A stretch of 64,000 bases of DNA, from positions 1-64,000 of the forward strand of contig JAFYOS010000020.1 in assembly GCA_017560125.1 (NCBI GenBank), in the 5' to 3' direction. The stretch comes from Bacteroidaceae bacterium (GTDB lineage: Bacteria; Bacteroidota; Bacteroidia; Bacteroidales; Bacteroidaceae). A program made the translations under genes and the position numbers. The stretch's first letter is position 1. The number at the start of each line of letters is the position of its first letter. Below, piece after piece: positions 1 to 64,000 of this stretch. The notes beneath the pieces are model-generated. The model made no database searches and was not told the DNA's origin. It saw only the letters and a program-made list of their open reading frames with translations.

Positions 1-1
1 C

Positions 2-2956
2 GATGGCAAGATACTGACCATTGCCAAGGATTCGCTGCGCGAGGGTGTGAACCGCGCCATCGTCTTTGTCGACGACAGCCTCCCGCTTGCCGAACGCCAA
101 TTCTTTGTGATGCACGAAACCATCCAACTCGGCGACCGCGAGACAGCAAAGTTGAAAATCACCTCCAACGGCGAACCCCTTCACAAGCTATCGCTCAAAC
201 CCCACGAAAAGTTCAGCATAACCATCGAACGCGAAGACGGCAAGCCCATAGAAGAAAACGCTGAGTTATCCCTCTCGGTAAGCGACGCCGCCGGCAGACA
301 GCAGACCTCCTACACCCACAATATGTACAGCTACCTGCTTCTTGGCTCCGAACTCAAAGGCTACATCCCCGACGCCGCCCGCTACTTCGACATCGCCAAC
401 AAAGAGCGCAGCGAAGAACTCGACCTGCTGATGCTCACCAACGGCTGGACATCGTACGACTGGAGCAAATTGGCACGCAAAGAGATAAAACTCGACCAAC
501 CGATGGAGAAGGGAATAACCGTAAAGGGAACATTCTACAAGAAAGAGAAGGATCGTAAACTTGGCAGGAGAGGATACTACATACTGCATCCTCGAAAAGA
601 TTGTAATACAAGATTCGAAATCAGCTATAAGGACAGCCTGATAACAGCATACGATTTCAGAACAGACAAAACCGGCTCTTTCCAATTGCAGACAGAAGAC
701 TTCTACGGCAAAAAGATAGCAGCATTAACACCTGAAATATCCGGCGACCAGATGGAAAATTCAATATTCTCATTTTCCCTCGACCGCTACTATTCGCCAT
801 CGTTCCGTCTCTTCGACTATTGGGAACGCCACACAGGCATGCCGCTTACCGACAAAGAGAAACGCGAAAAGGAGGCAAAAAGCTTAAAACTGCGCCCGTT
901 CGAATATATGCTCTCTTCGGTAGAAGTAACAGCAGCTAAAGAGTATGAGCGTTACAGCCGTCCCCCACATAGCGAAATGCGATTCGACTACCTCGACGAG
1001 TGGGAGTATGCGCAGGATGTAACCTATCTCGAAAAAAACAAGGATTTTGATGAAACGGGCAGTGAAATATACGACTATGTCCAATATGAATCCACTTTAG
1101 GTGATGATCTAAATGAGGATTATAAGAATTATCAAGAAGGCGAAATAGGTAGCAGGATGGTAGACGGAGCTAATAATTTTATAAAATATATAGGAAAAAT
1201 ACGATATTGGAATTACAGGGTTTTGACAAACGAGGCTCCAAAACAGGGATATGAAGATGGTTGGTTGGCACAGAGGAGAAACCCGTACCATATGATGATG
1301 CCTCCTGTTCTTAAAATGTTCCGTCAAACATATACAGCGGAGGATGTTGTACGCAGTGCTTTCAAACGCCACAACTACAACTGGGCCTATTGGGTGCAAC
1401 TGATGGTAGTGGCAGGAGAATACAGCAGCGATTCGATACCTCGCCCCGACAATGAGTATATCAAGGGCAAGAAACCGCAACAAATGGGCAACTTCAAAGA
1501 ATTTGTCATCCGCAGCGACATAGGCACACGTAAGCAGTTTAAAAACACTCATGGCGAGTGGACTAAAAAAGGACAAGCATTGGACAACAAGTTGCAGTAT
1601 GCCAAATTCTATCTTGGTTTCTTGTCGCAAACAGCCATTAATGAGAGAGAGGGTTTTGACGGTTTTTCGGGTGAACAATTCATGAATGCTTTGTTTAAAG
1701 AACTAACAAATATAGCAAGCGAACCCTATCACCCCAATTATGTAGCCTGCATGATACCATTTGAGGAAAATGAAAAGCAGACCGGCATTGTACCCGAACT
1801 GCATATAGGAGGCACCAAGCGCTACACATCAGTTCAGGGCTACAGCGAGAGCAAACAGTTCTACTCACCCGACTACAAAGGCAAGCAACCCGCAAAAAAA
1901 GACTTCCGCCGCACGTTGATATGGGTACCATCGGCAAAAGCAGCCGACGGTAAAGCAACCATAGAACTTTGCAATAGCAGTGTAGCAAAAAATATAAATG
2001 TAAATGCCGAGGGCTATAGTAGCGGAACAATTTACGGCAGCGACCTGAACATACAGACACGCACACTGACAGAAGAGCAGAAAGCAGCGGCAGAAGCCAT
2101 GAAGCCAACAGCCGCAAACAACAAAGCAGTATATGCACACTGTCTGAAAGTAACAAACGAAGGTGTGGCACTCTACCGCGAAAAGGAGTACGCACGCGCC
2201 TTTGAAAAATTCCACGAGGCAGCCAAACTCGGCTACCCGATGGCAATGTTCTACACCGGTGTATGCTACACCAATGGCGAGGGAACGGAGCAGAACAACG
2301 AGCAAGCATTCAATATGTTCCGCTCCGCAGCCAACGGCAATCATATATCAGCCATGCACAACCTCGCCAACTGCTATATGCAGGGCATAGGAACAAAGAC
2401 CAACAAAGCTCAAGCGCTCCGCTGGTACACAGCAGCAGCCGACAGCGGATATTTGCGTTCGATAAGCATGCTCGCCAAGAGCTACGAAGAGGGCATCCTG
2501 ACCGAAAAGTCTCCCGAAAAAGCCATAGAGTGGTACAAACGCGCCGCCGAAAAAGAGGAACCGTATGCAATGTATAAAGTTGCCCGCATGCATGAGCACA
2601 ACGATTCAGTCGCAGGCATAAAAGGCAAATCCCTTCGCGAATCGGAGACAATAAGATTGTTCACCCGTGCCGCCGAACTGCGCAACCCGCAGGCACAGAT
2701 GAAACTCGCCGAGTTCTACGGCAACGGTCGCTATGTAAAGAAAGATAAGAAAAAGCGCTTCGAATGGCTGCAACACGCTGCCGGCAATGGGTTCTTAGAA
2801 GCTCAGGAACAGTTAGCCGAGTGCTACGAAAAAGGTCGCGGAGTAAACGAAAACCATGTAAGAGCCTACCAATGGTACAAGAAAGCCGCCGCGCAAGGCA
2901 GCGAATATGGCAAGATAAAGGCGAAGGAATTTGAACTTTTCAAGTTCTATAAATAA
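2..2956 (+). CDS. Macroglobulin-like surface protein with C-terminal Sel1 repeats (5' end cut by window)
   Basis: The frame is open from base 2, so the protein starts outside the window; 984 C-terminal codons are visible. The first part resembles the C-terminal half of large Bacteroidota proteins with macroglobulin/carboxypeptidase-regulatory domains: the phrases LDLLMLTNGW and RTLIWVPSAKAADGKATIEL are typical of them. From about base 2158 to the end there are roughly seven Sel1-like repeats of about 36 residues (motifs such as AMFYTGVCYTNGEGT and WYKKAAAQG), usually protein-binding helices. The two parts in one chain are unusual. The stretch around 1030-1340 is AT-richer than the rest. Function is not established; an exported or surface role is inferred from the family. 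The next gene begins 9 bases after the stop. Confidence 0.75.
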   Translation, partial: DGKILTIAKDSLREGVNRAIVFVDDSLPLAERQFFVMHETIQLGDRETAKLKITSNGEPLHKLSLKPHEKFSITIEREDGKPIEENAELSLSVSDAAGRQQTSYTHNMYSYLLLGSELKGYIPDAARYFDIANKERSEELDLLMLTNGWTSYDWSKLARKEIKLDQPMEKGITVKGTFYKKEKDRKLGRRGYYILHPRKDCNTRFEISYKDSLITAYDFRTDKTGSFQLQTEDFYGKKIAALTPEISGDQMENSIFSFSLDRYYSPSFRLFDYWERHTGMPLTDKEKREKEAKSLKLRPFEYMLSSVEVTAAKEYERYSRPPHSEMRFDYLDEWEYAQDVTYLEKNKDFDETGSEIYDYVQYESTLGDDLNEDYKNYQEGEIGSRMVDGANNFIKYIGKIRYWNYRVLTNEAPKQGYEDGWLAQRRNPYHMMMPPVLKMFRQTYTAEDVVRSAFKRHNYNWAYWVQLMVVAGEYSSDSIPRPDNEYIKGKKPQQMGNFKEFVIRSDIGTRKQFKNTHGEWTKKGQALDNKLQYAKFYLGFLSQTAINEREGFDGFSGEQFMNALFKELTNIASEPYHPNYVACMIPFEENEKQTGIVPELHIGGTKRYTSVQGYSESKQFYSPDYKGKQPAKKDFRRTLIWVPSAKAADGKATIELCNSSVAKNINVNAEGYSSGTIYGSDLNIQTRTLTEEQKAAAEAMKPTAANNKAVYAHCLKVTNEGVALYREKEYARAFEKFHEAAKLGYPMAMFYTGVCYTNGEGTEQNNEQAFNMFRSAANGNHISAMHNLANCYMQGIGTKTNKAQALRWYTAAADSGYLRSISMLAKSYEEGILTEKSPEKAIEWYKRAAEKEEPYAMYKVARMHEHNDSVAGIKGKSLRESETIRLFTRAAELRNPQAQMKLAEFYGNGRYVKKDKKKRFEWLQHAAGNGFLEAQEQLAECYEKGRGVNENHVRAYQWYKKAAAQGSEYGKIKAKEFELFKFYK

Positions 2957-2965
2957 ATAACGGAT

Positions 2966-3415
2966 ATGAAAAATATTGCTCTATTTATCGGCATCCTCCT
3001 TTTTATAGGATGCACCCCGCAAAACGAGAACGAACTATCGCCAAGCGAATACCAGGCCCTGCTTGAACAGACAGTTTTACCCATCCCCGACTCGGCGTTG
3101 ACCGCCGAACAGATGGAGATGAAGATAAAGTTGCTCGATATATGTCATACACATATATGCATTGAGGGTAATTGCCAAAAACTATCTGTCGGTAAAGATT
3201 TGTTCGAGAAGGAGGGGCTTCCCGCCATCTACTACGATGTTCTGCAATACCAGATAAAAGAGAGCAACGAGGCTATAAAAAGATGGATAGCCGAGGACGA
3301 GGCTCTATCCGACCATTTCAGCCGTTTGAACCAGGACAGCATGATGAAGGCTACACATGAGTATTACTGGAACACTGAACGCCCACGGCTCATGAAGCTA
3401 TTGCAAGCAAAATAG
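2966..3415 (+). CDS. Small hypothetical lipoprotein
   Basis: This 149-residue product starts with a short hydrophobic segment ending in a lipobox (LFIGC, Cys16), so it should be a lipid-anchored envelope protein. A His/Cys cluster follows at residues 60-70 (Cys60, His61, His63, Cys65, Cys70), which could form a disulfide or bind metal. The rest is helical and charged. No family is recognised. It lies 9 bases downstream of the Sel1 fusion protein and probably shares its transcript; a strong hairpin follows the stop. The close linkage suggests a partner of the upstream protein, but this is inference. Confidence 0.7.
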   Translation: MKNIALFIGILLFIGCTPQNENELSPSEYQALLEQTVLPIPDSALTAEQMEMKIKLLDICHTHICIEGNCQKLSVGKDLFEKEGLPAIYYDVLQYQIKESNEAIKRWIAEDEALSDHFSRLNQDSMMKATHEYYWNTERPRLMKLLQAK

Positions 3416-3438
3416 CGCGCCCGCATTCTCATACAAAA

Positions 3439-3475
3439 AAGTATGCTGCACCTCGATTGTAGATGCAGCATACTT
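3439..3475. terminator. Bidirectional terminator hairpin
   Basis: A perfect 12-bp inverted repeat (3439-3450 with 3464-3475) with a 13-base loop sits between two convergent genes. The stem ends in AA/TT and is flanked by an A-run on one side and a T-rich stretch on the other, so it can work on both strands. Confidence 0.75.
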
Positions 3476-3496
3476 CTATTTTGTGCGGTACTGTTA

Positions 3497-4855
3497 TCAG
3501 CCCTTGTAGTTCTTGTGGAATTCCACAACGGCCTCGATACCCTTGCGGAAAATATCGAGTCGGAAATTCTCGTTCGGCGAATGGATGGCATCGCTTTCGA
3601 GGCCGAAGCCCATGAGCACGGTCTTAACGCCGAGTATCTTCTCGAAATCGCTAATGATGGGAATGCTGCCACCGCGACGCACTGCAAGAGGCTTGCGACC
3701 GAAGGCCTTTTCGAATCCCATCTCGGCAGCCTTGTAGGCCGGCAATGTGATGGGGCACACATAGCCCTCGCCACCATGCATGGGAGTAACATCGACCTTT
3801 ACGCAAGCAGGAGCTATAGATGTAAAATAGTCGGCAAACATCTTCGATATCTTCTCGTGATTCTGATGGGCTACCAAACGACACGAAATCTTCGCATAGG
3901 CTTTCGAAGGCAACACCGTCTTTGCGCCCTCGCCGGTGTATCCACCCCAAATGCCACAAACATCGAACGAAGGGCGACAGCTGTTGCGCTCGAGGGTGGC
4001 ATAACCCTTCTCGCCACGCAAATCGGCAACACCGATAGCATTTTTATAGGCCTCCTCGTCGAAAGGAATAGAGGCAATCATGTCGCGCTCTTCCTTCGAC
4101 AGTTCCTCTACATCGTCGTAGAAGCCGGGCACCGTAATGCGGCCATCCTTGTCGGTCATCTGTGCTATCATTTCGCACAACACGTTTATGGGATTGGCAA
4201 CCGCACCACCGAAATGTCCCGAGTGAAGGTCGCGATTGGGACCTGTGACCTCGACCTGCCAATAGGCAAGACCACGAAGACCTGTGGTGAGCGAGGGAAG
4301 CTCGGCACCGAGCATACTGGTGTCCGACACCAATATCACATCGCATTTGAGCAGCTCCTTGTGCTCGGCAAGGAAAGCATTCAAGCTGGGAGAACCTATC
4401 TCCTCCTCGCCCTCGAAAATAAATTTCATATTGTGATTGAGCAGACCGTTACGAAGCACATATTCGAAGGCCTTCACCTGAATCATCGCCTGGCCCTTGT
4501 CGTCGTCGGCACCACGCGCCCATATGCGTCCATCCTTAACGACAGGCTCGAAGGGGTCGCTGTTCCAAAGCTCCAACGGCTCAACCGGCATCACATCGTA
4601 GTGTGAATATACAAGCACAGTAGGAGCCAAAGGCGATACAAATTTTTCGGCATAAACAAGAGGGTTACCACTCGAAGGCATCACCTCGGCGCGGTCAACG
4701 CCCGCCTCAAGGAGCAGTTGCTTCCAGCGTTCGGCACAAGCCCAGATATCATCCTTGTGAGAGCTCTGTGCACTGATACTCGGAATGCGTATCAACGAAA
4801 ACAGTTCGTCGAGAAAACGCTCCTCATTTTCCTGAATATATTTCTTTACTTCCAT
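3497..4855 (-). CDS. M20 family dipeptidase
   Basis: A 452-residue zinc peptidase of the M20 family (PepV/DapE/carnosinase-like). Metal-site motifs are in order: HYD at about residues 85-87, GADDDKG at 115-121, EGEEEIGS at 148-155, a distal Asp in VSDTS and a C-terminal His in DAIHSPNE. The dimerisation (lid) insert contains the usual HSGHFGG. The family removes N-terminal residues from dipeptides and related compounds; exact substrate cannot be read. No signal peptide is present, so it is cytoplasmic. It is a single-gene unit, convergent with the lipoprotein gene and divergent from the MscS gene. It is much longer than a DapE proper. Confidence 0.9.
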   Translation of the reverse strand: MEVKKYIQENEERFLDELFSLIRIPSISAQSSHKDDIWACAERWKQLLLEAGVDRAEVMPSSGNPLVYAEKFVSPLAPTVLVYSHYDVMPVEPLELWNSDPFEPVVKDGRIWARGADDDKGQAMIQVKAFEYVLRNGLLNHNMKFIFEGEEEIGSPSLNAFLAEHKELLKCDVILVSDTSMLGAELPSLTTGLRGLAYWQVEVTGPNRDLHSGHFGGAVANPINVLCEMIAQMTDKDGRITVPGFYDDVEELSKEERDMIASIPFDEEAYKNAIGVADLRGEKGYATLERNSCRPSFDVCGIWGGYTGEGAKTVLPSKAYAKISCRLVAHQNHEKISKMFADYFTSIAPACVKVDVTPMHGGEGYVCPITLPAYKAAEMGFEKAFGRKPLAVRRGGSIPIISDFEKILGVKTVLMGFGLESDAIHSPNENFRLDIFRKGIEAVVEFHKNYKG

Positions 4856-4883
4856 CTTTTATGTTTTTATATCTATTCTGTTA

Positions 4884-4891
4884 CAAATATA
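4884..4891 (-). promoter_or_regulatory. Possible -7 element for the M20 dipeptidase gene
   Basis: On the minus strand the sequence reads TATATTTG, a full match to the Bacteroidota -7 consensus TAnnTTTG, 29 bases before the start codon. No clear -33 TTTG was found at the right distance, so the call is tentative. Confidence 0.4.
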
Positions 4892-5042
4892 GTTACAAAC
4901 GAGCGAGAAATACGAAGCTTGCTTCAGTATTTTTCAAAGCGAGTGCAGTAAATCTTCTATCTCGTCAAAGATAACTACTCTATTCATTCTAAACAAATGT
5001 GTGGCGAATTGTTTATAATCACATAGATTATTTACACAGACG

Positions 5043-6374
5043 ATGGAAACAGAAAAAATCTCGCTGCACCTGCTTAGCAGCATCAAACAGGTATTAAGCA
5101 GGATAGGACTGCCCGAAGTGGTTATCAACCAAGTGGATTCGCTCATATACATAACGATTATAATATTCACAGGCTACATTGCAGGCGCGTTGGCCCACAT
5201 GGCATCGAAGAACATATCAAAGCGCATAGAGCGACGCAAAGGCTATGCCCTGCTGAGCAAAGCCATCGAGGGTGGAACGCTGAAACGGCTATCGGCCATC
5301 ATTCCTCCTATTATAATAATATCGCTGCTGCCTGTCGCATTCACCGACAAACCCCGACTGATGACCTTCGCCGAAAACATCACATGGGTATATTTCACCG
5401 TGATGCTGGTGCGCTCGCTCACAGCCATACTGTCGAACATAGGCGACACTGCCGAAAACAACAACCGCTTCCACAACCGCCCGATAAAAGGCTTCATTCA
5501 GATAAGCAAAATAATAATATACATAGTATCGGTAATTGTGGTGGTATCGATGCTCACCAACAAATCGCCCTTCTACCTGATAGGAGGGCTGGGAGCATTT
5601 GCAGCCGTACTGATGCTCGTTTTCAAAGACACCATCACGGGGTTCGTGGGCGGCATTCTGCTATTGGAGAACGACATGATGCGTCTGGGCGACTGGATAG
5701 AGATACCGGGCACAGCCATCAACGGCGTTGTGATAGACATGTCGCTGACGATAGTGAAGATAAAAAATTTCGACAACACCATAGCTACCATTCCACCATA
5801 CACACTGCTGAGCGAGAGCTTTGTAAACTGGCGCGCCATGAGCGAAAGCTGCGGACGGCGCATCATGCGGGGATATACAATAAAAATAGACAACATAAAA
5901 CCATGCAGTAGCGAATTCATTGAAAAAATAAAAGCCCTGACGCCCGAAATGAAAAATTTTATCACCGCCACAAACAATAGCAGCAGCGACGATGGCACGA
6001 GCGAAGAGGAACAGAGATATGGAACAGCTGAAACCAACCTCGGCCTCTTCCGAGCATACGCTACGTTCTATCTGAAACGCCACCCCATGCTGAACAAAAA
6101 GATGCTGACGATGGTGCGCACGCTCGCCCCCACGGAATATGGCATTCCGTTGCAAATATACTGTTTCACCAAAGACACCGAATGGAGCCACTACGAAAGC
6201 ATACAATCGGAAATAATGGAACACCTGGCCACCGCACTACCCCTGTTCGAACTGGTTCCGTTCCAATCGAGCTCGTCGCAGGACTCGATGATAAACGGTC
6301 TTGTGGAACGCGGCTTCCCCTTGGAGAGGATAAAAGGGATACCAACCGGAACCATAAACGACGAATTTTCGTGA
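5043..6374 (+). CDS. MscS-family mechanosensitive channel, YbdG-like
   Basis: 443 residues with about five hydrophobic segments (near residues 34-52, 82-100, 112-132, 153-172 and 178-210). The last one, with GGLGAFAAVLMLVFKDTITGF, is the pore helix of MscS proteins and is followed by the beta domain (DWIEIPG, then TIATIPPYTLL) and an extended C-terminal cytoplasmic part. The larger size and extended tail resemble the YbdG/MscM subgroup more than short MscS. Expected role: release of solutes on hypo-osmotic shock through the inner membrane. It stands alone, divergent from the dipeptidase gene. Confidence 0.88.
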   Translation: METEKISLHLLSSIKQVLSRIGLPEVVINQVDSLIYITIIIFTGYIAGALAHMASKNISKRIERRKGYALLSKAIEGGTLKRLSAIIPPIIIISLLPVAFTDKPRLMTFAENITWVYFTVMLVRSLTAILSNIGDTAENNNRFHNRPIKGFIQISKIIIYIVSVIVVVSMLTNKSPFYLIGGLGAFAAVLMLVFKDTITGFVGGILLLENDMMRLGDWIEIPGTAINGVVIDMSLTIVKIKNFDNTIATIPPYTLLSESFVNWRAMSESCGRRIMRGYTIKIDNIKPCSSEFIEKIKALTPEMKNFITATNNSSSDDGTSEEEQRYGTAETNLGLFRAYATFYLKRHPMLNKKMLTMVRTLAPTEYGIPLQIYCFTKDTEWSHYESIQSEIMEHLATALPLFELVPFQSSSSQDSMINGLVERGFPLERIKGIPTGTINDEFS

Positions 6375-6477
6375 CATCAAATATTGTAAACAGCCACATA
6401 TTGGGTGATAATAAAAGAAATATCAAAAATTCGGAAAATTTTCAACGACAAAAACAGCGATATATAAAAAAATGAAT

Positions 6478-6485
6478 TTACTTTG
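6478..6485 (+). promoter_or_regulatory. Possible -7 element for the paaK-like gene
   Basis: TTACTTTG matches TAnnTTTG at seven of eight positions, about 57 bases before the chosen ATG. There is no clear -33 element. Confidence 0.35.
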
Positions 6486-6542
6486 CAACCGATCAAGAAT
6501 TTTAAACACTTATACGTCAAACGGACTAAACAGAAAAAAAAC

Positions 6543-7850
6543 ATGACAATGTATTGGAACAAAAAGGTGGAATGCATGAGCAGAGAAGAAATGCGCCGTC
6601 TGCAAAGCGAACGCCTTGTTAAAATGGTAGAGCACGTTTACAACGACTCGACCTACTACAGAAAACGCATGGACGAATGCGGAGTAAAACCTCAGGACAT
6701 TCGCAGTATTGATGACATCTCGAAGCTCCCGTTTACCACTAAACAGGATTTGCGCGACAACTACCCCTTCGGGCTCTTCTGTGTGCCCATGGACGAGATT
6801 GTGCGCTTGCACGCCTCTTCGGGTACAACCGGTAAGCCCATTGTGGCCGGCTACACAAAAGAGGACCTTGCTATGTGGAGCGAAGTAACAGCACGCTCGT
6901 TGATGGCAGCAGGTGTCAGCAAGAACGATATAATGCAGGTATCTTATGGTTACGGATTGTTCACCGGTGGCCTCGGAGCACACGACGGTGGTACACTCAT
7001 AGGAGCCTCAATAGTACCCACAGGTAGCGGTAACACCGAAAAGCAGATTACACTGATGCACGACTTCGGCAGCACAGTGCTCGCCTGCACCCCTTCATAT
7101 GCACTTTACATTGCCGACGCTATCAAGAAGAGCGGCCTCGACATAAACGACTTCAAGCTTCGCGTTGGAGTATTTGGAGCAGAACCTTGGACCGATGCCA
7201 TGCGTCGCGAAATTGAGGAGAAGCTCAAGCTTAAAGCATACGACATCTACGGACTCACCGAAATGTGTGGCCCCGGCGTAGGATGCGAATGCCACTGCCA
7301 GAACGGTACACACTTGTGGGAGGACCACTTCTATCCCGAAATCATCGACCCCGAAACACTGGAGCCCCTGCCCCCCGGCGAGAAGGGAGAGCTCGTGTTC
7401 ACCAACCTTACAAAATGGGGTATGCCCATGATACGCTACCGCACACGCGACCTCACTACACTGCACTACGAGACATGTGAGTGCGGACGTACAGCAGTGC
7501 GCATGAGCAAGATATTGGGACGCAGCGACGACATGCTCATCATCCGCGGTGTAAACGTATTCCCCTCGACCATCGAGAGCATCATCCTCGAGTTCCCCGA
7601 GTGCGAGCCCTACTACATGATAGAGGTCGACCGCGTGAACAACACCGATACATTCGATATCCAGGTAGAGGTGAAGCCCGAATACTACACCGACCGCATC
7701 ACCGAGCTTTCGGCACTGAAAAAGCGCATCACAGCCCGCGTGCAGAGCGTAGTAGGAATTTCGCCCAACATCAAGATTGTGGAGCCTAACACAATTGAGC
7801 GCAGCATGGGTAAGGCCAAGCATGCAATAGACCGACGCAAATTCGAATAA
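6543..7850 (+). CDS. paaK: Phenylacetate-CoA ligase family protein
   Basis: 435 residues from the ATG at 6543 (MTMYWNKK); the frame can be read back to a TTG at 6483, but that lies in the likely promoter. It is an adenylate-forming enzyme: the ATP-binding loop SSGTTGKP is at residues 92-99, YGLTEMCGPG follows in the middle, and the C-terminal domain has GRSDDMLIIRGVNVFPS. The family joins aryl acids such as phenylacetate to CoA using ATP. In gut Bacteroidales such genes usually sit with an ACT protein and indolepyruvate oxidoreductase, where the ligase could make ATP from aryl-acetyl-CoA; here the ACT gene follows 27 bases later but the oxidoreductase is not in view. Substrate is inferred from the family. 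Confidence 0.9.
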   Translation: MTMYWNKKVECMSREEMRRLQSERLVKMVEHVYNDSTYYRKRMDECGVKPQDIRSIDDISKLPFTTKQDLRDNYPFGLFCVPMDEIVRLHASSGTTGKPIVAGYTKEDLAMWSEVTARSLMAAGVSKNDIMQVSYGYGLFTGGLGAHDGGTLIGASIVPTGSGNTEKQITLMHDFGSTVLACTPSYALYIADAIKKSGLDINDFKLRVGVFGAEPWTDAMRREIEEKLKLKAYDIYGLTEMCGPGVGCECHCQNGTHLWEDHFYPEIIDPETLEPLPPGEKGELVFTNLTKWGMPMIRYRTRDLTTLHYETCECGRTAVRMSKILGRSDDMLIIRGVNVFPSTIESIILEFPECEPYYMIEVDRVNNTDTFDIQVEVKPEYYTDRITELSALKKRITARVQSVVGISPNIKIVEPNTIERSMGKAKHAIDRRKFE

Positions 7851-7877
7851 TTGTTGAACCTTCAAAAGTAATAGAGT

Positions 7878-8303
7878 ATGTTAATAAAACAATTATCAGT
7901 GTTCCTCGAGAACCGTCTCGGCCGCTTCAGCCAGATAGCAAAAATATTTAGCGAAGCAGGTATCAACATGAAGGCTTTCACCGTATCGGAAAACGCCGAG
8001 TTTGGAGTATTACACCTGATTGTATCAGAGCCCGAAAAGGCATGCTCACTCCTGCGCGAGAAGAGCTTTGCAGCCACACTCAACGAAGTGATATGCCTGC
8101 AGTGCCCCGACGTTCCCGGAGCATTGGAAGTGGCACTTGCAGCCATCACCGATGCCGATATCTCAATCGAATACATGTACGCCTTTGCACAAGGCTCTAC
8201 AGCGAGCGTCATCATACGCCCCAACGATTTGAATAAATGTATCGAAGTGTTGAGTGCAAACAAATTCACCACACTCACACAAGAGGGATTGAACAATATC
8301 TAA
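7878..8303 (+). CDS. Tandem ACT-domain protein
   Basis: A 141-residue protein made of two ACT domains (about residues 1-66 and 70-141); the first opens with LSVFLENRLGRFSQIAKIFSEAGIN, shortened here to its typical pattern of a beta strand, the turn NRLG and a helix. ACT domains bind amino acids and regulate metabolic enzymes. Lying 27 bases after the CoA ligase and before a terminator, it is probably co-transcribed with it and senses an aromatic amino acid; the ligand is not visible from sequence. Confidence 0.85.
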   Translation: MLIKQLSVFLENRLGRFSQIAKIFSEAGINMKAFTVSENAEFGVLHLIVSEPEKACSLLREKSFAATLNEVICLQCPDVPGALEVALAAITDADISIEYMYAFAQGSTASVIIRPNDLNKCIEVLSANKFTTLTQEGLNNI

Positions 8304-8311
8304 TCGAAAAC

Positions 8312-8365
8312 AATAAAGCATTCAGGCTCATTGCTAAATTTAGCAATGAGCCTGAATGCTTTATT
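8312..8365. terminator. 54-bp perfect palindrome acting as terminator
   Basis: Two 27-base arms (8312-8338 and 8339-8365) are exact reverse complements with no spacer. It begins just after the ACT gene stop and ends in TTTATT, so as RNA it would form a very long hairpin. The -33 element of the next gene overlaps its right edge. Confidence 0.75.
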
Positions 8366-8395
8366 TGCAACTATGACACTTTTGTATTATCTTCG
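8364..8395 (+). promoter_or_regulatory. Promoter of the RidA/chorismatase-like gene
   Basis: TTTG (8364-8367), 20 bases, then TATCTTCG (8388-8395), one mismatch to TAnnTTTG. The start codon at 8418 follows 22 bases later. The -33 box shares bases with the end of the upstream palindrome. Confidence 0.55.
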
Positions 8396-8417
8396 CGACG
8401 TTTTACCGAAACAGAAC

Positions 8418-9509
8418 ATGACAGATAAAAAACAGGAGATATTCTTTGCAGCGCACAACACATTCGAAAAAATGTGCCGCGACATACTCATGCAAATCGG
8501 CAACAGGGAGAATATGCTGAAAATAACCATCTTCAACCTGCCCGCCGACAACACGGAGTATATCCGCAATCTGAGCATGTTCAGACAAATGGTAAAAGAG
8601 CTGTTTGGCAGCGATGCCCCCCTGACAGCCTACGTGGCACAGCCATGCGTCACAGCCGGAATGGCAGCCGAGGTCACATACATCGACCAACAAAATGTGG
8701 CGGTGGAGATGCACGACGGCTATGCACTGCTCACCGGAAACGGCTACACGGAGCTAATAACCGAAGGCATATCGCCCACCGTCCTATCGGAGAGCATACG
8801 CCGTCAGTCGGAAGAGATATTCGACCGATTGGGCAGAATGCTTGCCGAAAACAGTTTCGCAATAAACGACATCTATCGCCAGTGGAACTACATTGAGCAG
8901 ATAACCTCAATGCACGATGGCCGACAGAACTATCAGGAATTCAATGACGCGCGCAGCCGATTCTACAACAGCGTCACATGGAGCAACGGCTATCCCGCAG
9001 CAACCGGCATAGGTACATCGTTCGGAGGAGTGATGATAGAGGTCTATGCAATAAAGGGCGAAAATGTTGTCAACCACCCCATAGACAACCCCATGCAGAT
9101 TTCGGCACACTGCTATTCACAGAAAGTGCTCACCGGAATAACCGACGAGAAGGAGCGCACCACGCCCAAATTCGAGCGTGCACGCATCACAGGAGATACC
9201 ATATACATTTCAGGAACAGCAGCCATCAAAGGCGAGGAGAGCCTGGCACTAAACGACGCTGCCTCACAGACCGCCGAAACGATGCAGATTATAAAAAGAC
9301 TGGTCGCAGCCGACAACGTGCCCGTGAAGATAGCCGAGAGCGAATACACCCTGCTACGCGTGTATATAAAGAACAGCAACGAAGCGGACGAGGTTGTAAA
9401 ATTCATGGAGGCCAATTACGCCGACGCCCCCAAGCACTATCTGATAGCAGATGTGTGCCGTCCCGAGCTCCTTGTCGAGATTGAGGGCACAGCCATCACC
9501 CGTCGATAA
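8418..9509 (+). CDS. RidA/chorismatase-fold protein
   Basis: 363 residues from the ATG at 8418; an open TTG at 8331 lies inside the upstream palindrome and is not a credible start. The second half has the pattern PAATGIGTSFGG and YISGTAAIKGEES followed by QTAETMQII, which resembles the FkbO/Hyg5/XanB2 chorismatase group and RidA (YjgF) subunits, two related folds. The N-terminal third could be a degenerate second copy of that fold. Chorismatases hydrolyse chorismate; RidA proteins deaminate reactive enamines. Which of these applies here, if either, cannot be decided without structure comparison. Monocistronic, with its own promoter and a terminator palindrome after it. Confidence 0.65.
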   Translation: MTDKKQEIFFAAHNTFEKMCRDILMQIGNRENMLKITIFNLPADNTEYIRNLSMFRQMVKELFGSDAPLTAYVAQPCVTAGMAAEVTYIDQQNVAVEMHDGYALLTGNGYTELITEGISPTVLSESIRRQSEEIFDRLGRMLAENSFAINDIYRQWNYIEQITSMHDGRQNYQEFNDARSRFYNSVTWSNGYPAATGIGTSFGGVMIEVYAIKGENVVNHPIDNPMQISAHCYSQKVLTGITDEKERTTPKFERARITGDTIYISGTAAIKGEESLALNDAASQTAETMQIIKRLVAADNVPVKIAESEYTLLRVYIKNSNEADEVVKFMEANYADAPKHYLIADVCRPELLVEIEGTAITRR

Positions 9510-9536
9510 CAACCGATTACTTAAAACAGATCAAAT

Positions 9537-9574
9537 ATAAAAGGCTTCATACCATATGGTATGAAGCCTTTTAT
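9537..9574. terminator. 38-bp perfect palindrome, bidirectional terminator
   Basis: Two 19-base arms (9537-9555 and 9556-9574) are exact reverse complements. It lies between the stops of convergent genes ending at 9509 and 9595 and has A- and T-rich outer ends, suiting termination from both sides. Confidence 0.8.
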
Positions 9575-9594
9575 GTTGAAGGGGTACTATATTA

Positions 9595-11778
9595 TTACTT
9601 CACCTCTACAAGATGCAAAGCAACGCTCGAATACTCTGTCTTCAAGAGGTTTCTCATTGCGAGACCCTCTTCCATGAGCATCTTACCGCTGAATACCTTG
9701 CCATCAACAGCGCAGGGCTTCTTCTCATCTACGGGTGTGAGGTCTTTAACCTTGTAGTTCTTGTTTGCATCAAGACCGGCCATCTTCACAACAGGAATGA
9801 TTGAATTGATGAAATGAGCAGTCTTATATACATAGAATACAGCCTCGTTCTGCTCGGGTGTAACGTACATGAGCGATGCAAGACCTTTGTTATCGTAGGG
9901 AGAAACCAAACGATAGAGGTCACCGAACTGAACAACGGGACGGATAGATTTGTAAGCAGCGATAGCACGCTTAGCAAACGCCTTGTCGGTCTCCGACATA
10001 TCCTTGGGCTGGATTTCCATACCAAGACGGCCCGACATAGCTACGTCGAAGCGGAACTTCAAGGGCACACGACGACCTGTCTGGTGGTTCTTGTCGGCAC
10101 TTACGTGTGACGCCATAGCGATAGCGGGATAGAATGTAGAAACACCCCACTGCAAGTAGATGCGCTGCAAAGCATCGGTGTCGTCACTTGTCCAGAACTC
10201 GTTGAAATAGGGCAAGAAGCCGTAGTTAACGCGACCGCCACCACCGGCACAAGCCTGCATAACGAGCTTGGGATATTTAGCACGGATGCGCTCACATACC
10301 TTGCGCAAACCACGGTGATACTCGATGTAGATGTGCGACTGCTTGTCTTTGGGCAAATAGTATGAACCATAATCCTGAACCGAGCAGTTGGCATCCCACT
10401 TCATATATTTAATCTCGGGGAAATTGGTCATGAGCGAATCGACAACGCCGAATACGAAGTCCTGAACCTCGGGGTTAGAGAGGTCGAGGATTACCTGTGT
10501 ACCGCCACGACCTGTTGATACGGGGCGATTATCTACGCGAAGGATCCACTTGGGCTTGTTCTCGAAGAGCTCGCTCTTGGTGTTAGAGCTTTCGGGCTCA
10601 ATCCAAATACCGAATTTAATATTGTGCTTCTTGGCCGATGCGATAAGACCGCCAACACCCTCGGGAAGTTTCTCTTTGCATACCATCCAGTCACCAAGCG
10701 AACTTGAACCGTTGTTACGGGGATATTTATCACCAAACCAACCGTCGTCCATAACGAAAAGCTCACCGCCGATAGCCGAGAACTCCTTCATCATGTTGTC
10801 CATCTCCTTCTGGTTCACGTTGAAATATACACCCTCCCAGCTGTTAAGGAGAATATCCTCGGCTACATCGCCTTCCCACAATTTGTACTTGCGAGCCCAA
10901 CGGTGGAATGCACGGCTTACGCCACCCTTACCAGTGGTGCTATATGTCATGCAGAACTCGGGAGTAACAAATATCTCATTTTTCTCGAGCTTGTAGAAAG
11001 AGGTCTCCTCGTTGATACCGGCGCTTACAGAGAGCGCTGTGTTCGATGCGATAACCTTGATAAGGTAGTTACCTGTCCATGCGAGTGTACCTGCGAACAC
11101 CTGACCATGCTCCTCACCGGGCTTGCCGTCCATTGAAATAAGGAAAGAGGGGTTGTCCTGCTCAGTGTTACACATACCATCCTTGTTAGAGATGGTCTTC
11201 TGACCGTTGGTCAACTGCTCCTCGGCCATTGTGTGCTCCGAGCCCCAGAAACCGTGGAAGTGTGTCATCCAGTTGTCACCACGCTGCAAGGGGAAGAATG
11301 CCGACGCAAAACGGTAGAGAGTAACCGCCTTCTTGCCTTTGTTCTCAATCTCCACCCATGTAGAAATGATGTCGGTGCCTTTGTAGGCCTTGAACAACTG
11401 CTTAACAACAAAGGGATATACCTTGTCCTTCATTGTAATTTCGGTAATATCGCCATCCTCGGCGCTGAACTGTCGCACGCCTGTTACGGCAAGGTCGAGT
11501 GTCATGTTACCGTCGTTGTGCTGAACTGCGATAGCCTTCTCGTTGGCGGTCTTAAGACCGAAAGCGGGATAGCTCTCTACATCGAGGGCAAGGCCTGAAT
11601 CGAAAATGCCCTGTATGTCGCCCTTCTCGATGCGTGCACCATAGTACTGATACTTGGGTCTTTCACCCTCGGTAGCTGTAACAAGCAAAGAGGTCTTTGC
11701 TGTTGAAATAAGATAGTTCTCGGCGCTCACTGCACCCACTGCAAGAAGCAGCGAAAAGAACATAAATAGTTTTTTCAT
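9595..11778 (-). CDS. Alpha-galactosidase, GH36
   Basis: 727 residues with an N-terminal signal peptide (cleavage near residue 19, VSA-EN), so periplasmic or secreted. It is a full-length glycoside hydrolase family 36 enzyme: beta-supersandwich N-terminal domain, then a TIM barrel with DDGWFG, IEPE, KWDAN (nucleophile Asp462) and SDDTD at 531-535 holding the general acid. The family removes alpha-1,6-galactose from raffinose-type sugars and galactomannan. It is the last gene of a minus-strand group with a GH43 gene 16 bases upstream and a POT transporter before that; a palindromic terminator follows. Confidence 0.9.
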   Translation of the reverse strand: MKKLFMFFSLLLAVGAVSAENYLISTAKTSLLVTATEGERPKYQYYGARIEKGDIQGIFDSGLALDVESYPAFGLKTANEKAIAVQHNDGNMTLDLAVTGVRQFSAEDGDITEITMKDKVYPFVVKQLFKAYKGTDIISTWVEIENKGKKAVTLYRFASAFFPLQRGDNWMTHFHGFWGSEHTMAEEQLTNGQKTISNKDGMCNTEQDNPSFLISMDGKPGEEHGQVFAGTLAWTGNYLIKVIASNTALSVSAGINEETSFYKLEKNEIFVTPEFCMTYSTTGKGGVSRAFHRWARKYKLWEGDVAEDILLNSWEGVYFNVNQKEMDNMMKEFSAIGGELFVMDDGWFGDKYPRNNGSSSLGDWMVCKEKLPEGVGGLIASAKKHNIKFGIWIEPESSNTKSELFENKPKWILRVDNRPVSTGRGGTQVILDLSNPEVQDFVFGVVDSLMTNFPEIKYMKWDANCSVQDYGSYYLPKDKQSHIYIEYHRGLRKVCERIRAKYPKLVMQACAGGGGRVNYGFLPYFNEFWTSDDTDALQRIYLQWGVSTFYPAIAMASHVSADKNHQTGRRVPLKFRFDVAMSGRLGMEIQPKDMSETDKAFAKRAIAAYKSIRPVVQFGDLYRLVSPYDNKGLASLMYVTPEQNEAVFYVYKTAHFINSIIPVVKMAGLDANKNYKVKDLTPVDEKKPCAVDGKVFSGKMLMEEGLAMRNLLKTEYSSVALHLVEVK

Positions 11779-11794
11779 GATATTTTATTTAGGA

Positions 11795-12787
11795 TTATTT
11801 CTTAATGAGCGATGGTTCCACACCCTGGAATGTCATTCTAACAGGGTTTATGCGTCCATTCTCGTCGAATGTCATCTTGTCGATGCAAGTAACGCGGTAG
11901 TTACCGTTTGTCTCACCCAATGGACGACGATGATATACAATGTAATACTCGTCTGTTTCGGGCTTGATAATCACCGAGTGGTGACCGGCACCACGTGCCA
12001 CAGTTGAATCCTGCTGAAGGATTTTAGCCTCGCGCTCGAAGGGGCCGAAGGGTGAATCGGCTATAGCATATGCCACCGAGTAGTTGGGGCCAGTCCATCC
12101 ACCCTCGCTCCACATGAAGTAGTACTTGCCATCTTTTTTGAACATGAAGGGCCCCTCGACATAGTTCTTGGGTGTAACCTCCTTGAACATTGTACCATCC
12201 TCGAAGGGAACAATTGATTTGAAATCGTTGCTCAGTTTCACCATGTTGCAATGTCCCCAACCGCCATAGTACATGTAGTATGTACTGTCGTTCTCGCGGA
12301 ACACGAACTGGTCGATGGGCTGAGCATGGTTGACGATAGTATCGATGAGCGCCTTGCCCAAAAGGTCTTTATAGGGGCCTTCGGGTTTGTCGGCAACCGA
12401 CACACCAATACCGCCGGGCTGGCCATTCTTCTGAATGTTATTGGCACTGAAGAAGAAATAGTATTTTCCGTCTTTCGAAATTACCGAAGGAGCCCACATT
12501 GCATTTGTAGCCCACTTAACCTCGGTTGTATCAATGATGCTGGGGTGCTTCTCCCAGTTAACGAGGTCTTTCGACGAGAAGCAATCGAAGAATACCTGCT
12601 CGTGGAAAGGCTTGCTCCACGTGGGGAAAATCCAATATGTATCATCGTAAATTATACCCTCGGGATCGGCATACCAACCCTCGAAAATGGGGTTACCGCT
12701 TGTAACAGTCGCCTCGTTGCTGTTTTTTGTGCCGCAAGCAGCAAAGAACAACAGCATGACAACAGATGCTATTGAAAAAATTCTCAT
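11795..12787 (-). CDS. GH43-family glycosidase lipoprotein
   Basis: 330 residues with a lipoprotein signal (FFAACG, Cys18). The five-bladed beta-propeller of glycoside hydrolase family 43 is visible: catalytic base in YADPEG, pKa-modulating Asp in QPIDQFVF, and general acid Glu in VEGPFMF. Enzymes of the family act on arabinose-, xylose- or galactose-containing glycans; the subfamily is not identified. It should be anchored in the envelope. It directly precedes the GH36 gene, so the two probably work on the same side chains of a plant polysaccharide. No SusC/SusD pair is present nearby. Confidence 0.87.
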   Translation of the reverse strand: MRIFSIASVVMLLFFAACGTKNSNEATVTSGNPIFEGWYADPEGIIYDDTYWIFPTWSKPFHEQVFFDCFSSKDLVNWEKHPSIIDTTEVKWATNAMWAPSVISKDGKYYFFFSANNIQKNGQPGGIGVSVADKPEGPYKDLLGKALIDTIVNHAQPIDQFVFRENDSTYYMYYGGWGHCNMVKLSNDFKSIVPFEDGTMFKEVTPKNYVEGPFMFKKDGKYYFMWSEGGWTGPNYSVAYAIADSPFGPFEREAKILQQDSTVARGAGHHSVIIKPETDEYYIVYHRRPLGETNGNYRVTCIDKMTFDENGRINPVRMTFQGVEPSLIKK

Positions 12788-12812
12788 AATAATTCGGTCT
12801 GTTTTTTATTGC

Positions 12813-12854
12813 AAAGAGGCTGTTCAACAAAAACATTTGCCAAACAGCCTCCTT
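12813..12854 (-). terminator. Hairpin after the POT transporter gene
   Basis: Arms 12813-12824 and 12843-12854 pair over 11 of 12 bases around an 18-base loop, directly downstream of the transporter stop on the minus strand. The T-run after it is short, so read-through into the GH43 gene is possible. Confidence 0.5.
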
Positions 12855-12892
12855 GTTTTATTTATTTCAGTTTATCTCAACCAGGTTGTAAA

Positions 12893-14410
12893 TTACTTCG
12901 CAACCTTGTTAAGACGCTTCAGAATTGCAAAAATGAAGATTGCTGCAACCAAACAGATGGCAATGAGTACACCCCATACCACTGTGAGCGATGCACCCCA
13001 CATCAACGCGGGAATAGCAACAAGGAAGTTACCGATGGCAGTAGCCACGAACCAACCACCCATCATCATACCAGCATATTTAGGAGGAGCTACCTTTGTT
13101 ACAAACGAAATACCGATGGGCGAAAGCAACAACTCGGCAAATGTAAGAACGAGGTATGTTGAAATCAACCAGTTGGGCGATACGTTAGCCATGTGCATGG
13201 GCTGACCGGCAGCGTCGAGCTCGGGAGCGGGCAAACCGATTGAACCGGCTGTAAGAAGCACGTATGCAACAGCAGCAACCAACATACCCAATCCAATCTT
13301 CATGGGCGATGAGGGCTCCTTGCCCTTCTTGGCCAATGCACCGAAGATAGCGATAGAAACGGGAGTAAGCATCACCACGAAGCAAGCGTTGAACTGCTGG
13401 AAAATGGGAGCGCTAACCTCTGTTGTCTCGGGAAGAGCGTTATATTTGTAGATAAGACCACCCACTGCACCAAGGATGATAGCACCTGCGATAGCCTTGC
13501 CCTTGCCTGTCTTGCTCTGAACGAGACCGAAAAGACCATAAACAAGGAAGATGCAGAATACGAGGTTCACAACGTCGAACGCCATGCTCTCGATACCTGT
13601 TGAGCTTGTAGCTGTGTAGTCACGTGCAAAGAATGTAAGTGTAGAACCATTCTGGTGGAATGCCATCCAGAAGAAGATAACCACAGCAAACACGAGGCAA
13701 AGACATACGATGCGCTCTTTTGTCTCGGCAGGTGAAAGCTCTTTTACGTTGCTGTCGCCGGCAGCAGCCTTAGCCTTGCTGCGGTCTGTGTGGCTGAATG
13801 TGCTGCGGAATGCATAGTAGATAGCAATAGAGGCAATCAACGAAAGACATGCCACGCCAAATGCAAAGTGATAAGAATCGGCCTCGCTAACGCCAAGTGA
13901 GTTCTGAGCCCACTTCATAATCTCGATAGCAGCAGTAGGAGCGAACATAGCACCGATGTTGATAGCCATGTAGAACACGCTGAAACCTGCGTCGCGCTTG
14001 TCGGCATATTTGGGATCGTCATAGAGGTTACCAACCATCACCTGCAAGTTACCCTTGAAAAGACCGGTACCTACAGAGATAAGCAACAATGCACCACCCA
14101 TAGCGATAATAGCCAAAGAATTTGCGCCCAAAGGAAGTGCAAGAAGCACATATCCCAAGAACATAATCGAAATACCGATTGTAACCATCTTGCCATAGCC
14201 CAGTTTATCGGCAGCGATACCACCGAAAAGAGGCATGAAATAAACAAGGCCCAAGAATGTTGAATAGATAGAAGCTGCGGCAGCGGCCGAGAAGCCGAAG
14301 TTTGCCTGCAAGAATAACACGAAAACAGCCAACATGGTGTAGTAACCGAAGCGTTCACCGGTGTTGGCTAGAGCCAAGGCGTATAAGCCTTTAGGTTGTC
14401 CTTCAAACAT
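12893..14410 (-). CDS. POT-family proton-dependent peptide transporter
   Basis: 505 residues with about 14 hydrophobic segments. The proton-coupled oligopeptide transporter signature is at the N-terminus: NTGERFGYY contains the ExxER-type motif in helix 1, and FSVFYMAINIGAMFAP is the PTR2 signature in the fifth helix. The family imports di- and tripeptides with protons across the inner membrane. The gene stands upstream of the GH43-GH36 pair on the same strand with about 105 bases and a hairpin between, so joint transcription is uncertain. Confidence 0.92.
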   Translation of the reverse strand: MFEGQPKGLYALALANTGERFGYYTMLAVFVLFLQANFGFSAAAAASIYSTFLGLVYFMPLFGGIAADKLGYGKMVTIGISIMFLGYVLLALPLGANSLAIIAMGGALLLISVGTGLFKGNLQVMVGNLYDDPKYADKRDAGFSVFYMAINIGAMFAPTAAIEIMKWAQNSLGVSEADSYHFAFGVACLSLIASIAIYYAFRSTFSHTDRSKAKAAAGDSNVKELSPAETKERIVCLCLVFAVVIFFWMAFHQNGSTLTFFARDYTATSSTGIESMAFDVVNLVFCIFLVYGLFGLVQSKTGKGKAIAGAIILGAVGGLIYKYNALPETTEVSAPIFQQFNACFVVMLTPVSIAIFGALAKKGKEPSSPMKIGLGMLVAAVAYVLLTAGSIGLPAPELDAAGQPMHMANVSPNWLISTYLVLTFAELLLSPIGISFVTKVAPPKYAGMMMGGWFVATAIGNFLVAIPALMWGASLTVVWGVLIAICLVAAIFIFAILKRLNKVAK

Positions 14411-14868
14411 AGATTTAATTTATTAGAATTAGTTAATATATTATTTCGAAAAAGGGTTTTCGGCATTCATATCATTTTGCATTCAATATTTCATCCGCAC
14501 TTGAACGAAAAAAATGCACATCAAATGCCCAAACAGACATTTAATGTGCAAATATACAAATTATTTACGTTAAAAACAGAAGAAAAAGCACAAATATCTC
14601 CAATAGAATGAACAATATTCGTTTTTATTAAAAACCGCCACAAGCACCTCGCGTCATTAACCGCTGTTTTACAATATTTTACCCTTATACGATAAAGTTA
14701 TCATTTAAGCATAGATAAAAGCAACGACGAAAAGCATAAATAAGCATAACACATGTACCCAAAAGCGAGCAACGACACCAATCGCCGCAGGCAGCTACAA
14801 CAGTATAACAAGCTCACTTACAAGCAACAAACAACAATCGCCTAAATGATAGATTGAAACACATCACC
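14411..14868. other. Intergenic region without a gene
   Basis: 458 bases between the POT gene start and the uvrA stop. The only signal seen is a minus-strand TATATTTG at 14549-14556, a possible -7 element for the transporter gene with no convincing -33 partner. No open frame with family-like features, no tRNA and no clear uvrA terminator were recognised. Confidence 0.5.
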
Positions 14869-17691
14869 CTACAATCCGAGCTCGCGAGCGAGATAAGGAG
14901 CCGTATATCCGCGACCGCACGCAGCCACCTCTTCGGGGGTGCCACAAGCGACAACTACACCACCATCGCGACCACCTTCGGGACCCATATCGATTATATA
15001 ATCAGCCATTTTTATCACATCGAGATTATGCTCTATTATCACAACAGTGTTACCCTTGTCCACAAGGCGGTTTATCACACCCATAAGCACTCTGATATCC
15101 TCGAAATGAAGTCCCGTTGTAGGTTCATCGAGCAGATAGAGCGTCTTGCCGGTATCCCTCTTCGATAATTCGGTCGCCAATTTCACACGCTGGCTCTCGC
15201 CACCCGAGAGGGTTGTAGAGGGCTGTCCCAATTTTATATAGCCCAAACCAACCTCTTGCAGCACCTTTATTTTATTGAGTATAACAGGTACATTTTCAAA
15301 GAATTCCACTGCCATATTTATAGTCATATCGAGGACATCGGCAATAGATTTTCCCTTGAAGCGAACCTCGAGCGTTTCGCGATTATAGCGCTTGCCATGA
15401 CAAACCTCGCAGGGCACCATAACATCGGGAAGGAAGTTCATTTCCAGCGTCTTATAGCCATTACCACCACATGCATCGCAACGACCACCCGACACATTAA
15501 ACGAGAAGCGACCGGCCTTATAACCACGCATTTTCGCCTCGGGCAAATCCACAAACAGGTTTCTTATATCGGAAAAGACACCCGTATAAGTAGCCGGATT
15601 GGAGCGAGGAGTGCGTCCAAGCGGCGACTGATCTACATTGACCACCTTATCTATGTGCTCAATACCCTCGATTGAATCGTAGGGCAAGGGCTGCTGCAAC
15701 GAGCGATAAAAATGTTGCGACAAAATAGGCTGAAGCGTACTATTCACAAGCGTCGATTTACCGCCACCCGACACGCCGGTCACACAGATGAGCTTGCCGA
15801 GCGGAAACTCCACATCTACATTCTTCAGGTTGTTTCCTCTCGCACCTATAATCTTAATACTTTTACCATTACCAGCTCTGCGCTCAAGTGGCACTTCAAT
15901 ATTTTGGTGACCATTCAGATACTGCGCAGTCATGGTTTCGCTACGCAACATATCGGCAGGCGTTCCCTGGAATACCACATTGCCGCCTTTACGTCCCGCC
16001 TTGGGACCCAAATCGACAATATAATCGGAGTTCAACATGATATCTTTATCGTGTTCAACCACCACAACAGTGTTTCCACCATCCCTAAGAGCCTTCAAAG
16101 AGGCAATCAGACGATCGTTGTCGCGTGAATGCAATCCGATACTAGGTTCATCCAAGATATACAACACGTTAACCAACTGCGAACCCACCTGTGTTGCCAG
16201 TCTGATACGCTGCCCTTCGCCACCAGAAAGCGTCGCCGAAGCACGATTTAGCGACAAATATCCAAGGCCGACATCGAGCAAGAATTTCAAGCGCGCCAAA
16301 ATTTCCTTTACAATCTCGGCGGCAATGGTTTTCTGCTTGGGCGAGAGATGCTCTTCCAGATTGAACAACCAATCGTACAGTTCATATATATCCATAGAGG
16401 CAAGCTCGTATATATTCTTGCCGTTTATGCGGAAATGAAGCGATTCCCTATTCAGGCGTGCACCGCCACACTCGGGACAGGTGGTTGTAACTGAGAACTG
16501 TTCGGCCCAACGCTGTTCCTTGGCCGACACGCCCGCCTCGTGCTGCATCTGAATATATTTTATCAAGCCATCGTAGGTAACAAAATTATCCATGAGATAC
16601 TCCGCGCCGGCAGGACGAAGCGGAATAGGCGAACCGTAAAGTATTTCATCTATAACCTCTTCTGGCAATTCACTTAAAGGCGTTTCAAGGTCAGCATCAT
16701 ATCGTCCAAGGATTGTTTCAATCTGCTTGAAGATTGTCGATTTCTTGTATTTACCCAACGGCGCAAGCGCACCATCGTGTATCGAAAGCGAATTATCGGG
16801 GATTATCTTATCGACATCGACCTGAGTGACCACACCAAGGCCCTTGCACTTATGACAGAAACCCTGCGGCGAATTAAACGAAAAATTATGCGGATCGGGC
16901 TCGCCGTAAGCAATGCCGGTCACGGGACACATCAGCAATTTGGAGTAGTAGCGCACATCGCCCGAGGGCATCTCCATAAGCATCACCAAGCCGCTACCCT
17001 GCTGCATAGCTATTTTAAGGCTATCCTTCAGGCGCTGGCAGTCCTTGGAATCGACAATCATTTTGTCGATGACCACCTCTATATTGTGATTTTTATAGCG
17101 CTCGAGCGCCATGCCATGCGTCATTTCGCACAGCTCGCCATCGATGCGCACGTTCAGATACCCCTTACGCATCATCTGCTCGAACAGCTCCTTGTAGTGG
17201 CCCTTGCGCGATTTCACTAGCGGAGCCAATATATATATGCGCTTGCCATCGTAGTCCTTCAGGATAAGGTCGAGCACCTGTTCCTCGGTATATTTGACCA
17301 TTTTCTCGCCCGACAGATAGGAATAGGCCTCGGCCACACGCGAAAACAACAGACGCATGTAGTCGTAAATCTCGGTGGTGGTTCCCACCGTCGAGCGCGG
17401 GTTTTTGTTGGTAGTCTTCTGCTCGATGGAAATAACGGGCGAGAGCCCTGTTATCTTATCGACATCGGGGCGTTCCATGCCACCAAGGAAATTACGAGCA
17501 TAGGTAGAAAATGTTTCAAGGTAGCGACGCTGGCCCTCGGCAAAAATAGTATCGAAGGCGAGCGACGATTTTCCGCTACCGCTTAGACCGGTAATCACCG
17601 TCAGTGCGTTATGCGGTATCTGCACATCTATATTCTTGAGATTGTGGACGCGAGCGCCCCAAACCTCTATTCTTCCATTATTCTCTTCCAC
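14869..17691 (-). CDS. uvrA: Excinuclease ABC subunit A
   Basis: About 940 residues from a GTG at 17691, which leaves ten residues before the family-typical GARVHNLKN and lies 13 bases after the preceding stop. An ATG at 17742 is possible but would overlap the upstream gene by 38 bases. Two ATPase modules are present: Walker [10 protein letters not shown] (35-43) and GVSGGGKST, each with a signature ([16 protein letters not shown]). Zinc-finger pairs CHKC, CPEC, CDAC and CEVC are visible. It is the DNA-damage recognition protein of nucleotide excision repair, acting with UvrB. It shares a promoter with a T9SS cargo gene. Confidence 0.95.
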
Positions 17692-17704
17692 GGTCTGAAA
17701 ACAA

Positions 17705-18439
17705 TTAGTTTGACGTCTCTTCGATATATCCTCTGAGCACATTCACGGCCTGTCGTATGTCGTAGTTGATACCATCGGCACCACGCGCCTGCACAACCAC
17801 ATAATACACACCATCCTTCACCGGAGAGCCGTTATAAGTACCATCCCATCCACACGATTCGCAATCCATTTCATCCATACCCCACTTATAGAGACGCTGT
17901 CCCCAACGGTTGTATATGGCCGCCGAAAAAGATATAATGGATTTAACCTCAAACACATTGAAATAGTCGTTTATACCATCGCCATTCGGTGAAAAGGCAT
18001 TCGGCACCTTCAGCGACGACTCGCTGATGACTATCTGAAAAGGCTCGTACTCATACTCGAGCACAAGATTATCAATGGTTTTATGCGCATAGGTCACATA
18101 CAACTGCACCATGAAAGAGCCCGCCTCATTGAAAAGGTACTCCACATCCTCGTCGTAACGGGTGAGAAAGGGGGTATTCTCATCATCACGAGTGAATTTC
18201 CATGTGCACACACATGTGTAATCATCATAATCATCGGCATGCGCCTGAAATTTAACCGTAAGCGGCGCCTCGCCCGTAAACGACGAACCCTCGGTAAGGT
18301 ATTCCTCTTCGCCATTTTTGTCAATAACGAGCGCCTCGGGCACAGGAGCCTCGACAAGCGACTGCGCGTTCATCGTTGCCGCACACACTAAAAGCATGAC
18401 AAACAACGGAATATATTTATACAAATTTTTCAAATACAT
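17705..18439 (-). CDS. Secreted protein with T9SS type B sorting domain
   Basis: 244 residues from the ATG at 18439 (MYLKNLYK), giving a clean signal peptide ending near NAQ; an upstream in-frame ATG at 18469 would only add a polar extension. A PKD-like domain spans roughly residues 45-135. The C-terminal 85 residues carry the gliding-motility/CHU_C type sorting signal: PNAFSPNGDGINDYF, IYNRWGQRLY and DGVYYVVVQA. Such domains direct export through the type IX secretion system. The small size suggests little more than a carrier or adhesin module. It is co-directional with uvrA, 13 bases apart, which is an odd partnership. Confidence 0.85.
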   Translation of the reverse strand: MYLKNLYKYIPLFVMLLVCAATMNAQSLVEAPVPEALVIDKNGEEEYLTEGSSFTGEAPLTVKFQAHADDYDDYTCVCTWKFTRDDENTPFLTRYDEDVEYLFNEAGSFMVQLYVTYAHKTIDNLVLEYEYEPFQIVISESSLKVPNAFSPNGDGINDYFNVFEVKSIISFSAAIYNRWGQRLYKWGMDEMDCESCGWDGTYNGSPVKDGVYYVVVQARGADGINYDIRQAVNVLRGYIEETSN

Positions 18440-18504
18440 AGTTCTAACCATCATTGGAAAGGGGCACACAACATGCCACGATTATAAATACAACGCATTT
18501 TTTG

Positions 18505-18535
18505 CAAAAATAGTGCAACTCGGGCGCAAAACAAA
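18505..18535 (-). promoter_or_regulatory. Promoter of the T9SS-cargo/uvrA unit
   Basis: Minus-strand TTTG (18532-18535), 19 bases, then TATTTTTG (18505-18512), a full consensus match. It lies about 65 bases upstream of the chosen start. Confidence 0.65.
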
Positions 18536-18673
18536 ACAAATTCTTTTGTTTTTACACCGCGACCGAGGCAAACAGAGCGACCACTGTTTTATAAAAACAG
18601 TACTTTACACAACGAAACCGAAAAACAGACAACAAAAACAAAAAAATCATTCTTAATTCAGCTAAAAAAATAG

Positions 18674-18681
18674 TAACTTTG
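18674..18681 (+). promoter_or_regulatory. -7 element for the LysM operon
   Basis: TAACTTTG is a full TAnnTTTG match about 70 bases before the first LysM gene. The -33 position is not a clear TTTG. Confidence 0.5.
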
Positions 18682-18751
18682 CAGTTTGAAGCGGAAACCA
18701 CCGCCATTGCGGTTGGTAACAGACAGAACAGAATACGATAAAAACCGATAG

Positions 18752-20599
18752 ATGAGCAAAGCACTAAAAAACATATTCGCATTAGCAATATTCATTCTAT
18801 GCACCATAAACAGCATCGTTGCACAGAACGACAAATACTTTGTACACACCGTGAGCAAGGGACAAACCCTCTACTCCATTTCCAGAATGTACGAGGTGAG
18901 CATCGATGACATCATCGCCCTAAACCCCGAATGCGCCCAGAAACTGGCCATCGGCTACAAACTGAAAATAGCGCAAAGCAAAAAAAGTACAAGCAGCGAC
19001 GTCGCCACCACTGGCAACAACGAGAGCCGCTATCACACAATACAGGCCGGAGAAACACTCTATCGCCTGAGCCAGAAATACAACATCACCCCCACGGAGA
19101 TATGCAACGCCAACCCCGGATTGAGCATAAATAATTTCCGTACGGGCGAAGTGATACTCATTCCGCGCACCCAAACAGTGGCGCCCCAACCCGAAGCAAC
19201 AGAAAAAATCGTTGAAAAGAACGACAAGAAACCCGAAATACGCACCACCCACAAGGTAGAAAAAGGCGAAACCATTTACAGCATCACAAAGCTCTATGGC
19301 ATCACCGAAGAGGAGCTCCTTGCAGCCAACCCCGAGATTTCAAAGAAAAAGCTCAAGCGTAAAAGCATCATAGCCATCCCCGTATCGCAAAAGGAGCTGG
19401 CCGAAAGAGCACAAAAAGAGAAAGAGGCCAAGGAAAAAGAGGAGAGCAACGCCGAAATATTCCGCAAAATAGAGGAGGCCGAGCAGCAAAGCAGCGCCAT
19501 AGATGGAGCACTGCGCGTAGCCCTCGTGCTCCCGTTCATGATAGATACATACTCGCCCACCGAACAATCGCGCATGGTCGAGTACTACGAAGGCTTCTTG
19601 ATGGCAGTGGAACGCCTTAAGCAATATGGTTACTCATTCGAGATAAACACATTCGACTCGGGCAAAGAGAGCAATTCGCTCACCCCCTTGCTCGGCAGTG
19701 GCAAGCTCGACAACATGAACATCATCTTCGGTGCACTTCACGCCAAACACAACAAGGAACTGGCACAATTTGCCAAGGAGAAGAACATTCCGCTGGTAAT
19801 ACCGTTTACATCCAAAGAGGACGAAATATTCCGCAACCCCATGGTCTATGTGGTCAATACCATGCAATCGTACTTCTTCTCGGAAGTAGCCGACCATTTC
19901 ACACAGAAATTCCCGAAAGCAAACATCATATTCATCGACAACGCCAACGGTGGCAACAAAAAGGAATTCATATCCACCCTAAAGAAAAGCCTCAAGGCCA
20001 AAGATGTGCCACATGTCACCATCCCCATGGAGCACTTCACCGACAACACACCCGACTACACAGGCATAAAGGCGGCCATGAAGAGCGACCGACAGAATAT
20101 ATTCATCCCCACATCGGGAAGCGAAACCACACTCGGTTCGTTGCTCGCCTCGATGCTTATAATGAAGAACGACACCATAAACGACATACCCGACTTCACA
20201 CTATTCGGCTATCCCGAGTGGCAAATCTATGCACGCGAACAGCAGAGCCGCATGTACGAAGTGGGGACATACTTCTACACATCGTTCTTCAGCCACGCAT
20301 CGTTCGACGAAGTAACACGCTTCCAGAAGAACTACATACAGTGGTACAGCCACAACTATCAGAACATATACCCACGATACAGCATGCTCGGCTACGACAC
20401 AGGCTACTACTTCCTGCTTGCAGCAAGCAAGTTCGGCAAGAACATGGCCGACCACATACACGAAATATCATTCACCCCCATACAGACCGGCTTCAAATTC
20501 CAGCGCGTGAACAACTGGGGCGGATTTGTAAACAAGAAAATATATTTCGTACACTACTCACCCGAATATAAAGTAGAAAAAATAGATTTCGACAAATGA
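18752..20599 (+). CDS. Triple-LysM protein with periplasmic-binding-protein (type 1) fold
   Basis: 615 residues with a signal peptide (cleavage near IVAQ, residue 25). Three LysM peptidoglycan-binding repeats follow at about 30-74, 92-138 and 164-210 (for example HTVSKGQTLYSISRMYEVS), then a charged linker, and a type 1 periplasmic-binding-like domain from about 250 to the end (ALVLPFMID, FGYPEWQIYA, PRYSMLGYDTGYYF). The arrangement suggests a peptidoglycan-tethered periplasmic sensor or scaffold; by analogy, LpoA also uses this fold to activate a penicillin-binding protein. The next gene overlaps by four bases (ATGA) and encodes a clear paralogue. No enzymatic residue is evident. Confidence 0.85.
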   Translation: MSKALKNIFALAIFILCTINSIVAQNDKYFVHTVSKGQTLYSISRMYEVSIDDIIALNPECAQKLAIGYKLKIAQSKKSTSSDVATTGNNESRYHTIQAGETLYRLSQKYNITPTEICNANPGLSINNFRTGEVILIPRTQTVAPQPEATEKIVEKNDKKPEIRTTHKVEKGETIYSITKLYGITEEELLAANPEISKKKLKRKSIIAIPVSQKELAERAQKEKEAKEKEESNAEIFRKIEEAEQQSSAIDGALRVALVLPFMIDTYSPTEQSRMVEYYEGFLMAVERLKQYGYSFEINTFDSGKESNSLTPLLGSGKLDNMNIIFGALHAKHNKELAQFAKEKNIPLVIPFTSKEDEIFRNPMVYVVNTMQSYFFSEVADHFTQKFPKANIIFIDNANGGNKKEFISTLKKSLKAKDVPHVTIPMEHFTDNTPDYTGIKAAMKSDRQNIFIPTSGSETTLGSLLASMLIMKNDTINDIPDFTLFGYPEWQIYAREQQSRMYEVGTYFYTSFFSHASFDEVTRFQKNYIQWYSHNYQNIYPRYSMLGYDTGYYFLLAASKFGKNMADHIHEISFTPIQTGFKFQRVNNWGGFVNKKIYFVHYSPEYKVEKIDFDK

Positions 20600-22023
20600 G
20601 AAACCTTTATATAATCGCAGCCATACTTGCACTGCTCGTAGGCTGTACACCCAAGACCAAGGAAGCCATAACCATCCCACAACAGATGGAAAACAAAATC
20701 GCTTCCATACACATAGTAAATAAAGACGAGAGCCTCTACAAGATAGCCACCAAATATAGCGTCACACAAGAGGAGCTCATAGAAATGAACCCCGCCCTGA
20801 AGAACAAAAAGCTCAAGAAGGGCATGAAGCTGTACATCCCCATTGCAACCACCAAGAAAGAGGAGGTAAAAAAAGAGGAAAAGCCCAAAGTGGAGACACC
20901 CGTAATCGTCGAAGAGAAAAAAGAGCATGCTACGATAGCCATAATACTCCCCTTCATGCTCGACAAATATGCCCCCACAGAGCAGGAGCGAATGATTGAA
21001 TTCTACCAAGGCCTGTTGCTGGCAGTGGAATCGCTCAAAAACGAAGGCCTCTCGTTCGATATACAAACATACGACTCGGGCGAAGCCACAGAAAGCCTCG
21101 CCACGCTCATCAACAGCGGCAAGCTCGACAAGTGCGACATGATAATAGGTGCGCTCTACCCCGCCCACAACAAACAGCTCGCCACATACGCAAAAGCGAA
21201 GAACATACCACTCGTCCTACCCTTCTCGGCCAAAGAGGACGAGCTCTATTCCAACCCCAAGGTATTTATCACCAACGCCATACAGAAATACACAATAGAA
21301 AAGAGCGTCGAAAAATTCCACGAGCAGTTCCCTGGCGCCAACGTGATATTCGTAGACAACGAGCGCGAAGCCGAAAAGAAGGAATTCGCCACCGAACTAC
21401 TCAAACAGCTCGATAAAAAGAGCATCAACCACTCCACCATACTCATAGACAGCCTTATGAGCATGGCCGGCGGCGATGGCAACAGCTACATCGTGCAGCA
21501 CATGGATTCCAATGCGTTAAATATCTTCATACCCACATCGAGCAAGGTAGAAACCTTCAACAGCGTGCTCCCCAGCCTGCTCGTACTGAAACGCGACACA
21601 ATAGAGAGCGTGCCCGAGTTCATCCTGTTCGGATATCCCGAATGGCAGATATACGCAGCAAGCAACCTCGAAGCCATGTACGAAGTGGATACATATTTCT
21701 ACGCTTCGTTCTACACAAACGCCATCCTGCCCGAAGCCATCGAAATACAGGAGAAATATGCAAAATGGTACAACCGCAGCATGCAGAACCGCTATCCGCG
21801 ATACGGCATGCTAGGCTACGACACCGGCTACTACTTCCTGAAGGCAATAAGCCTCTACCGCGAAAACATGGCCGAGAACATCAACAAGATAATATTCACC
21901 CCATCGCAATTGGGATTCAATTTCATAAGGAACAACAACCGAGGAGGCTACATAAACAACAAGGCATACTATGTGAGATACTCCCCCGACTATAAAGTAA
22001 CAAAAATAGATTTGGACAAATGA
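20596..22023 (+). CDS. Lipoprotein with one LysM and a periplasmic-binding (type 1) fold
   Basis: 475 residues, lipobox LLVGC (Cys17), so anchored in a membrane, probably the outer one. One LysM domain lies at about 36-78 and a type 1 binding fold at about 112-475. The binding domain is strongly similar to that of the upstream gene (shared FGYPEWQIYA, PRYxMLGYDTGYYF and a common C-terminus ending KIDxDK), so the pair arose by tandem duplication with loss or gain of LysM repeats. It overlaps both neighbours by ATGA, implying coupled translation and fixed stoichiometry. Function unknown; envelope or cell-wall role inferred. Confidence 0.85.
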   Translation: MRNLYIIAAILALLVGCTPKTKEAITIPQQMENKIASIHIVNKDESLYKIATKYSVTQEELIEMNPALKNKKLKKGMKLYIPIATTKKEEVKKEEKPKVETPVIVEEKKEHATIAIILPFMLDKYAPTEQERMIEFYQGLLLAVESLKNEGLSFDIQTYDSGEATESLATLINSGKLDKCDMIIGALYPAHNKQLATYAKAKNIPLVLPFSAKEDELYSNPKVFITNAIQKYTIEKSVEKFHEQFPGANVIFVDNEREAEKKEFATELLKQLDKKSINHSTILIDSLMSMAGGDGNSYIVQHMDSNALNIFIPTSSKVETFNSVLPSLLVLKRDTIESVPEFILFGYPEWQIYAASNLEAMYEVDTYFYASFYTNAILPEAIEIQEKYAKWYNRSMQNRYPRYGMLGYDTGYYFLKAISLYRENMAENINKIIFTPSQLGFNFIRNNNRGGYINNKAYYVRYSPDYKVTKIDLDK

Positions 22024-22703
22024 AGCGTATATTAACCACACTGACAATAATCATCCTTGCCATCGGCGCATCGGCCCAGGTAGAGGAACGACGCAACATG
22101 CTCGAAATAGGAGTAGCCGGCGGAGCCAATTTCAGCAACATGGATTTCCAGCCGACAGTAAGACAAGCCTATCGCTTCGGTCTGAACGGAGGTATAAACG
22201 CGCGCTACACCTGCGAAAAATATTTCAATATGATATGCGCCGCACAGCTCGAGGTCAATTTCGCACAACGCGGCTGGGAGGAAGATTTCGACGACGACAC
22301 CGGCAACAGCTACAACCGATGCCTTAATTACATAGAAATCCCCTTCCTTGCCCACCTCTCATTCGGCAAGGAGCCCTACGGCGTGCAATTTTTCATTAAC
22401 CTTGGCCCGCAGATAGGCATCCTGATGAGCGACAAAGAGGCATACGAGGGTTCGTGGAGCATCGAGAGCCGCCCTGCAGCCACACGCGGCATATATGGCA
22501 AAGCCATCGACAACAAATTCGATTACGGAATACTTGGTGGCCTTGGAGTAGAGCTGAAGACCAAAGCCGGTAATTTTTTCGTAGAAGGAAGATACTACTA
22601 CGGATTGGGCGACATATTCAACAATTCCAAATCCGACGATTTCGGCCGTTCGGCCAACATGACCATCTCGGCACGCCTGGGATATTCGGTCAGAATATTC
22701 TAA
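22020..22703 (+). CDS. Outer-membrane beta-barrel protein, PorT-like family
   Basis: 227 residues with a signal peptide (cleavage near ASAQ, residue 20) and alternating hydrophobic/polar strands ending in a terminal aromatic (RIF), typical of an eight-stranded outer-membrane barrel. GVAGGANFSNMDF near the N-terminus is common in the porin-family/PorT-like group in Bacteroidota. It overlaps the LysM lipoprotein by four bases. The three genes probably form a complex reaching from peptidoglycan to outer membrane, but a real PorT role in type IX secretion cannot be claimed. Confidence 0.8.
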   Translation: MKRILTTLTIIILAIGASAQVEERRNMLEIGVAGGANFSNMDFQPTVRQAYRFGLNGGINARYTCEKYFNMICAAQLEVNFAQRGWEEDFDDDTGNSYNRCLNYIEIPFLAHLSFGKEPYGVQFFINLGPQIGILMSDKEAYEGSWSIESRPAATRGIYGKAIDNKFDYGILGGLGVELKTKAGNFFVEGRYYYGLGDIFNNSKSDDFGRSANMTISARLGYSVRIF

Positions 22704-22760
22704 TCCCTAATCAAATATAGTAAGGTGGGCACAGTCCACCACCCCACACATAGGAACAAA

Positions 22761-22787
22761 AAAATACCGGACATTGTCCGGTATTTT
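22761..22787. terminator. Bidirectional terminator shared by LysM operon and SRP RNA
   Basis: A 12-bp stem (22761-22772 with 22776-22787) with a three-base loop. On the plus strand it is followed by TTATG after a T-run inside the stem; on the minus strand it ends in seven Ts. It can close the barrel gene on one strand and the SRP RNA on the other. Confidence 0.85.
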
Positions 22788-22790
22788 TAT

Positions 22791-22896
22791 GGGGGTGGGT
22801 AAGCTACCTAAATCGCGCCGCTACAACCAACTACCTTTGCTGCGGTCAAGCCCTGGAGGATTCGCCGGGAGCTGGCCGTATAGGACTTACCCATAA
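22791..22896 (-). ncRNA. ffs: Signal recognition particle RNA, small bacterial type
   Basis: Read on the minus strand, the ends pair (TGGGTAAG at the 5' side with CTTACCCA at the 3' side). The apical helix shows the conserved SRP features: CCAGG on the 5' arm and AGCAAAGG on the 3' arm, giving the AGG/AGCA internal loop bound by Ffh, with the tip GCTTGACCGC between. A full promoter precedes it and an intrinsic terminator follows, so it is an independent RNA gene of about 105 bases. The 5' end is estimated from the promoter, about seven bases after the -7 box. Confidence 0.82.
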
Positions 22897-22902
22897 CTTC
22901 GG

Positions 22903-22933
22903 CAAAGGTAGAACTATTTTTTGAAAAAACAAA
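22903..22933 (-). promoter_or_regulatory. Promoter of the SRP RNA gene
   Basis: Minus-strand TTTG (22930-22933), 19 bases, then TACCTTTG (22903-22910): a perfect match to the Bacteroidota consensus, pointing into the SRP RNA. Confidence 0.8.
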
Positions 22934-22972
22934 GGAAGTAGAGGATATATTTATAAAAAGGAATAAATAAAT

Positions 22973-23003
22973 TTTGTATAACTACTCTTTCGTCGTATCT
23001 TTG
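22973..23003 (+). promoter_or_regulatory. Promoter of the DUF4199-GT2 operon
   Basis: TTTG (22973-22976), 19 bases, then TATCTTTG (22996-23003), a perfect match. It lies about 85 bases before the first gene and is divergent from the SRP RNA promoter. Confidence 0.8.
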
Positions 23004-23088
23004 CCTTAATTGAGAACAATCGGGCAACAGAAAGACAACAACAAGAAACTGTTCCCATTACGCTATTATTTAATAGACCACAGAAAAC

Positions 23089-23604
23089 ATGGAACAAGAA
23101 AAACGAGGTTTTGCACAAGCAGCAATGCACTACGGTACATTGCTGGGAATATTGTGGATAATCTCCTTCGCGGTATATGTAGCCTCGCTCAGCATACCTG
23201 AGCTCTCGCTGCTATTCCTTATATTATTTATAATATCGCCCATCTACGCCGGATTTCTCGGAATAAGATACAGGAAACATGAGTGTGAAAACAAATTGAG
23301 CTTTCTGAATTCATGGGCATTCATGATTATCACCTACCTGTGTGCCTCTATGCTATCGGCTATAGCATGCTACATATATTTCTACTATCTCGACAATGGC
23401 GCAATAATATCCGCCTTCAAGGAGCAGATAGACATCTATCTGGCCATGGACATGGGCGAGGATGTGAAACAGGCCATGAACAACACATACGAAATACTGT
23501 CACAACTGACCGCAAGCGACATAACAATACAATATTTCACAAGCAACGTATTTATAGCATCACTATTGGCGCCCATAACATCGTTGTTTGTATTCAAAAA
23601 ATAG
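23089..23604 (+). CDS. DUF4199-like inner-membrane protein
   Basis: 171 residues with four hydrophobic segments (about 15-35, 38-58, 75-97 and 148-168) and a loop of about 50 residues before the last. Size, topology and its place immediately before a dolichol-phosphate-mannose-synthase-like glycosyltransferase match the DUF4199 family of Bacteroidota. Function unknown. First gene of an operon; the GT2 gene starts 6 bases after the stop. Confidence 0.7.
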   Translation: MEQEKRGFAQAAMHYGTLLGILWIISFAVYVASLSIPELSLLFLILFIISPIYAGFLGIRYRKHECENKLSFLNSWAFMIITYLCASMLSAIACYIYFYYLDNGAIISAFKEQIDIYLAMDMGEDVKQAMNNTYEILSQLTASDITIQYFTSNVFIASLLAPITSLFVFKK

Positions 23605-23610
23605 AGCAAT

Positions 23611-24561
23611 ATGAATATATCAGTAATAATTCCACTATACAACGAAGCCGAATCACTTCCCGAATTGACAGCATGGATTGAGCGCGTGATGAAAGCAAAC
23701 AATTACAGCTACGAAATAATATTCATAAACGACGGAAGCACCGACCACTCGTGGGAAATAATCGAGGGATTGCAAAAGGACAACGACTGCATACACGGAA
23801 TAAAATTCCGTCGCAACTACGGAAAATCCCCTGCCCTCTACTGCGGCTTCGAGCGTGCCAAGGGTGATGTGGTGATAACCATGGATGCCGACCTTCAGGA
23901 CAGCCCCGACGAGATACCCATTCTCTATAGAATGATTACCGAAGAGGGATACGACCTCGTGTCGGGATACAAACAGAAGCGCTACGACCCACTATCGAAG
24001 ACCATCCCCACAAAGCTCTTCAACGCCACAGCACGCAAGGTATCGGGCATAAAGAACCTTCACGACTTCAACTGCGGCCTCAAAGCCTATAGAAACGAGG
24101 TTGTAAAAAGCATAGAGGTATATGGAGACATGCACCGCTACATACCCTACCTGGCCAAAAACGCCGGTTTCTCCAAGATAGGCGAATTGGTAGTACACCA
24201 CCAGGCGCGCAAATACGGCAAGAGCAAATTCGGTATAAGCCGTTTCTTCCATGGCTACCTCGACCTTATGTCGCTGTGGTTCCTGTCCACATTCGGATAC
24301 CGCCCCATGCACATATTCGGCCTGTGGGGTACACTGATGTTCTTCATAGGATTCGTAGCAGCCATAATACTTGGAGCCGGAAAAATATATGCCCTGTCAC
24401 ACGGCATACCCCAGCGCCTTGTAACAAGCTCACCCTATTTCTACATATCGCTCACCATGATGATACTCGGAACACAATTATTCCTCACCGGCTTCCTTGC
24501 CGAGCTGATAAGCCGCACATCGCAGGAGCGCAACAAATACAATATCGCTAAAGAGATATAA
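23611..24561 (+). CDS. GT2 glycosyltransferase, polyprenyl-phosphate sugar transferase type
   Basis: 316 residues. The GT-A domain has NDGSTD and DADLQD (the metal-binding DxD), followed by two C-terminal membrane helices (about 230-255 and 270-297). This is the build of the DPM1/GtrB/ArnC group, which moves a sugar from a nucleotide onto undecaprenyl phosphate at the inner-membrane face for later use in glycan or lipid A modification. The sugar cannot be told. It is tightly linked to the DUF4199 gene upstream and a lipoprotein gene 4 bases downstream. Confidence 0.9.
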   Translation: MNISVIIPLYNEAESLPELTAWIERVMKANNYSYEIIFINDGSTDHSWEIIEGLQKDNDCIHGIKFRRNYGKSPALYCGFERAKGDVVITMDADLQDSPDEIPILYRMITEEGYDLVSGYKQKRYDPLSKTIPTKLFNATARKVSGIKNLHDFNCGLKAYRNEVVKSIEVYGDMHRYIPYLAKNAGFSKIGELVVHHQARKYGKSKFGISRFFHGYLDLMSLWFLSTFGYRPMHIFGLWGTLMFFIGFVAAIILGAGKIYALSHGIPQRLVTSSPYFYISLTMMILGTQLFLTGFLAELISRTSQERNKYNIAKEI

Positions 24562-24565
24562 CACA

Positions 24566-25075
24566 ATGAAGTATATAAAAAACATAGTGCCGACCTTGCT
24601 CATAATGGCGACAATGATATTTGCCGCATGCGACAACGGCGCTGACTGCAACATCAACAACGTGGCATACAACCGCATACAGTTGTACGATGCACAGACC
24701 AAGAACAACGTGGTGGCAGACGAAGGCAACAACAAATATTCATACCCCGACACCCTGACCGTAAAAATGGTTATCAATGGCAAGGACAGCATCGTGGTAA
24801 ACAGGCTTGTAGGCGCTTCCGAGCTGCAACTGCCCGTGTGCTTCACACAGGAGTGCGACACCCTGTTGTTCGAATACAGTAACAACATAAACGACACACT
24901 CTACATAGAGCACACAAATATCCCCTATTTCGTATCGACAGACTGCGGCATGGCCATGTACCACCACCTGACAGGTCTGCGCTATACAAACAACTTGATA
25001 GACTCGGCTGTAATAAAAGAGGCATTCATAAACTACGATTGGAATGAAAACATTAAGATATATATTTTTGAGTAG
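24566..25075 (+). CDS. Lipoprotein, DUF6452-like
   Basis: 169 residues with lipobox FAAC (Cys21). The mature part is mostly beta and has several Cys (for example DCNI, VCFTQEC, DCGM). Size, position before a DUF6048-like barrel and the 32-base overlap with it fit the DUF6452 family often found in this order in Bacteroides, but the assignment is from memory of gene order and not from a search. Function unknown; the overlap suggests it is made together with the barrel protein. Confidence 0.6.
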   Translation: MKYIKNIVPTLLIMATMIFAACDNGADCNINNVAYNRIQLYDAQTKNNVVADEGNNKYSYPDTLTVKMVINGKDSIVVNRLVGASELQLPVCFTQECDTLLFEYSNNINDTLYIEHTNIPYFVSTDCGMAMYHHLTGLRYTNNLIDSAVIKEAFINYDWNENIKIYIFE

Positions 25076-25736
25076 CATTTTGTTGCTTGCATTCTCGGGC
25101 GCAACACATGCTCAGAGCGGCAACGACTCAATCCCCAAGAACGAAAGCCCGTTCGCCTTCAAGGGACTGATGCTCTCGACCGACATATTTGGCTACCTCT
25201 ATTCATTCATCGAGGACGGAATAAGCGGCGAAGCTGCAATTTCGGCCAACCTCGGCAATCGATTTTTCCCGATAATAGAGGCCGGATATGGTGGCATTGA
25301 TATAACCGACGAAAATTTCGGAATACACTATAAGGGCTATGCGCCGTTCCTGCGTGCCGGCCTCAACTACAATTTCAGCTACATGAAGGGCAAGAAACAG
25401 CGCCCCAATTATGTCTATGGAGCGTTGCGATTTGCATGCAGCAAGATGAAATACGACGTATCATCACCGCCAATCAGCGACCCCGTATGGGGCGGCGAAC
25501 TGCCATTCTCGCGCACCGATGTAAACGGCTTCGCAAGCTGGATGGAGCTTGGTGTCGGAGTAAATGTAAAGATATGGAAGCAGTTCCGCATGGGATGGTG
25601 CGTACGCTACAAAGCACGAATAAACGTAGTGAACAGCGCCAATTCGAATGTAGGATACATCCCCGGATTCGGCAAGAACCGCCACACCTGCTTCGGAGCC
25701 ACATACAGCCTTATTTACGAACTACCATTCAAATAA
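25044..25736 (+). CDS. Outer-membrane beta-barrel protein, DUF6048-like
   Basis: 230 residues with a signal peptide (cleavage near THAQ, residue 24) and a barrel-like strand pattern (EAGYGGIDITDENFGIHYKG, then FLRAGLNYNF) ending in a Phe-Lys C-terminus. Starts 32 bases inside the preceding lipoprotein gene, in another frame. Probably an outer-membrane partner of that lipoprotein. Role unknown. Confidence 0.65.
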   Translation: MKTLRYIFLSSILLLAFSGATHAQSGNDSIPKNESPFAFKGLMLSTDIFGYLYSFIEDGISGEAAISANLGNRFFPIIEAGYGGIDITDENFGIHYKGYAPFLRAGLNYNFSYMKGKKQRPNYVYGALRFACSKMKYDVSSPPISDPVWGGELPFSRTDVNGFASWMELGVGVNVKIWKQFRMGWCVRYKARINVVNSANSNVGYIPGFGKNRHTCFGATYSLIYELPFK

Positions 25737-25739
25737 AAC

Positions 25740-26729
25740 ATGAAACGCTGGCAAATATTTTTCCTGCTATTCCTCGTTGCAGGCACATTCATCATACTGT
25801 CCAAGAACGTACCCTACAGAAAAGAGGAGGGACGCATTTTCGGCACCACATACCACATCACATACAAATCGAAAAACGACCTGAAGGAGGATATAGCCGC
25901 AACACTGAAAATGGTCGATAATTCACTGTCGCCATTCAACAGCAGCTCCATCATCAGCAAAATAAACAACAACGAGCCCGCCGTGCTCGACAGCATGTTC
26001 ATGTACGTGTTCAACATGGCACAAAACGTATCGCAAGCCACAGATGGCGCATTCGATATCACCGTAGCACCACTCGTCAATGCGTGGGGCTTCGGGTTCA
26101 AACAGGGCATAACACCCGATTCATGCACCATAGACAGCTTGCGACGCTACATTGGATACGAAAAAATAGCCCTAAAGGATGGAACCATAGCCAAAGAGCA
26201 CCCCGAAACAATGCTCAACTGCAGCGCCATAGCCAAGGGCTACGGATGCGACGCCATAGCAAGCATGTTCCAAAGCAAGGGCATAGAGGACTACATGATT
26301 GAAATAGGTGGCGAAATATCGATGAAGGGTAAGAACGACAAGGGTAACGCATGGTCAATAGGCATCAACACCCCAAACGAGGGCAACAGCAACGAATTGC
26401 AGACCATACTGCAACTGACCGACCGCTGCTTGGCCACATCGGGCAACTATCGCAATTTCCGCTACGTGAACAACAAGAAGGTGTCACACACCATAGACCC
26501 CAAGACAGGATATCCCGCCAACCACTCGCTGCTGTCGGTAACCATCATCGCCAACGAATGTGCCTACGCCGACGCCATAGCAACAGCATGCATGGTGATG
26601 GGATTGGATAAATCATTCACATTCTGCAAGACAACGCCGGGCATAGAGGCATATTTCATCTATGCCGACGAGCAAGGCAAAATGAACACCTGCTCTACCG
26701 AGGGGTTTAATAGATACATACGCAAGTAA
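25740..26729 (+). CDS. apbE: FAD:protein FMN transferase
   Basis: 329 residues with an N-terminal membrane anchor or signal segment (5-20), so it acts in the periplasm. ApbE landmarks are in order: TDGAFDITVAPLVNAWGF, LNCSAIAKGYGCD, IEIGGEI, TSGNYRNF, HTIDPKTGYP and the metal/FAD region DAIATACMVMG. The enzyme attaches FMN to Thr/Ser of flavoproteins such as the Nqr and Rnf subunits. It starts 3 bases after the barrel gene and ends the operon; its target is not in the window. Confidence 0.93.
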   Translation: MKRWQIFFLLFLVAGTFIILSKNVPYRKEEGRIFGTTYHITYKSKNDLKEDIAATLKMVDNSLSPFNSSSIISKINNNEPAVLDSMFMYVFNMAQNVSQATDGAFDITVAPLVNAWGFGFKQGITPDSCTIDSLRRYIGYEKIALKDGTIAKEHPETMLNCSAIAKGYGCDAIASMFQSKGIEDYMIEIGGEISMKGKNDKGNAWSIGINTPNEGNSNELQTILQLTDRCLATSGNYRNFRYVNNKKVSHTIDPKTGYPANHSLLSVTIIANECAYADAIATACMVMGLDKSFTFCKTTPGIEAYFIYADEQGKMNTCSTEGFNRYIRK

Positions 26730-26754
26730 AGGGCGCACAAACCTTCACAGCCAG

Positions 26755-28026
<1,272 letters not shown>

Positions 28027-28217
28027 CTAATTGCAAAATCGTTAGACAACCGTGATAACCCGTCACCCACTCTATCGAAATAAAGCCATGCGCACTCGAC
28101 GGGTTATCCGGTTGCATATAGAACACCAAAGAAATATTTTGGTTCGCAAAAAACATTAAATATTTAATCAGTAGCAATCTTTTTCTCTCTCTTCAACATA
28201 AATCCATTTTATTTAGC

Positions 28218-28225
28218 TATTTTTG
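28218..28225 (+). promoter_or_regulatory. -7 element for the CHASE2/CHAT operon
   Basis: TATTTTTG is a full match to TAnnTTTG, 22 bases before the first ATG of the island. No clear TTTG lies at the -33 position, so the promoter may be weak or need an activator. Confidence 0.5.
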
Positions 28226-28247
28226 TGAAAATTAAATCATTCATACA

Positions 28248-28859
28248 ATGAAAAAAATATACTATATTTTCATTCTCTTCATAATATTTTCAACAGGAAC
28301 TGTTAGTGCGCAAAAAATGAAAATAATCCGTTGCACGACACCTACCATCATAATAAATGGAGAAAAGCTAACCATTGGAGATACATTTGACAAGAATTCT
28401 AAAATTTCGTGGATATCTTCAAAGCAGGTTTTAATAGCCAAAGACCCCAATGGGTATATGGTACGCTATACATCATCACAAGAAACAGAAAAAAGCACTT
28501 TTTTCACATCGGTTCTGAATACACAATATAAAGAATTATCGTCAAGAGATTTCGACACAAATGGCATTGATGGTAAATACATTATAGACAAACAACTTAT
28601 TTTACCAACAGGCCTCAATGCTGATACAAAATACACCGTAGAATTACATTACACAATCGATGGCAAAGAGAACATCTACAAAGCTAAATTATCAGCAGAC
28701 AACAGCACAATGATTATAAAGAAAAAAATATTCAATAATAAATACAAAGAAACCATCAAAGCTCGAATTATCGCATACGACAAGAAGAGCAATCAAGAAA
28801 TCCTATTATCGAACAACATTGAATTCATTCATATAGAAAGAGCAATCATCCCAGACTAA
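28248..28859 (+). CDS. Small secreted hypothetical protein of the CHASE2/CHAT island
   Basis: 203 residues with a signal peptide (cleavage near SAQ, residue 22). The mature protein looks beta-rich, and no family is recognised. The middle part (VELHYTIDGKENIYKAKL) has an immunoglobulin-like look. The gene is AT-rich like the two that follow, 6 bases upstream of the CHASE2 gene, and it probably supplies a periplasmic or surface component of the same system. Confidence 0.75.
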   Translation: MKKIYYIFILFIIFSTGTVSAQKMKIIRCTTPTIIINGEKLTIGDTFDKNSKISWISSKQVLIAKDPNGYMVRYTSSQETEKSTFFTSVLNTQYKELSSRDFDTNGIDGKYIIDKQLILPTGLNADTKYTVELHYTIDGKENIYKAKLSADNSTMIIKKKIFNNKYKETIKARIIAYDKKSNQEILLSNNIEFIHIERAIIPD

Positions 28860-28865
28860 TATTTT

Positions 28866-30077
28866 ATGAAAATAAACTATTACAAAAGATACATTTTTAT
28901 TACTTTCTATTCACTTGCTACAGCAATAATACTCCTTTTGGTTTCGTATATAGCTACAAACATCGGAGTATCGTTTAGCGGCGAAACAGATATTATAGGA
29001 AAAAGTAATTATTATCTAAAAAGAGTAATATCAAAAAACAATCCTATCCCCGACTCGCTGTTATTTGTAAATATAAGCTACGACAAGCAATTAACAGATA
29101 TTTACGACGAGGATGGATTCAAGTTGGGATGCATAGACATCACTAATCGTCAATCATTGCTACATTTTCTGGATATTCTGTCGCATCGCAACGATTATAA
29201 ATTTGTGACACTCGATGTACGTTTCGAAAAAGGCATAGAAACCGAATACGATTCTATGCTTTATGCCCGTATTGCATCTATGGAACGAATAGCAATTCCG
29301 GCGACACACAATTCACAAACGACATACGAAAATAGCCTTAAGAACAAAACCCGTCTATCAGATTACATCACAACATTTTTCAGTAACAACTATCATAAAT
29401 TCGAAATAGAAAGAGATGGGATGGAATCTATTCCCTACTTTATGTATAAAAGCATCAACAACAACAAGCACTCATCATATGGCATTTTTCATTTCGACAA
29501 CGGCGAACTATGTAACCGCACACTTTTCACATATCCACACATAATACCCGACGGGTTATACGCCCAAGATGGCAGTAGAAACTATTACAATTTAGAAAGC
29601 GATTTGCTAATAGACGAAGAGGCCTTGTTAAATGACAATTTACTTGCCAATAAATACATTTTCATTGGCGACATGGTATTAAACGACAACCACGAAACAA
29701 CCATGGGCAATATGCCTGGTTGCACAATAATAGCCAATGCATTTATTTCATTCATGCACAGACAGCATGTAATACCATTTACCGTAATAATGATACTTTT
29801 TATAATATATTTCGTTTTTGCATACCAGATATACAGCCGCAAATCAATCTATGCAATCATCGTCGAGTGGAGAAATAAAAAAAATAAAAAGAATTTTCCT
29901 ATTATAGGCATTATTTTATCGTGGTTCACATACTCTTTTACACTATCGGCTGTATGCTTGATATTCTACTACACCTGCGGCATAGCATACGACATTTTAA
30001 TCACAGCCACATTGATACAACTAATCGATTATATAGTTGCTCATAGTTCGCATACAACAAACCTCGAACAAGCATAA
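28866..30077 (+). CDS. CHASE2-domain membrane protein
   Basis: 403 residues: one N-terminal membrane helix (about 9-33), an extracytoplasmic domain of about 265 residues, then three C-terminal helices (about 301-322, 344-366 and 372-393) and a short tail. The outer domain has CHASE2 features: SLLFVNISYDKQL near its start, VTLDVRFEKGIETEYD, and KYIFIGDMVLNDNHETTMG followed by PGCTIIANAF, matching the usual IGxTxxGxxDxxxTP-xxPGVxxHA region in degenerate form. CHASE2 is a ligand-sensing domain normally joined to a kinase, cyclase or other output; here no output domain follows, so signalling would have to pass to a partner, probably the CHAT protein 23 bases downstream. Confidence 0.75.
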   Translation: MKINYYKRYIFITFYSLATAIILLLVSYIATNIGVSFSGETDIIGKSNYYLKRVISKNNPIPDSLLFVNISYDKQLTDIYDEDGFKLGCIDITNRQSLLHFLDILSHRNDYKFVTLDVRFEKGIETEYDSMLYARIASMERIAIPATHNSQTTYENSLKNKTRLSDYITTFFSNNYHKFEIERDGMESIPYFMYKSINNNKHSSYGIFHFDNGELCNRTLFTYPHIIPDGLYAQDGSRNYYNLESDLLIDEEALLNDNLLANKYIFIGDMVLNDNHETTMGNMPGCTIIANAFISFMHRQHVIPFTVIMILFIIYFVFAYQIYSRKSIYAIIVEWRNKKNKKNFPIIGIILSWFTYSFTLSAVCLIFYYTCGIAYDILITATLIQLIDYIVAHSSHTTNLEQA

Positions 30078-30100
30078 CACAAAAACAGCAATCCACGACA

Positions 30101-33100
30101 ATGAAAAAACTATTATTAGCACTACTGCTTGTATTGCCATTGGTTTCAATAGGCCAAAAGATACAAAACAGCCAAATATCAACAGCAGACTCATTGTGCA
30201 ATGCAGCAAAAGGTTTGTTCGAAAAAAAGCAGCTAGAAGAAGCCATAGAACTATATACAAAAAGCGATATAATATACAGGAGGGAATTAAAAGACGACGA
30301 TACCCTACGCCTCAGAGCAACCAAAAACATAGTACAGTGTTATATCGAATATTCAAAAGTAGAAAGAGAAAAGGGTAATATTGGAAAGGCTACAGAACTT
30401 ATCAATAAAGCCGAAAAAATACAAATAGAAAATTTCGGTAAAAAAAATCAAATTTACTCCGACATTCTCACTAGTAAAGGCCACATAAGCATTAGCGAGA
30501 AAAAATACGACAATGCTATAAACTATGGAACAGAGGCTGCTAATATCTGTAAATCGCTCTATGGAAAGAACAATGAAAAGTACGCAAAAAAGCTCTATTT
30601 TTTAGCATATTTTCATTCATCCGCAGGAAATTCGGATGAAAATATAAAATATGGCGAAGCGGCAATTGCCGCTTTTCGCGGAGCTAAAGATAGAAACGAA
30701 TTGAATTATGCATGGGCATTGAACAACCAAGCCATTGCATATCTAAACAAAGGATTACCACTGAAAGCAGCCGAACTTATTAAAGAGGCCGTGCCTATTT
30801 TCAGAGAAAAGAAAGAAGAAAAAGACACAACATACGCAAAAATAATAAATAATGCTGCTGTAATATATGCAGCAGTCAAAAACAATAAAGAAGCTGTGAG
30901 CCTAGGAGAAGAGGCACTTAACATCGCAAACAAAACAAAAAAATATGATAGTTATATCTATTTTAAGTGTATAAACGATTTAGCAGTCTTCTACTCCAAT
31001 TTAGGAAATGAAAAAAAGGCCATTAAATTATTGACATCACATCTGGATACCTTTAAAAAACAATATGGCAAACAACATCCACGATTAATAACTATAAGAA
31101 ATAATTTAGCAACATTTTACAGCGAAAGCGGAGATTACATCAGTGCATTGGGGTTATATAATAAAAATTTAAAATACTATATAGATTCCAAGACATATGA
31201 CAATGTAGGATATGCCCTATGTTTAACAAATATGGCCACCTGCATGCAAAAATTAGGAGATATCCATACTGCATTTAAATTCACAGAAGAAGCTGAAATT
31301 ATATATAGAAAACATTTAGGAATAGAGCATCCTAATTACATCTCTCTATCAATGAATCTGGCAGGATATTACAACGCACTCGGTAATACCCCCAAAGCCA
31401 TTGAAATAATTACAGATATAGAACCTGTTGTAAAAAAAGTGCATGGAGAAAATTCATTTACCTATTTATGGCTTATCAACGACCTTGCAAGCTATTACAG
31501 CTATATAGCAAACCATAAAACCGCCATTAAAATCTTCCAAAAAGGTATATCAAATGCCCAAAAAACCTTAAATGAAAACAAGGTATTACATGCTGTAATG
31601 CTCAACAACCTTGCTGGTTTTCACAACAGCAACGGCAACACCAAAGAGGCCATAAAAATATCAAAAGATGTACTATCCATAAGAAAAAACATATTGGGAG
31701 AAAAACATCCCGACTATGCACTTACATTAAACAACATCGGAAGCTATTACTATGAAATAGGTGATATTGAAAAAGCATTGGATTATTTCGCCGATGCATT
31801 ACTAATACAATCAAAGACATCTATAATCGACTACGTAAATACGCTAGAAAATATTGCACGATGTTTTTTCGATATTGGTAAGATAACAACCGCCATAGGA
31901 TACACAAAAGATGTGTTAAAGAATAAGAGCAAGATCTATGGAAAGAAACATAAAGAATACGCCAATAGCCTATTCAATCTGTCTTCGTATAGTTTAGCAG
32001 CAGGTGACACCACTAACGCCACATCTGTTTTTCTCGAGTTATTTGATATACGTTCAAATATAATACGCGAATACTTCTCTGGAATAACAGCCAGAGAGCG
32101 TGAGATTTATTGGCAAGAGAATGCTACTTTTTTCGAGGAAGATATGCCATTTATAGCACACTATCTAGGACATCAAAAGCTTATAAATGCAGCCTACGAT
32201 GCATCGCTTCTGACCAAAGGCGTGCTACTGAACACCGAGCTTTCGATGGATAAGCTTCTGCAAGAAAGCGGAGATAGTACAATTATCGCACAATATAGTA
32301 AATTAAAAGAACAACGCTCCCTACTTAACAGATATTACAATATCCCTATTGCAAATAGAAAAATCAACACCGATTCATTGGAGCAATCCATAAACAAACA
32401 GGAACGACAACTGATAAAAAGTTCTAAAATTTATGGCGATTACACACACAACATGTCTATAACATGGAAAGAGATACAAAAAAATCTTGCCGACAATGAT
32501 ATAGCCATTGAATTCAAGCAATTCGAAATACACTCATTAAAAGATATTCAATATGTTGCCTTTATATTAAAAAAAGAGTACTCTTCACCAAAAATGATTG
32601 CTCTTTTTACACAGAAAGAGCTAGACAACATCAAAGAAACAGCCATATATAACAGCGATTGCCTAAGCAAAAAAATATGGGGAGTCCTCGCACCAGAACT
32701 GCAAGGTGTAAATAATATTTATTTCGCTCCCGACGGAGGGCTTCACCGCATTGCAATAGAAACATTGCCATTCGAAAATCAGTACATAAACGACAAATAC
32801 AACCTTTATCGCCTATCCTCCACACGCCAATTAGCTATTAAGCAAGAAAAAACAAGCATTAAGAATATTGCCTTGTATGGTGGTCTGTTATACGACGCAG
32901 ACACATTGGATTTGGCACAAGAAAATAGAAAATACACAGCAACAAGAAGCGACAACCCCAACCACATCTCCCCCATTACACTGCGCGGGAACGCGTCCTA
33001 TCTGCCATCGACACAATACGAAGTTGATACAATAAACACCCTACTAAAACAAACAAATAAAATCACAGTAGAGTGTTACACGGGAATAAAAGGAACCGAA

Positions 33101-33697
33101 GAATCGCTAAAATCACTCAGCGGGAAAGATATAAACCTGCTCCATATAGCAACACATGGTTTTTATTGGAGTCCCGAGAAGGCACATTGGATGAAGCACG
33201 ACAAAGCATTCCTCAATCAAAACGACAATACAAGCATCGAAGACAAAGCGCTAAGTCGTTCGGGATTATTATTATCTGGAGCTAACCATGCACTTAATGG
33301 CACTATGATGCAAACAATAAACGATGGCATACTAACAGCCAAAGAGCTTGCCAATATAGATTTTCGCAAATTAAGATTAGCAGTGCTCTCAGCCTGCCAA
33401 ACCGGTTTAGGCGATATCACCGGTGAGGGTGTATTCGGTTTACAACGAGGCTTCAAGAAAGCCGGAGCTAAGACACTGCTCATGACCCTATGGAAAGTAG
33501 ATGACAAAGCAACCTCCCTTTTGATGAGCGAATTTTACCGCAATCTTGTATCGGGTGAAAGCACTTACAACGCACTCGGCAAGGCACAGAAATACCTTCG
33601 CAACTACGAAATCGAAACAAACGATGCAAATGGAAAGAGAAAAATATACTCAGACCCACACTATTGGGCGGCATTCATTTTACTTGATGCCAACTAA
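30101..33697 (+). CDS. Exported TPR-CHAT (caspase-like) protein
   Basis: 1198 residues with a signal peptide (MKKLLLALLLVLPLVSIGQ), so the whole protein should be outside the cytoplasm. Residues of about 30-650 are tetratricopeptide repeats, many with the 42-residue kinesin-light-chain spacing (LGxxHPxYxxxxNNLAxxY patterns). The C-terminal 320 residues are a CHAT domain: ALYGGLLY, then LLHIATHGFY with His1019 and LAVLSACQTGLG with Cys1099, the expected catalytic pair, followed by EGVFGLQRGF, LMTLWKVDD and a terminal DPHYWAAFIL. CHAT proteins are separase/caspase-related peptidases. Substrate unknown; AT-rich and grouped with the CHASE2 gene. Confidence 0.88.
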   Translation: MKKLLLALLLVLPLVSIGQKIQNSQISTADSLCNAAKGLFEKKQLEEAIELYTKSDIIYRRELKDDDTLRLRATKNIVQCYIEYSKVEREKGNIGKATELINKAEKIQIENFGKKNQIYSDILTSKGHISISEKKYDNAINYGTEAANICKSLYGKNNEKYAKKLYFLAYFHSSAGNSDENIKYGEAAIAAFRGAKDRNELNYAWALNNQAIAYLNKGLPLKAAELIKEAVPIFREKKEEKDTTYAKIINNAAVIYAAVKNNKEAVSLGEEALNIANKTKKYDSYIYFKCINDLAVFYSNLGNEKKAIKLLTSHLDTFKKQYGKQHPRLITIRNNLATFYSESGDYISALGLYNKNLKYYIDSKTYDNVGYALCLTNMATCMQKLGDIHTAFKFTEEAEIIYRKHLGIEHPNYISLSMNLAGYYNALGNTPKAIEIITDIEPVVKKVHGENSFTYLWLINDLASYYSYIANHKTAIKIFQKGISNAQKTLNENKVLHAVMLNNLAGFHNSNGNTKEAIKISKDVLSIRKNILGEKHPDYALTLNNIGSYYYEIGDIEKALDYFADALLIQSKTSIIDYVNTLENIARCFFDIGKITTAIGYTKDVLKNKSKIYGKKHKEYANSLFNLSSYSLAAGDTTNATSVFLELFDIRSNIIREYFSGITAREREIYWQENATFFEEDMPFIAHYLGHQKLINAAYDASLLTKGVLLNTELSMDKLLQESGDSTIIAQYSKLKEQRSLLNRYYNIPIANRKINTDSLEQSINKQERQLIKSSKIYGDYTHNMSITWKEIQKNLADNDIAIEFKQFEIHSLKDIQYVAFILKKEYSSPKMIALFTQKELDNIKETAIYNSDCLSKKIWGVLAPELQGVNNIYFAPDGGLHRIAIETLPFENQYINDKYNLYRLSSTRQLAIKQEKTSIKNIALYGGLLYDADTLDLAQENRKYTATRSDNPNHISPITLRGNASYLPSTQYEVDTINTLLKQTNKITVECYTGIKGTEESLKSLSGKDINLLHIATHGFYWSPEKAHWMKHDKAFLNQNDNTSIEDKALSRSGLLLSGANHALNGTMMQTINDGILTAKELANIDFRKLRLAVLSACQTGLGDITGEGVFGLQRGFKKAGAKTLLMTLWKVDDKATSLLMSEFYRNLVSGESTYNALGKAQKYLRNYEIETNDANGKRKIYSDPHYWAAFILLDAN

Positions 33698-33771
33698 CAC
33701 AGTTCAACGCATATCTACTTAAATTATCCTCATCTATCCAACCCCTTACCGATAAAAATTCGTCAAAACAC

Positions 33772-33802
33772 TTGCCCATTACAAACAGAAGGAGTACCTT
33801 TA
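33772..33802 (+). promoter_or_regulatory. Probable promoter of pepT
   Basis: TTG (33772-33774), 20 bases, then TACCTTTA (33795-33802), one mismatch to the consensus; pepT starts 27 bases later. Confidence 0.5.
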
Positions 33803-33828
33803 TAAACTGAACCATAAAAAACCGAACA

Positions 33829-35067
33829 ATGAAACAGTTTACAGATAATATGTTACAACGATTCCTTAAATATGTAACATTCGACACCGAGTCCATAGAC
33901 GACAACACCACAGTCCCCACCAGCGAAGGGCAGTTCGTATTTGCACGCTATCTCGAGAACGAGCTGCGCGAAATGGGCCTCACCGAGATAACCCTCGACG
34001 ACAAGGGCTATCTATATGCCACGCTGCCCGCCAACAGCGACAAGAACATCCCTGTAATCGGATTCATTTCGCACCTCGACACCAGCCCCGACATGAGCGG
34101 CAAGGACGTTAAGCCTCGCGTGGTGGCATCGTACGACGGTGGCGACATCACGCTGTGCGAAAAAGACGGCATCGTACTGAGCACCGAGGATTTCCCCGAA
34201 GTAAAGGAGTATAAAGGCCACGACCTTATAGTAACCGACGGCCACACACTGCTGGGCGCCGACGACAAGGCCGGAATAGCCGAGATAGTATCGGCCATAG
34301 AATACCTTCAGGCCCATCCCGAAATAGAGCACGGCAAGGTGAGAATAGCCTTCAACCCCGACGAAGAGATAGGACGCGGAGCCCACAATTTCAACGTCCC
34401 CCTCTTTGGCTGCGACTGGGCCTACACCGTGGATGGAGGCGCCGAAGGCGAGCTCGAATTCGAGAACTTCAACGCAGGCAGCGCCCTATTCACCATCCAG
34501 GGCCGCAACGTACACCCCGGATATGCCAAGGGCAAAATGCTCAACGCACTGCGCGTTGCCACAGCCATCGTAGAATCCATTCCGGCCAATGAATCGCCCG
34601 AGCAGACCGACGGATACGAAGGCTTCTACCACCTGATGAGCATCAACGGCGGGGTCGATAAAGCCGAAGTATCGTACATCATCCGCGACCACGACAAAGG
34701 CATCTTCGAGCAGCGCCTCACGTTCATGAACGAAGTAGCCGAGAAGATGAACAGCACATACGGCAACGGAGTGGTAAAAGTGGATATCAAACGACAATAT
34801 GCCAACATGCGCGAAAAGGTGGAACCCATGATGCACATCGTCGATCTTGCAAAGCAGGCAATGGAAGAGGCCGGCGTCGCACCGCTCATCAAACCCATCA
34901 GAGGCGGCACCGACGGAGCGCAGCTCTCATTCATGGGACTCCCCTGCCCCAATATGTTCGCAGGAGGAATAAATTTCCACAGCCGATACGAATTTGTATC
35001 GTTGCAGGTGATGGAAAAAGCCATGAACACAATAGTAAAAATAGTAGAAGGAGCAGCAAAGCTCTGA
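33829..35067 (+). CDS. pepT: Peptidase T (tripeptide aminopeptidase)
   Basis: 412 residues, the usual length of PepT. Metal ligands match the family: HLDTSPD (His82, Asp84), GADDKAG (Asp145), NPDEEIG (Glu179, Glu180), and a C-terminal His in NFHSRYE. It is an M20B cytoplasmic zinc enzyme that removes the N-terminal residue of tripeptides. It has its own promoter and terminator, and it resumes the ordinary base composition after the AT-rich island. Confidence 0.95.
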
Positions 35068-35077
35068 TAAAACATAC

Positions 35078-35112
35078 AGTGGGCGTGCCGGGCAAAAAGC
35101 CGCACGCCCACT
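35078..35112 (+). terminator. pepT terminator
   Basis: An 11-bp GC-rich stem (35078-35088 with 35102-35112) around a 13-base loop begins 11 bases after the pepT stop and is followed by TTG. The T-run is short. Confidence 0.7.
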
Positions 35113-35146
35113 TTGAATACGTAACCACAACGAAAAATATATTAAG

Positions 35147-37339
35147 ATGAGAAACATCATAACAACCCTTATGGCATTGGCTGTAGTAGCATGCACACAG
35201 CCCGAAAGCACCCCGCAAGGAGAATACACCCGATATGTAAACCCGCTGATAGGCAGTGGCGGACACGGACACGTATTTGTAGGCGCCAACACCCCCAACG
35301 GAATGGTACAGGTGGGCCCCACAAGCATAAACGAAGGTTGGGACTGGTGCTCGGGCTACCACAGAGACGAAGAAACGGTAATAGGCTTTTCGCACACCCA
35401 CCTGAGCGGCACCGGCATCGGCGACCTGTTCGATATTACAGTCATGCCCGTAACTGGCGAGGTAACCTATGCACGCGGCACAGCCGAGGAGCCTGAAAGC
35501 GGACTATGGTCGATGGCCGACCGCACCAAAGAGAAGGCCGAGGTAGGATACTACTCCGTGCCACTCAAGCGCTACGGCATCACAGCCGAAATGACAGCAA
35601 CGCCACGCGTTGGTCTGCACCGCTACACATTCCCCGAGAGCACAACAGCCGCGTTGGTCTTCGACCTCGAGAACGGCGGTTGCTGGGACGATACACGCAA
35701 GGTATTCATGCAGGCCGAGGGCAACAACCGCGTAGTAGGCTACCGCTACTCCACTGGATGGGCCAGCGACCAGAAGGTCTATTTCGTAGCAGAATTCAAA
35801 AAGCCGTTCGATAAATTCGAGCTCAAAGGCAACGGCATGTACGGTCGCGCATCGTTCACCACCAAAGGCAACGAAGAGATAATGCTCAAAGTGGCCATAT
35901 CGCCCGTAAGCATCGACGGCGCCCGCCTCGCCATGGAGAGCGAGCTCCCCCACTGGAATTTCGCCAAAGTGAGAAAAGAGGCCGTACAGGCATGGGACAA
36001 AGAGCTGTCGCGCATAAAAATCGCAACCAACGACGAAAGCCGTAAGCAAATCTTCTACACCGCCATGTACCACGCCATGATGGCACCCATGCTGTTCAGC
36101 GACATCAACGGCGACTACCGTGGCGCCGACGGGCAGATATACAACAGCCCCGCCAAACAGTACACAGGCTTCTCGCTATGGGACACCTACCGCGCAAAGC
36201 AGCCGTTAATGACGATAATCGCTCCCGAAAAGAGCGCGGAATATGTAAACTGCATGATTGACATATGCGACAAACAGGGCAACCTGCCCGTGTGGCATCT
36301 GTGGGGCAACGAAACCAACTGCATGGTTGGCGACCCTGGAATACCCGTTGTGGCCGACGCCGTTGTAAAAGGCATTAAAGGCATCGACTACGAAAAGGCA
36401 TTCGAAGCCATCAAAAAGAGCGCAGCAAAAGAGGAGCGCGGCAAAGAACACCGCCTGAAATATGGTTACCTTCCCAGCGACCTTCACAACGAAGCCGTAG
36501 CCTATGACATGGAGTATGCGATAGCCGATGCAGCCGCCGCAAACGCAGCGAAAGCACTGGGCAAAGAGAGCGATTATGAGCACTTTACACGCATGAGCCA
36601 TTCATATCGCACATTCTTCGATAAAGAGACACAATTCATACGCGGCGTCGATAGCGAAGGAAAATTCCGCACTCCGTTCAACCCCTACTACGCAACCCAT
36701 CGCAACGACGACTACTGCGAAGGCAACGCATGGCAATACACATGGCTCGTTCCGCACGACATAAACGAATATGCCAAGTGCTTCGGCGGTAAAGAGCAGT
36801 GCATCGAGCGCCTCGACTCGCTGTTCCTTGCACCGTGGAAAGAGGAGGGTGACCCCTCGCCCGACATCACCGGCCTCATAGGACAATTTGCCCACGGCAA
36901 CGAGCCCAGCCACCACATAATCTATCTGTACACCATGCTGGGAGCGCCCCACAAAGCAGCCGAAAAAGTACGCGAGGTGATGCTCACCCAATATCGCGAC
37001 GACTTCGACGGCCTCTCGGGCAACGAAGACATGGGACAGATGTCGGCGTGGTACATCATGTCAGCCCTCGGCTTCTACCAGGTTGAGCCCGCCGGCGGCA
37101 GATACTGGTTCGGTTCGCCCCTCATCGACGGCGCCACCATTGCCGTCGAAGGTGGTACATTCGACATCGAGGTCACAAACAACAGCGACAAGAACATTTA
37201 CATTAAAAACATCACTCTCAACGGCGCTCCCCACGCACTGCCCTACATATCGCACAGCGACATAGCCAAGGGCGGAAGACTGGTAATAGAAATGAGCGAC
37301 ACACCATCGTTGTGGTACAATGTAAACTGCACAAAATAA
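35147..37339 (+). CDS. GH92 alpha-mannosidase lipoprotein
   Basis: 730 residues, lipobox VVAC (Cys16), hence membrane-anchored and exported. It is a complete glycoside hydrolase family 92 enzyme: YVNPLIGSGGHGHVFVGA near the N-terminus, FSHTHLSGTG, GNETNCMVGDPG, and HGNEPSHH at about 583-590 with the catalytic Glu. GH92 enzymes are calcium-dependent exo-alpha-mannosidases that trim N-glycan or yeast mannan mannose. It is a lone gene, without SusC/D partners or other mannan genes nearby. Confidence 0.93.
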   Translation: MRNIITTLMALAVVACTQPESTPQGEYTRYVNPLIGSGGHGHVFVGANTPNGMVQVGPTSINEGWDWCSGYHRDEETVIGFSHTHLSGTGIGDLFDITVMPVTGEVTYARGTAEEPESGLWSMADRTKEKAEVGYYSVPLKRYGITAEMTATPRVGLHRYTFPESTTAALVFDLENGGCWDDTRKVFMQAEGNNRVVGYRYSTGWASDQKVYFVAEFKKPFDKFELKGNGMYGRASFTTKGNEEIMLKVAISPVSIDGARLAMESELPHWNFAKVRKEAVQAWDKELSRIKIATNDESRKQIFYTAMYHAMMAPMLFSDINGDYRGADGQIYNSPAKQYTGFSLWDTYRAKQPLMTIIAPEKSAEYVNCMIDICDKQGNLPVWHLWGNETNCMVGDPGIPVVADAVVKGIKGIDYEKAFEAIKKSAAKEERGKEHRLKYGYLPSDLHNEAVAYDMEYAIADAAAANAAKALGKESDYEHFTRMSHSYRTFFDKETQFIRGVDSEGKFRTPFNPYYATHRNDDYCEGNAWQYTWLVPHDINEYAKCFGGKEQCIERLDSLFLAPWKEEGDPSPDITGLIGQFAHGNEPSHHIIYLYTMLGAPHKAAEKVREVMLTQYRDDFDGLSGNEDMGQMSAWYIMSALGFYQVEPAGGRYWFGSPLIDGATIAVEGGTFDIEVTNNSDKNIYIKNITLNGAPHALPYISHSDIAKGGRLVIEMSDTPSLWYNVNCTK

Positions 37340-37361
37340 GAGATAGAAAAATGCATAAATA

Positions 37362-37393
37362 TTTGGTAAATACAGATAATGTCACTATCTTTG
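37362..37393 (+). promoter_or_regulatory. Promoter of the rimP-nusA-infB operon
   Basis: TTTG (37362-37365), 20 bases, then TATCTTTG (37386-37393), a perfect match. Transcription should start near 37400, about 78 bases before rimP. Confidence 0.78.
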
Positions 37394-37404
37394 CAAAGTA
37401 AACG

Positions 37405-37485
37405 ATGAAGATGGAGGGGCTGATAAGCCCCTCTTTTTCATATATATCAAATAATTCAACTGTTTATTTAAGCCTATATGATTGA
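37405..37485 (+). promoter_or_regulatory. Possible leader ORF overlapping the rimP start
   Basis: An ATG at 37405, directly after the expected transcription start, opens a 26-codon frame (MKMEGLIS...) that runs through the hairpin at 37414-37433 and stops at TGA 37483-37485, overlapping the first codons of rimP (ATG at 37478). It could couple translation to leader termination, or be chance. Confidence 0.3.
37414..37433 (+). terminator. Terminator-like hairpin in the rimP leader
   Basis: An 8-bp GC-rich stem (37414-37421 with 37426-37433) with the loop GATA, followed by five Ts. It lies between the operon promoter and rimP, so it may be an attenuator; alternatively it ends transcripts from the GH92 gene upstream. 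Confidence 0.7.
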
Positions 37486-37945
37486 CAGACAAAAAGTTGT
37501 AGAACTTGCCAACGAATGGCTCACTGACAAGGAGTACTTTCTGGTAGATGTCGTTATTTCAAAAGACGACAAAATCACGGTGGAAATAGACCACGCCGAA
37601 GGAGTGTGGATAGAAGACTGCGCCGAACTGAGCCGCCACATCGAGTCGGGCCTCAGCCGCGACACCGAAGATTACGAGCTCGAAGTAGGTTCAGCCGGTT
37701 TGGGACAACCCTTCAAAGTAATCCAACAATACAAAAATCACATAGGACTCGAGGTTGAAGTACTTGCCAAGGACGGCAAAAAATACAAGGGCATCCTTAA
37801 AGCGGCCGAGGAAGACTCGTTCATCGTCGCCATCAGCAAAAAAGAGAAGATAGAAGGTTCAAAACGCCCGCAGCTCGTCGAGGTTGACTACAAATTCAGC
37901 TACGACGAAGTAAAATACACCAAGTATATAATAAAATTCAAATAA
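37478..37945 (+). CDS. rimP: Ribosome maturation factor RimP
   Basis: 155 residues with the two-domain RimP layout: the N-terminal part has VEIDHAEGVWIEDCAELSRH, followed by YELEVGSAGLGQPFK and the C-terminal SH3-like barrel (KKYKGILKAAEEDSF). It assists 30S subunit assembly. It is the first gene of a long housekeeping operon; nusA begins 2 bases after its stop, the classic order. Confidence 0.93.
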   Translation: MIDRQKVVELANEWLTDKEYFLVDVVISKDDKITVEIDHAEGVWIEDCAELSRHIESGLSRDTEDYELEVGSAGLGQPFKVIQQYKNHIGLEVEVLAKDGKKYKGILKAAEEDSFIVAISKKEKIEGSKRPQLVEVDYKFSYDEVKYTKYIIKFK

Positions 37946-37947
37946 AT

Positions 37948-39231
37948 ATGGCAAAGAAAGAGGAAACCATAAACCTTTTGGACACATTCCAGGAGTTTAA
38001 AGAGTCGAAGAACATCGACCGCACCACAATGATCAGCGTGCTCGAAGAGAGCTTCCGCAAAGTATTGGTAAACATGTATGGCACCGACGAGAACTACTCG
38101 GTAATCGTCAACCCCGACCGTGGCGACCTTGAGATACAGCGCCGCCGCATCGTTGTAGCCGACGACCAGGTACAGAACGACAACATGGAGATAGCACTGA
38201 GCGAGGCACAGAAGATAGACGACTCATTCGAAGAGGGCGAGGAGGTGAGCGAAATCATCAAATTCGCCGAGTTCGGCCGTCGCGTCATCCTGAACCTTCG
38301 TCAGACACTCGCATCAAAAATCCTCGAGCTCGAGAAAGACAGCCTCTACAACAAATACACCGAGAGAGTAGGTCAGATTGTAAGCGCCGAGGTATATCAG
38401 ATATGGAAGAAAGAGATCCTTCTCATCGACGACGAAGGCAACGAGCTCATCCTCCCCAAGAGCGAGCAGATACCCTCGGACTTCTATCGCAAGGGCGAGA
38501 CCGTACGCGCCGTAGTTGCACGCGTTGACAACCAGAACAACAACCCCAAAATCATCTTGAGCCGTACATCACCCATGTTCCTCGAGCGTCTTTTCGAGCT
38601 CGAAGTACCCGAGATTAACGACGGCCTCATCACAATAAAGAAAATTGCACGTATCCCCGGCGAGCGCGCCAAGATAGCAGTGGAATCATACGACGACCGC
38701 ATCGACCCCGTAGGAGCATGCGTAGGTGTAAAAGGCTCACGTATCCACGGCATTGTACGCGAACTTCGTAACGAGAACATCGATGTCATCAACTACACAT
38801 CAAACATCGAGCTCTTCATCAAACGCGCACTCAGCCCCGCCAAAGTATTCACAATATACCTCGACGACGAAAAACGCTCAGCCGATGTATATCTGAAGCC
38901 CGAAGAAGTATCACTCGCTATCGGTAAGAACGGTCTGAACATCAAGCTCGCAAGTATGCTCACCGAATACACCATCGATGTATATCGCGAGAACGACGCA
39001 CAGGAGGACGACATCTACCTCGACGAGTTTAACGACGAAATTGATGAATGGATAATCAGCGCCATCAAGAAGATCGGCTTCGAAACAGCTAAATCGGTAT
39101 TGCGCGCACCCCGCGAAGTACTTATCGAGAAAGCCGACCTCGAAGAAGACACTGTCGATCACGTATTGAACGTCCTCAAAGCAGAGTTCGAAGACGACAG
39201 AGAGAGCAACGATGACGAAACCGAAGAGTAG
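37948..39231 (+). CDS. nusA: Transcription termination/antitermination factor NusA
   Basis: 427 residues: N-terminal RNA-polymerase-binding domain (about 1-130), S1 domain (about 135-205) and two KH domains (with GVKGSRIHGIVREL and SLAIGKNGLNIKLAS). The acidic C-terminal tail contains a helix-hairpin-like segment instead of the two acidic repeats of E. coli NusA. It modulates pausing and termination by RNA polymerase. Placed between rimP and infB as in most bacteria. Confidence 0.95.
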   Translation: MAKKEETINLLDTFQEFKESKNIDRTTMISVLEESFRKVLVNMYGTDENYSVIVNPDRGDLEIQRRRIVVADDQVQNDNMEIALSEAQKIDDSFEEGEEVSEIIKFAEFGRRVILNLRQTLASKILELEKDSLYNKYTERVGQIVSAEVYQIWKKEILLIDDEGNELILPKSEQIPSDFYRKGETVRAVVARVDNQNNNPKIILSRTSPMFLERLFELEVPEINDGLITIKKIARIPGERAKIAVESYDDRIDPVGACVGVKGSRIHGIVRELRNENIDVINYTSNIELFIKRALSPAKVFTIYLDDEKRSADVYLKPEEVSLAIGKNGLNIKLASMLTEYTIDVYRENDAQEDDIYLDEFNDEIDEWIISAIKKIGFETAKSVLRAPREVLIEKADLEEDTVDHVLNVLKAEFEDDRESNDDETEE

Positions 39232-39256
39232 AGAATCCTAAAAACAAGACCGACGA

Positions 39257-42142
39257 ATGAAGATAAGACTAAATAAAGTACAAAAAGAATTAAACTTAGG
39301 CCTCTCGACAATAGTCGAATTCCTGCAAAAAAATAACTTCAATATCGAAGAGAACCCCAATGCAGTAGTACCCGAAGAGGGATACAACCTACTCATTAAA
39401 GAGTTCAGCACCGACAAGAATCTCCGCATTCAGTCGGATCGCTTCACACAGGAACGACAGAACAAAGAGAAGCCCAAGAGCGTATCCATAGAGAGCAAGC
39501 CCGCAACCGACGAGGCAGCTCAGCCCGAGCAGAAAGAGCAGCCTGCGGCCGGCAACGAAGCAACAGTAGCAGCCGAGGCCAAGAAGGAAGAGAGCAACAA
39601 GGATTTCAAGATAAAAGTAATCAACCGCATCAACCTCGACGACCTCAACCAGCGCTCTGTACCTGCAGCGGCCAAGAAAAAGGAGAAACCCGCGAAAGAG
39701 AAAGCAACAGAAAGCAAGCCCGCTGCACCCGTAGCTAAAGCCGAGCCCAAACCCGCTGCACCCGCAGTAAAAGAGGTTAAGCCCGAGCCCGCAGCTCAGG
39801 TAGAAGCAACCGAGAGCACCCCTGCCGCAACCCTCACACAGGTAGAAGAAATAAAGCCCAAGCTCAACATCGTAGGCCAGATAGACCTCTCGGCCATCAA
39901 CCAATCTACACGCCCCAAGAAAAAGAGCAAAGAGGAGAAGAGAAAAGAGCGTGAAGAGAAGGATAAGATGCGCGAGGAGCAGCGCAAACAAGCCAAGGAA
40001 AATGCAGGCAGAAACAACGGCAACGACAATGGCGAGAAGAAGAAAAAGCGCGCACGCATCGGCAACCAGCGAGTAAACATCGACTCGGTTCAGGGCAACA
40101 ACGCACAAGGCTCACAGGAGTCATCGAACAACGGATGGCAAGGTGGCGGCGGTGGTAAGAACCAGTCAAACAAGGACAACGCATCGAAAGGCAGCCGCAA
40201 AGACCGCGACCGTCAGCACAAGCGCTACGACAAGAGCGAAGTAAACGACGAGGACGTATCAAAGCAGATAAAAGAAACACTCGAGCGTCTTACCAACCGC
40301 GGTAAGGGCAAGGCAGCAAAATATCGTAAAGAGAAACGCGAACTTGCAGCCGAGCGCCAGCAGCAGCTCGAAAACAGCGAAATGGAACAGAGCAAAGTGC
40401 TCAAGCTCACCGAATTCGTTACAGCCAACGAGCTCGCAAGCATGATGAACATATCTGTAACACAGGTAATTGCCACATGTATGAGCATCGGCATCATGGT
40501 ATCTATCAACCAGCGCCTCGACGCCGAGACCATCAACCTTGTAGCCGAGGAATTCGGTTTCACCACCGAGTACGTTAGCGCCGAAGTCTCTACAGCTATT
40601 GCCGAAGACACCGACGAAGAGGAGAACCTCGTTCCCCGCGCCCCAATCATCACCGTGATGGGTCACGTTGACCACGGTAAGACATCGTTGCTCGACTACA
40701 TACGCAAATCGAACGTCATCGCCGGCGAGGCCGGAGGTATCACCCAGCACATCGGTGCATACAACGTGAAGATGGAGAACGGCAAACGCATCACCTTCCT
40801 CGACACCCCCGGTCACGAGGCATTTACAGCGATGCGTGCACGCGGTGCCAAGATCACCGACATCGCCATCATCATCATCGCAGCCGACGACAACGTAATG
40901 CCCCAGACCAAGGAGGCTATCAACCACGCGATGGCAGCAGGTGTACCCATTGTATTCGCAATCAACAAGGTAGATAAGCCCAGCGCCGATCCCAACCGCA
41001 TCAAGGAGGAGCTTGCACAGATGAACCTTCTTGTAGAGGACTGGGGTGGAAAATACCAGTCACAGGACATCTCGGCAAAGAAAGGTATGGGAGTATCGGA
41101 GCTTATGGAGAAGGTACTTCTCGAAGCAGAACTGCTCGAGCTCAAAGCAAACCCCGAGCGCAAGGCCGTAGGTTCAGTCATCGAATCAACCCTCGACAAG
41201 GGCCGTGGTTACGTAGCAACCGTGCTCGTACAGAACGGTACACTCAACGTGGGCGACATCGTGGTAGCCGGCACACAGTGGGGTAAGGTAAAAGCTATCT
41301 TCAACGAGCGTAACCAGCGCATCAAGCAGGTACGTCCCGCCGAGCCCGCCCTCATCCTTGGTCTTAACGGCGCACCTGCAGCCGGTGACACCTTCAACAT
41401 TGTCGACAGCGAGCGCGAGGCACGCGAAATCACCGGCAAGCGCGAGCAGCTGCAGCGCGAGCAGGGATTGCGTACACAGAAGATGCTTACCCTCGACGAG
41501 GTTGGACGCCGCATAGCCCTCGGAAACTTCCAGACACTGAACATCATTGTAAAGGGCGACGTGGATGGTTCAATCGAGGCACTCAGCGACTCACTCATCA
41601 AGCTGTCAACCGAAACAATCCAGGTGAACGTAATCCACAAGGCAGTGGGACAGATTTCAGAGTCCGACGTCAGCCTTGCAGCCGCATCAGATGCCATCAT
41701 CGTAGGCTTCCAGGTACGTCCTTCAGTCACAGCACGCAAGTTGGCCGAGCAGGACGGAGTAGATATACGTCTCTACTCTATCATCTACGACGCCATCGAG
41801 GAGGTAAAAGCAGCTATGGAAGGTATGCTTGCTCCCGTACTCAAAGAGGAGGTTACAGCAACCATCGAAGTACGCGAGACATTCCACATCAGCAAGGTTG
41901 GTACAGTTGCCGGATGTCTTGTACGCGAAGGAAAGGTCAAACGAACCGACCGTGCCCGCCTCATTCGCGATGGTATCGTAATCTTCACCGGCGGACTCGC
42001 AGCCCTGAAGCGCTTCAAAGAAGATGTCAAGGAGGTAAACGTCAACTACGAGTGTGGTATCAGCCTTAACGGTAACGACGACATCAAGGTAGGCGACATC
42101 ATCGAGACATTCGTTGAAATTGAAGTAAAACAGAAGCTATAA
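39257..42142 (+). CDS. infB: Translation initiation factor IF-2
   Basis: 961 residues. The first ~370 are low-complexity, rich in Ala, Pro, Lys and Glu, with an IF2_N-like start ([20 protein letters not shown]). The GTPase domain begins with GHVDHGKT at 469-476, then DTPGHEAF and NKVDKP, followed by domains II-IV that bind initiator tRNA. It brings fMet-tRNA to the 30S subunit. 25 bases after nusA; cvpA follows after 3 bases. Confidence 0.97.
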
Positions 42143-42145
42143 GAA

Positions 42146-42646
42146 ATGAATACACTAGACATTGTCTTTGCAATAGCATTGAGTATCGGATTCCTGATAG
42201 GATGCTACAAAGGAATTGTCAAACAACTAACACTTGGAGCAGGTATTGTAATAGGCCTGCTCCAAGCTATATTGTTTTACCATATCACCGGAGCCAAACT
42301 ACACCAATGGACCGGATGGGAATCGTTGATATGCAATATATTGGGATTCATCATCATATTTACAATAGTCGTAACAATATTCAAGATGGCAGGCTACATC
42401 CTGCGCTGGTTATTCAACCTGATACTGCTTGGAACGATAGACAGAGTGCTGGGCGGATTACTTACCGCGCTCATCACCATGTTCATAATCGTTGGAGTGA
42501 CACACAGCATTGGCAAATTTGATGAAAACAACGGACTGTTCGGACGAACATCCCAGGAGAATTCCATGTTATATAAACCAATGCGAAAATTCTCAATTGC
42601 ATTTCTCGAAGAAGTGAAAAAAGAGGTAAATGAAAAAAGAGAGTAA
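42146..42646 (+). CDS. cvpA: CvpA family membrane protein
   Basis: 166 residues with four hydrophobic helices (about 5-25, 28-50, 63-90 and 97-120) and the CvpA-type start ([21 protein letters not shown], where LD and a Gly-rich first helix are typical). Homologues are needed for colicin V production and envelope stress tolerance; molecular role unclear. Its last 17 bases overlap sufB. Confidence 0.82.
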
Positions 42647-44078
42647 CAACATATTCAAAAAAATTGCCAATAAAGCCTACAAATACGGCTTCATAAGCAA
42701 TGTAAATACAGACATCATAGAGAAGGGACTCAACGAAGATGTCATAAGGCTCATTTCGGCAAAGAAGAATGAGCCCGAATGGTTATTGGAGTTCCGTCTG
42801 CAAGCATACAGATATTGGCTCACACTGGAGATGCCCAATTGGGCCCACCTAAACATTCCACCCATTGATTATCAGGCAATATCATACTATGCCGACCCGC
42901 TGAAAAAGAAGAAAAGCGACGAAAACAAGGAGATAGACCCCGAGCTCATGAAGACCTTCGACAAGCTCGGCATTCCCCTCGAAGAGCGCCTTGCGCTGAG
43001 CAACACCGCAGTAGATGCCGTGTTCGATTCCGTGTCGGTAAAGACCACCTTCAAGGAAGAGCTGCGCGAAAAAGGCATCATCTTCAGTTCAATGGGCGAA
43101 GCAGTGCAGGAATACCCCGACCTGGTGCGCAAATACCTCGGTTCGGTAGTAAACTACCGCGACAATTTCTTTGCAGCACTCAATTCGGCAGTCTTCAGCG
43201 ACGGTTCATTCGTCTATATCCCCAAAGGCGTACGCTGCCCCATGGAGCTATCTACATACTTCCGCATAAACGCCGCACAGACCGGTCAGTTCGAGCGCAC
43301 ACTCATAGTAGCCGATGACGACAGCTATGTATCGTACCTTGAAGGATGTACAGCCCCCATGCGCGACGAAAACCAGCTGCACGCCGCCATAGTGGAAATA
43401 GTAGTATGCAACAATGCCGAAGTGAAATACAGCACAGTGCAGAACTGGTATCCCGGCGACGCACAGGGCCGCGGCGGTATATACAATTTCGTGACCAAAC
43501 GTGGCGAATGCCGAGGCACAAACAGCAAGCTGTCGTGGACACAGGTAGAAACAGGTTCAGCCATCACATGGAAATACCCGAGTTGTGTACTGCGCGGCGA
43601 CAATTCGCAAGGCGAGTTCTACTCGGTAGCCGTAACCAATAATTTCCAGCAGGCCGACACCGGCACCAAAATGATACACTTGGGCAAGAACTGCCGAAGC
43701 ACCATCATCAGCAAGGGAATATCGGCCGGTCAAAGCCAAAATTCATACCGAGGACTGGTGCGCGTAGCAAAAAATGCCGACAACGCACGCAACTACAGCC
43801 AGTGCGACTCGCTATTGCTCGGTAGCAAATGTGGCGCCCACACCTTCCCCTACATGGACATACACAACGACAGCGCCATAGTAGAACACGAAGCGACAAC
43901 ATCGAAAATCTCCGAAGACCAGCTCTTCTACTGCAACCAGCGAGGCATAGACACCGAAGAGGCAATAGGCCTCATAGTAAACGGATATGCCAAAGAGGTA
44001 CTTAACAAGCTGCCCATGGAATTTGCCATAGAGGCACAAAAGCTGTTAAGCGTATCACTCGAAGGCTCGGTAGGATAG
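42630..44078 (+). CDS. sufB: Fe-S cluster assembly protein SufB
   Basis: 482 residues, the normal SufB length, with [23 protein letters not shown] (core Cys) and the C-terminal [12 protein letters not shown] region of the beta-helix. SufB with SufC and SufD forms the scaffold on which Fe-S clusters are built. The start overlaps cvpA by 17 bases, indicating coupling. No sufA or sufE homologue is in the group. Confidence 0.96.
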
Positions 44079-44100
44079 TAAAATATATAGAAGAAAGAAA

Positions 44101-44858
<758 letters not shown>

Positions 44859-44859
<1 letters not shown>

Positions 44860-46199
44860 TGAGCAACGAACAGGAATACATAGATCTCTTCGAGCAGAAC
44901 AGGTGCATGATAGAAGAGCCTTGTGCAGCGCTGCTCAACAAAGCACGCGGCAACGCCTACACATTATTCAAGGCGGCAGGCTTCCCCACCCCCAAAGAAG
45001 AGCAATACAAATACACCGATGTGCGCCCCATATTCGCCGAGAACTACGGAATGAATTTAGGACGCCTTGAGAGCCCCATAAATCCGCGCGAATACTTTTC
45101 GTGCGACGTACCCAACCTGCACACACGCCAGGAGTACGTGGTAAACGACACCTACTACAACGGTAGCGAAAACAAGATACAGTTACCCGAAGGTGTAATA
45201 GTAGGCAGTCTGAACGAGATAGCATCGACCAACCCCACACTGCTCGAGCCATACTACAACGCACTGGCCTCGGCCGGCGACGGAGTAACCCACTTCAACA
45301 CCAGTTTCGTGCAGGACGGATTTGTGCTCTACGTACCGCGCAACACCGTGGCCGACACGACTATACAGCTGATGAACGTACTGCGTAGCAACGTAGATAT
45401 GCTCTTCAACCGCCGCATACTCGTCATAGTGGAAGAGGGCGCACAAGCATCGATGCTCGTATGCGACCACGCCATAGAGAAAATAAAATCACTCTCGATA
45501 CAGGTAGTCGAAATATTCATAGGCAAGAACGCGCAGTTCGACCTCTACGAACTGGAAGAGACACAGGGCGAAAACCGCCGCCTCAACCAGTTGTTCGTAA
45601 GACAAGAGGCCGACAGCCGTTTCAACCACACCAACATAACACTGACAAACGGCACCACACGCAACAGCGCCTACGTAGCACTGGAAGGCGAAGGCGCCGA
45701 AGTGAACATGTACGGTCTGGCAATATCGGACAAACGCCAGCACATAGACAACACCACCGTGGTTGACCACAAAGTAGGCCGCTGCAACAGCAACGAGCTA
45801 TACAAATACATACTCGACGACGAAGCGAAGGGAGCCTTCTCGGGCAAAATGCTCATACGCAAGGATGCCCAGCAGACCACATCGCAGCAGACCAACCGCA
45901 ACCTGTGCCTCACCAAGAGCGCCCACATGTATGCCCAACCCCAGTTGGAGATATACGCCGACGATGTGAAGTGTGGCCACGGATCCACAGTAGGACAGCT
46001 CGACGAGAACGCGCTCTTCTACATGCGCCAACGCGGAATACCCCAGGAAGAGGCACGCCATCTGCTGATGTTCGCATTTGCCGGTGAGGTCATCGACGCC
46101 ATAAAGCTCGATGCACTGAGAGAGAGATTACACATATTGGTAGAAAAAAGATTCCGCGGAGAGCTCAACCGTTGCAAAGGCTGCTCTCTATGCAAATAA
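44859..46199 (+). CDS. sufD: Fe-S cluster assembly protein SufD
   Basis: 446 residues, related to SufB in its C-terminal half (KCGHGSTVGQLDENALFYMRQ, then GIPQEEARHLL), which identifies SufD. It pairs with SufB in the SufBC2D complex. A Cys cluster ends the protein (RCKGCSLCK), which is not a usual SufD feature and may bind metal. Start overlaps the sufC stop by one base (TGATG). Confidence 0.94.
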
Positions 46200-46205
46200 T
46201 TGGAT

Positions 46206-47417
46206 ATGTACGACCTACAGGAAATAAGGAATGAATTTCCTATACTACAACGTCAGATATACGGCAAGCCACTCGTATATCTCGACAATGCCGCCACAAC
46301 ACAAAAGCCGCGTTGTGTCATAGAGGCCATCACCGAAGCCTACACCAACGTAAACGCCAATGTTCACCGAGGAGTACACTTCCTGTCGCAAAGGGCAACC
46401 GAACAATACGAGGATGCCCGCGAGCGAGTGCGCCGTTTCATAAACGCAAAAAGCCGTCAGGAGGTCATCTTCACACGTGGTACAACCGAGAGCATCAACC
46501 TTGTGGCATCGTCTTTTGGCGACACATTTCTGGGCGAAGGCGACGAGGTGATAATATCGACAATGGAGCACCACAGCAACATTGTACCCTGGCAGTTGCA
46601 GGCACAGCGCAAAGGAATAAAACTGCGAGTAATCCCGCTGCGAGAGGATGCCTCACTCGATAAGGAGGCATACACTACCCTTTTTAGCGAGAAAACCCGC
46701 CTGGTGAGCATCACCCACACATCCAACGTAATGGGTATGACCAACCCCGTAAAGGAATTCATCGACATAGCCCACAGTCACAATGTGCCCGTACTCATCG
46801 ATGGCGCGCAAAGCATTCCCCACAAGAAGATTGATGTTCAGGAGCTCGATGCCGACTTCTTTGTCTTCAGCGGCCACAAGATATATGGCCCCACAGGCAT
46901 TGGCGTCCTTTATGGCAAGGAGGAACTGCTCAACAGCATGAACCCCTATCAGGGTGGCGGCGAAATGATACAGACCGTACGTTTCGAAAAGACCACCTTC
47001 AACGAGCTCCCCTACAAATTCGAAGCGGGAACCCCCGATTACGTAGGTGCCATAGCGCTGGCCCAGGCGATAGATTTCGTCGAGAGCGTAGGCATCGAGC
47101 AGATTGCAGCCCACGAACAACAGCTAACAATCTACACACTCGACAAACTGCGCGAGATACCCGGCATGCGCATATTCGGCAAGCCCGATGGCTCGGCAAT
47201 ATCATTCCTCGTAGGCGACATACACCCCGCCGACCTAGGCACACTGCTCGACCGTTTGGGCATAGCCATACGCACCGGACACCACTGTGCACAGCCGCTG
47301 ATTGACCACTTCGGCATCCCCGGCACCGTACGCGCATCGTTTGCCATGTATAACACATACGAAGAGGCCGACACACTGGTTGCAGGCATAACACGTGTAG
47401 CCAAAATGTTCGAATAA
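46206..47417 (+). CDS. sufS: Cysteine desulfurase SufS
   Basis: 403 residues from the ATG at 46206, 6 bases after sufD; an in-frame TTG at 46200 touches the sufD stop. It is a PLP-dependent group II desulfurase: [15 protein letters not shown], the PLP lysine in SGHKIYGP (Lys225), and the sulfur-carrying Cys361 in TGHHCAQPL. It releases sulfur from cysteine for the SufBCD scaffold. A SufE/SufU acceptor is not seen in the window. Confidence 0.96.
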
Positions 47418-47430
47418 TAGAAAACGAGCA

Positions 47431-48039
47431 ATGCTAAAGCCCTATCTGAACCCTGACACTATAGAGGCCGGCTGCGACGAAGCAGGACGCGGATGTCTGG
47501 CCGGCCCCGTATATGCAGCAGCCGTCATACTGCCCAAAGGCTTCGACAACAAGCTGCTTAACGACTCGAAACAGCTGACCGAAGCACAGCGCTACCAACT
47601 GCGCGAAGTAATAGAGCGCGAGGCAGTAACATGGGCCGTTGGAGTAGTCAGCGCCGAAGAGATAGACGAAATAAACATACTACGTGCATCGATACTGGCA
47701 ATGCAACGCGCAGTGGCGCAACTGAAAATAGAGCCACAGCATCTGCTCATCGACGGCAACCGCTTCACCCGATACAAGAACATCCCCCACACCACCGTAG
47801 TAAAAGGCGATGCCACATATATGAGCATAGCCGCCGCATCGATACTGGCCAAGACCTACCGCGACGACTACATGCAGAAGATAGCCGAGGAATACCCCGC
47901 CTACGATTGGAAAAAGAACAAAGGCTATCCCACAAAGAAACACCGACAAGCCATTCGCGAGCATGGAGCAACGCCCCACCACCGCATGACCTTCAACCTG
48001 ACAGGCGAAAACCCTCAGCTAACGCTGCAATTCGAATAG
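47431..48039 (+). CDS. rnhB: Ribonuclease HII
   Basis: 202 residues with the active-site acids in CDEAGRG (Asp16, Glu17) and LLIDGN (Asp108), plus [16 protein letters not shown]. It removes ribonucleotides from DNA. It lies 13 bases after sufS and closes the long plus-strand run; convergent with the transporter gene with no clear hairpin between. Confidence 0.95.
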
Positions 48040-48051
48040 CGCGAAACAGCA

Positions 48052-48966
48052 TCACGCCCTGTCGCGTCCCCTGCTGAAGTTCACAAGAATCACTCCCGCA
48101 AAAACCACAAGCGCAGCCACCACCTTGCGCAAGCTCAGCACGTCCATACCCACAAGAATACTTATGGCAATGGCAACTATAGGCTGCACATAGGAGTAAA
48201 GGCTCACCAAGGTGGGACGTATATATTTCTGTCCCAGCGGAATGAGAAAATAGGTCATAAAAGTGGCACAGACAATAAGAAAAGCAGTTTCCCACATAAT
48301 AGTCGTCGGCAACGCGCCATAGTCGAGCGCCACCAGTTCGCCGCAAGCAAACGGGAACGACATTACAAAGGAGAACAGGAATATCCATTTCATAAATGTA
48401 ACCACCGAATATTTTGTAATTACAGGCCTGAAGATACCAAGATAGAGCGAAAAGCACAAGCAATTAAGCAGCATCAGCACCACACCTAACGGCTTTGTTT
48501 CGGCCACCGCCGACGATGAATATACGCTGCCCAAAATGAGAGAAACGATGCCGCAAAAGCTCAACGCCACGCCACCAATCTTCATCAACGACAAAGGCTC
48601 GCGCAATATCACAGCGGCGATAATCATGGTAAGCACCGGCGACAGCGAACCTATGATTGAACAATCCATAGGTGTGATATAGGGCAATCCCACAAGAAAA
48701 GTAATCTGAGTGAGGAAAAAGCCGAGGACAGCCGCAGCAAAAATCTTTGTATAATCGCCACGCATCACCCTCTCGCGCTTCATAAACAGCGAGATAATCC
48801 CAAAAAGCGCACCCGCGCCCAACGAGCGCAAACAGAAAAGCGCCATCGGCGATATGATACCACTCGATGTGAGATTTTTGCAAATAATAATATTGAAACC
48901 GAAAATCATATAGGCCACAAAACAGGCCACATGTCCCAAAGCATTGCCCCTACCCATCGCACACAT
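48052..48966 (-). CDS. EamA/DMT-superfamily transporter
   Basis: 304 residues with ten hydrophobic helices in two similar halves, each an EamA unit (for example PMDCSIIGSLSPVLTMIIAAVILREP in shortened form: the SPVLT...REPLS pattern closes the first half). Proteins of this group export metabolites or amino acids across the inner membrane; substrate unknown. The ATG directly follows the stop of the SpoU methylase gene, so the two form one transcript. Confidence 0.88.
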   Translation of the reverse strand: MCAMGRGNALGHVACFVAYMIFGFNIIICKNLTSSGIISPMALFCLRSLGAGALFGIISLFMKRERVMRGDYTKIFAAAVLGFFLTQITFLVGLPYITPMDCSIIGSLSPVLTMIIAAVILREPLSLMKIGGVALSFCGIVSLILGSVYSSSAVAETKPLGVVLMLLNCLCFSLYLGIFRPVITKYSVVTFMKWIFLFSFVMSFPFACGELVALDYGALPTTIMWETAFLIVCATFMTYFLIPLGQKYIRPTLVSLYSYVQPIVAIAISILVGMDVLSLRKVVAALVVFAGVILVNFSRGRDRA

Positions 48967-49767
48967 CTACCTGGCCCTTAGCTGCCAAAATGCAACAGCC
49001 GCAGCAGCAGCCACATTCAACGAATCGACACCATGTGCCATAGGGATACGCACCACATAATCGGCCTTGTCGATAACCTCCTGTGCAAGACCATCGCCCT
49101 CGGTGCCCATGACTATAGCAAGGCGCTCCTCGGCAATCAAGCGTTCGTCCTCAATAGACACGGAATTATCGGTAAGCGCCATAGCGGCCGTACGGAAGCC
49201 ATAATCGTTCAACGAGCAAACAGGAGCCTCGAGCCATGTCCAAGGCACAAGGAACACCGAGCCCATAGACACACGCACTGCACGACGGTTCAGCGGATCG
49301 CACGATGTGGGGGTTAACAACACCGCATCGACACCCAATGCCGCCGCCGAACGAAAAATTGCACCTATATTAGTTGTATCGACAACACCATCGACCACCA
49401 CCACACGACGTGCTCCACGACAAACCTCGGCCACCGATGGCATCACAGGTCGGCGCATTGCACACAACACACCGCGAGTGAGAGTATATCCTGTAAGCGC
49501 AGCCAGCAAATCCCTATCGCCCGTATAAATAGGGATGTCACCACAACGAGCAATAATATCGGCAGCATCGCCTACAATATGTTTGCGCTCACACAGCAAC
49601 GAGAGAGGTTCATATCCGGCATCAAGAGCCACACGTATCACCTTGGGGCTCTCGGCAATGAAAAGGCCCTTATCGGGTTCCACGCGCTTACGCAACTGAG
49701 CCTCGGTGAGGGTAGAAAATATCTCGACACCGGGGTGCGACAAAGATGTTATCTCAATAACTGGCAT
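48967..49767 (-). CDS. TrmH/SpoU-family RNA 2'-O-methyltransferase
   Basis: 266 residues: an N-terminal substrate-binding domain (about 1-100), then the knotted SPOUT domain with its three motifs DTTNIGAIFRSAAALG, IVMGTEGDGL and IPMAHGVDSLNVAAAAAV. It methylates a ribose in rRNA or tRNA using SAM; target not identifiable. First gene of a two-gene unit behind a perfect promoter. Confidence 0.92.
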   Translation of the reverse strand: MPVIEITSLSHPGVEIFSTLTEAQLRKRVEPDKGLFIAESPKVIRVALDAGYEPLSLLCERKHIVGDAADIIARCGDIPIYTGDRDLLAALTGYTLTRGVLCAMRRPVMPSVAEVCRGARRVVVVDGVVDTTNIGAIFRSAAALGVDAVLLTPTSCDPLNRRAVRVSMGSVFLVPWTWLEAPVCSLNDYGFRTAAMALTDNSVSIEDERLIAEERLAIVMGTEGDGLAQEVIDKADYVVRIPMAHGVDSLNVAAAAAVAFWQLRAR

Positions 49768-49793
49768 ATTTGCATACTTATATAATTACGCCA

Positions 49794-49824
49794 CAAAGGT
49801 AACTCTTTTTCCATAGTCGGCAAA
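49794..49824 (-). promoter_or_regulatory. Promoter of the SpoU methylase/DMT unit
   Basis: Minus-strand TTTG (49821-49824), 19 bases, then TACCTTTG (49794-49801); a perfect match 27 bases before the start codon. The same -7 box is used by the SRP RNA promoter. Confidence 0.75.
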
Positions 49825-49986
49825 AGGGAGAAAGAGAATGATGCACCGCTATGCAATAACTTATAAAAAAGACAAAATATCATTTACCGCAAAAACCATT
49901 ATATAGCGTGTAGCATTTATATATGCGAACGACGGCAGCGGCAACGATGGGATGATACACAGGTCGGGACGTTGCATCGGAGCAAA

Positions 49987-50029
49987 TATTCCGCATATTG
50001 GTAGGTGAGTTTTGCTGAGTATTCCGCAT
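49987..50029. repeat. Direct repeat TATTCCGCAT, two copies
   Basis: Identical 10-mers at 49987-49996 and 50020-50029, 33 bases apart, about 60-100 bases upstream of the Hsp20 start. They could be protein-binding sites for stress control, or chance. Confidence 0.35.
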
Positions 50030-50088
50030 GCACTGTTATCATTGGCTGCTGCCGACGTTTTTTGTTTAACCATAAAAATCATAAAAAA

Positions 50089-50583
50089 ATGAGTATGCCA
50101 ATGAGAAGAGGAACCACACAAAACTGGATTCCCAGCATTTTCAACGACTTTTTCGAGAACAACTGGATGTTGCGCACCAACAGCACAGCACCCGCTATCA
50201 ACGTAATCGACAGCGAAAAGGAGTACACCGTCGAAGTGGCTGCGCCGGGTATGACCAAAGAGGATTTCAAGATTCACATCGACGCCGACAACGACCTTAC
50301 CATCACCATGGAAAAGGGATGCAACTGCGGCGAATGCAAGAACGAAGAAAAGAAATGCGAGGAGCACGACGCTGCCGCCAAGCACACCGGTGACGAGAAC
50401 AAAGGACGCTACCTGCGCCGCGAATTCTCGTATACAAAATTCCAGCAGACGCTGGTGCTTCCCGAAAATGCCGAAACCGGCAAAATAGAGGCCAAGGTCA
50501 CCGATGGCGTTCTGTGCATAAGAATTCCCAAGAAGATAAAAGCCGATGAAAAGAGCATCAGCCGCACAATAACCATCAATTGA
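50089..50583 (+). CDS. Hsp20 small heat-shock protein with Cys/His insertion
   Basis: 164 residues from the ATG at 50089 (MSMPMRRG); the frame extends upstream but without family similarity. The alpha-crystallin domain runs from about 36 to 150 (YTVEVAAPGMTKEDF, YLRREFSY, VLCIRIPKK) and an IxI-type tail ends the protein. Between strands, at residues 77-106, lies an insertion with Cys78, Cys80, Cys83, Cys90, His93 and His99, unlike ordinary Hsp20. It is an ATP-independent holdase; the insertion suggests metal binding or redox control. Own transcription unit with a terminator after it. Confidence 0.92.
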   Translation: MSMPMRRGTTQNWIPSIFNDFFENNWMLRTNSTAPAINVIDSEKEYTVEVAAPGMTKEDFKIHIDADNDLTITMEKGCNCGECKNEEKKCEEHDAAAKHTGDENKGRYLRREFSYTKFQQTLVLPENAETGKIEAKVTDGVLCIRIPKKIKADEKSISRTITIN

Positions 50584-50604
50584 TGGCGCGCCCCACCCCC
50601 ATAT

Positions 50605-50654
50605 AGGTGTGTTCCCCTCGAAGATAGAAATATCCGCAAAAGGGCGACACACCT
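50605..50654 (+). terminator. Hsp20 terminator
   Basis: An 8-bp stem (50605-50612 with 50647-50654) extended by four further pairs inside, ending in TTTTT. It starts 22 bases after the Hsp20 stop. Confidence 0.6.
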
Positions 50655-50673
50655 TTTTGTTTATGCAACGATA

Positions 50674-50705
50674 TTTGCGCGTACCAATTATTATTGCTAC
50701 ATTTG
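50674..50705 (+). promoter_or_regulatory. Promoter of the CBM9-like gene
   Basis: TTTG (50674-50677), 20 bases, then TACATTTG (50698-50705), a perfect match 24 bases before the ATG at 50729. Confidence 0.75.
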
Positions 50706-50728
50706 ACAAGACTAAAACCTTATATACC

Positions 50729-51373
50729 ATGAACCGACTAGTCATTAAGAAAATAGAAGCAGACAAAACAGATTTAGAACAGATAAAAAATCTATTCGAG
50801 CAAATAGAGAGCACGCCGATATCCAACTGCAACTGGCCGGAGGCATTTCCCTACACCCCCCAGGCATCGTTCAAGGCATTCCACAACGGCGAGCATCTAT
50901 TCCTGCAATTCAACGTCACAGAAAAGGATCTCCACTCGAAGATTACAACAGATTTCGGCGAGGTGTGGACCGACCCCTGCGTCGAAATATTCATAGCCCC
51001 CGACGCCGACACATACTACAATTTCGAATGTACTTGCATAGGCAAAATGCTTGTAGCCTGCCACTCGACAGGCAAAGAAACCGAGCGCATGCCACTGGAT
51101 AAGCTTGCAACCATCGAGCGCTACCCCACGCTCGGCTACGACAATTTCGAACTGCGCAGCGGAGAAAACAGCTGGAGCATCATAGAAATAATACCGGCAA
51201 GCGCCCTCTTCAACCACAAGATCGAGAAATGGGACGGAGCAAAAATGCGTGCCAATTTCTATAAATGTGGCGACAATCTGCCCAATCCGCACTTCCTGTC
51301 GTGGAACAAGATAGATTTCCCCCGTCCCAATTTCCACCTACCCGAGTTCTTCGGCGAAATAACATTCGAATAA
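50729..51373 (+). CDS. Carbohydrate-binding family 9-like protein
   Basis: 214 residues from the ATG at 50729, which directly follows the promoter; an ATG at 50609 lies inside the preceding terminator. The sequence has the CBM9-like (DOMON-related) pattern: FKAFHNGEHLFLQFNVTEK, VWTDPCVEIFIAP, YYNFECTCIGKML, and W(S)IIEIIPASALF. No signal peptide is visible, unusual for a carbohydrate-binding module, so the protein may be cytoplasmic. Function unknown. Monocistronic with a hairpin after the stop. Confidence 0.72.
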   Translation: MNRLVIKKIEADKTDLEQIKNLFEQIESTPISNCNWPEAFPYTPQASFKAFHNGEHLFLQFNVTEKDLHSKITTDFGEVWTDPCVEIFIAPDADTYYNFECTCIGKMLVACHSTGKETERMPLDKLATIERYPTLGYDNFELRSGENSWSIIEIIPASALFNHKIEKWDGAKMRANFYKCGDNLPNPHFLSWNKIDFPRPNFHLPEFFGEITFE

Positions 51374-51399
51374 ACAGAAACAACATATAAACAGAGCAA

Positions 51400-51429
51400 G
51401 GGTGTGCGAAACAGAGATTTTGCACACCC
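51400..51429 (+). terminator. Terminator after the CBM9-like gene
   Basis: Stem 51400-51411 with 51418-51429 (12 pairs including one G-U) and a 6-base loop, 26 bases after the stop; only a weak T-run follows. Confidence 0.6.
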
Positions 51430-51456
51430 ATTTATCAATCTGCAAAAAAGCCGAAG

Positions 51457-52437
51457 ATGGAAATAAAAGCCACACTGATACTATTGCTCTGCATATCGAT
51501 AGCGCTGCTCATAATTGTAGCCATCATATGCGGAATAGCAAAAATATTCGGAAGCCCATTCAAGAAAAATTTCAAAAGAGGAGCCTACACACTGCTCATA
51601 GCCCCCACGCTTATCCTCTACGGAGCATTCATAGAAAGAGAAACCACGCAGGTAAACGAACTCATAGTGACATCCGAAAAGATTCCACAATCATTCGATA
51701 GCTACCGCATAGTACAAATATCGGACATACACCTGAGATCGTTCGAGGGACGCGAAGCCGCACTAAACAGAATAGTGGATAAAATAAACCATTTGGTCCC
51801 CGATGCAATAATGTTCACCGGCGACCTTGTCAGCATAAAATCATCGGAGCTCGATTTCTCGGAAGAAATCCTGCGCAAGCTGAAGGCCAACGACGGAATA
51901 TACTCGGTGCTTGGCAACCACGACTACAGTTTCTACTACCAATGGGACGACGAAACACAGCGTGCCATGGACGCCCAATCGGTCGTCGAACGACAAAAAG
52001 CAATGGGCTGGCATCTGCTGATGAACGAAAACAGGTATATTATCAGAGGCAACGACACAATATCGGTCATAGGAGTGGAAAACACCTCGTCACGCATGAA
52101 AAAATTCCACAGCTACGGCAACCTTGCCAAAGCACTACAAGGCGCAGAGGGCAGCTATAAAATACTGCTAACCCACGACCCGAGCCACTGGCGTGCCGAG
52201 GTCGCAGGACACACCGACATCGACCTTACACTATCGGGCCACACCCACGGCATGCAATCGAGCATAGCCGGATGGTCTGTAATAAGCCTCATATACAAGG
52301 AGTGGATGGGGCTCTACCGCGAAGGCAATCAAAGCCTGTACGTGAACATAGGATTGGGCGAAACGATGTTCCCCTTCAGAATAGGAGCTGCGCCCGAAAT
52401 AACAGTAATAACCCTTAAACGGACAAATAACCAATAA
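51457..52437 (+). CDS. Membrane-anchored metallophosphoesterase, YaeI-like
   Basis: 326 residues with two N-terminal membrane helices (about 4-28 and 42-60), then a calcineurin-like phosphoesterase domain with the full metal set: SDIHL, GDLVS, GNHDY, THDPSH and SGHTHG. Homologues in this group (YaeI, YkuE) hydrolyse phosphodiesters such as UDP-sugars or lipid phosphates near the membrane. Substrate unknown. The stop codon lies inside a long palindromic terminator. Confidence 0.88.
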   Translation: MEIKATLILLLCISIALLIIVAIICGIAKIFGSPFKKNFKRGAYTLLIAPTLILYGAFIERETTQVNELIVTSEKIPQSFDSYRIVQISDIHLRSFEGREAALNRIVDKINHLVPDAIMFTGDLVSIKSSELDFSEEILRKLKANDGIYSVLGNHDYSFYYQWDDETQRAMDAQSVVERQKAMGWHLLMNENRYIIRGNDTISVIGVENTSSRMKKFHSYGNLAKALQGAEGSYKILLTHDPSHWRAEVAGHTDIDLTLSGHTHGMQSSIAGWSVISLIYKEWMGLYREGNQSLYVNIGLGETMFPFRIGAAPEITVITLKRTNNQ

Positions 52438-52476
52438 CAAAAAAGTGCAACAAATTTGTTGCACTTTTTTGTTATT
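52433..52476. terminator. 44-bp perfect palindrome, bidirectional terminator
   Basis: Arms 52433-52454 and 52455-52476 are exact reverse complements with no spacer. It includes the TAA of the phosphoesterase gene and holds runs of six As and six Ts on either side of a GTGCAAC core, between convergent genes. Confidence 0.85.
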
Positions 52477-52489
52477 TCGAGCGCATTGC

Positions 52490-53581
52490 TCAAGCACCGA
52501 TAATCCACTTGCTGCCGGAAATGTATGATATCAGCTTCGAGGTAATATAGCAGCTGATAAACGTAGCCACTGCAATAGCCGGAATGGCTGCCACCGTAGG
52601 CAAAGCGAGCGTATGCTTGAAAAGCGTCACCCACAATCCCAACCAAAATATGTGCATCAGATACATGCCATAGCTCAATTTCGACATATCGGAAACCGCA
52701 GCAGGAGCATCATTGCCTTCTATGCATGTGAACATAAGGAATGTGCCGGCGGTCAGAATCACGCAATTCAATGTACAGAATGCCCAACCAATCTCTATCA
52801 CAGGTGTGGAGTGCACCACTCCGGGAACAGCCTGCGCATAGAACGAATATATTGTGAGGAAAGCACCAACGAGCATGGCAACAAGGCCTACAACGAAGCG
52901 CTTCCTGCGGCTCCAATCAAGATGCACACGAATGTAGTGAGCCAGGACAAGATAGCCCAGGTATCCCGAAAAATACCACAACATGTGATACTCGTTCCAG
53001 AAGCACTGTCCCCATACCTCGCCACACAAACGGTTCAGGAAAGGCATGGTCGTCGATAGTAAGAACAGTCCTATGAAGAAACGCTCCTCACGCGCCGAAG
53101 CCTTTTCGAGCCATGGCGAAATTATAGGAATAAACAGATAGAGGCTTATTAAAGGATAGACGAACCACAGGTGTCCTGCCAATGTGGGGAAATTGAGCAA
53201 CAGGCGCGATAAATCCTTCATAGATGTATCGGCATCAATCTGTCCCCACAACATGGGCAGCGTGCTATAGAGCACCATGAATACAAGGAAAGGAGGAATA
53301 ATTCGTGTAAAACGGCGCGCATAGAAATCCCACGAGCTCTGCCCGCGCTTCATAGGCACAAGCAAATATGCCGACACAATCATAAACAGCGGCACGGCCA
53401 TACGCGAAAAGCCATCATACACGGCAACCCAAAGGCGGTCGGCCTCGTTAGCAAGGAACGACTGCGGTCCGGCCATGTCGGTTGAGCCCTCGGCGCCATA
53501 GAAATTTTCACTTGCATGCACCAGCATTACAAGGAAGCATGCAAAAACCCTTAAATAATCGATAAATGGAATACGTTTCAT
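52490..53581 (-). CDS. Acyltransferase family 3 membrane protein
   Basis: 363 residues with about ten hydrophobic helices. The acyltransferase-3 pattern is clear at the N-terminus (PFIDYLRVFACFLVMLVHASE, in which the RxxA and the His are the usual active-site elements) and after it (FYARRFTRIIPPF). Such inner-membrane enzymes O-acetylate surface sugars or lipids. Acceptor unknown. Single gene with its own promoter, convergent with the phosphoesterase gene. Confidence 0.9.
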   Translation of the reverse strand: MKRIPFIDYLRVFACFLVMLVHASENFYGAEGSTDMAGPQSFLANEADRLWVAVYDGFSRMAVPLFMIVSAYLLVPMKRGQSSWDFYARRFTRIIPPFLVFMVLYSTLPMLWGQIDADTSMKDLSRLLLNFPTLAGHLWFVYPLISLYLFIPIISPWLEKASAREERFFIGLFLLSTTMPFLNRLCGEVWGQCFWNEYHMLWYFSGYLGYLVLAHYIRVHLDWSRRKRFVVGLVAMLVGAFLTIYSFYAQAVPGVVHSTPVIEIGWAFCTLNCVILTAGTFLMFTCIEGNDAPAAVSDMSKLSYGMYLMHIFWLGLWVTLFKHTLALPTVAAIPAIAVATFISCYITSKLISYISGSKWIIGA

Positions 53582-53625
53582 ATATTTGAAAACTATTTAA
53601 TTATTTCAGAATAGAACTGATGTTG

Positions 53626-53655
53626 CAAATATAACATTTAACATAATTGTACAAA
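53626..53655 (-). promoter_or_regulatory. Promoter of the acyltransferase gene
   Basis: Minus-strand TTTG (53652-53655), 18 bases, then TATATTTG (53626-53633), a full -7 match 45 bases before the start. Confidence 0.6.
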
Positions 53656-53673
53656 AGCTACACAATAAAAAAA

Positions 53674-53707
53674 TGTGGGCATGCCCCGCACAAAGGGCAC
53701 ACCCACA
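53674..53707 (-). terminator. Terminator of the SGNH hydrolase gene
   Basis: Outer stem 53674-53679 with 53702-53707 and inner stem 53682-53686 with 53695-53699; on the minus strand it is followed by seven Ts. It starts 28 bases after the stop. Confidence 0.75.
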
Positions 53708-53734
53708 CAACCATTGAATCAGAAACCAAATAAA

Positions 53735-54457
53735 TCAAGCTATCATATTCTCTCGGCGAAGAAAGGCAAGTATAGCCTCCTCTATCAGTTGATGCCCCTC
53801 CTCGTTGGGATGAATTCCATCCTCGCACAGATAATCGAAATAGTTGCGGCGCTCAAGGAACACCGAAGTGATGTCAATCACCGGCGTATGTGTAAGCACA
53901 CCCAAACGCATAATCTCCATATTGTAGCGCTCGTGCCAACGGTCGATGTTGAGCACCGAGCCCTGCAACCATTTAAGAATATTATCGCCGTTCAGTCCCT
54001 TGGACAAGAAACGGAAATAGCGTTCAGGGTCGAGCACGGGCAACGTCAACAATACGGGACGCACACCCATCGATTTTATATTTGCTATCAGCTCCTTATA
54101 TTTATGACTGAAAAGCTCCAAGGGCACATTCGGGCAATGCGTCGTATCATCGGGACGCGCCGAAATCTCGGCCCAATTGAAATCGCAATCGTTACCGCCA
54201 TATTCGAACAGCACATAATCGGCGCTCTTTATCCTATCTGCATACCTCTCGACGAACTTCATGGCATGAGTAACCATACCACCGAAACGGGCGAAATTTT
54301 CAACCTCTATACCAAGCGTGCGACGACAACGGGCAGCAAACCCCATGTCGCTTATCTTGTACTTCAAACCACTAACCGATGAATGCTCTCTATCGACAAC
54401 AATGCCTTTCATCACCGAATCACCAAATGCGCATACGCTTTTTACTCCTGTCTGCAT
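53735..54457 (-). CDS. SGNH/GDSL-family hydrolase
   Basis: 240 residues with the family blocks: GDSV at 12-15 (catalytic Ser14), NFARFGGMVTH with the oxyanion Gly, GGND (about 88-91) and DGIHPNEEGH near the C-terminus with the catalytic Asp and His. No signal peptide, so cytoplasmic. Members are esterases or lipases, often deacetylating sugars; substrate unknown. Monocistronic with a perfect promoter and a good terminator. Its neighbour is an acyltransferase, a possible functional link (acetyl addition and removal), but on a separate transcript. Confidence 0.87.
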   Translation of the reverse strand: MQTGVKSVCAFGDSVMKGIVVDREHSSVSGLKYKISDMGFAARCRRTLGIEVENFARFGGMVTHAMKFVERYADRIKSADYVLFEYGGNDCDFNWAEISARPDDTTHCPNVPLELFSHKYKELIANIKSMGVRPVLLTLPVLDPERYFRFLSKGLNGDNILKWLQGSVLNIDRWHERYNMEIMRLGVLTHTPVIDITSVFLERRNYFDYLCEDGIHPNEEGHQLIEEAILAFLRRENMIA

Positions 54458-54479
54458 AAGTATTAAAATTTTTCGGATG

Positions 54480-54510
54480 CAAAATTATTCACAGCACCCA
54501 CATCTGCAAA
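54480..54510 (-). promoter_or_regulatory. Promoter of the SGNH hydrolase gene
   Basis: Minus-strand TTTG (54507-54510), 19 bases, then TAATTTTG (54480-54487); a perfect match 22 bases before the start codon. Confidence 0.75.
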
Positions 54511-54550
54511 AAACAAGGGACTAAGCATGCATTTAGTGGCTATTGACCAC

Positions 54551-54583
54551 ATATTGGGGTGAAATTTTGGATATTGGGGTGAA
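54551..54583. repeat. Two 13-bp direct repeats with 20-bp period
   Basis: ATATTGGGGTGAA occurs at 54551-54563 and 54571-54583. The 20-base period places both copies on the same face of the helix. It lies about 40 bases upstream of the SGNH promoter, in a gap with no gene. Confidence 0.5.
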
Positions 54584-54647
54584 TGACGGAGGTATAATAT
54601 TACGCAAAATGTGCCATATAGAGCGCCGCTGTCGTTAGGACAAAAAA

Positions 54648-54684
54648 GGTAGGTTGGTCAATAATGAATATTAACCAACCTACC
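54648..54684 (-). terminator. Terminator of the rplY-pth-hslR operon
   Basis: An 11-bp stem (54648-54658 with 54674-54684) followed, on the minus strand, by six Ts, 16 bases after the hslR stop. Confidence 0.8.
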
Positions 54685-54700
54685 GTTATATCGTTCTATT

Positions 54701-55117
54701 CTAATCCTCGAAATCGAATTCTTCGAAATCGAAATCGCCTGCATCCTCGATGAAGCTATCCATGTCGCGGCGCTCCTTTTTGGTGGGACGACCAGTTCCG
54801 CGGGCGCGACCGACGAAGCCACTGATTTTGCTCATCTCGAGCAATTCGTACTGGTCGGCAGAGGTCACATTCTCCATGAGCTCGGGAACCAATTTTGCAC
54901 CCACTCTGTTTTCAACACATTTAAGCACCTTGAACGAATAGGTGATGGGCGACTTTTTAACCTGAACCACATCGCCCACATGCACCGTATATGAAGGCTT
55001 TACCACCCTGTCGCGCACGACAATGTGTCCCTTCTTGCACGCCTCCGAGGCAATGCTACGGGTCTTGTATATGCGAACAGCCCATAGCCACTTGTCTATT
55101 CGTGCCTGTTCGCTCAT
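54701..55117 (-). CDS. hslR: S4-domain RNA-binding protein, Hsp15-like
   Basis: 138 residues from the ATG at 55117, whose ATGA overlaps the pth stop; an upstream in-frame start at 55144 would overlap further. The S4 domain is at the N-terminus ([16 protein letters not shown], then [16 protein letters not shown]). Hsp15 homologues rescue stalled 50S subunits carrying peptidyl-tRNA, which fits its coupling to peptidyl-tRNA hydrolase. A basic stretch (RPTKKERR) and a very acidic C-terminus (EEFDFED) end the protein. Confidence 0.87.
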
Positions 55118-55695
55118 TTTTTCGAAGGGCTTTTCTGGTTGCACACATTCATGGTGCGGGCAAGACCAATGAAACAGAAATTCTTGATAGCATCGACAGC
55201 AACAGGCACCTGCTCATCGATAACAGGCTGCTCATCCACCGCATCGAAGGTACCAAGCACAAACTGCACTTGGCGTCCCTTGCCGAAATCGTTTCCTACA
55301 CCGAAGCGCAAACGTGCATACGAAGTGGTTCCAAGCGTTTCGGCTATATGCTTCAAGCCATTGTGGCCACCGTCGCTGCCCTGCCCCTTCATACGCAATG
55401 TGCCAAGCGGCAAAGCAATGTCATCGACAATCACAAGAACATTTTCCAAAGGTATCTTCTCAGCCTGCATCCAATAGCGCACAGCGTTGCCACTAAGGTT
55501 CATATATGTCGATGGTTTCAGCAGCACCAAGCGATGACCACGCATGGAAATCTCGGTAACGAAGCCGTAACGCTTGTCACTAAAAACAGCATTGGACGCC
55601 TTAGCTAAGGCGTCCAACACAGTAAAACCTATATTGTGGCGGGTATTCTCGTACTCACGTCCGATATTGCCCAAGCCGACAATTAAAAACTTCAT
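55114..55695 (-). CDS. pth: Peptidyl-tRNA hydrolase
   Basis: 193 residues with the complete family set: [19 protein letters not shown] giving Asn10 and catalytic His20, then [19 protein letters not shown] and GGHNGLKHI. It frees tRNA from peptides dropped by the ribosome. It lies 29 bases after rplY, a common bacterial order, and overlaps hslR by four bases. Confidence 0.96.
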
Positions 55696-55724
55696 TTCAA
55701 TAAAAAGTATTAATAGAAATACTA

Positions 55725-56321
55725 TTATTTCTTAGCAGCAGCTGCTGCAGCAGCAGAAGCACGTGTAGCCTTAACAGCACATACGAGTGCCTCCTTGGGA
55801 GTAACGAGCTCGAGGTTCTCGAAAGAGAGTTCGCCGCACTTGATAGACTTAGCAAGCTCCAATGAAGTAACGTCGATAACAAGTTTCTCGGGGATGTTTG
55901 TATAGAGAGCCTTAACCTTGAGGCGACGCTGCAACTGAACGAGCTTACCACCGGCACGTACACCGGCTGCAAGACCTTCGAGCTTAACAGGAACTGCCAT
56001 AACGATGGGCTTCTCGTCTGTGATCTCGTAGAAATCTACGTGAAGAACGTTGTCCTTAACGGGGTGGAACTGAATCTCACGCATAACTGCCTTGTGAGCT
56101 ACGCCGTCGATTGTAAGTTCAACAACAAAAATATCGGGTGAATAGATCAACTTGCGAAGACCCTCAACTGTTACACCAAATGCTGTAGCTACGGGGTTGC
56201 CATTCTCGTCTTTCTTCTCACCATAGAGGCAGCAAGGTACCATACCCTGTTTACGCAACTCGTTAGTAGCGCGCTTGCCTACTTCGGTTCTACCTGAACC
56301 AATTACGCTGATTGTTTTCAT
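55725..56321 (-). CDS. rplY: 50S ribosomal protein L25 (general stress protein Ctc type)
   Basis: 198 residues, the long Ctc form: an N-terminal L25 domain that binds 5S rRNA ([20 protein letters not shown] region) and a C-terminal beta domain ([19 protein letters not shown]). The extreme C-terminus is an alanine-rich tail ending AAAKK. First gene of the rplY-pth-hslR operon. Confidence 0.93.
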
Positions 56322-56398
56322 GTTAAAATGTGTTACTCTAAATTAAGATTAATACTTGTGCTTAATTCGCCATCACACGATGTGCTAAAAAGCGACCG

Positions 56399-56430
56399 CA
56401 AAAGTACACAAAATCCACGAAATACACAAA
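56399..56430 (-). promoter_or_regulatory. Promoter of the rplY operon
   Basis: Minus-strand TTTG (56427-56430), 20 bases, then TACTTTTG (56399-56406); a full match, with a leader of about 70 bases. Confidence 0.72.
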
Positions 56431-56533
56431 TTTACAAGCCATTTTCTTGCCCTGCATATAAAAATAACAAGCAAACAATATTATTTGCTAAATAATCTGA
56501 ATAAAAATTAAAACATGGTCTTATTTATTTGAT

Positions 56534-56541
56534 TATATTTG
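56534..56541 (+). promoter_or_regulatory. -7 element for the Tsx-like/NCS2 pair
   Basis: TATATTTG, a full match, 30 bases before the ATG at 56571. No clear -33 TTTG. Confidence 0.45.
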
Positions 56542-56570
56542 TGGCGAAATACACAAAACTACACACAAAC

Positions 56571-57284
56571 ATGAAAACAATTACACGTTTAATGGCATCC
56601 ATCGTCATGATGCTATGCTTCTCAGTTGTTTCAAATGCGCAAAACCTGCAAGTACTTTACGACACAGAGCGCGACTGCGTGACCTCTACATTGGAGATGT
56701 TCCGCCCCGATGCATTCGGTAGTACATTCTACTTTGTAGATTTGGACTACACACCCCGTGCCACCGGCGCATACGTTGAGATTGCCCGTGAATTCTGCTT
56801 CTGGCAGGACACAAAGTGGAATTGGCTCTCTATACACGCCGAGTACAACGGTGGATTGACATCATTCAAGGCCGATGGAACCGATTTTGCCGTTCCGTTC
56901 AACAACGCATGGCTCGCCGGTCTTACATACTCGGGACACACCGACGATTTTTCGAAGACATGGTCGCTGTCGGCAATGTACAAAGCTATCCCCGACCTTA
57001 AAGAGGACGGCAAGGACAGGATGCATAATTTCCAGATTACCGGTGTGTGGGGCATCAGCCTCTTCGACGGTTGGGCATCGTTCAGCGGTTTCGCCGATTT
57101 CTGGAGCGAAGGTTCTACATTCATTTTCTTGAGCGAGCCCCAGTTATGGGTTAACCTGAACAAGATTAAAGGTTGGGAGAAAATCAACCTCAGCCTTGGT
57201 GGTGAGCTGGAGCTCTCGAACAATTTCGGAGGAATGGACGGTTTCTATGCACGTCCCGCTCTTGGTGCCAAATGGACATTCTAA
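56571..57284 (+). CDS. DUF5020/Tsx-like outer-membrane channel
   Basis: 237 residues from the ATG at 56571 with a signal peptide (cleavage near SNAQ, residue 24). The mature protein has barrel-like strands ending in a C-terminal Phe (GAKWTF), and a Tsx-like pattern (VYLYVELDL-type start seen here as FYFVDLDY, with YVEIAREFCFW following). Tsx proteins pass nucleosides through the outer membrane. The gene lies 31 bases before an NCS2 nucleobase permease, which supports a purine or nucleoside channel. Confidence 0.75.
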   Translation: MKTITRLMASIVMMLCFSVVSNAQNLQVLYDTERDCVTSTLEMFRPDAFGSTFYFVDLDYTPRATGAYVEIAREFCFWQDTKWNWLSIHAEYNGGLTSFKADGTDFAVPFNNAWLAGLTYSGHTDDFSKTWSLSAMYKAIPDLKEDGKDRMHNFQITGVWGISLFDGWASFSGFADFWSEGSTFIFLSEPQLWVNLNKIKGWEKINLSLGGELELSNNFGGMDGFYARPALGAKWTF

Positions 57285-57315
57285 ACAAATAAACATTATA
57301 TAATAACACAAACAC

Positions 57316-58617
57316 ATGGAGATATTAAAAAAACTATTCGGATTTGATCCGAAAACGACAACCGTACGCACCGAAGTGCTGGCAGGTATCACCACCTTCC
57401 TCACCATGTCGTACATCCTTGCCGTAAACCCCGCTATATTCGGCCAGCTCGAAAGCATGCCCAGTGGCGCGGTATTTACCTCTACAGCCCTGGCAGCCAT
57501 ATTTGGTACAATGGCCATGGCATTCTGGGGAAAGCTCCCCTTTGGCTTGGCACCCGGTATGGGCCTTAACGCATTCTTCGTCTATACGGTTTGTTTGGGC
57601 ATGGGCTACTCGTGGCAGTTTGCACTTACCGCCATCCTCATCGAGGGTATTCTGTTCATCATCATGACAGTGACAAACATCCGCGAAGCTATTGTGGATG
57701 CCATCCCCGTCAATCTGCGATGTGCCATCGGTGGAGGTATCGGTCTTTTCATCGCCTTCATCGGCTTGCAGAACTCGGGTATCATCGTTAACAATGACGC
57801 AACACTTGTTTCATTGGGCGATTTCACCAGCGGTTCCGCACTGCTTGCCACCATCGGATTGATCATCACAGGCTTCTTGTACGCAAAGAACGTACGCGGT
57901 GCTATGCTCCTGGGTATCCTGATTACCACACTTATCGGTATCCCTATGGGCATCACAAAGTTCCAGGGCGTACTTTCTACCCCCCAATCAATAGAACCCA
58001 TTTTCTGCCAGTTCGAGTGGGAAAACATCTTCACCCTGGACATGCTTGTAATTGTGTTCACATTCATGTTCATCGACTTGTTCGACACAATGGGCACTCT
58101 TATCAGTGTGTGTACCAAAGCAGGCATTGTAGATAAGAAGACTGGCACTATTTCCCGCCTAAAAGATGCATTTATGGCCGACGCTATTGCAACCACAGCC
58201 GGAGCTATTATCGGAACATCTACCACCACCACATATGTAGAGAGCGCTTCGGGCGTTGCACAGGGTGGCCGTTCGGGTTTGACCGCATTTGTGATAGGAT
58301 GCTGCTTCGTAGTATCGCTGTTCTTCTCTCCGCTGTTCCTTTCAATCCCCGCTGCAGCAACCGCTCCCGTGCTCATCCTTGTAGGATTGCTGATGCTGGA
58401 GCCTATTCGAAACATCGATTTTTCGGACTACACAGAAGCCATCCCTGCTTTTGTCTGTGTAATAATAATGCCTATGGCATATTCTATTTCCGACGGTATT
58501 CTCACAGGTATGATACTTTATGTAGTGCTTAACGCTCTCTGTGGCAAGTTCAAGAAACTTACTCCCACAATGTATATTCTGGCTGTACTTTTCGTTCTGA
58601 AATATATGTTCTTCTAA
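57316..58617 (+). CDS. NCS2 family purine permease, AzgA-like
   Basis: 433 residues with 12-14 hydrophobic helices. Conserved elements of the AzgA (PbuG/AdeQ/GhxQ) group are present: FLTMSYILAVNP, FGLAPGMGLNAFFVY, RCAIGGGIGLFIAFIGLQNSG, FMFIDLFDTMGTLI and GTSTTTTYVESASGV. These proton symporters import adenine, guanine or hypoxanthine across the inner membrane. Probably co-transcribed with the outer-membrane channel gene upstream. Confidence 0.93.
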   Translation: MEILKKLFGFDPKTTTVRTEVLAGITTFLTMSYILAVNPAIFGQLESMPSGAVFTSTALAAIFGTMAMAFWGKLPFGLAPGMGLNAFFVYTVCLGMGYSWQFALTAILIEGILFIIMTVTNIREAIVDAIPVNLRCAIGGGIGLFIAFIGLQNSGIIVNNDATLVSLGDFTSGSALLATIGLIITGFLYAKNVRGAMLLGILITTLIGIPMGITKFQGVLSTPQSIEPIFCQFEWENIFTLDMLVIVFTFMFIDLFDTMGTLISVCTKAGIVDKKTGTISRLKDAFMADAIATTAGAIIGTSTTTTYVESASGVAQGGRSGLTAFVIGCCFVVSLFFSPLFLSIPAAATAPVLILVGLLMLEPIRNIDFSDYTEAIPAFVCVIIMPMAYSISDGILTGMILYVVLNALCGKFKKLTPTMYILAVLFVLKYMFF

Positions 58618-58640
58618 TGCGAGATCGATATAGAGCATAA

Positions 58641-58676
58641 AATAAACGCTGTGCCACATGTGACACAGCGTTTATT
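58641..58676. terminator. Bidirectional terminator
   Basis: A 13-bp stem (58641-58653 with 58664-58676) and 10-base loop between convergent genes; followed by ATTTT on the plus strand and by TTATG on the other. Confidence 0.8.
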
Positions 58677-58717
58677 ATTTTGTCCAGCCCCAACGCGGAG
58701 GCTAAGTAAACATGCGA

Positions 58718-59095
58718 TTAAAATTCAATATCTATCTTGATATCCTCGCCCTTGATCTCGTCGCTCGGCTTTTCCGAATCGTGGAGATGCTCGTAGTTAC
58801 GAGGCTGGTACTCGCCCTGCTGAGCCACCACAAAATCTATGGCCTCTCTCAATGACGAAGCAAATTTCTCGAAATCTTCGCGATAGAGGAATATCTTGTG
58901 CTTCTCGAATGACACCATAGCGTTATCCCCCTCGCCCGACACAATTTTTTTACTCTCGGTAATCGAAAGATACATTTCCTCTTTACGATTCTTCTTCACA
59001 TCAATGTAGTAAATTCTCTTACCTGCTTTGATGGCTTGAGAAAAGACTATCTCCTTTTCATTTTCGCCCATACCGGTCTTTTTGTAATCTTCCAT
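58718..59095 (-). CDS. DUF3276/PUR-family nucleic-acid-binding protein
   Basis: 125 residues. The core (about 18-95) has the PUR repeat pattern: RIYYIDVKKNRKEEMYLSI, then IFLYREDFEKFASSL, found in Bacteroidota DUF3276 proteins, which resemble eukaryotic Pur-alpha in fold and bind nucleic acid. The C-terminal tail is acidic and disordered. Physiological target unknown. Single gene. Confidence 0.85.
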   Translation of the reverse strand: MEDYKKTGMGENEKEIVFSQAIKAGKRIYYIDVKKNRKEEMYLSITESKKIVSGEGDNAMVSFEKHKIFLYREDFEKFASSLREAIDFVVAQQGEYQPRNYEHLHDSEKPSDEIKGEDIKIDIEF

Positions 59096-59366
59096 CGTTA
59101 ATAGATTGTGTGTGTTTATTAATTCGGCTCAAATTTGACTATTTTTTTTCACATATAAGCAAAAAACCGAAAGAAAAATCATATTTATTTTGTTATAAGT
59201 AGAAAAAAGTATAAATCCCGGCCCCACGAAAGCGCAAACGACCAATGAACGAAGAGCCGCACGAGAGAAATAATTTTGTTGTCGCCAAAAAGAAAAAACG
59301 AAATTTGTTTGTAGGTATCACAATAAAATGCGACATTTGCAAACAAATCACAAGAGTGGTATTTTT

Positions 59367-60290
59367 ATGATAAACAGAGTTCTCATCCGTATTAAAGTAA
59401 TCCAGGTAATATACGCCTATTACAAAAACTCCGGCAAAAGCATTAAAGCTGCCGAAGACGAAGTATTTTTCAGTCTATCAAAGGCATACGACCTTTATAA
59501 ATTCCTCTTACTCCTTATTGCAGCGGTAACACACTACGCTTCGGATCGCATTGCGTTCAACATGAAGAAGGTGCGCCCCACCGAAGAGGACTTGAACCCC
59601 AACCTGAAGTTCGTGAACAACCGTTTGGCCATGCAGATTGAGGCCAACGAGGAGCTCATCAAGTTCAGAGAAAAGAGCAAGCTCGACTGGGTAAACTACT
59701 CCGACTTTTTGCGTCGTCTGCTCGACACCATAATCGAGAGCGATATATATAAGGAATATATGGCAAGCGACACATCGTCATACGAAGAGGATCGCGAGCT
59801 GTGGAGAAAGCTTTACAAAAACTTCATCTTCAACAACGAAGAACTCGACTCGTTGCTCGAGGAGCTCAGCCTCTACTGGAACGACGACAAGGCCATTGTC
59901 GATACATTTGTATTGAAGACTATCAAGCGCTTCAACGAAGAAGAGGAGGAGCAGCAGGCACTTCTTCCCGAGTACAAGGACGACGAGGACATCGAATATG
60001 CCCACAAGCTATTCAGAGCATCTATTCAGAATGCCGACGAATATCGTAACATGATGAGCGAAAGCTCTAAGAACTGGGACATGTCGCGCCTTGCATTCAT
60101 GGACGTAGTCATCATGCAGACCGCACTCGCCGAGATAACCACATTCCCCCAGATTCCCTTGAATGTGACCTTGAACGAGTACGTGGAAATAGCAAAATAC
60201 TACAGCACCCCCAAGAGCAGCTCGTTCATTAACGGCTTGCTCGACAGCATCATAAAAAACCTGAAAAAAGAAAACAAGATAAACAAATAA
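59367..60290 (+). CDS. nusB: Transcription antitermination factor NusB (long Bacteroidota form)
   Basis: 307 residues from the ATG at 59367 (MINRVLIRIKVIQ); an upstream in-frame start at 59328 adds only unrelated residues. The C-terminal half has the NusB fold (DMSRLAFMDVVIMQTALAEI, then IPLNVTLNEYVEIAKYYS and FINGLLDSI). The N-terminal ~150 residues are the extra helical part usual in this phylum. It helps antitermination on rRNA operons. yajC follows after 20 bases. Confidence 0.93.
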   Translation: MINRVLIRIKVIQVIYAYYKNSGKSIKAAEDEVFFSLSKAYDLYKFLLLLIAAVTHYASDRIAFNMKKVRPTEEDLNPNLKFVNNRLAMQIEANEELIKFREKSKLDWVNYSDFLRRLLDTIIESDIYKEYMASDTSSYEEDRELWRKLYKNFIFNNEELDSLLEELSLYWNDDKAIVDTFVLKTIKRFNEEEEEQQALLPEYKDDEDIEYAHKLFRASIQNADEYRNMMSESSKNWDMSRLAFMDVVIMQTALAEITTFPQIPLNVTLNEYVEIAKYYSTPKSSSFINGLLDSIIKNLKKENKINK

Positions 60291-60310
60291 CATTTTAATA
60301 CTAAACAACC

Positions 60311-60628
60311 ATGAACATTTTACTCGAAGCAGCCGGCGCTGTGCAGGCAATACTTGGTAGCCCCCTTTTCATGTTCGTAATCATCATTGCAATCATGTAT
60401 TTCATGATGATTCGTCCCCAGCGCAAACGTCAGAAGGAGATTGAGAATTTCCGTCGTGGCTTGCGTGCCGGACAGGACATCATCACAAGCGGTGGCATCT
60501 ATGGAAAGATCAAGAACATAGACGATACAACTGTAACCATCGAGGTTTGCAACAATGTAACCATTCGCGTGGACAAGAACTCGGTCTATGCAAGCCCCGC
60601 AGCCATCCAGCAGCAGGAGGGAAAATAA
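60311..60628 (+). CDS. yajC: Preprotein translocase subunit YajC
   Basis: 105 residues with one membrane helix (about 18-38) and the YajC signature right after it (MMIRPQRKRQKE), then GQDIITSGGIYGKI. It associates with SecDF at the inner membrane. Sits in the order nusB-yajC-ybbR-coaE typical of Bacteroidales. A strong hairpin follows. Confidence 0.95.
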   Translation: MNILLEAAGAVQAILGSPLFMFVIIIAIMYFMMIRPQRKRQKEIENFRRGLRAGQDIITSGGIYGKIKNIDDTTVTIEVCNNVTIRVDKNSVYASPAAIQQQEGK

Positions 60629-60658
60629 TCCATACATAATTTTCCGCATTCACCCCAC

Positions 60659-60698
60659 ATGAGGCTGCGTCAAAATACACATTTTGACACAGCCTCAT
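60659..60698 (+). terminator. Hairpin between yajC and the YbbR gene
   Basis: Stem of 9 bp (60659-60667 with 60690-60698) continued by a 7-bp inner stem (60670-60676 with 60681-60687), loop ACAC, followed by ATTTTTT. It should end or reduce transcription before ybbR. Confidence 0.8.
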
Positions 60699-60744
60699 AT
60701 TTTTTATTACCATTCAACGGTTACTTATAAAAACATAGACAACC

Positions 60745-61695
60745 TTGAAACTAAATCTGAAAAACAAGAAATTCATACCCGGAAAAGAATTCCTGCTTTT
60801 CCTGTTCTTCTTTCTAATCTCGTGCTCGTTGTGGTTGATGCTCACGCTGAACAAGTACTACGAGACCGATATTGAAATACCCCTTCGCGTAAAGAAAATA
60901 CCCGAAGACGTGCATGCCGTGTCAATGGAGAAGGAAATCATCAGCATCAAGATAAAGGACAGAGGAACCGTGCTCTTCAATTACAAGACACGCAATTTCC
61001 TGCCTATAACCATCGACTACAACGATTTCCAGAAGCAGAACGGCAAGCTCACACTGCCTACAACATCGTTGAAAAAAGAGCTGGCAGGGCAACTTGCAAC
61101 CTCGACAGAGATATTGTCATTCACCCCCGACAGCATCACATACTACACCCAGACAAGCTCACAAAAATTCCCCGTCGAGATAAGCGGCCACATATCATCG
61201 GCCACACAATACGAGATTGGAGATATAACAATAAACCCCGACTCGGTGTGGGTATTCGGGCCCGAATCGGCCACCGACACCATGATATTCGTATATACCG
61301 AAGCCATCGAAAAGACCGAACTACGCGACTCGGTATCGCTGACAGTGAACCTGCAGGAGAAGAACGGCGTAAAATATAGCACCAACCAGGTGGATATAAG
61401 AATACCCGTCACACCATACACCGAAAAATCGTTCGAAATAGATATAAAAGGAATGGGCTTCCCCGCATCATACAATCTGAAAGCGCTGCCATCAAAAGCA
61501 AAGGTGCTTTTCAATGTAAACGTAGTGCAGATAGACTCGGTGAAGGCGAGCGATTTTGCAATAGGAATAATGTATGGCGACATACACGGCAACAAATCGG
61601 AACGCGCCAAGCTCACCCTGCTCAAACACCCCGACAACGTACGCAACATACGCATCATACCCAACGAGGTAGAATACATAATAGAGCACCAATGA
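60745..61695 (+). CDS. YbbR-domain protein, TTG start
   Basis: 316 residues. A stop (TAG 60736-60738) lies just upstream in frame and no ATG follows before the membrane helix (about 16-35), so TTG at 60745 is the only sensible start. After the helix come YbbR-like beta repeats (IPLRVKKIP, TYYTQTSSQKFPVEIS, DSVWVFGP, DIRIPVTPYTEKSFEIDI). YbbR proteins are membrane-anchored; in Firmicutes the family stimulates the CdaA cyclase, but no cyclase is nearby. It overlaps coaE by four bases. Confidence 0.85.
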   Translation: MKLNLKNKKFIPGKEFLLFLFFFLISCSLWLMLTLNKYYETDIEIPLRVKKIPEDVHAVSMEKEIISIKIKDRGTVLFNYKTRNFLPITIDYNDFQKQNGKLTLPTTSLKKELAGQLATSTEILSFTPDSITYYTQTSSQKFPVEISGHISSATQYEIGDITINPDSVWVFGPESATDTMIFVYTEAIEKTELRDSVSLTVNLQEKNGVKYSTNQVDIRIPVTPYTEKSFEIDIKGMGFPASYNLKALPSKAKVLFNVNVVQIDSVKASDFAIGIMYGDIHGNKSERAKLTLLKHPDNVRNIRIIPNEVEYIIEHQ

Positions 61696-62297
61696 AACCA
61701 CTAAAGCTAGGCATAACAGGCTGCATAGGTAGCGGTAAGTCGTTGATATCAAAAATACTGCAAGGCAAGGGAATACCCGTTTACGACTGCGACAGCAATG
61801 CAAAAGCACTGATGGAGAGCAACAGCGAAATACGCAATACACTCACGGCACTCTTCGGACAGGCGTGCTACCCCGACGGCAAGCATCTCGACCGCAAATA
61901 CCTCGCCGGCTGCATATTCGGCGACAGCAACGCGCTGCAAAAGGTAAACAACATAGTTCACCCCAAGGTAAGAGAGGACTTCGCAAACTGGTGCACCACC
62001 CGACAGGCACCGATAGTAGCCATGGAATCGGCCATACTGTTCGAATCGGGCTTCGACGGCGATGTGGATATAATAATAACCGTAAAGGCCGACCGCGAAA
62101 CATGCATAGAGCGAGCCTGCCGACGCAGCAATGCCACACGCAGCGAAGTAACCAAGAGGCTCGACAAGCAGAACGCAACCATATTGCAGGAGGAAAGATC
62201 GCATTTCGTAATACTCAACGACAACCGCACAGCAGTGCTGCCACAGATAGAAAAAATGATATTGCGCCTGCGTAGTATCATATCCACCAATGGATAA
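61692..62297 (+). CDS. coaE: Dephospho-CoA kinase
   Basis: 201 residues with the P-loop GCIGSGKS at 10-17, DCDSNAKALM, HPKVREDF and VTAD-like VKADRETCIERACRR. It phosphorylates dephospho-CoA in the last step of CoA synthesis. Its ATG overlaps the YbbR stop (ATGA), so translation is probably coupled. Confidence 0.95.
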   Translation: MKPLKLGITGCIGSGKSLISKILQGKGIPVYDCDSNAKALMESNSEIRNTLTALFGQACYPDGKHLDRKYLAGCIFGDSNALQKVNNIVHPKVREDFANWCTTRQAPIVAMESAILFESGFDGDVDIIITVKADRETCIERACRRSNATRSEVTKRLDKQNATILQEERSHFVILNDNRTAVLPQIEKMILRLRSIISTNG

Positions 62298-62333
62298 AAC
62301 AACCCGAAGAGCGACTGAAACAGCTTCTAAAAT

Positions 62334-62364
62334 TTTGTATTACCATTTCTGCGTTGTATTTTTG
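62334..62364 (+). promoter_or_regulatory. Promoter of the DUF5606-like gene
   Basis: TTTG (62334-62337), 19 bases, then TATTTTTG (62357-62364); a perfect match 42 bases before the start. Confidence 0.75.
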
Positions 62365-62405
62365 CACGAATTTTAATATTAACAAACCCAAAACAGATAA
62401 ACGAT

Positions 62406-62825
62406 ATGTTCGAAACAATCCTTACAATCTCGGGCAAACCCGGACTCTATCGCATGTTGTCACGTGGTAACAACATGTTCATCGTAGAAACAGTTGACGC
62501 TACACACAAGCGCATCCCCGTATATAACAGCGACAAAATTGTACTTCTCGACGATATAGCAATATACACCGACACAGAAGAGATACCTTTGAGAAAAGTA
62601 TTCGAAACCATCTACGCTAAAGAGGCTGCAGTACTCTCGTTCAACATCAAGGAGACAACACCCGAAGAACTGAAAGAGTATTTCGAGACCATTCTCCCCG
62701 ACTACGACAGAGAGCGCGTATATCTCACACACATCAAGAAAATATACTCATGGTATAACATCCTTGTCGAGAACGGCGTAACCGATTTCAGCGAGCCCCA
62801 GGAGGAGGAAGCAGCAGCTGAATAA
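62406..62825 (+). CDS. DUF5606-like conserved protein
   Basis: 139 residues without signal or membrane segment. The start (FETILTISGKPGLYRMLSRG) followed by FIVETVD and a C-terminal helical half with LPDYDRERVYLTHIKKIYSWYNIL is, to my knowledge, typical of a Bacteroidota-only family (DUF5606). The first half looks like a small beta barrel. The C-terminal tail is acidic and Ala-rich. Function unknown, probably cytoplasmic and well expressed given its consensus promoter. Confidence 0.75.
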   Translation: MFETILTISGKPGLYRMLSRGNNMFIVETVDATHKRIPVYNSDKIVLLDDIAIYTDTEEIPLRKVFETIYAKEAAVLSFNIKETTPEELKEYFETILPDYDRERVYLTHIKKIYSWYNILVENGVTDFSEPQEEEAAAE

Positions 62826-62859
62826 CCAATATTGAATAACAAACACGCACGAATATAAC

Positions 62860-63510
62860 ATGAAAAAAATAGCAGTTTTAGCAGTAATGGCAATGCTGTT
62901 CGTAGGTTCGGCAAACGCCCAGTCGTTCCTCTCGGGATTGCTCAATAAATTGTCAGGCGCAGTGAGCGACGACGCAAGCACACAGAACACCATCACCAAC
63001 GTACTTGGTTCGCTGTTGGGCGAGAGCATGACACTCACAAAATCTACAATCAAGGGTACATGGTCATACAACGGCGCATCATGCGTACTCGAGAGCGACG
63101 ATGCACTCTCTAAGATTGGTGGCAGCGTTGTAACAAGCACAGTAGAAGAGAAAATGAACGGCTATCTCAAGAAGGTAGGTATCAAAGAGAACACATGTTC
63201 ATTCACATTCAACGAGAACGACAGTTGTACATTCAAAGTAGGTAGCAGAGAGATTAACGGTGCCTACGAGCTCGATGGCGAGAAAAAGACCATCCATTTC
63301 AGCTTCCTTTACGGTCGTTTCACATCAACTGCACACGTTGCATACGACGTAACATCGCTGAACATTGTCTTCAACGCCGACAAGCTGTTGAACCTCGTGC
63401 AGAAGGTAACCCCCACCGCTGCCAAATACAGCACTACATTGAGCACAATGGCTACCCTCCTCGAGAGCTACAAGGGTATGATGCTTGGAATGAAGCTGAA
63501 AAAGAAGTAA
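62860..63510 (+). CDS. DUF4923-like secreted protein
   Basis: 216 residues with a signal peptide (cleavage near ANAQ, residue 21). After a helical part (FLSGLLNKLSGAVSDD) comes a lipocalin-like beta region (IKGTWSYNGASCVLES, CSFTFNENDSCTFKVG, INGAYELDGEKKTIHF), the layout of DUF4923. Function unknown; periplasmic or outer membrane. 34 bases after the DUF5606-like gene and likely on the same transcript; a terminator follows. Confidence 0.7.
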   Translation: MKKIAVLAVMAMLFVGSANAQSFLSGLLNKLSGAVSDDASTQNTITNVLGSLLGESMTLTKSTIKGTWSYNGASCVLESDDALSKIGGSVVTSTVEEKMNGYLKKVGIKENTCSFTFNENDSCTFKVGSREINGAYELDGEKKTIHFSFLYGRFTSTAHVAYDVTSLNIVFNADKLLNLVQKVTPTAAKYSTTLSTMATLLESYKGMMLGMKLKKK

Positions 63511-63527
63511 ACAACAGACATATATAT

Positions 63528-63554
63528 TAAAGGGGCGCATTTTGTGCCCCTTTA
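63528..63554 (+). terminator. Terminator after the DUF4923-like gene
   Basis: A 12-bp stem (63528-63539 with 63543-63554, one G-U) and a 3-base loop, 17 bases after the stop, followed by GTATTT. Confidence 0.75.
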
Positions 63555-63662
63555 GTATTTAGGCCACAGGGAAAGAAAATCCCTGCATCCAAGCAAGAAA
63601 GTACAAGCCCACAGACTTGCATCACTTTGTAACATACGAAAAACCAAAACCATAAATAGACT

Positions 63663-64000
63663 ATGAAAAGAAAACTATTACTGACAATTTTGTGCGCTGT
63701 CACAGGATTACTGTATGCAGGCGAGACACCCATGTGGCTCCGCAACAGCAAGATTTCCCCCGACGGTTCAACCATCGCCTTCACATACAAAGGCGACATA
63801 TTCACGGTACCCTCGGCCGGTGGCGAAGCACGGCAGATTACATCGCTCGGTTCGTACGACACCACCCCCATATGGTCGCTCGACGGCAACAGCATCGTAT
63901 TCTCGTCGAACAGAGAAGGTAGCTTCGACCTCTACATCGTATCGAAGAACGGCGGCACCCCCAAGCGTCTTACAACGAATTCGGCGGCAGAATACCCCGA
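63663..64000 (+). CDS. Tricorn-like protease or WD40/PD40 propeller protein, 3' end cut by window
   Basis: The ATG at 63663 opens a frame that runs off the window (112 residues seen). A signal peptide (cleavage near LYAG, residue 20) is followed by PD40/TolB-type propeller blades: ISPDGSTIAFTYKGDIF, then PIWSLDGNSIVFSSNREG and DLYIVSKNGGTPKRLT. In Bacteroidota this start belongs mostly to large S41 tricorn-type proteases, with propeller, PDZ and peptidase domains following; the catalytic part is outside the window, so the call rests on the N-terminus only. Confidence 0.65.
   Translation, partial: MKRKLLLTILCAVTGLLYAGETPMWLRNSKISPDGSTIAFTYKGDIFTVPSAGGEARQITSLGSYDTTPIWSLDGNSIVFSSNREGSFDLYIVSKNGGTPKRLTTNSAAEYP

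What the first reader, a model, noticed from the sequence alone, without database searches (positions are those of the whole stretch)
28248..33697. AT-rich three-gene island: secreted protein, CHASE2 membrane sensor and exported TPR-CHAT peptidase
Seen: three tightly spaced genes (gaps of 6 and 23 bases), markedly AT-richer than both flanks (enolase, pepT); a CHASE2-type outer domain with no kinase or cyclase attached; a CHAT domain with His1019 and Cys1099 intact behind about 600 residues of TPR and a signal peptide. Known: CHAT peptidases (separase/caspase clan) act in regulated cell-death and defence systems such as the type III-E CRISPR TPR-CHAT, but those are cytoplasmic. Inference: a horizontally acquired envelope system in which CHASE2 senses a ligand and the TPR-CHAT protein cleaves a periplasmic or surface target, perhaps the 203-residue neighbour.
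Basis: partly seen in the sequence, partly recalled or inferred. Interest (0 to 1): 0.75.

Follow-up and report, generated by a model that had tools for sequence, protein, structure and literature searches.

The report
Exported caspase-like protease with membrane sensor
A gut bacterium carries a three-gene set, recurring in varied form in related bacteria, that pairs a membrane sensor with a caspase-like protein-cutting enzyme apparently placed outside the cytoplasm, which hints at protease signalling in the bacterial cell envelope, though no function has been tested.

Summary
In detail: three + strand genes (28248-33697) encode a secreted 203-aa protein ("SMALL"), a CHASE2-like membrane protein without kinase or cyclase, and an exported TPR-CHAT protein with His1019/Cys1099. 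GC is 0.357 against 0.484 outside.

It is a recurring module. Of 26 confirmed loci found by CHASE2 alone (28 matches, 2 dropped), 24 have SMALL in the same gene run and 14 have a CHAT or C14 caspase there. In L089 a SMALL-like domain is fused to a caspase beside CHASE2. The peptidase's scaffold varies (TPR, WD40, Sel1).

A sister species has the three genes between the same neighbours, on two contigs, at 60-64% identity, so this is no one-off arrival.

Best reading: an envelope module in which CHASE2 and SMALL control an exported clan-CD endopeptidase. Co-occurrence is shown; activity, ligand, substrate and complex are inferred. The recorded caspase-CHASE2 fusion is predicted to hold its caspase in the cytoplasm. 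No paper in the held library has both 'CHASE2' and 'CHAT domain'.

The parts
28021..28247 (.). intergenic stretch between divergent enolase and the island, GC 0.335; probable promoter region
   Evidence: promoter scan gave no excess over shuffles, so inference only
28248..28859 (+). SMALL: 203-aa exported protein, signal peptide about residues 1-21 then Gln22; N-terminal beta domain (22-75) and C-terminal beta-sandwich (about 114-198)
   Evidence: relatives beside CHASE2; cleavage point judged by eye
28866..30077 (+). CHASE2-like inner-membrane protein, 403 aa, no cytoplasmic output domain found
28950..29768 (+). predicted extracytoplasmic CHASE2 domain (residues 29-301) between the first and second hydrophobic segments
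   Evidence: hydropathy (segments at 10-28, 302-320, then 349-391); side of the membrane inferred from the basic loop 321-345
30101..33697 (+). exported TPR-CHAT protein, 1198 aa
30173..32167 (+). TPR superhelix (about residues 25-689 of the model)
32666..33682 (+). CHAT domain, residues 856-1194
33155..33157 (+). codon of His1019 (catalytic candidate)
33395..33397 (+). codon of Cys1099 (catalytic candidate)

Best explanation
The island is one member of a Bacteroidota envelope module. CHASE2 sits in the inner membrane with its sensory domain outside the cytoplasm and has no cytoplasmic enzyme, so it can pass its state on only in or outside the membrane. SMALL is its constant extracytoplasmic partner and links it to the effector. 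The effector is an exported clan-CD endopeptidase on a large protein-binding scaffold (here TPR-CHAT; elsewhere WD40-, Sel1- or TPR-caspase). A CHASE2 ligand or envelope disturbance would change the CHASE2/SMALL complex and switch the latent peptidase on, which then cuts one or a few envelope proteins at specific sites. SHOWN by calls: the three genes, co-occurrence, exchange of the peptidase, fusion of a SMALL-like domain to a caspase, conservation of His/Cys, export-like N-termini, a model with separase/Csx29-like overall shape. INFERRED: the complex, ligand sensing, proteolysis, its target and its benefit.
Against: No activity, interaction or expression data. 12 of the 26 CHASE2 loci have no CHAT or caspase in the gene run, so the pair can do without a linked peptidase. 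CHASE2 relatives are rare in the phylum sample (3 other genomes of 395). On the CHAT tree the CHASE2 link changes 13 times, at least 6 by starred branches: a loose modular link, not one inherited operon. Window CHASE2 is under Pfam's cut-off by itself. Dyad geometry was not measured; the 18 rows above Csx29 cover TPR only, so TPR helices drive much of the match. The crude N-terminal test cannot tell a signal peptide from a membrane anchor. SMALL profiles were seeded with neighbours of CHASE2, so part of the adjacency is by construction.
Confidence: 0.45

Rival explanations
1. Transmembrane gene regulation: the exported TPR-CHAT cuts the outer part of a membrane anti-sigma (or similar) protein encoded elsewhere and so frees a sigma factor; CHASE2/SMALL is only the trigger.
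For: In 13 of 82 CHASE2-free loci an exported CHAT lies within two genes of an ECF sigma and a single-TM protein with a 118-147 aa outer part (TM weak in L079 and L168), on the same or the opposite strand; 8 of the 13 also hold a C14 caspase with a hydrophobic N-terminus. 12 of 14 such sigmas tested (the 13 plus L059's, where no anti-sigma was detected) pass TIGR02937. Csx29, a TPR-CHAT, cuts Csx30, the inhibitor of a sigma factor (PMC10028731, passages).
Against: None of those 13 loci has CHASE2. With the same two profiles no sigma/anti-sigma pair was found in the 46 CHASE2 loci; 4 of them (L078, L091, L152, L184, the first and last being one locus) have sigma hits outside the module's run, in L091 two genes away on the other strand. 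Other sigma or anti-sigma families would be missed. The 8 caspases in these clusters lack the GHG motif that I looked for.
Confidence: 0.2
2. Defence or conflict system: CHASE2/SMALL senses phage or rival attack at the envelope and the peptidase kills or arrests the cell, or acts as T6SS immunity.
For: Patchy distribution (CHASE2 in 2 of 44 genus genomes), AT-rich island, swapped effectors; two CHAT proteins in a Bacteroides fragilis T6SS variable region, one of them apparently transmembrane, were thought likely immunity proteins (PMC11854122, passages); CHASE2 appears on a component of predicted TRADD-N conflict systems (PMC8195603, passages); caspase-type effectors are common in such systems (PMC10907252, passages).
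Against: No PADLOC match at E<=1 for any of the three; the passages I read describe no exported peptidase effector; I ran no dedicated search for defence genes around the loci.
Confidence: 0.17
3. The CHAT protein is a non-proteolytic scaffold or receptor; CHASE2, SMALL and TPR-CHAT form a structural envelope complex.
For: No further gene was seen to be constant in the loci as a substrate candidate (by eye); the TPR part is the larger half.
Against: His/Cys kept in every complete CHAT, and exchange for C14 caspases: in the CHASE2 gene runs these all show both motifs looked for.
Confidence: 0.1
4. Three unrelated accessory genes that travel together by chance.
For: One AT-rich island; many exported TPR-CHATs have other neighbours (61 of 80 loci have no CHASE2 in the run).
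Against:: recurrence in many genomes and a fusion.
Confidence: 0.03

Closest known systems
Type III-E CRISPR TPR-CHAT peptidase Csx29 (Craspase)
   Different: Csx29 works in a complex with Cas7-11 and is switched by target RNA (PMC10028731, passages); here the protein has an export-like N-terminus, sits with CHASE2 and SMALL, and no Cas gene is in the island; no sequence-level match of the CHAT profile to a PDB chain
Caspase-CHASE2 fusion of Trichodesmium erythraeum (metacaspase; PMC3501461 and PMC2853523, passages)
   Different: one protein, caspase predicted in the cytoplasm; here separate genes, exported peptidase, CHAT as well as C14, plus SMALL. A later survey of 98 cyanobacterial sequences found no CHASE2 among them (PMC7475262, passages)
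Metacaspases with an N-terminal helix that may be a signal peptide (46 sequences in PMC3501461, passages)
   Same: caspases possibly outside the cytoplasm, so export of a clan-CD peptidase is not new by itself
   Different: no CHASE2 or SMALL partner in the passages read
LysM/FecR protein + CHASE2 histidine kinase operon of Burkholderia (BiofilmReg; PMC5192318, passages)
   Same: exported protein encoded next to a CHASE2 receptor
   Different: its CHASE2 protein carries a kinase; SMALL does not match FecR (0 of 19 at E<=1)
Nostoc five-gene cluster with two WD40 proteins, a hypothetical, CHASE2 and DUF928 (PMC5587647, passages)
   Same: CHASE2 beside WD40 proteins
   Different: no CHAT or caspase named in the passage
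Separase
   Same: seven best Foldseek hits of the model: helical repeat arm plus caspase-like domain
   Different: eukaryotic; low TM-scores (0.29-0.34 by query length in ranks 1-7)

Membership tests
CHAT peptidases (Pfam PF12770, clan CD) | profile match over the curated cut-off | tested here: met
   179.6 bits against 24
CHAT peptidases (Pfam PF12770, clan CD) | His/Cys dyad at conserved positions | tested here: met
   His1019 and Cys1099 invariant in 49 of 49 rows of A7; 132 of 134 His and 132 of 134 Cys, the rest gaps in fragments or genes cut at locus ends
CHAT peptidases (Pfam PF12770, clan CD) | dyad superposes on active clan-CD structures | tested here: inconclusive
   whole model resembles separase and Csx29; each residue follows a beta strand (1013-1016, 1093-1096); distance not measured
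CHAT peptidases (Pfam PF12770, clan CD) | endopeptidase activity | not testable with these tools
   needs the protein
CHASE2 receptors (PF05226) | profile match over cut-off | tested here: inconclusive
   window 21.2 bits, under 26.3; relatives 9 of 9 (A4) and 6 of 7 (A2) match at E<=0.01
CHASE2 receptors (PF05226) | cytoplasmic kinase, cyclase or other output domain (usual, not strictly defining) | tested here: not met
   no other Pfam family at E<=0.01 in A2 members, and in A4 only PF21835 in 2 of 9 (best 0.0039); window protein only FecCD at 0.28
CHASE2 receptors (PF05226) | one N-terminal and a C-terminal set of membrane helices around an outer domain | tested here: met
   hydrophobic segments at 10-28, 302-320, 349-391 by a plain hydropathy window
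Type III-E Craspase | linked Cas7-11, CRISPR array, Csx30 | tested here: not met
   island holds three genes between enolase and an M20 peptidase; the whole genome was not searched for Cas7-11
FecR-domain proteins (for SMALL) | match to PF04773 | tested here: not met
   0 of 19 SMALL proteins at E<=1
Known defence systems (PADLOC-DB 2023) | any model match at E<=1 | tested here: not met
   0 of 3 proteins
Caspase-CHASE2 fusion (metacaspase) | both domains in one chain, caspase in the cytoplasm | tested here: not met
   separate genes; hydrophobic N-terminus on the peptidase

The most novel reading that the evidence does not exclude
Bacteroidota run caspase-like proteolytic signalling outside the cytoplasm: a constant CHASE2-SMALL sensor pair, or alternatively a sigma/anti-sigma pair, is plugged into exchangeable exported clan-CD endopeptidases (TPR-CHAT, WD40-, Sel1- and TPR-caspases), and the intracellular TPR-CHAT/sigma logic of Craspase is a relative of this envelope logic.
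Probability: 0.3. Interest if true: 0.88.

Novelty: new variant of a known kind. Interest (0 to 1): 0.7.

Why it matters
In the papers I saw, caspase-like peptidases of bacteria are discussed mainly as cytoplasmic death or defence effectors. A recurrent module that puts them outside the cytoplasm beside a CHASE2 receptor would add a compartment and a control mode, give CHASE2 an output other than kinases and cyclases, and offer testable operons (SMALL + CHASE2 + peptidase) in gut and rumen Bacteroidota. The sigma-linked sister clusters make a direct experiment possible: does an exported CHAT cut a membrane anti-sigma factor, as Csx29 cuts Csx30 inside the cell?
Full report
OBSERVATION. Pfam gives CHAT far over its cut-off with TPRs before it, CHASE2 in the second protein below its cut-off, and nothing usable for the first. 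NCBIfam matches only the third protein, all under their cut-offs; PADLOC matches none. The genome (G000, 2.6 Mb, 37 contigs, 98.5% complete, 6.4% contaminated) has this single CHAT match and no C14 match.

IS IT A MODULE? I searched for CHASE2 relatives without regard to neighbours: 8 other genomes of 295 in the order sample, 3 of 395 in the phylum sample, 16 of 102 in the family sample, together 28 matches outside the window. All 28 stretches were fetched. In two (L048, L098; the weakest matches, E 7e-4 and 0.0098) no CHASE2 gene was confirmed and they were dropped. In the other 26, a SMALL gene lies in the same-strand run in 24; CHAT in 8, caspase in 6, either in 14. The two without SMALL are L041 and L089; in L089 a SMALL-like domain forms the N-terminus of the neighbouring caspase (residues 1-107 by profile, E 1e-5 among 5205 ORFs; hhalign probability 88; caspase 133-335 and BspA-type LRRs). 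From the other side, of the 80 closest CHAT loci of the named genome collection 19 hold CHASE2 in the run of a CHAT, while 12 more distant CHAT loci of the order hold it in none. CHAT itself is common: 159 of 295 genomes of the order sample, the own one included. So CHASE2-SMALL is the constant pair and the exported peptidase the frequent, exchangeable third part: TPR-CHAT in the window, L044, L076, L078 and others; WD40-caspase in L045 and L047; Sel1-caspase in L096 and TPR-caspases in L071. In L088 a second, and in L092 the only, SMALL domain heads a long protein (648 and 637 aa); in L088 this protein and a neighbour have transglutaminase-like matches (one under, one just over cut-off), in L092 no family was found. 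Two of 19 SMALLs match DUF4384 weakly (best E 0.0031; the output does not name them), a domain that also sits on a caspase in L045.

HISTORY. On a quick tree of 130 CHAT C-terminal parts, 33 of them CHASE2-linked, the link needs 13 changes and at least 6 by starred branches; shuffled labels need about 30, and 0 of 500 shuffles were as low. One clade of 16 is linked throughout. The window CHAT pairs with L107 (67% identity in the tree's columns). L107 is, by length and gene coordinates, the contig G790:C216 (L102): CHAT then pepT. On another contig of G790, CHASE2 (64%), SMALL (60%) and a divergent enolase (77%) lie in the order of the window, with CHASE2 near the contig end. GC there is 0.345, 0.376 and 0.39 for the three genes and 0.49-0.50 for the flanks. 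CHASE2 is in 2 of 44 genus genomes, G000 and G790; CHAT matches are in 14 of 44, most of them distant, some only to the TPR part. In G792 enolase and pepT stand divergent with 156 bases between and no island, but in the six other genus-mates looked at pepT has other neighbours, so the empty site is weak evidence. AT-richness is not a trait of the family at large. I read this as acquisition before the split of two species, or loss in the others; the calls do not decide.

MECHANISM. CHASE2 here has no cytoplasmic output domain, so the signal has to go through the membrane or the outer side; SMALL and the peptidase both have export-like N-termini. The simplest scheme is ligand - CHASE2 - SMALL - latent peptidase - cleavage of an envelope protein. 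Nothing shows the ligand or the target. An analogy found on the way: in 13 of 82 CHASE2-free loci a CHAT lies within two genes of an ECF sigma and a single-TM anti-sigma-like protein, in 8 of them with a caspase too. 12 of 14 such sigmas tested, the 13 loci's plus L059's, pass TIGR02937. The single-TM proteins have no anti-sigma match in Pfam (4 tested); that name is my inference from position and layout. These are the parts of Craspase (TPR-CHAT, sigma inhibitor, sigma), with the inhibitor in the membrane. It makes regulated proteolysis a likely job of the exported CHATs in general, and suggests that CHASE2-SMALL is an alternative control unit.

LITERATURE. Held library only. CHASE2 with 'CHAT domain': 0 papers. 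CHASE2 with caspase: 7, passages read in five and one section in full of PMC3501461. 'CHAT domain' with Bacteroidetes: 3, passages of one read. CHASE2 with FecR: 3, passages of one read. 'CHASE2 domain': 12, of which 11 were listed; passages read in four of them (include these). 'CHAT domain'/TPR/signal peptide/periplasm, three of four terms: 256, 20 listed, passages of one read. Csx29 catalytic residues: 1, passages read. A loose search held 17,066 papers, 15 listed; from this list only PMC10028731 was opened. None of the passages I read describes an exported CHAT or caspase with CHASE2; PMC3501461 does note 46 metacaspases whose N-terminal helix may be a signal peptide, and PMC11854122 a CHAT protein that appears transmembrane. 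Subscription papers and annotation databases were not searched, so 'not in print' is not claimed beyond these searches.

VERDICT. Observation confirmed, interpretation partly supported and widened. A new variant of a known kind: a caspase-clan peptidase beside a CHASE2 receptor, with the peptidase exported, split from the receptor, exchangeable, and joined by a constant small exported partner.

Noticed in passing
L049, L053, L055, L057, L079, L086, L109, L134, L144, L155, L160, L165, L168: TPR-CHAT within two genes of an ECF sigma and a single-TM anti-sigma-like protein (13 of 82 CHASE2-free loci), with a C14 caspase in 8 of the 13. Looks like a membrane version of the Craspase logic. The 8 caspases lack the GHG motif looked for.
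   Followed up: partly
L088:8896-13407 and L092:10291-13423: CHASE2 loci with a long protein that starts with a SMALL domain; in L088 it and a neighbour have transglutaminase-like matches. Possibly a third kind of effector.
   Followed up: partly
L116, L120, L121, L127, L140, L164: Tandem CHAT genes: five in L116, three in L127 and L164, two in L120 and L121; in L120, L121 and L140 (one CHAT) a 1013-aa caspase lies in front, WD40-type where checked (L120).
   Followed up: no
L101 (G802), beside pepT: A 1252-aa protein and three small neighbours next to pepT look like Cas12a with Cas4, Cas1 and Cas2; recognised by eye from recall, no search run. The surroundings of pepT vary within the genus.
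   Followed up: no
L074:9914-10231 (G701): A 105-aa remnant of a CHAT C-terminus, His part missing, in a genus-mate.
   Followed up: partly
L168: Record titled Lachnospiraceae MAG carries a CHAT that falls among Bacteroidales ones, with sigma and anti-sigma-like genes; may be a misbinned contig.
   Followed up: no
L046:4752-5117: A subtilase-like fragment lies upstream of a SMALL-CHASE2 pair that has no CHAT or caspase in the 5.1 kb contig; recognised by eye only.
   Followed up: no
L111, L112, L117, L119, L124, L125, L133, L150, L156, L161: A recurrent 377-397 aa protein with an export-like N-terminus, alike by eye, lies just upstream of the CHAT or up to two genes further; no profile or structure was made.
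   Followed up: no
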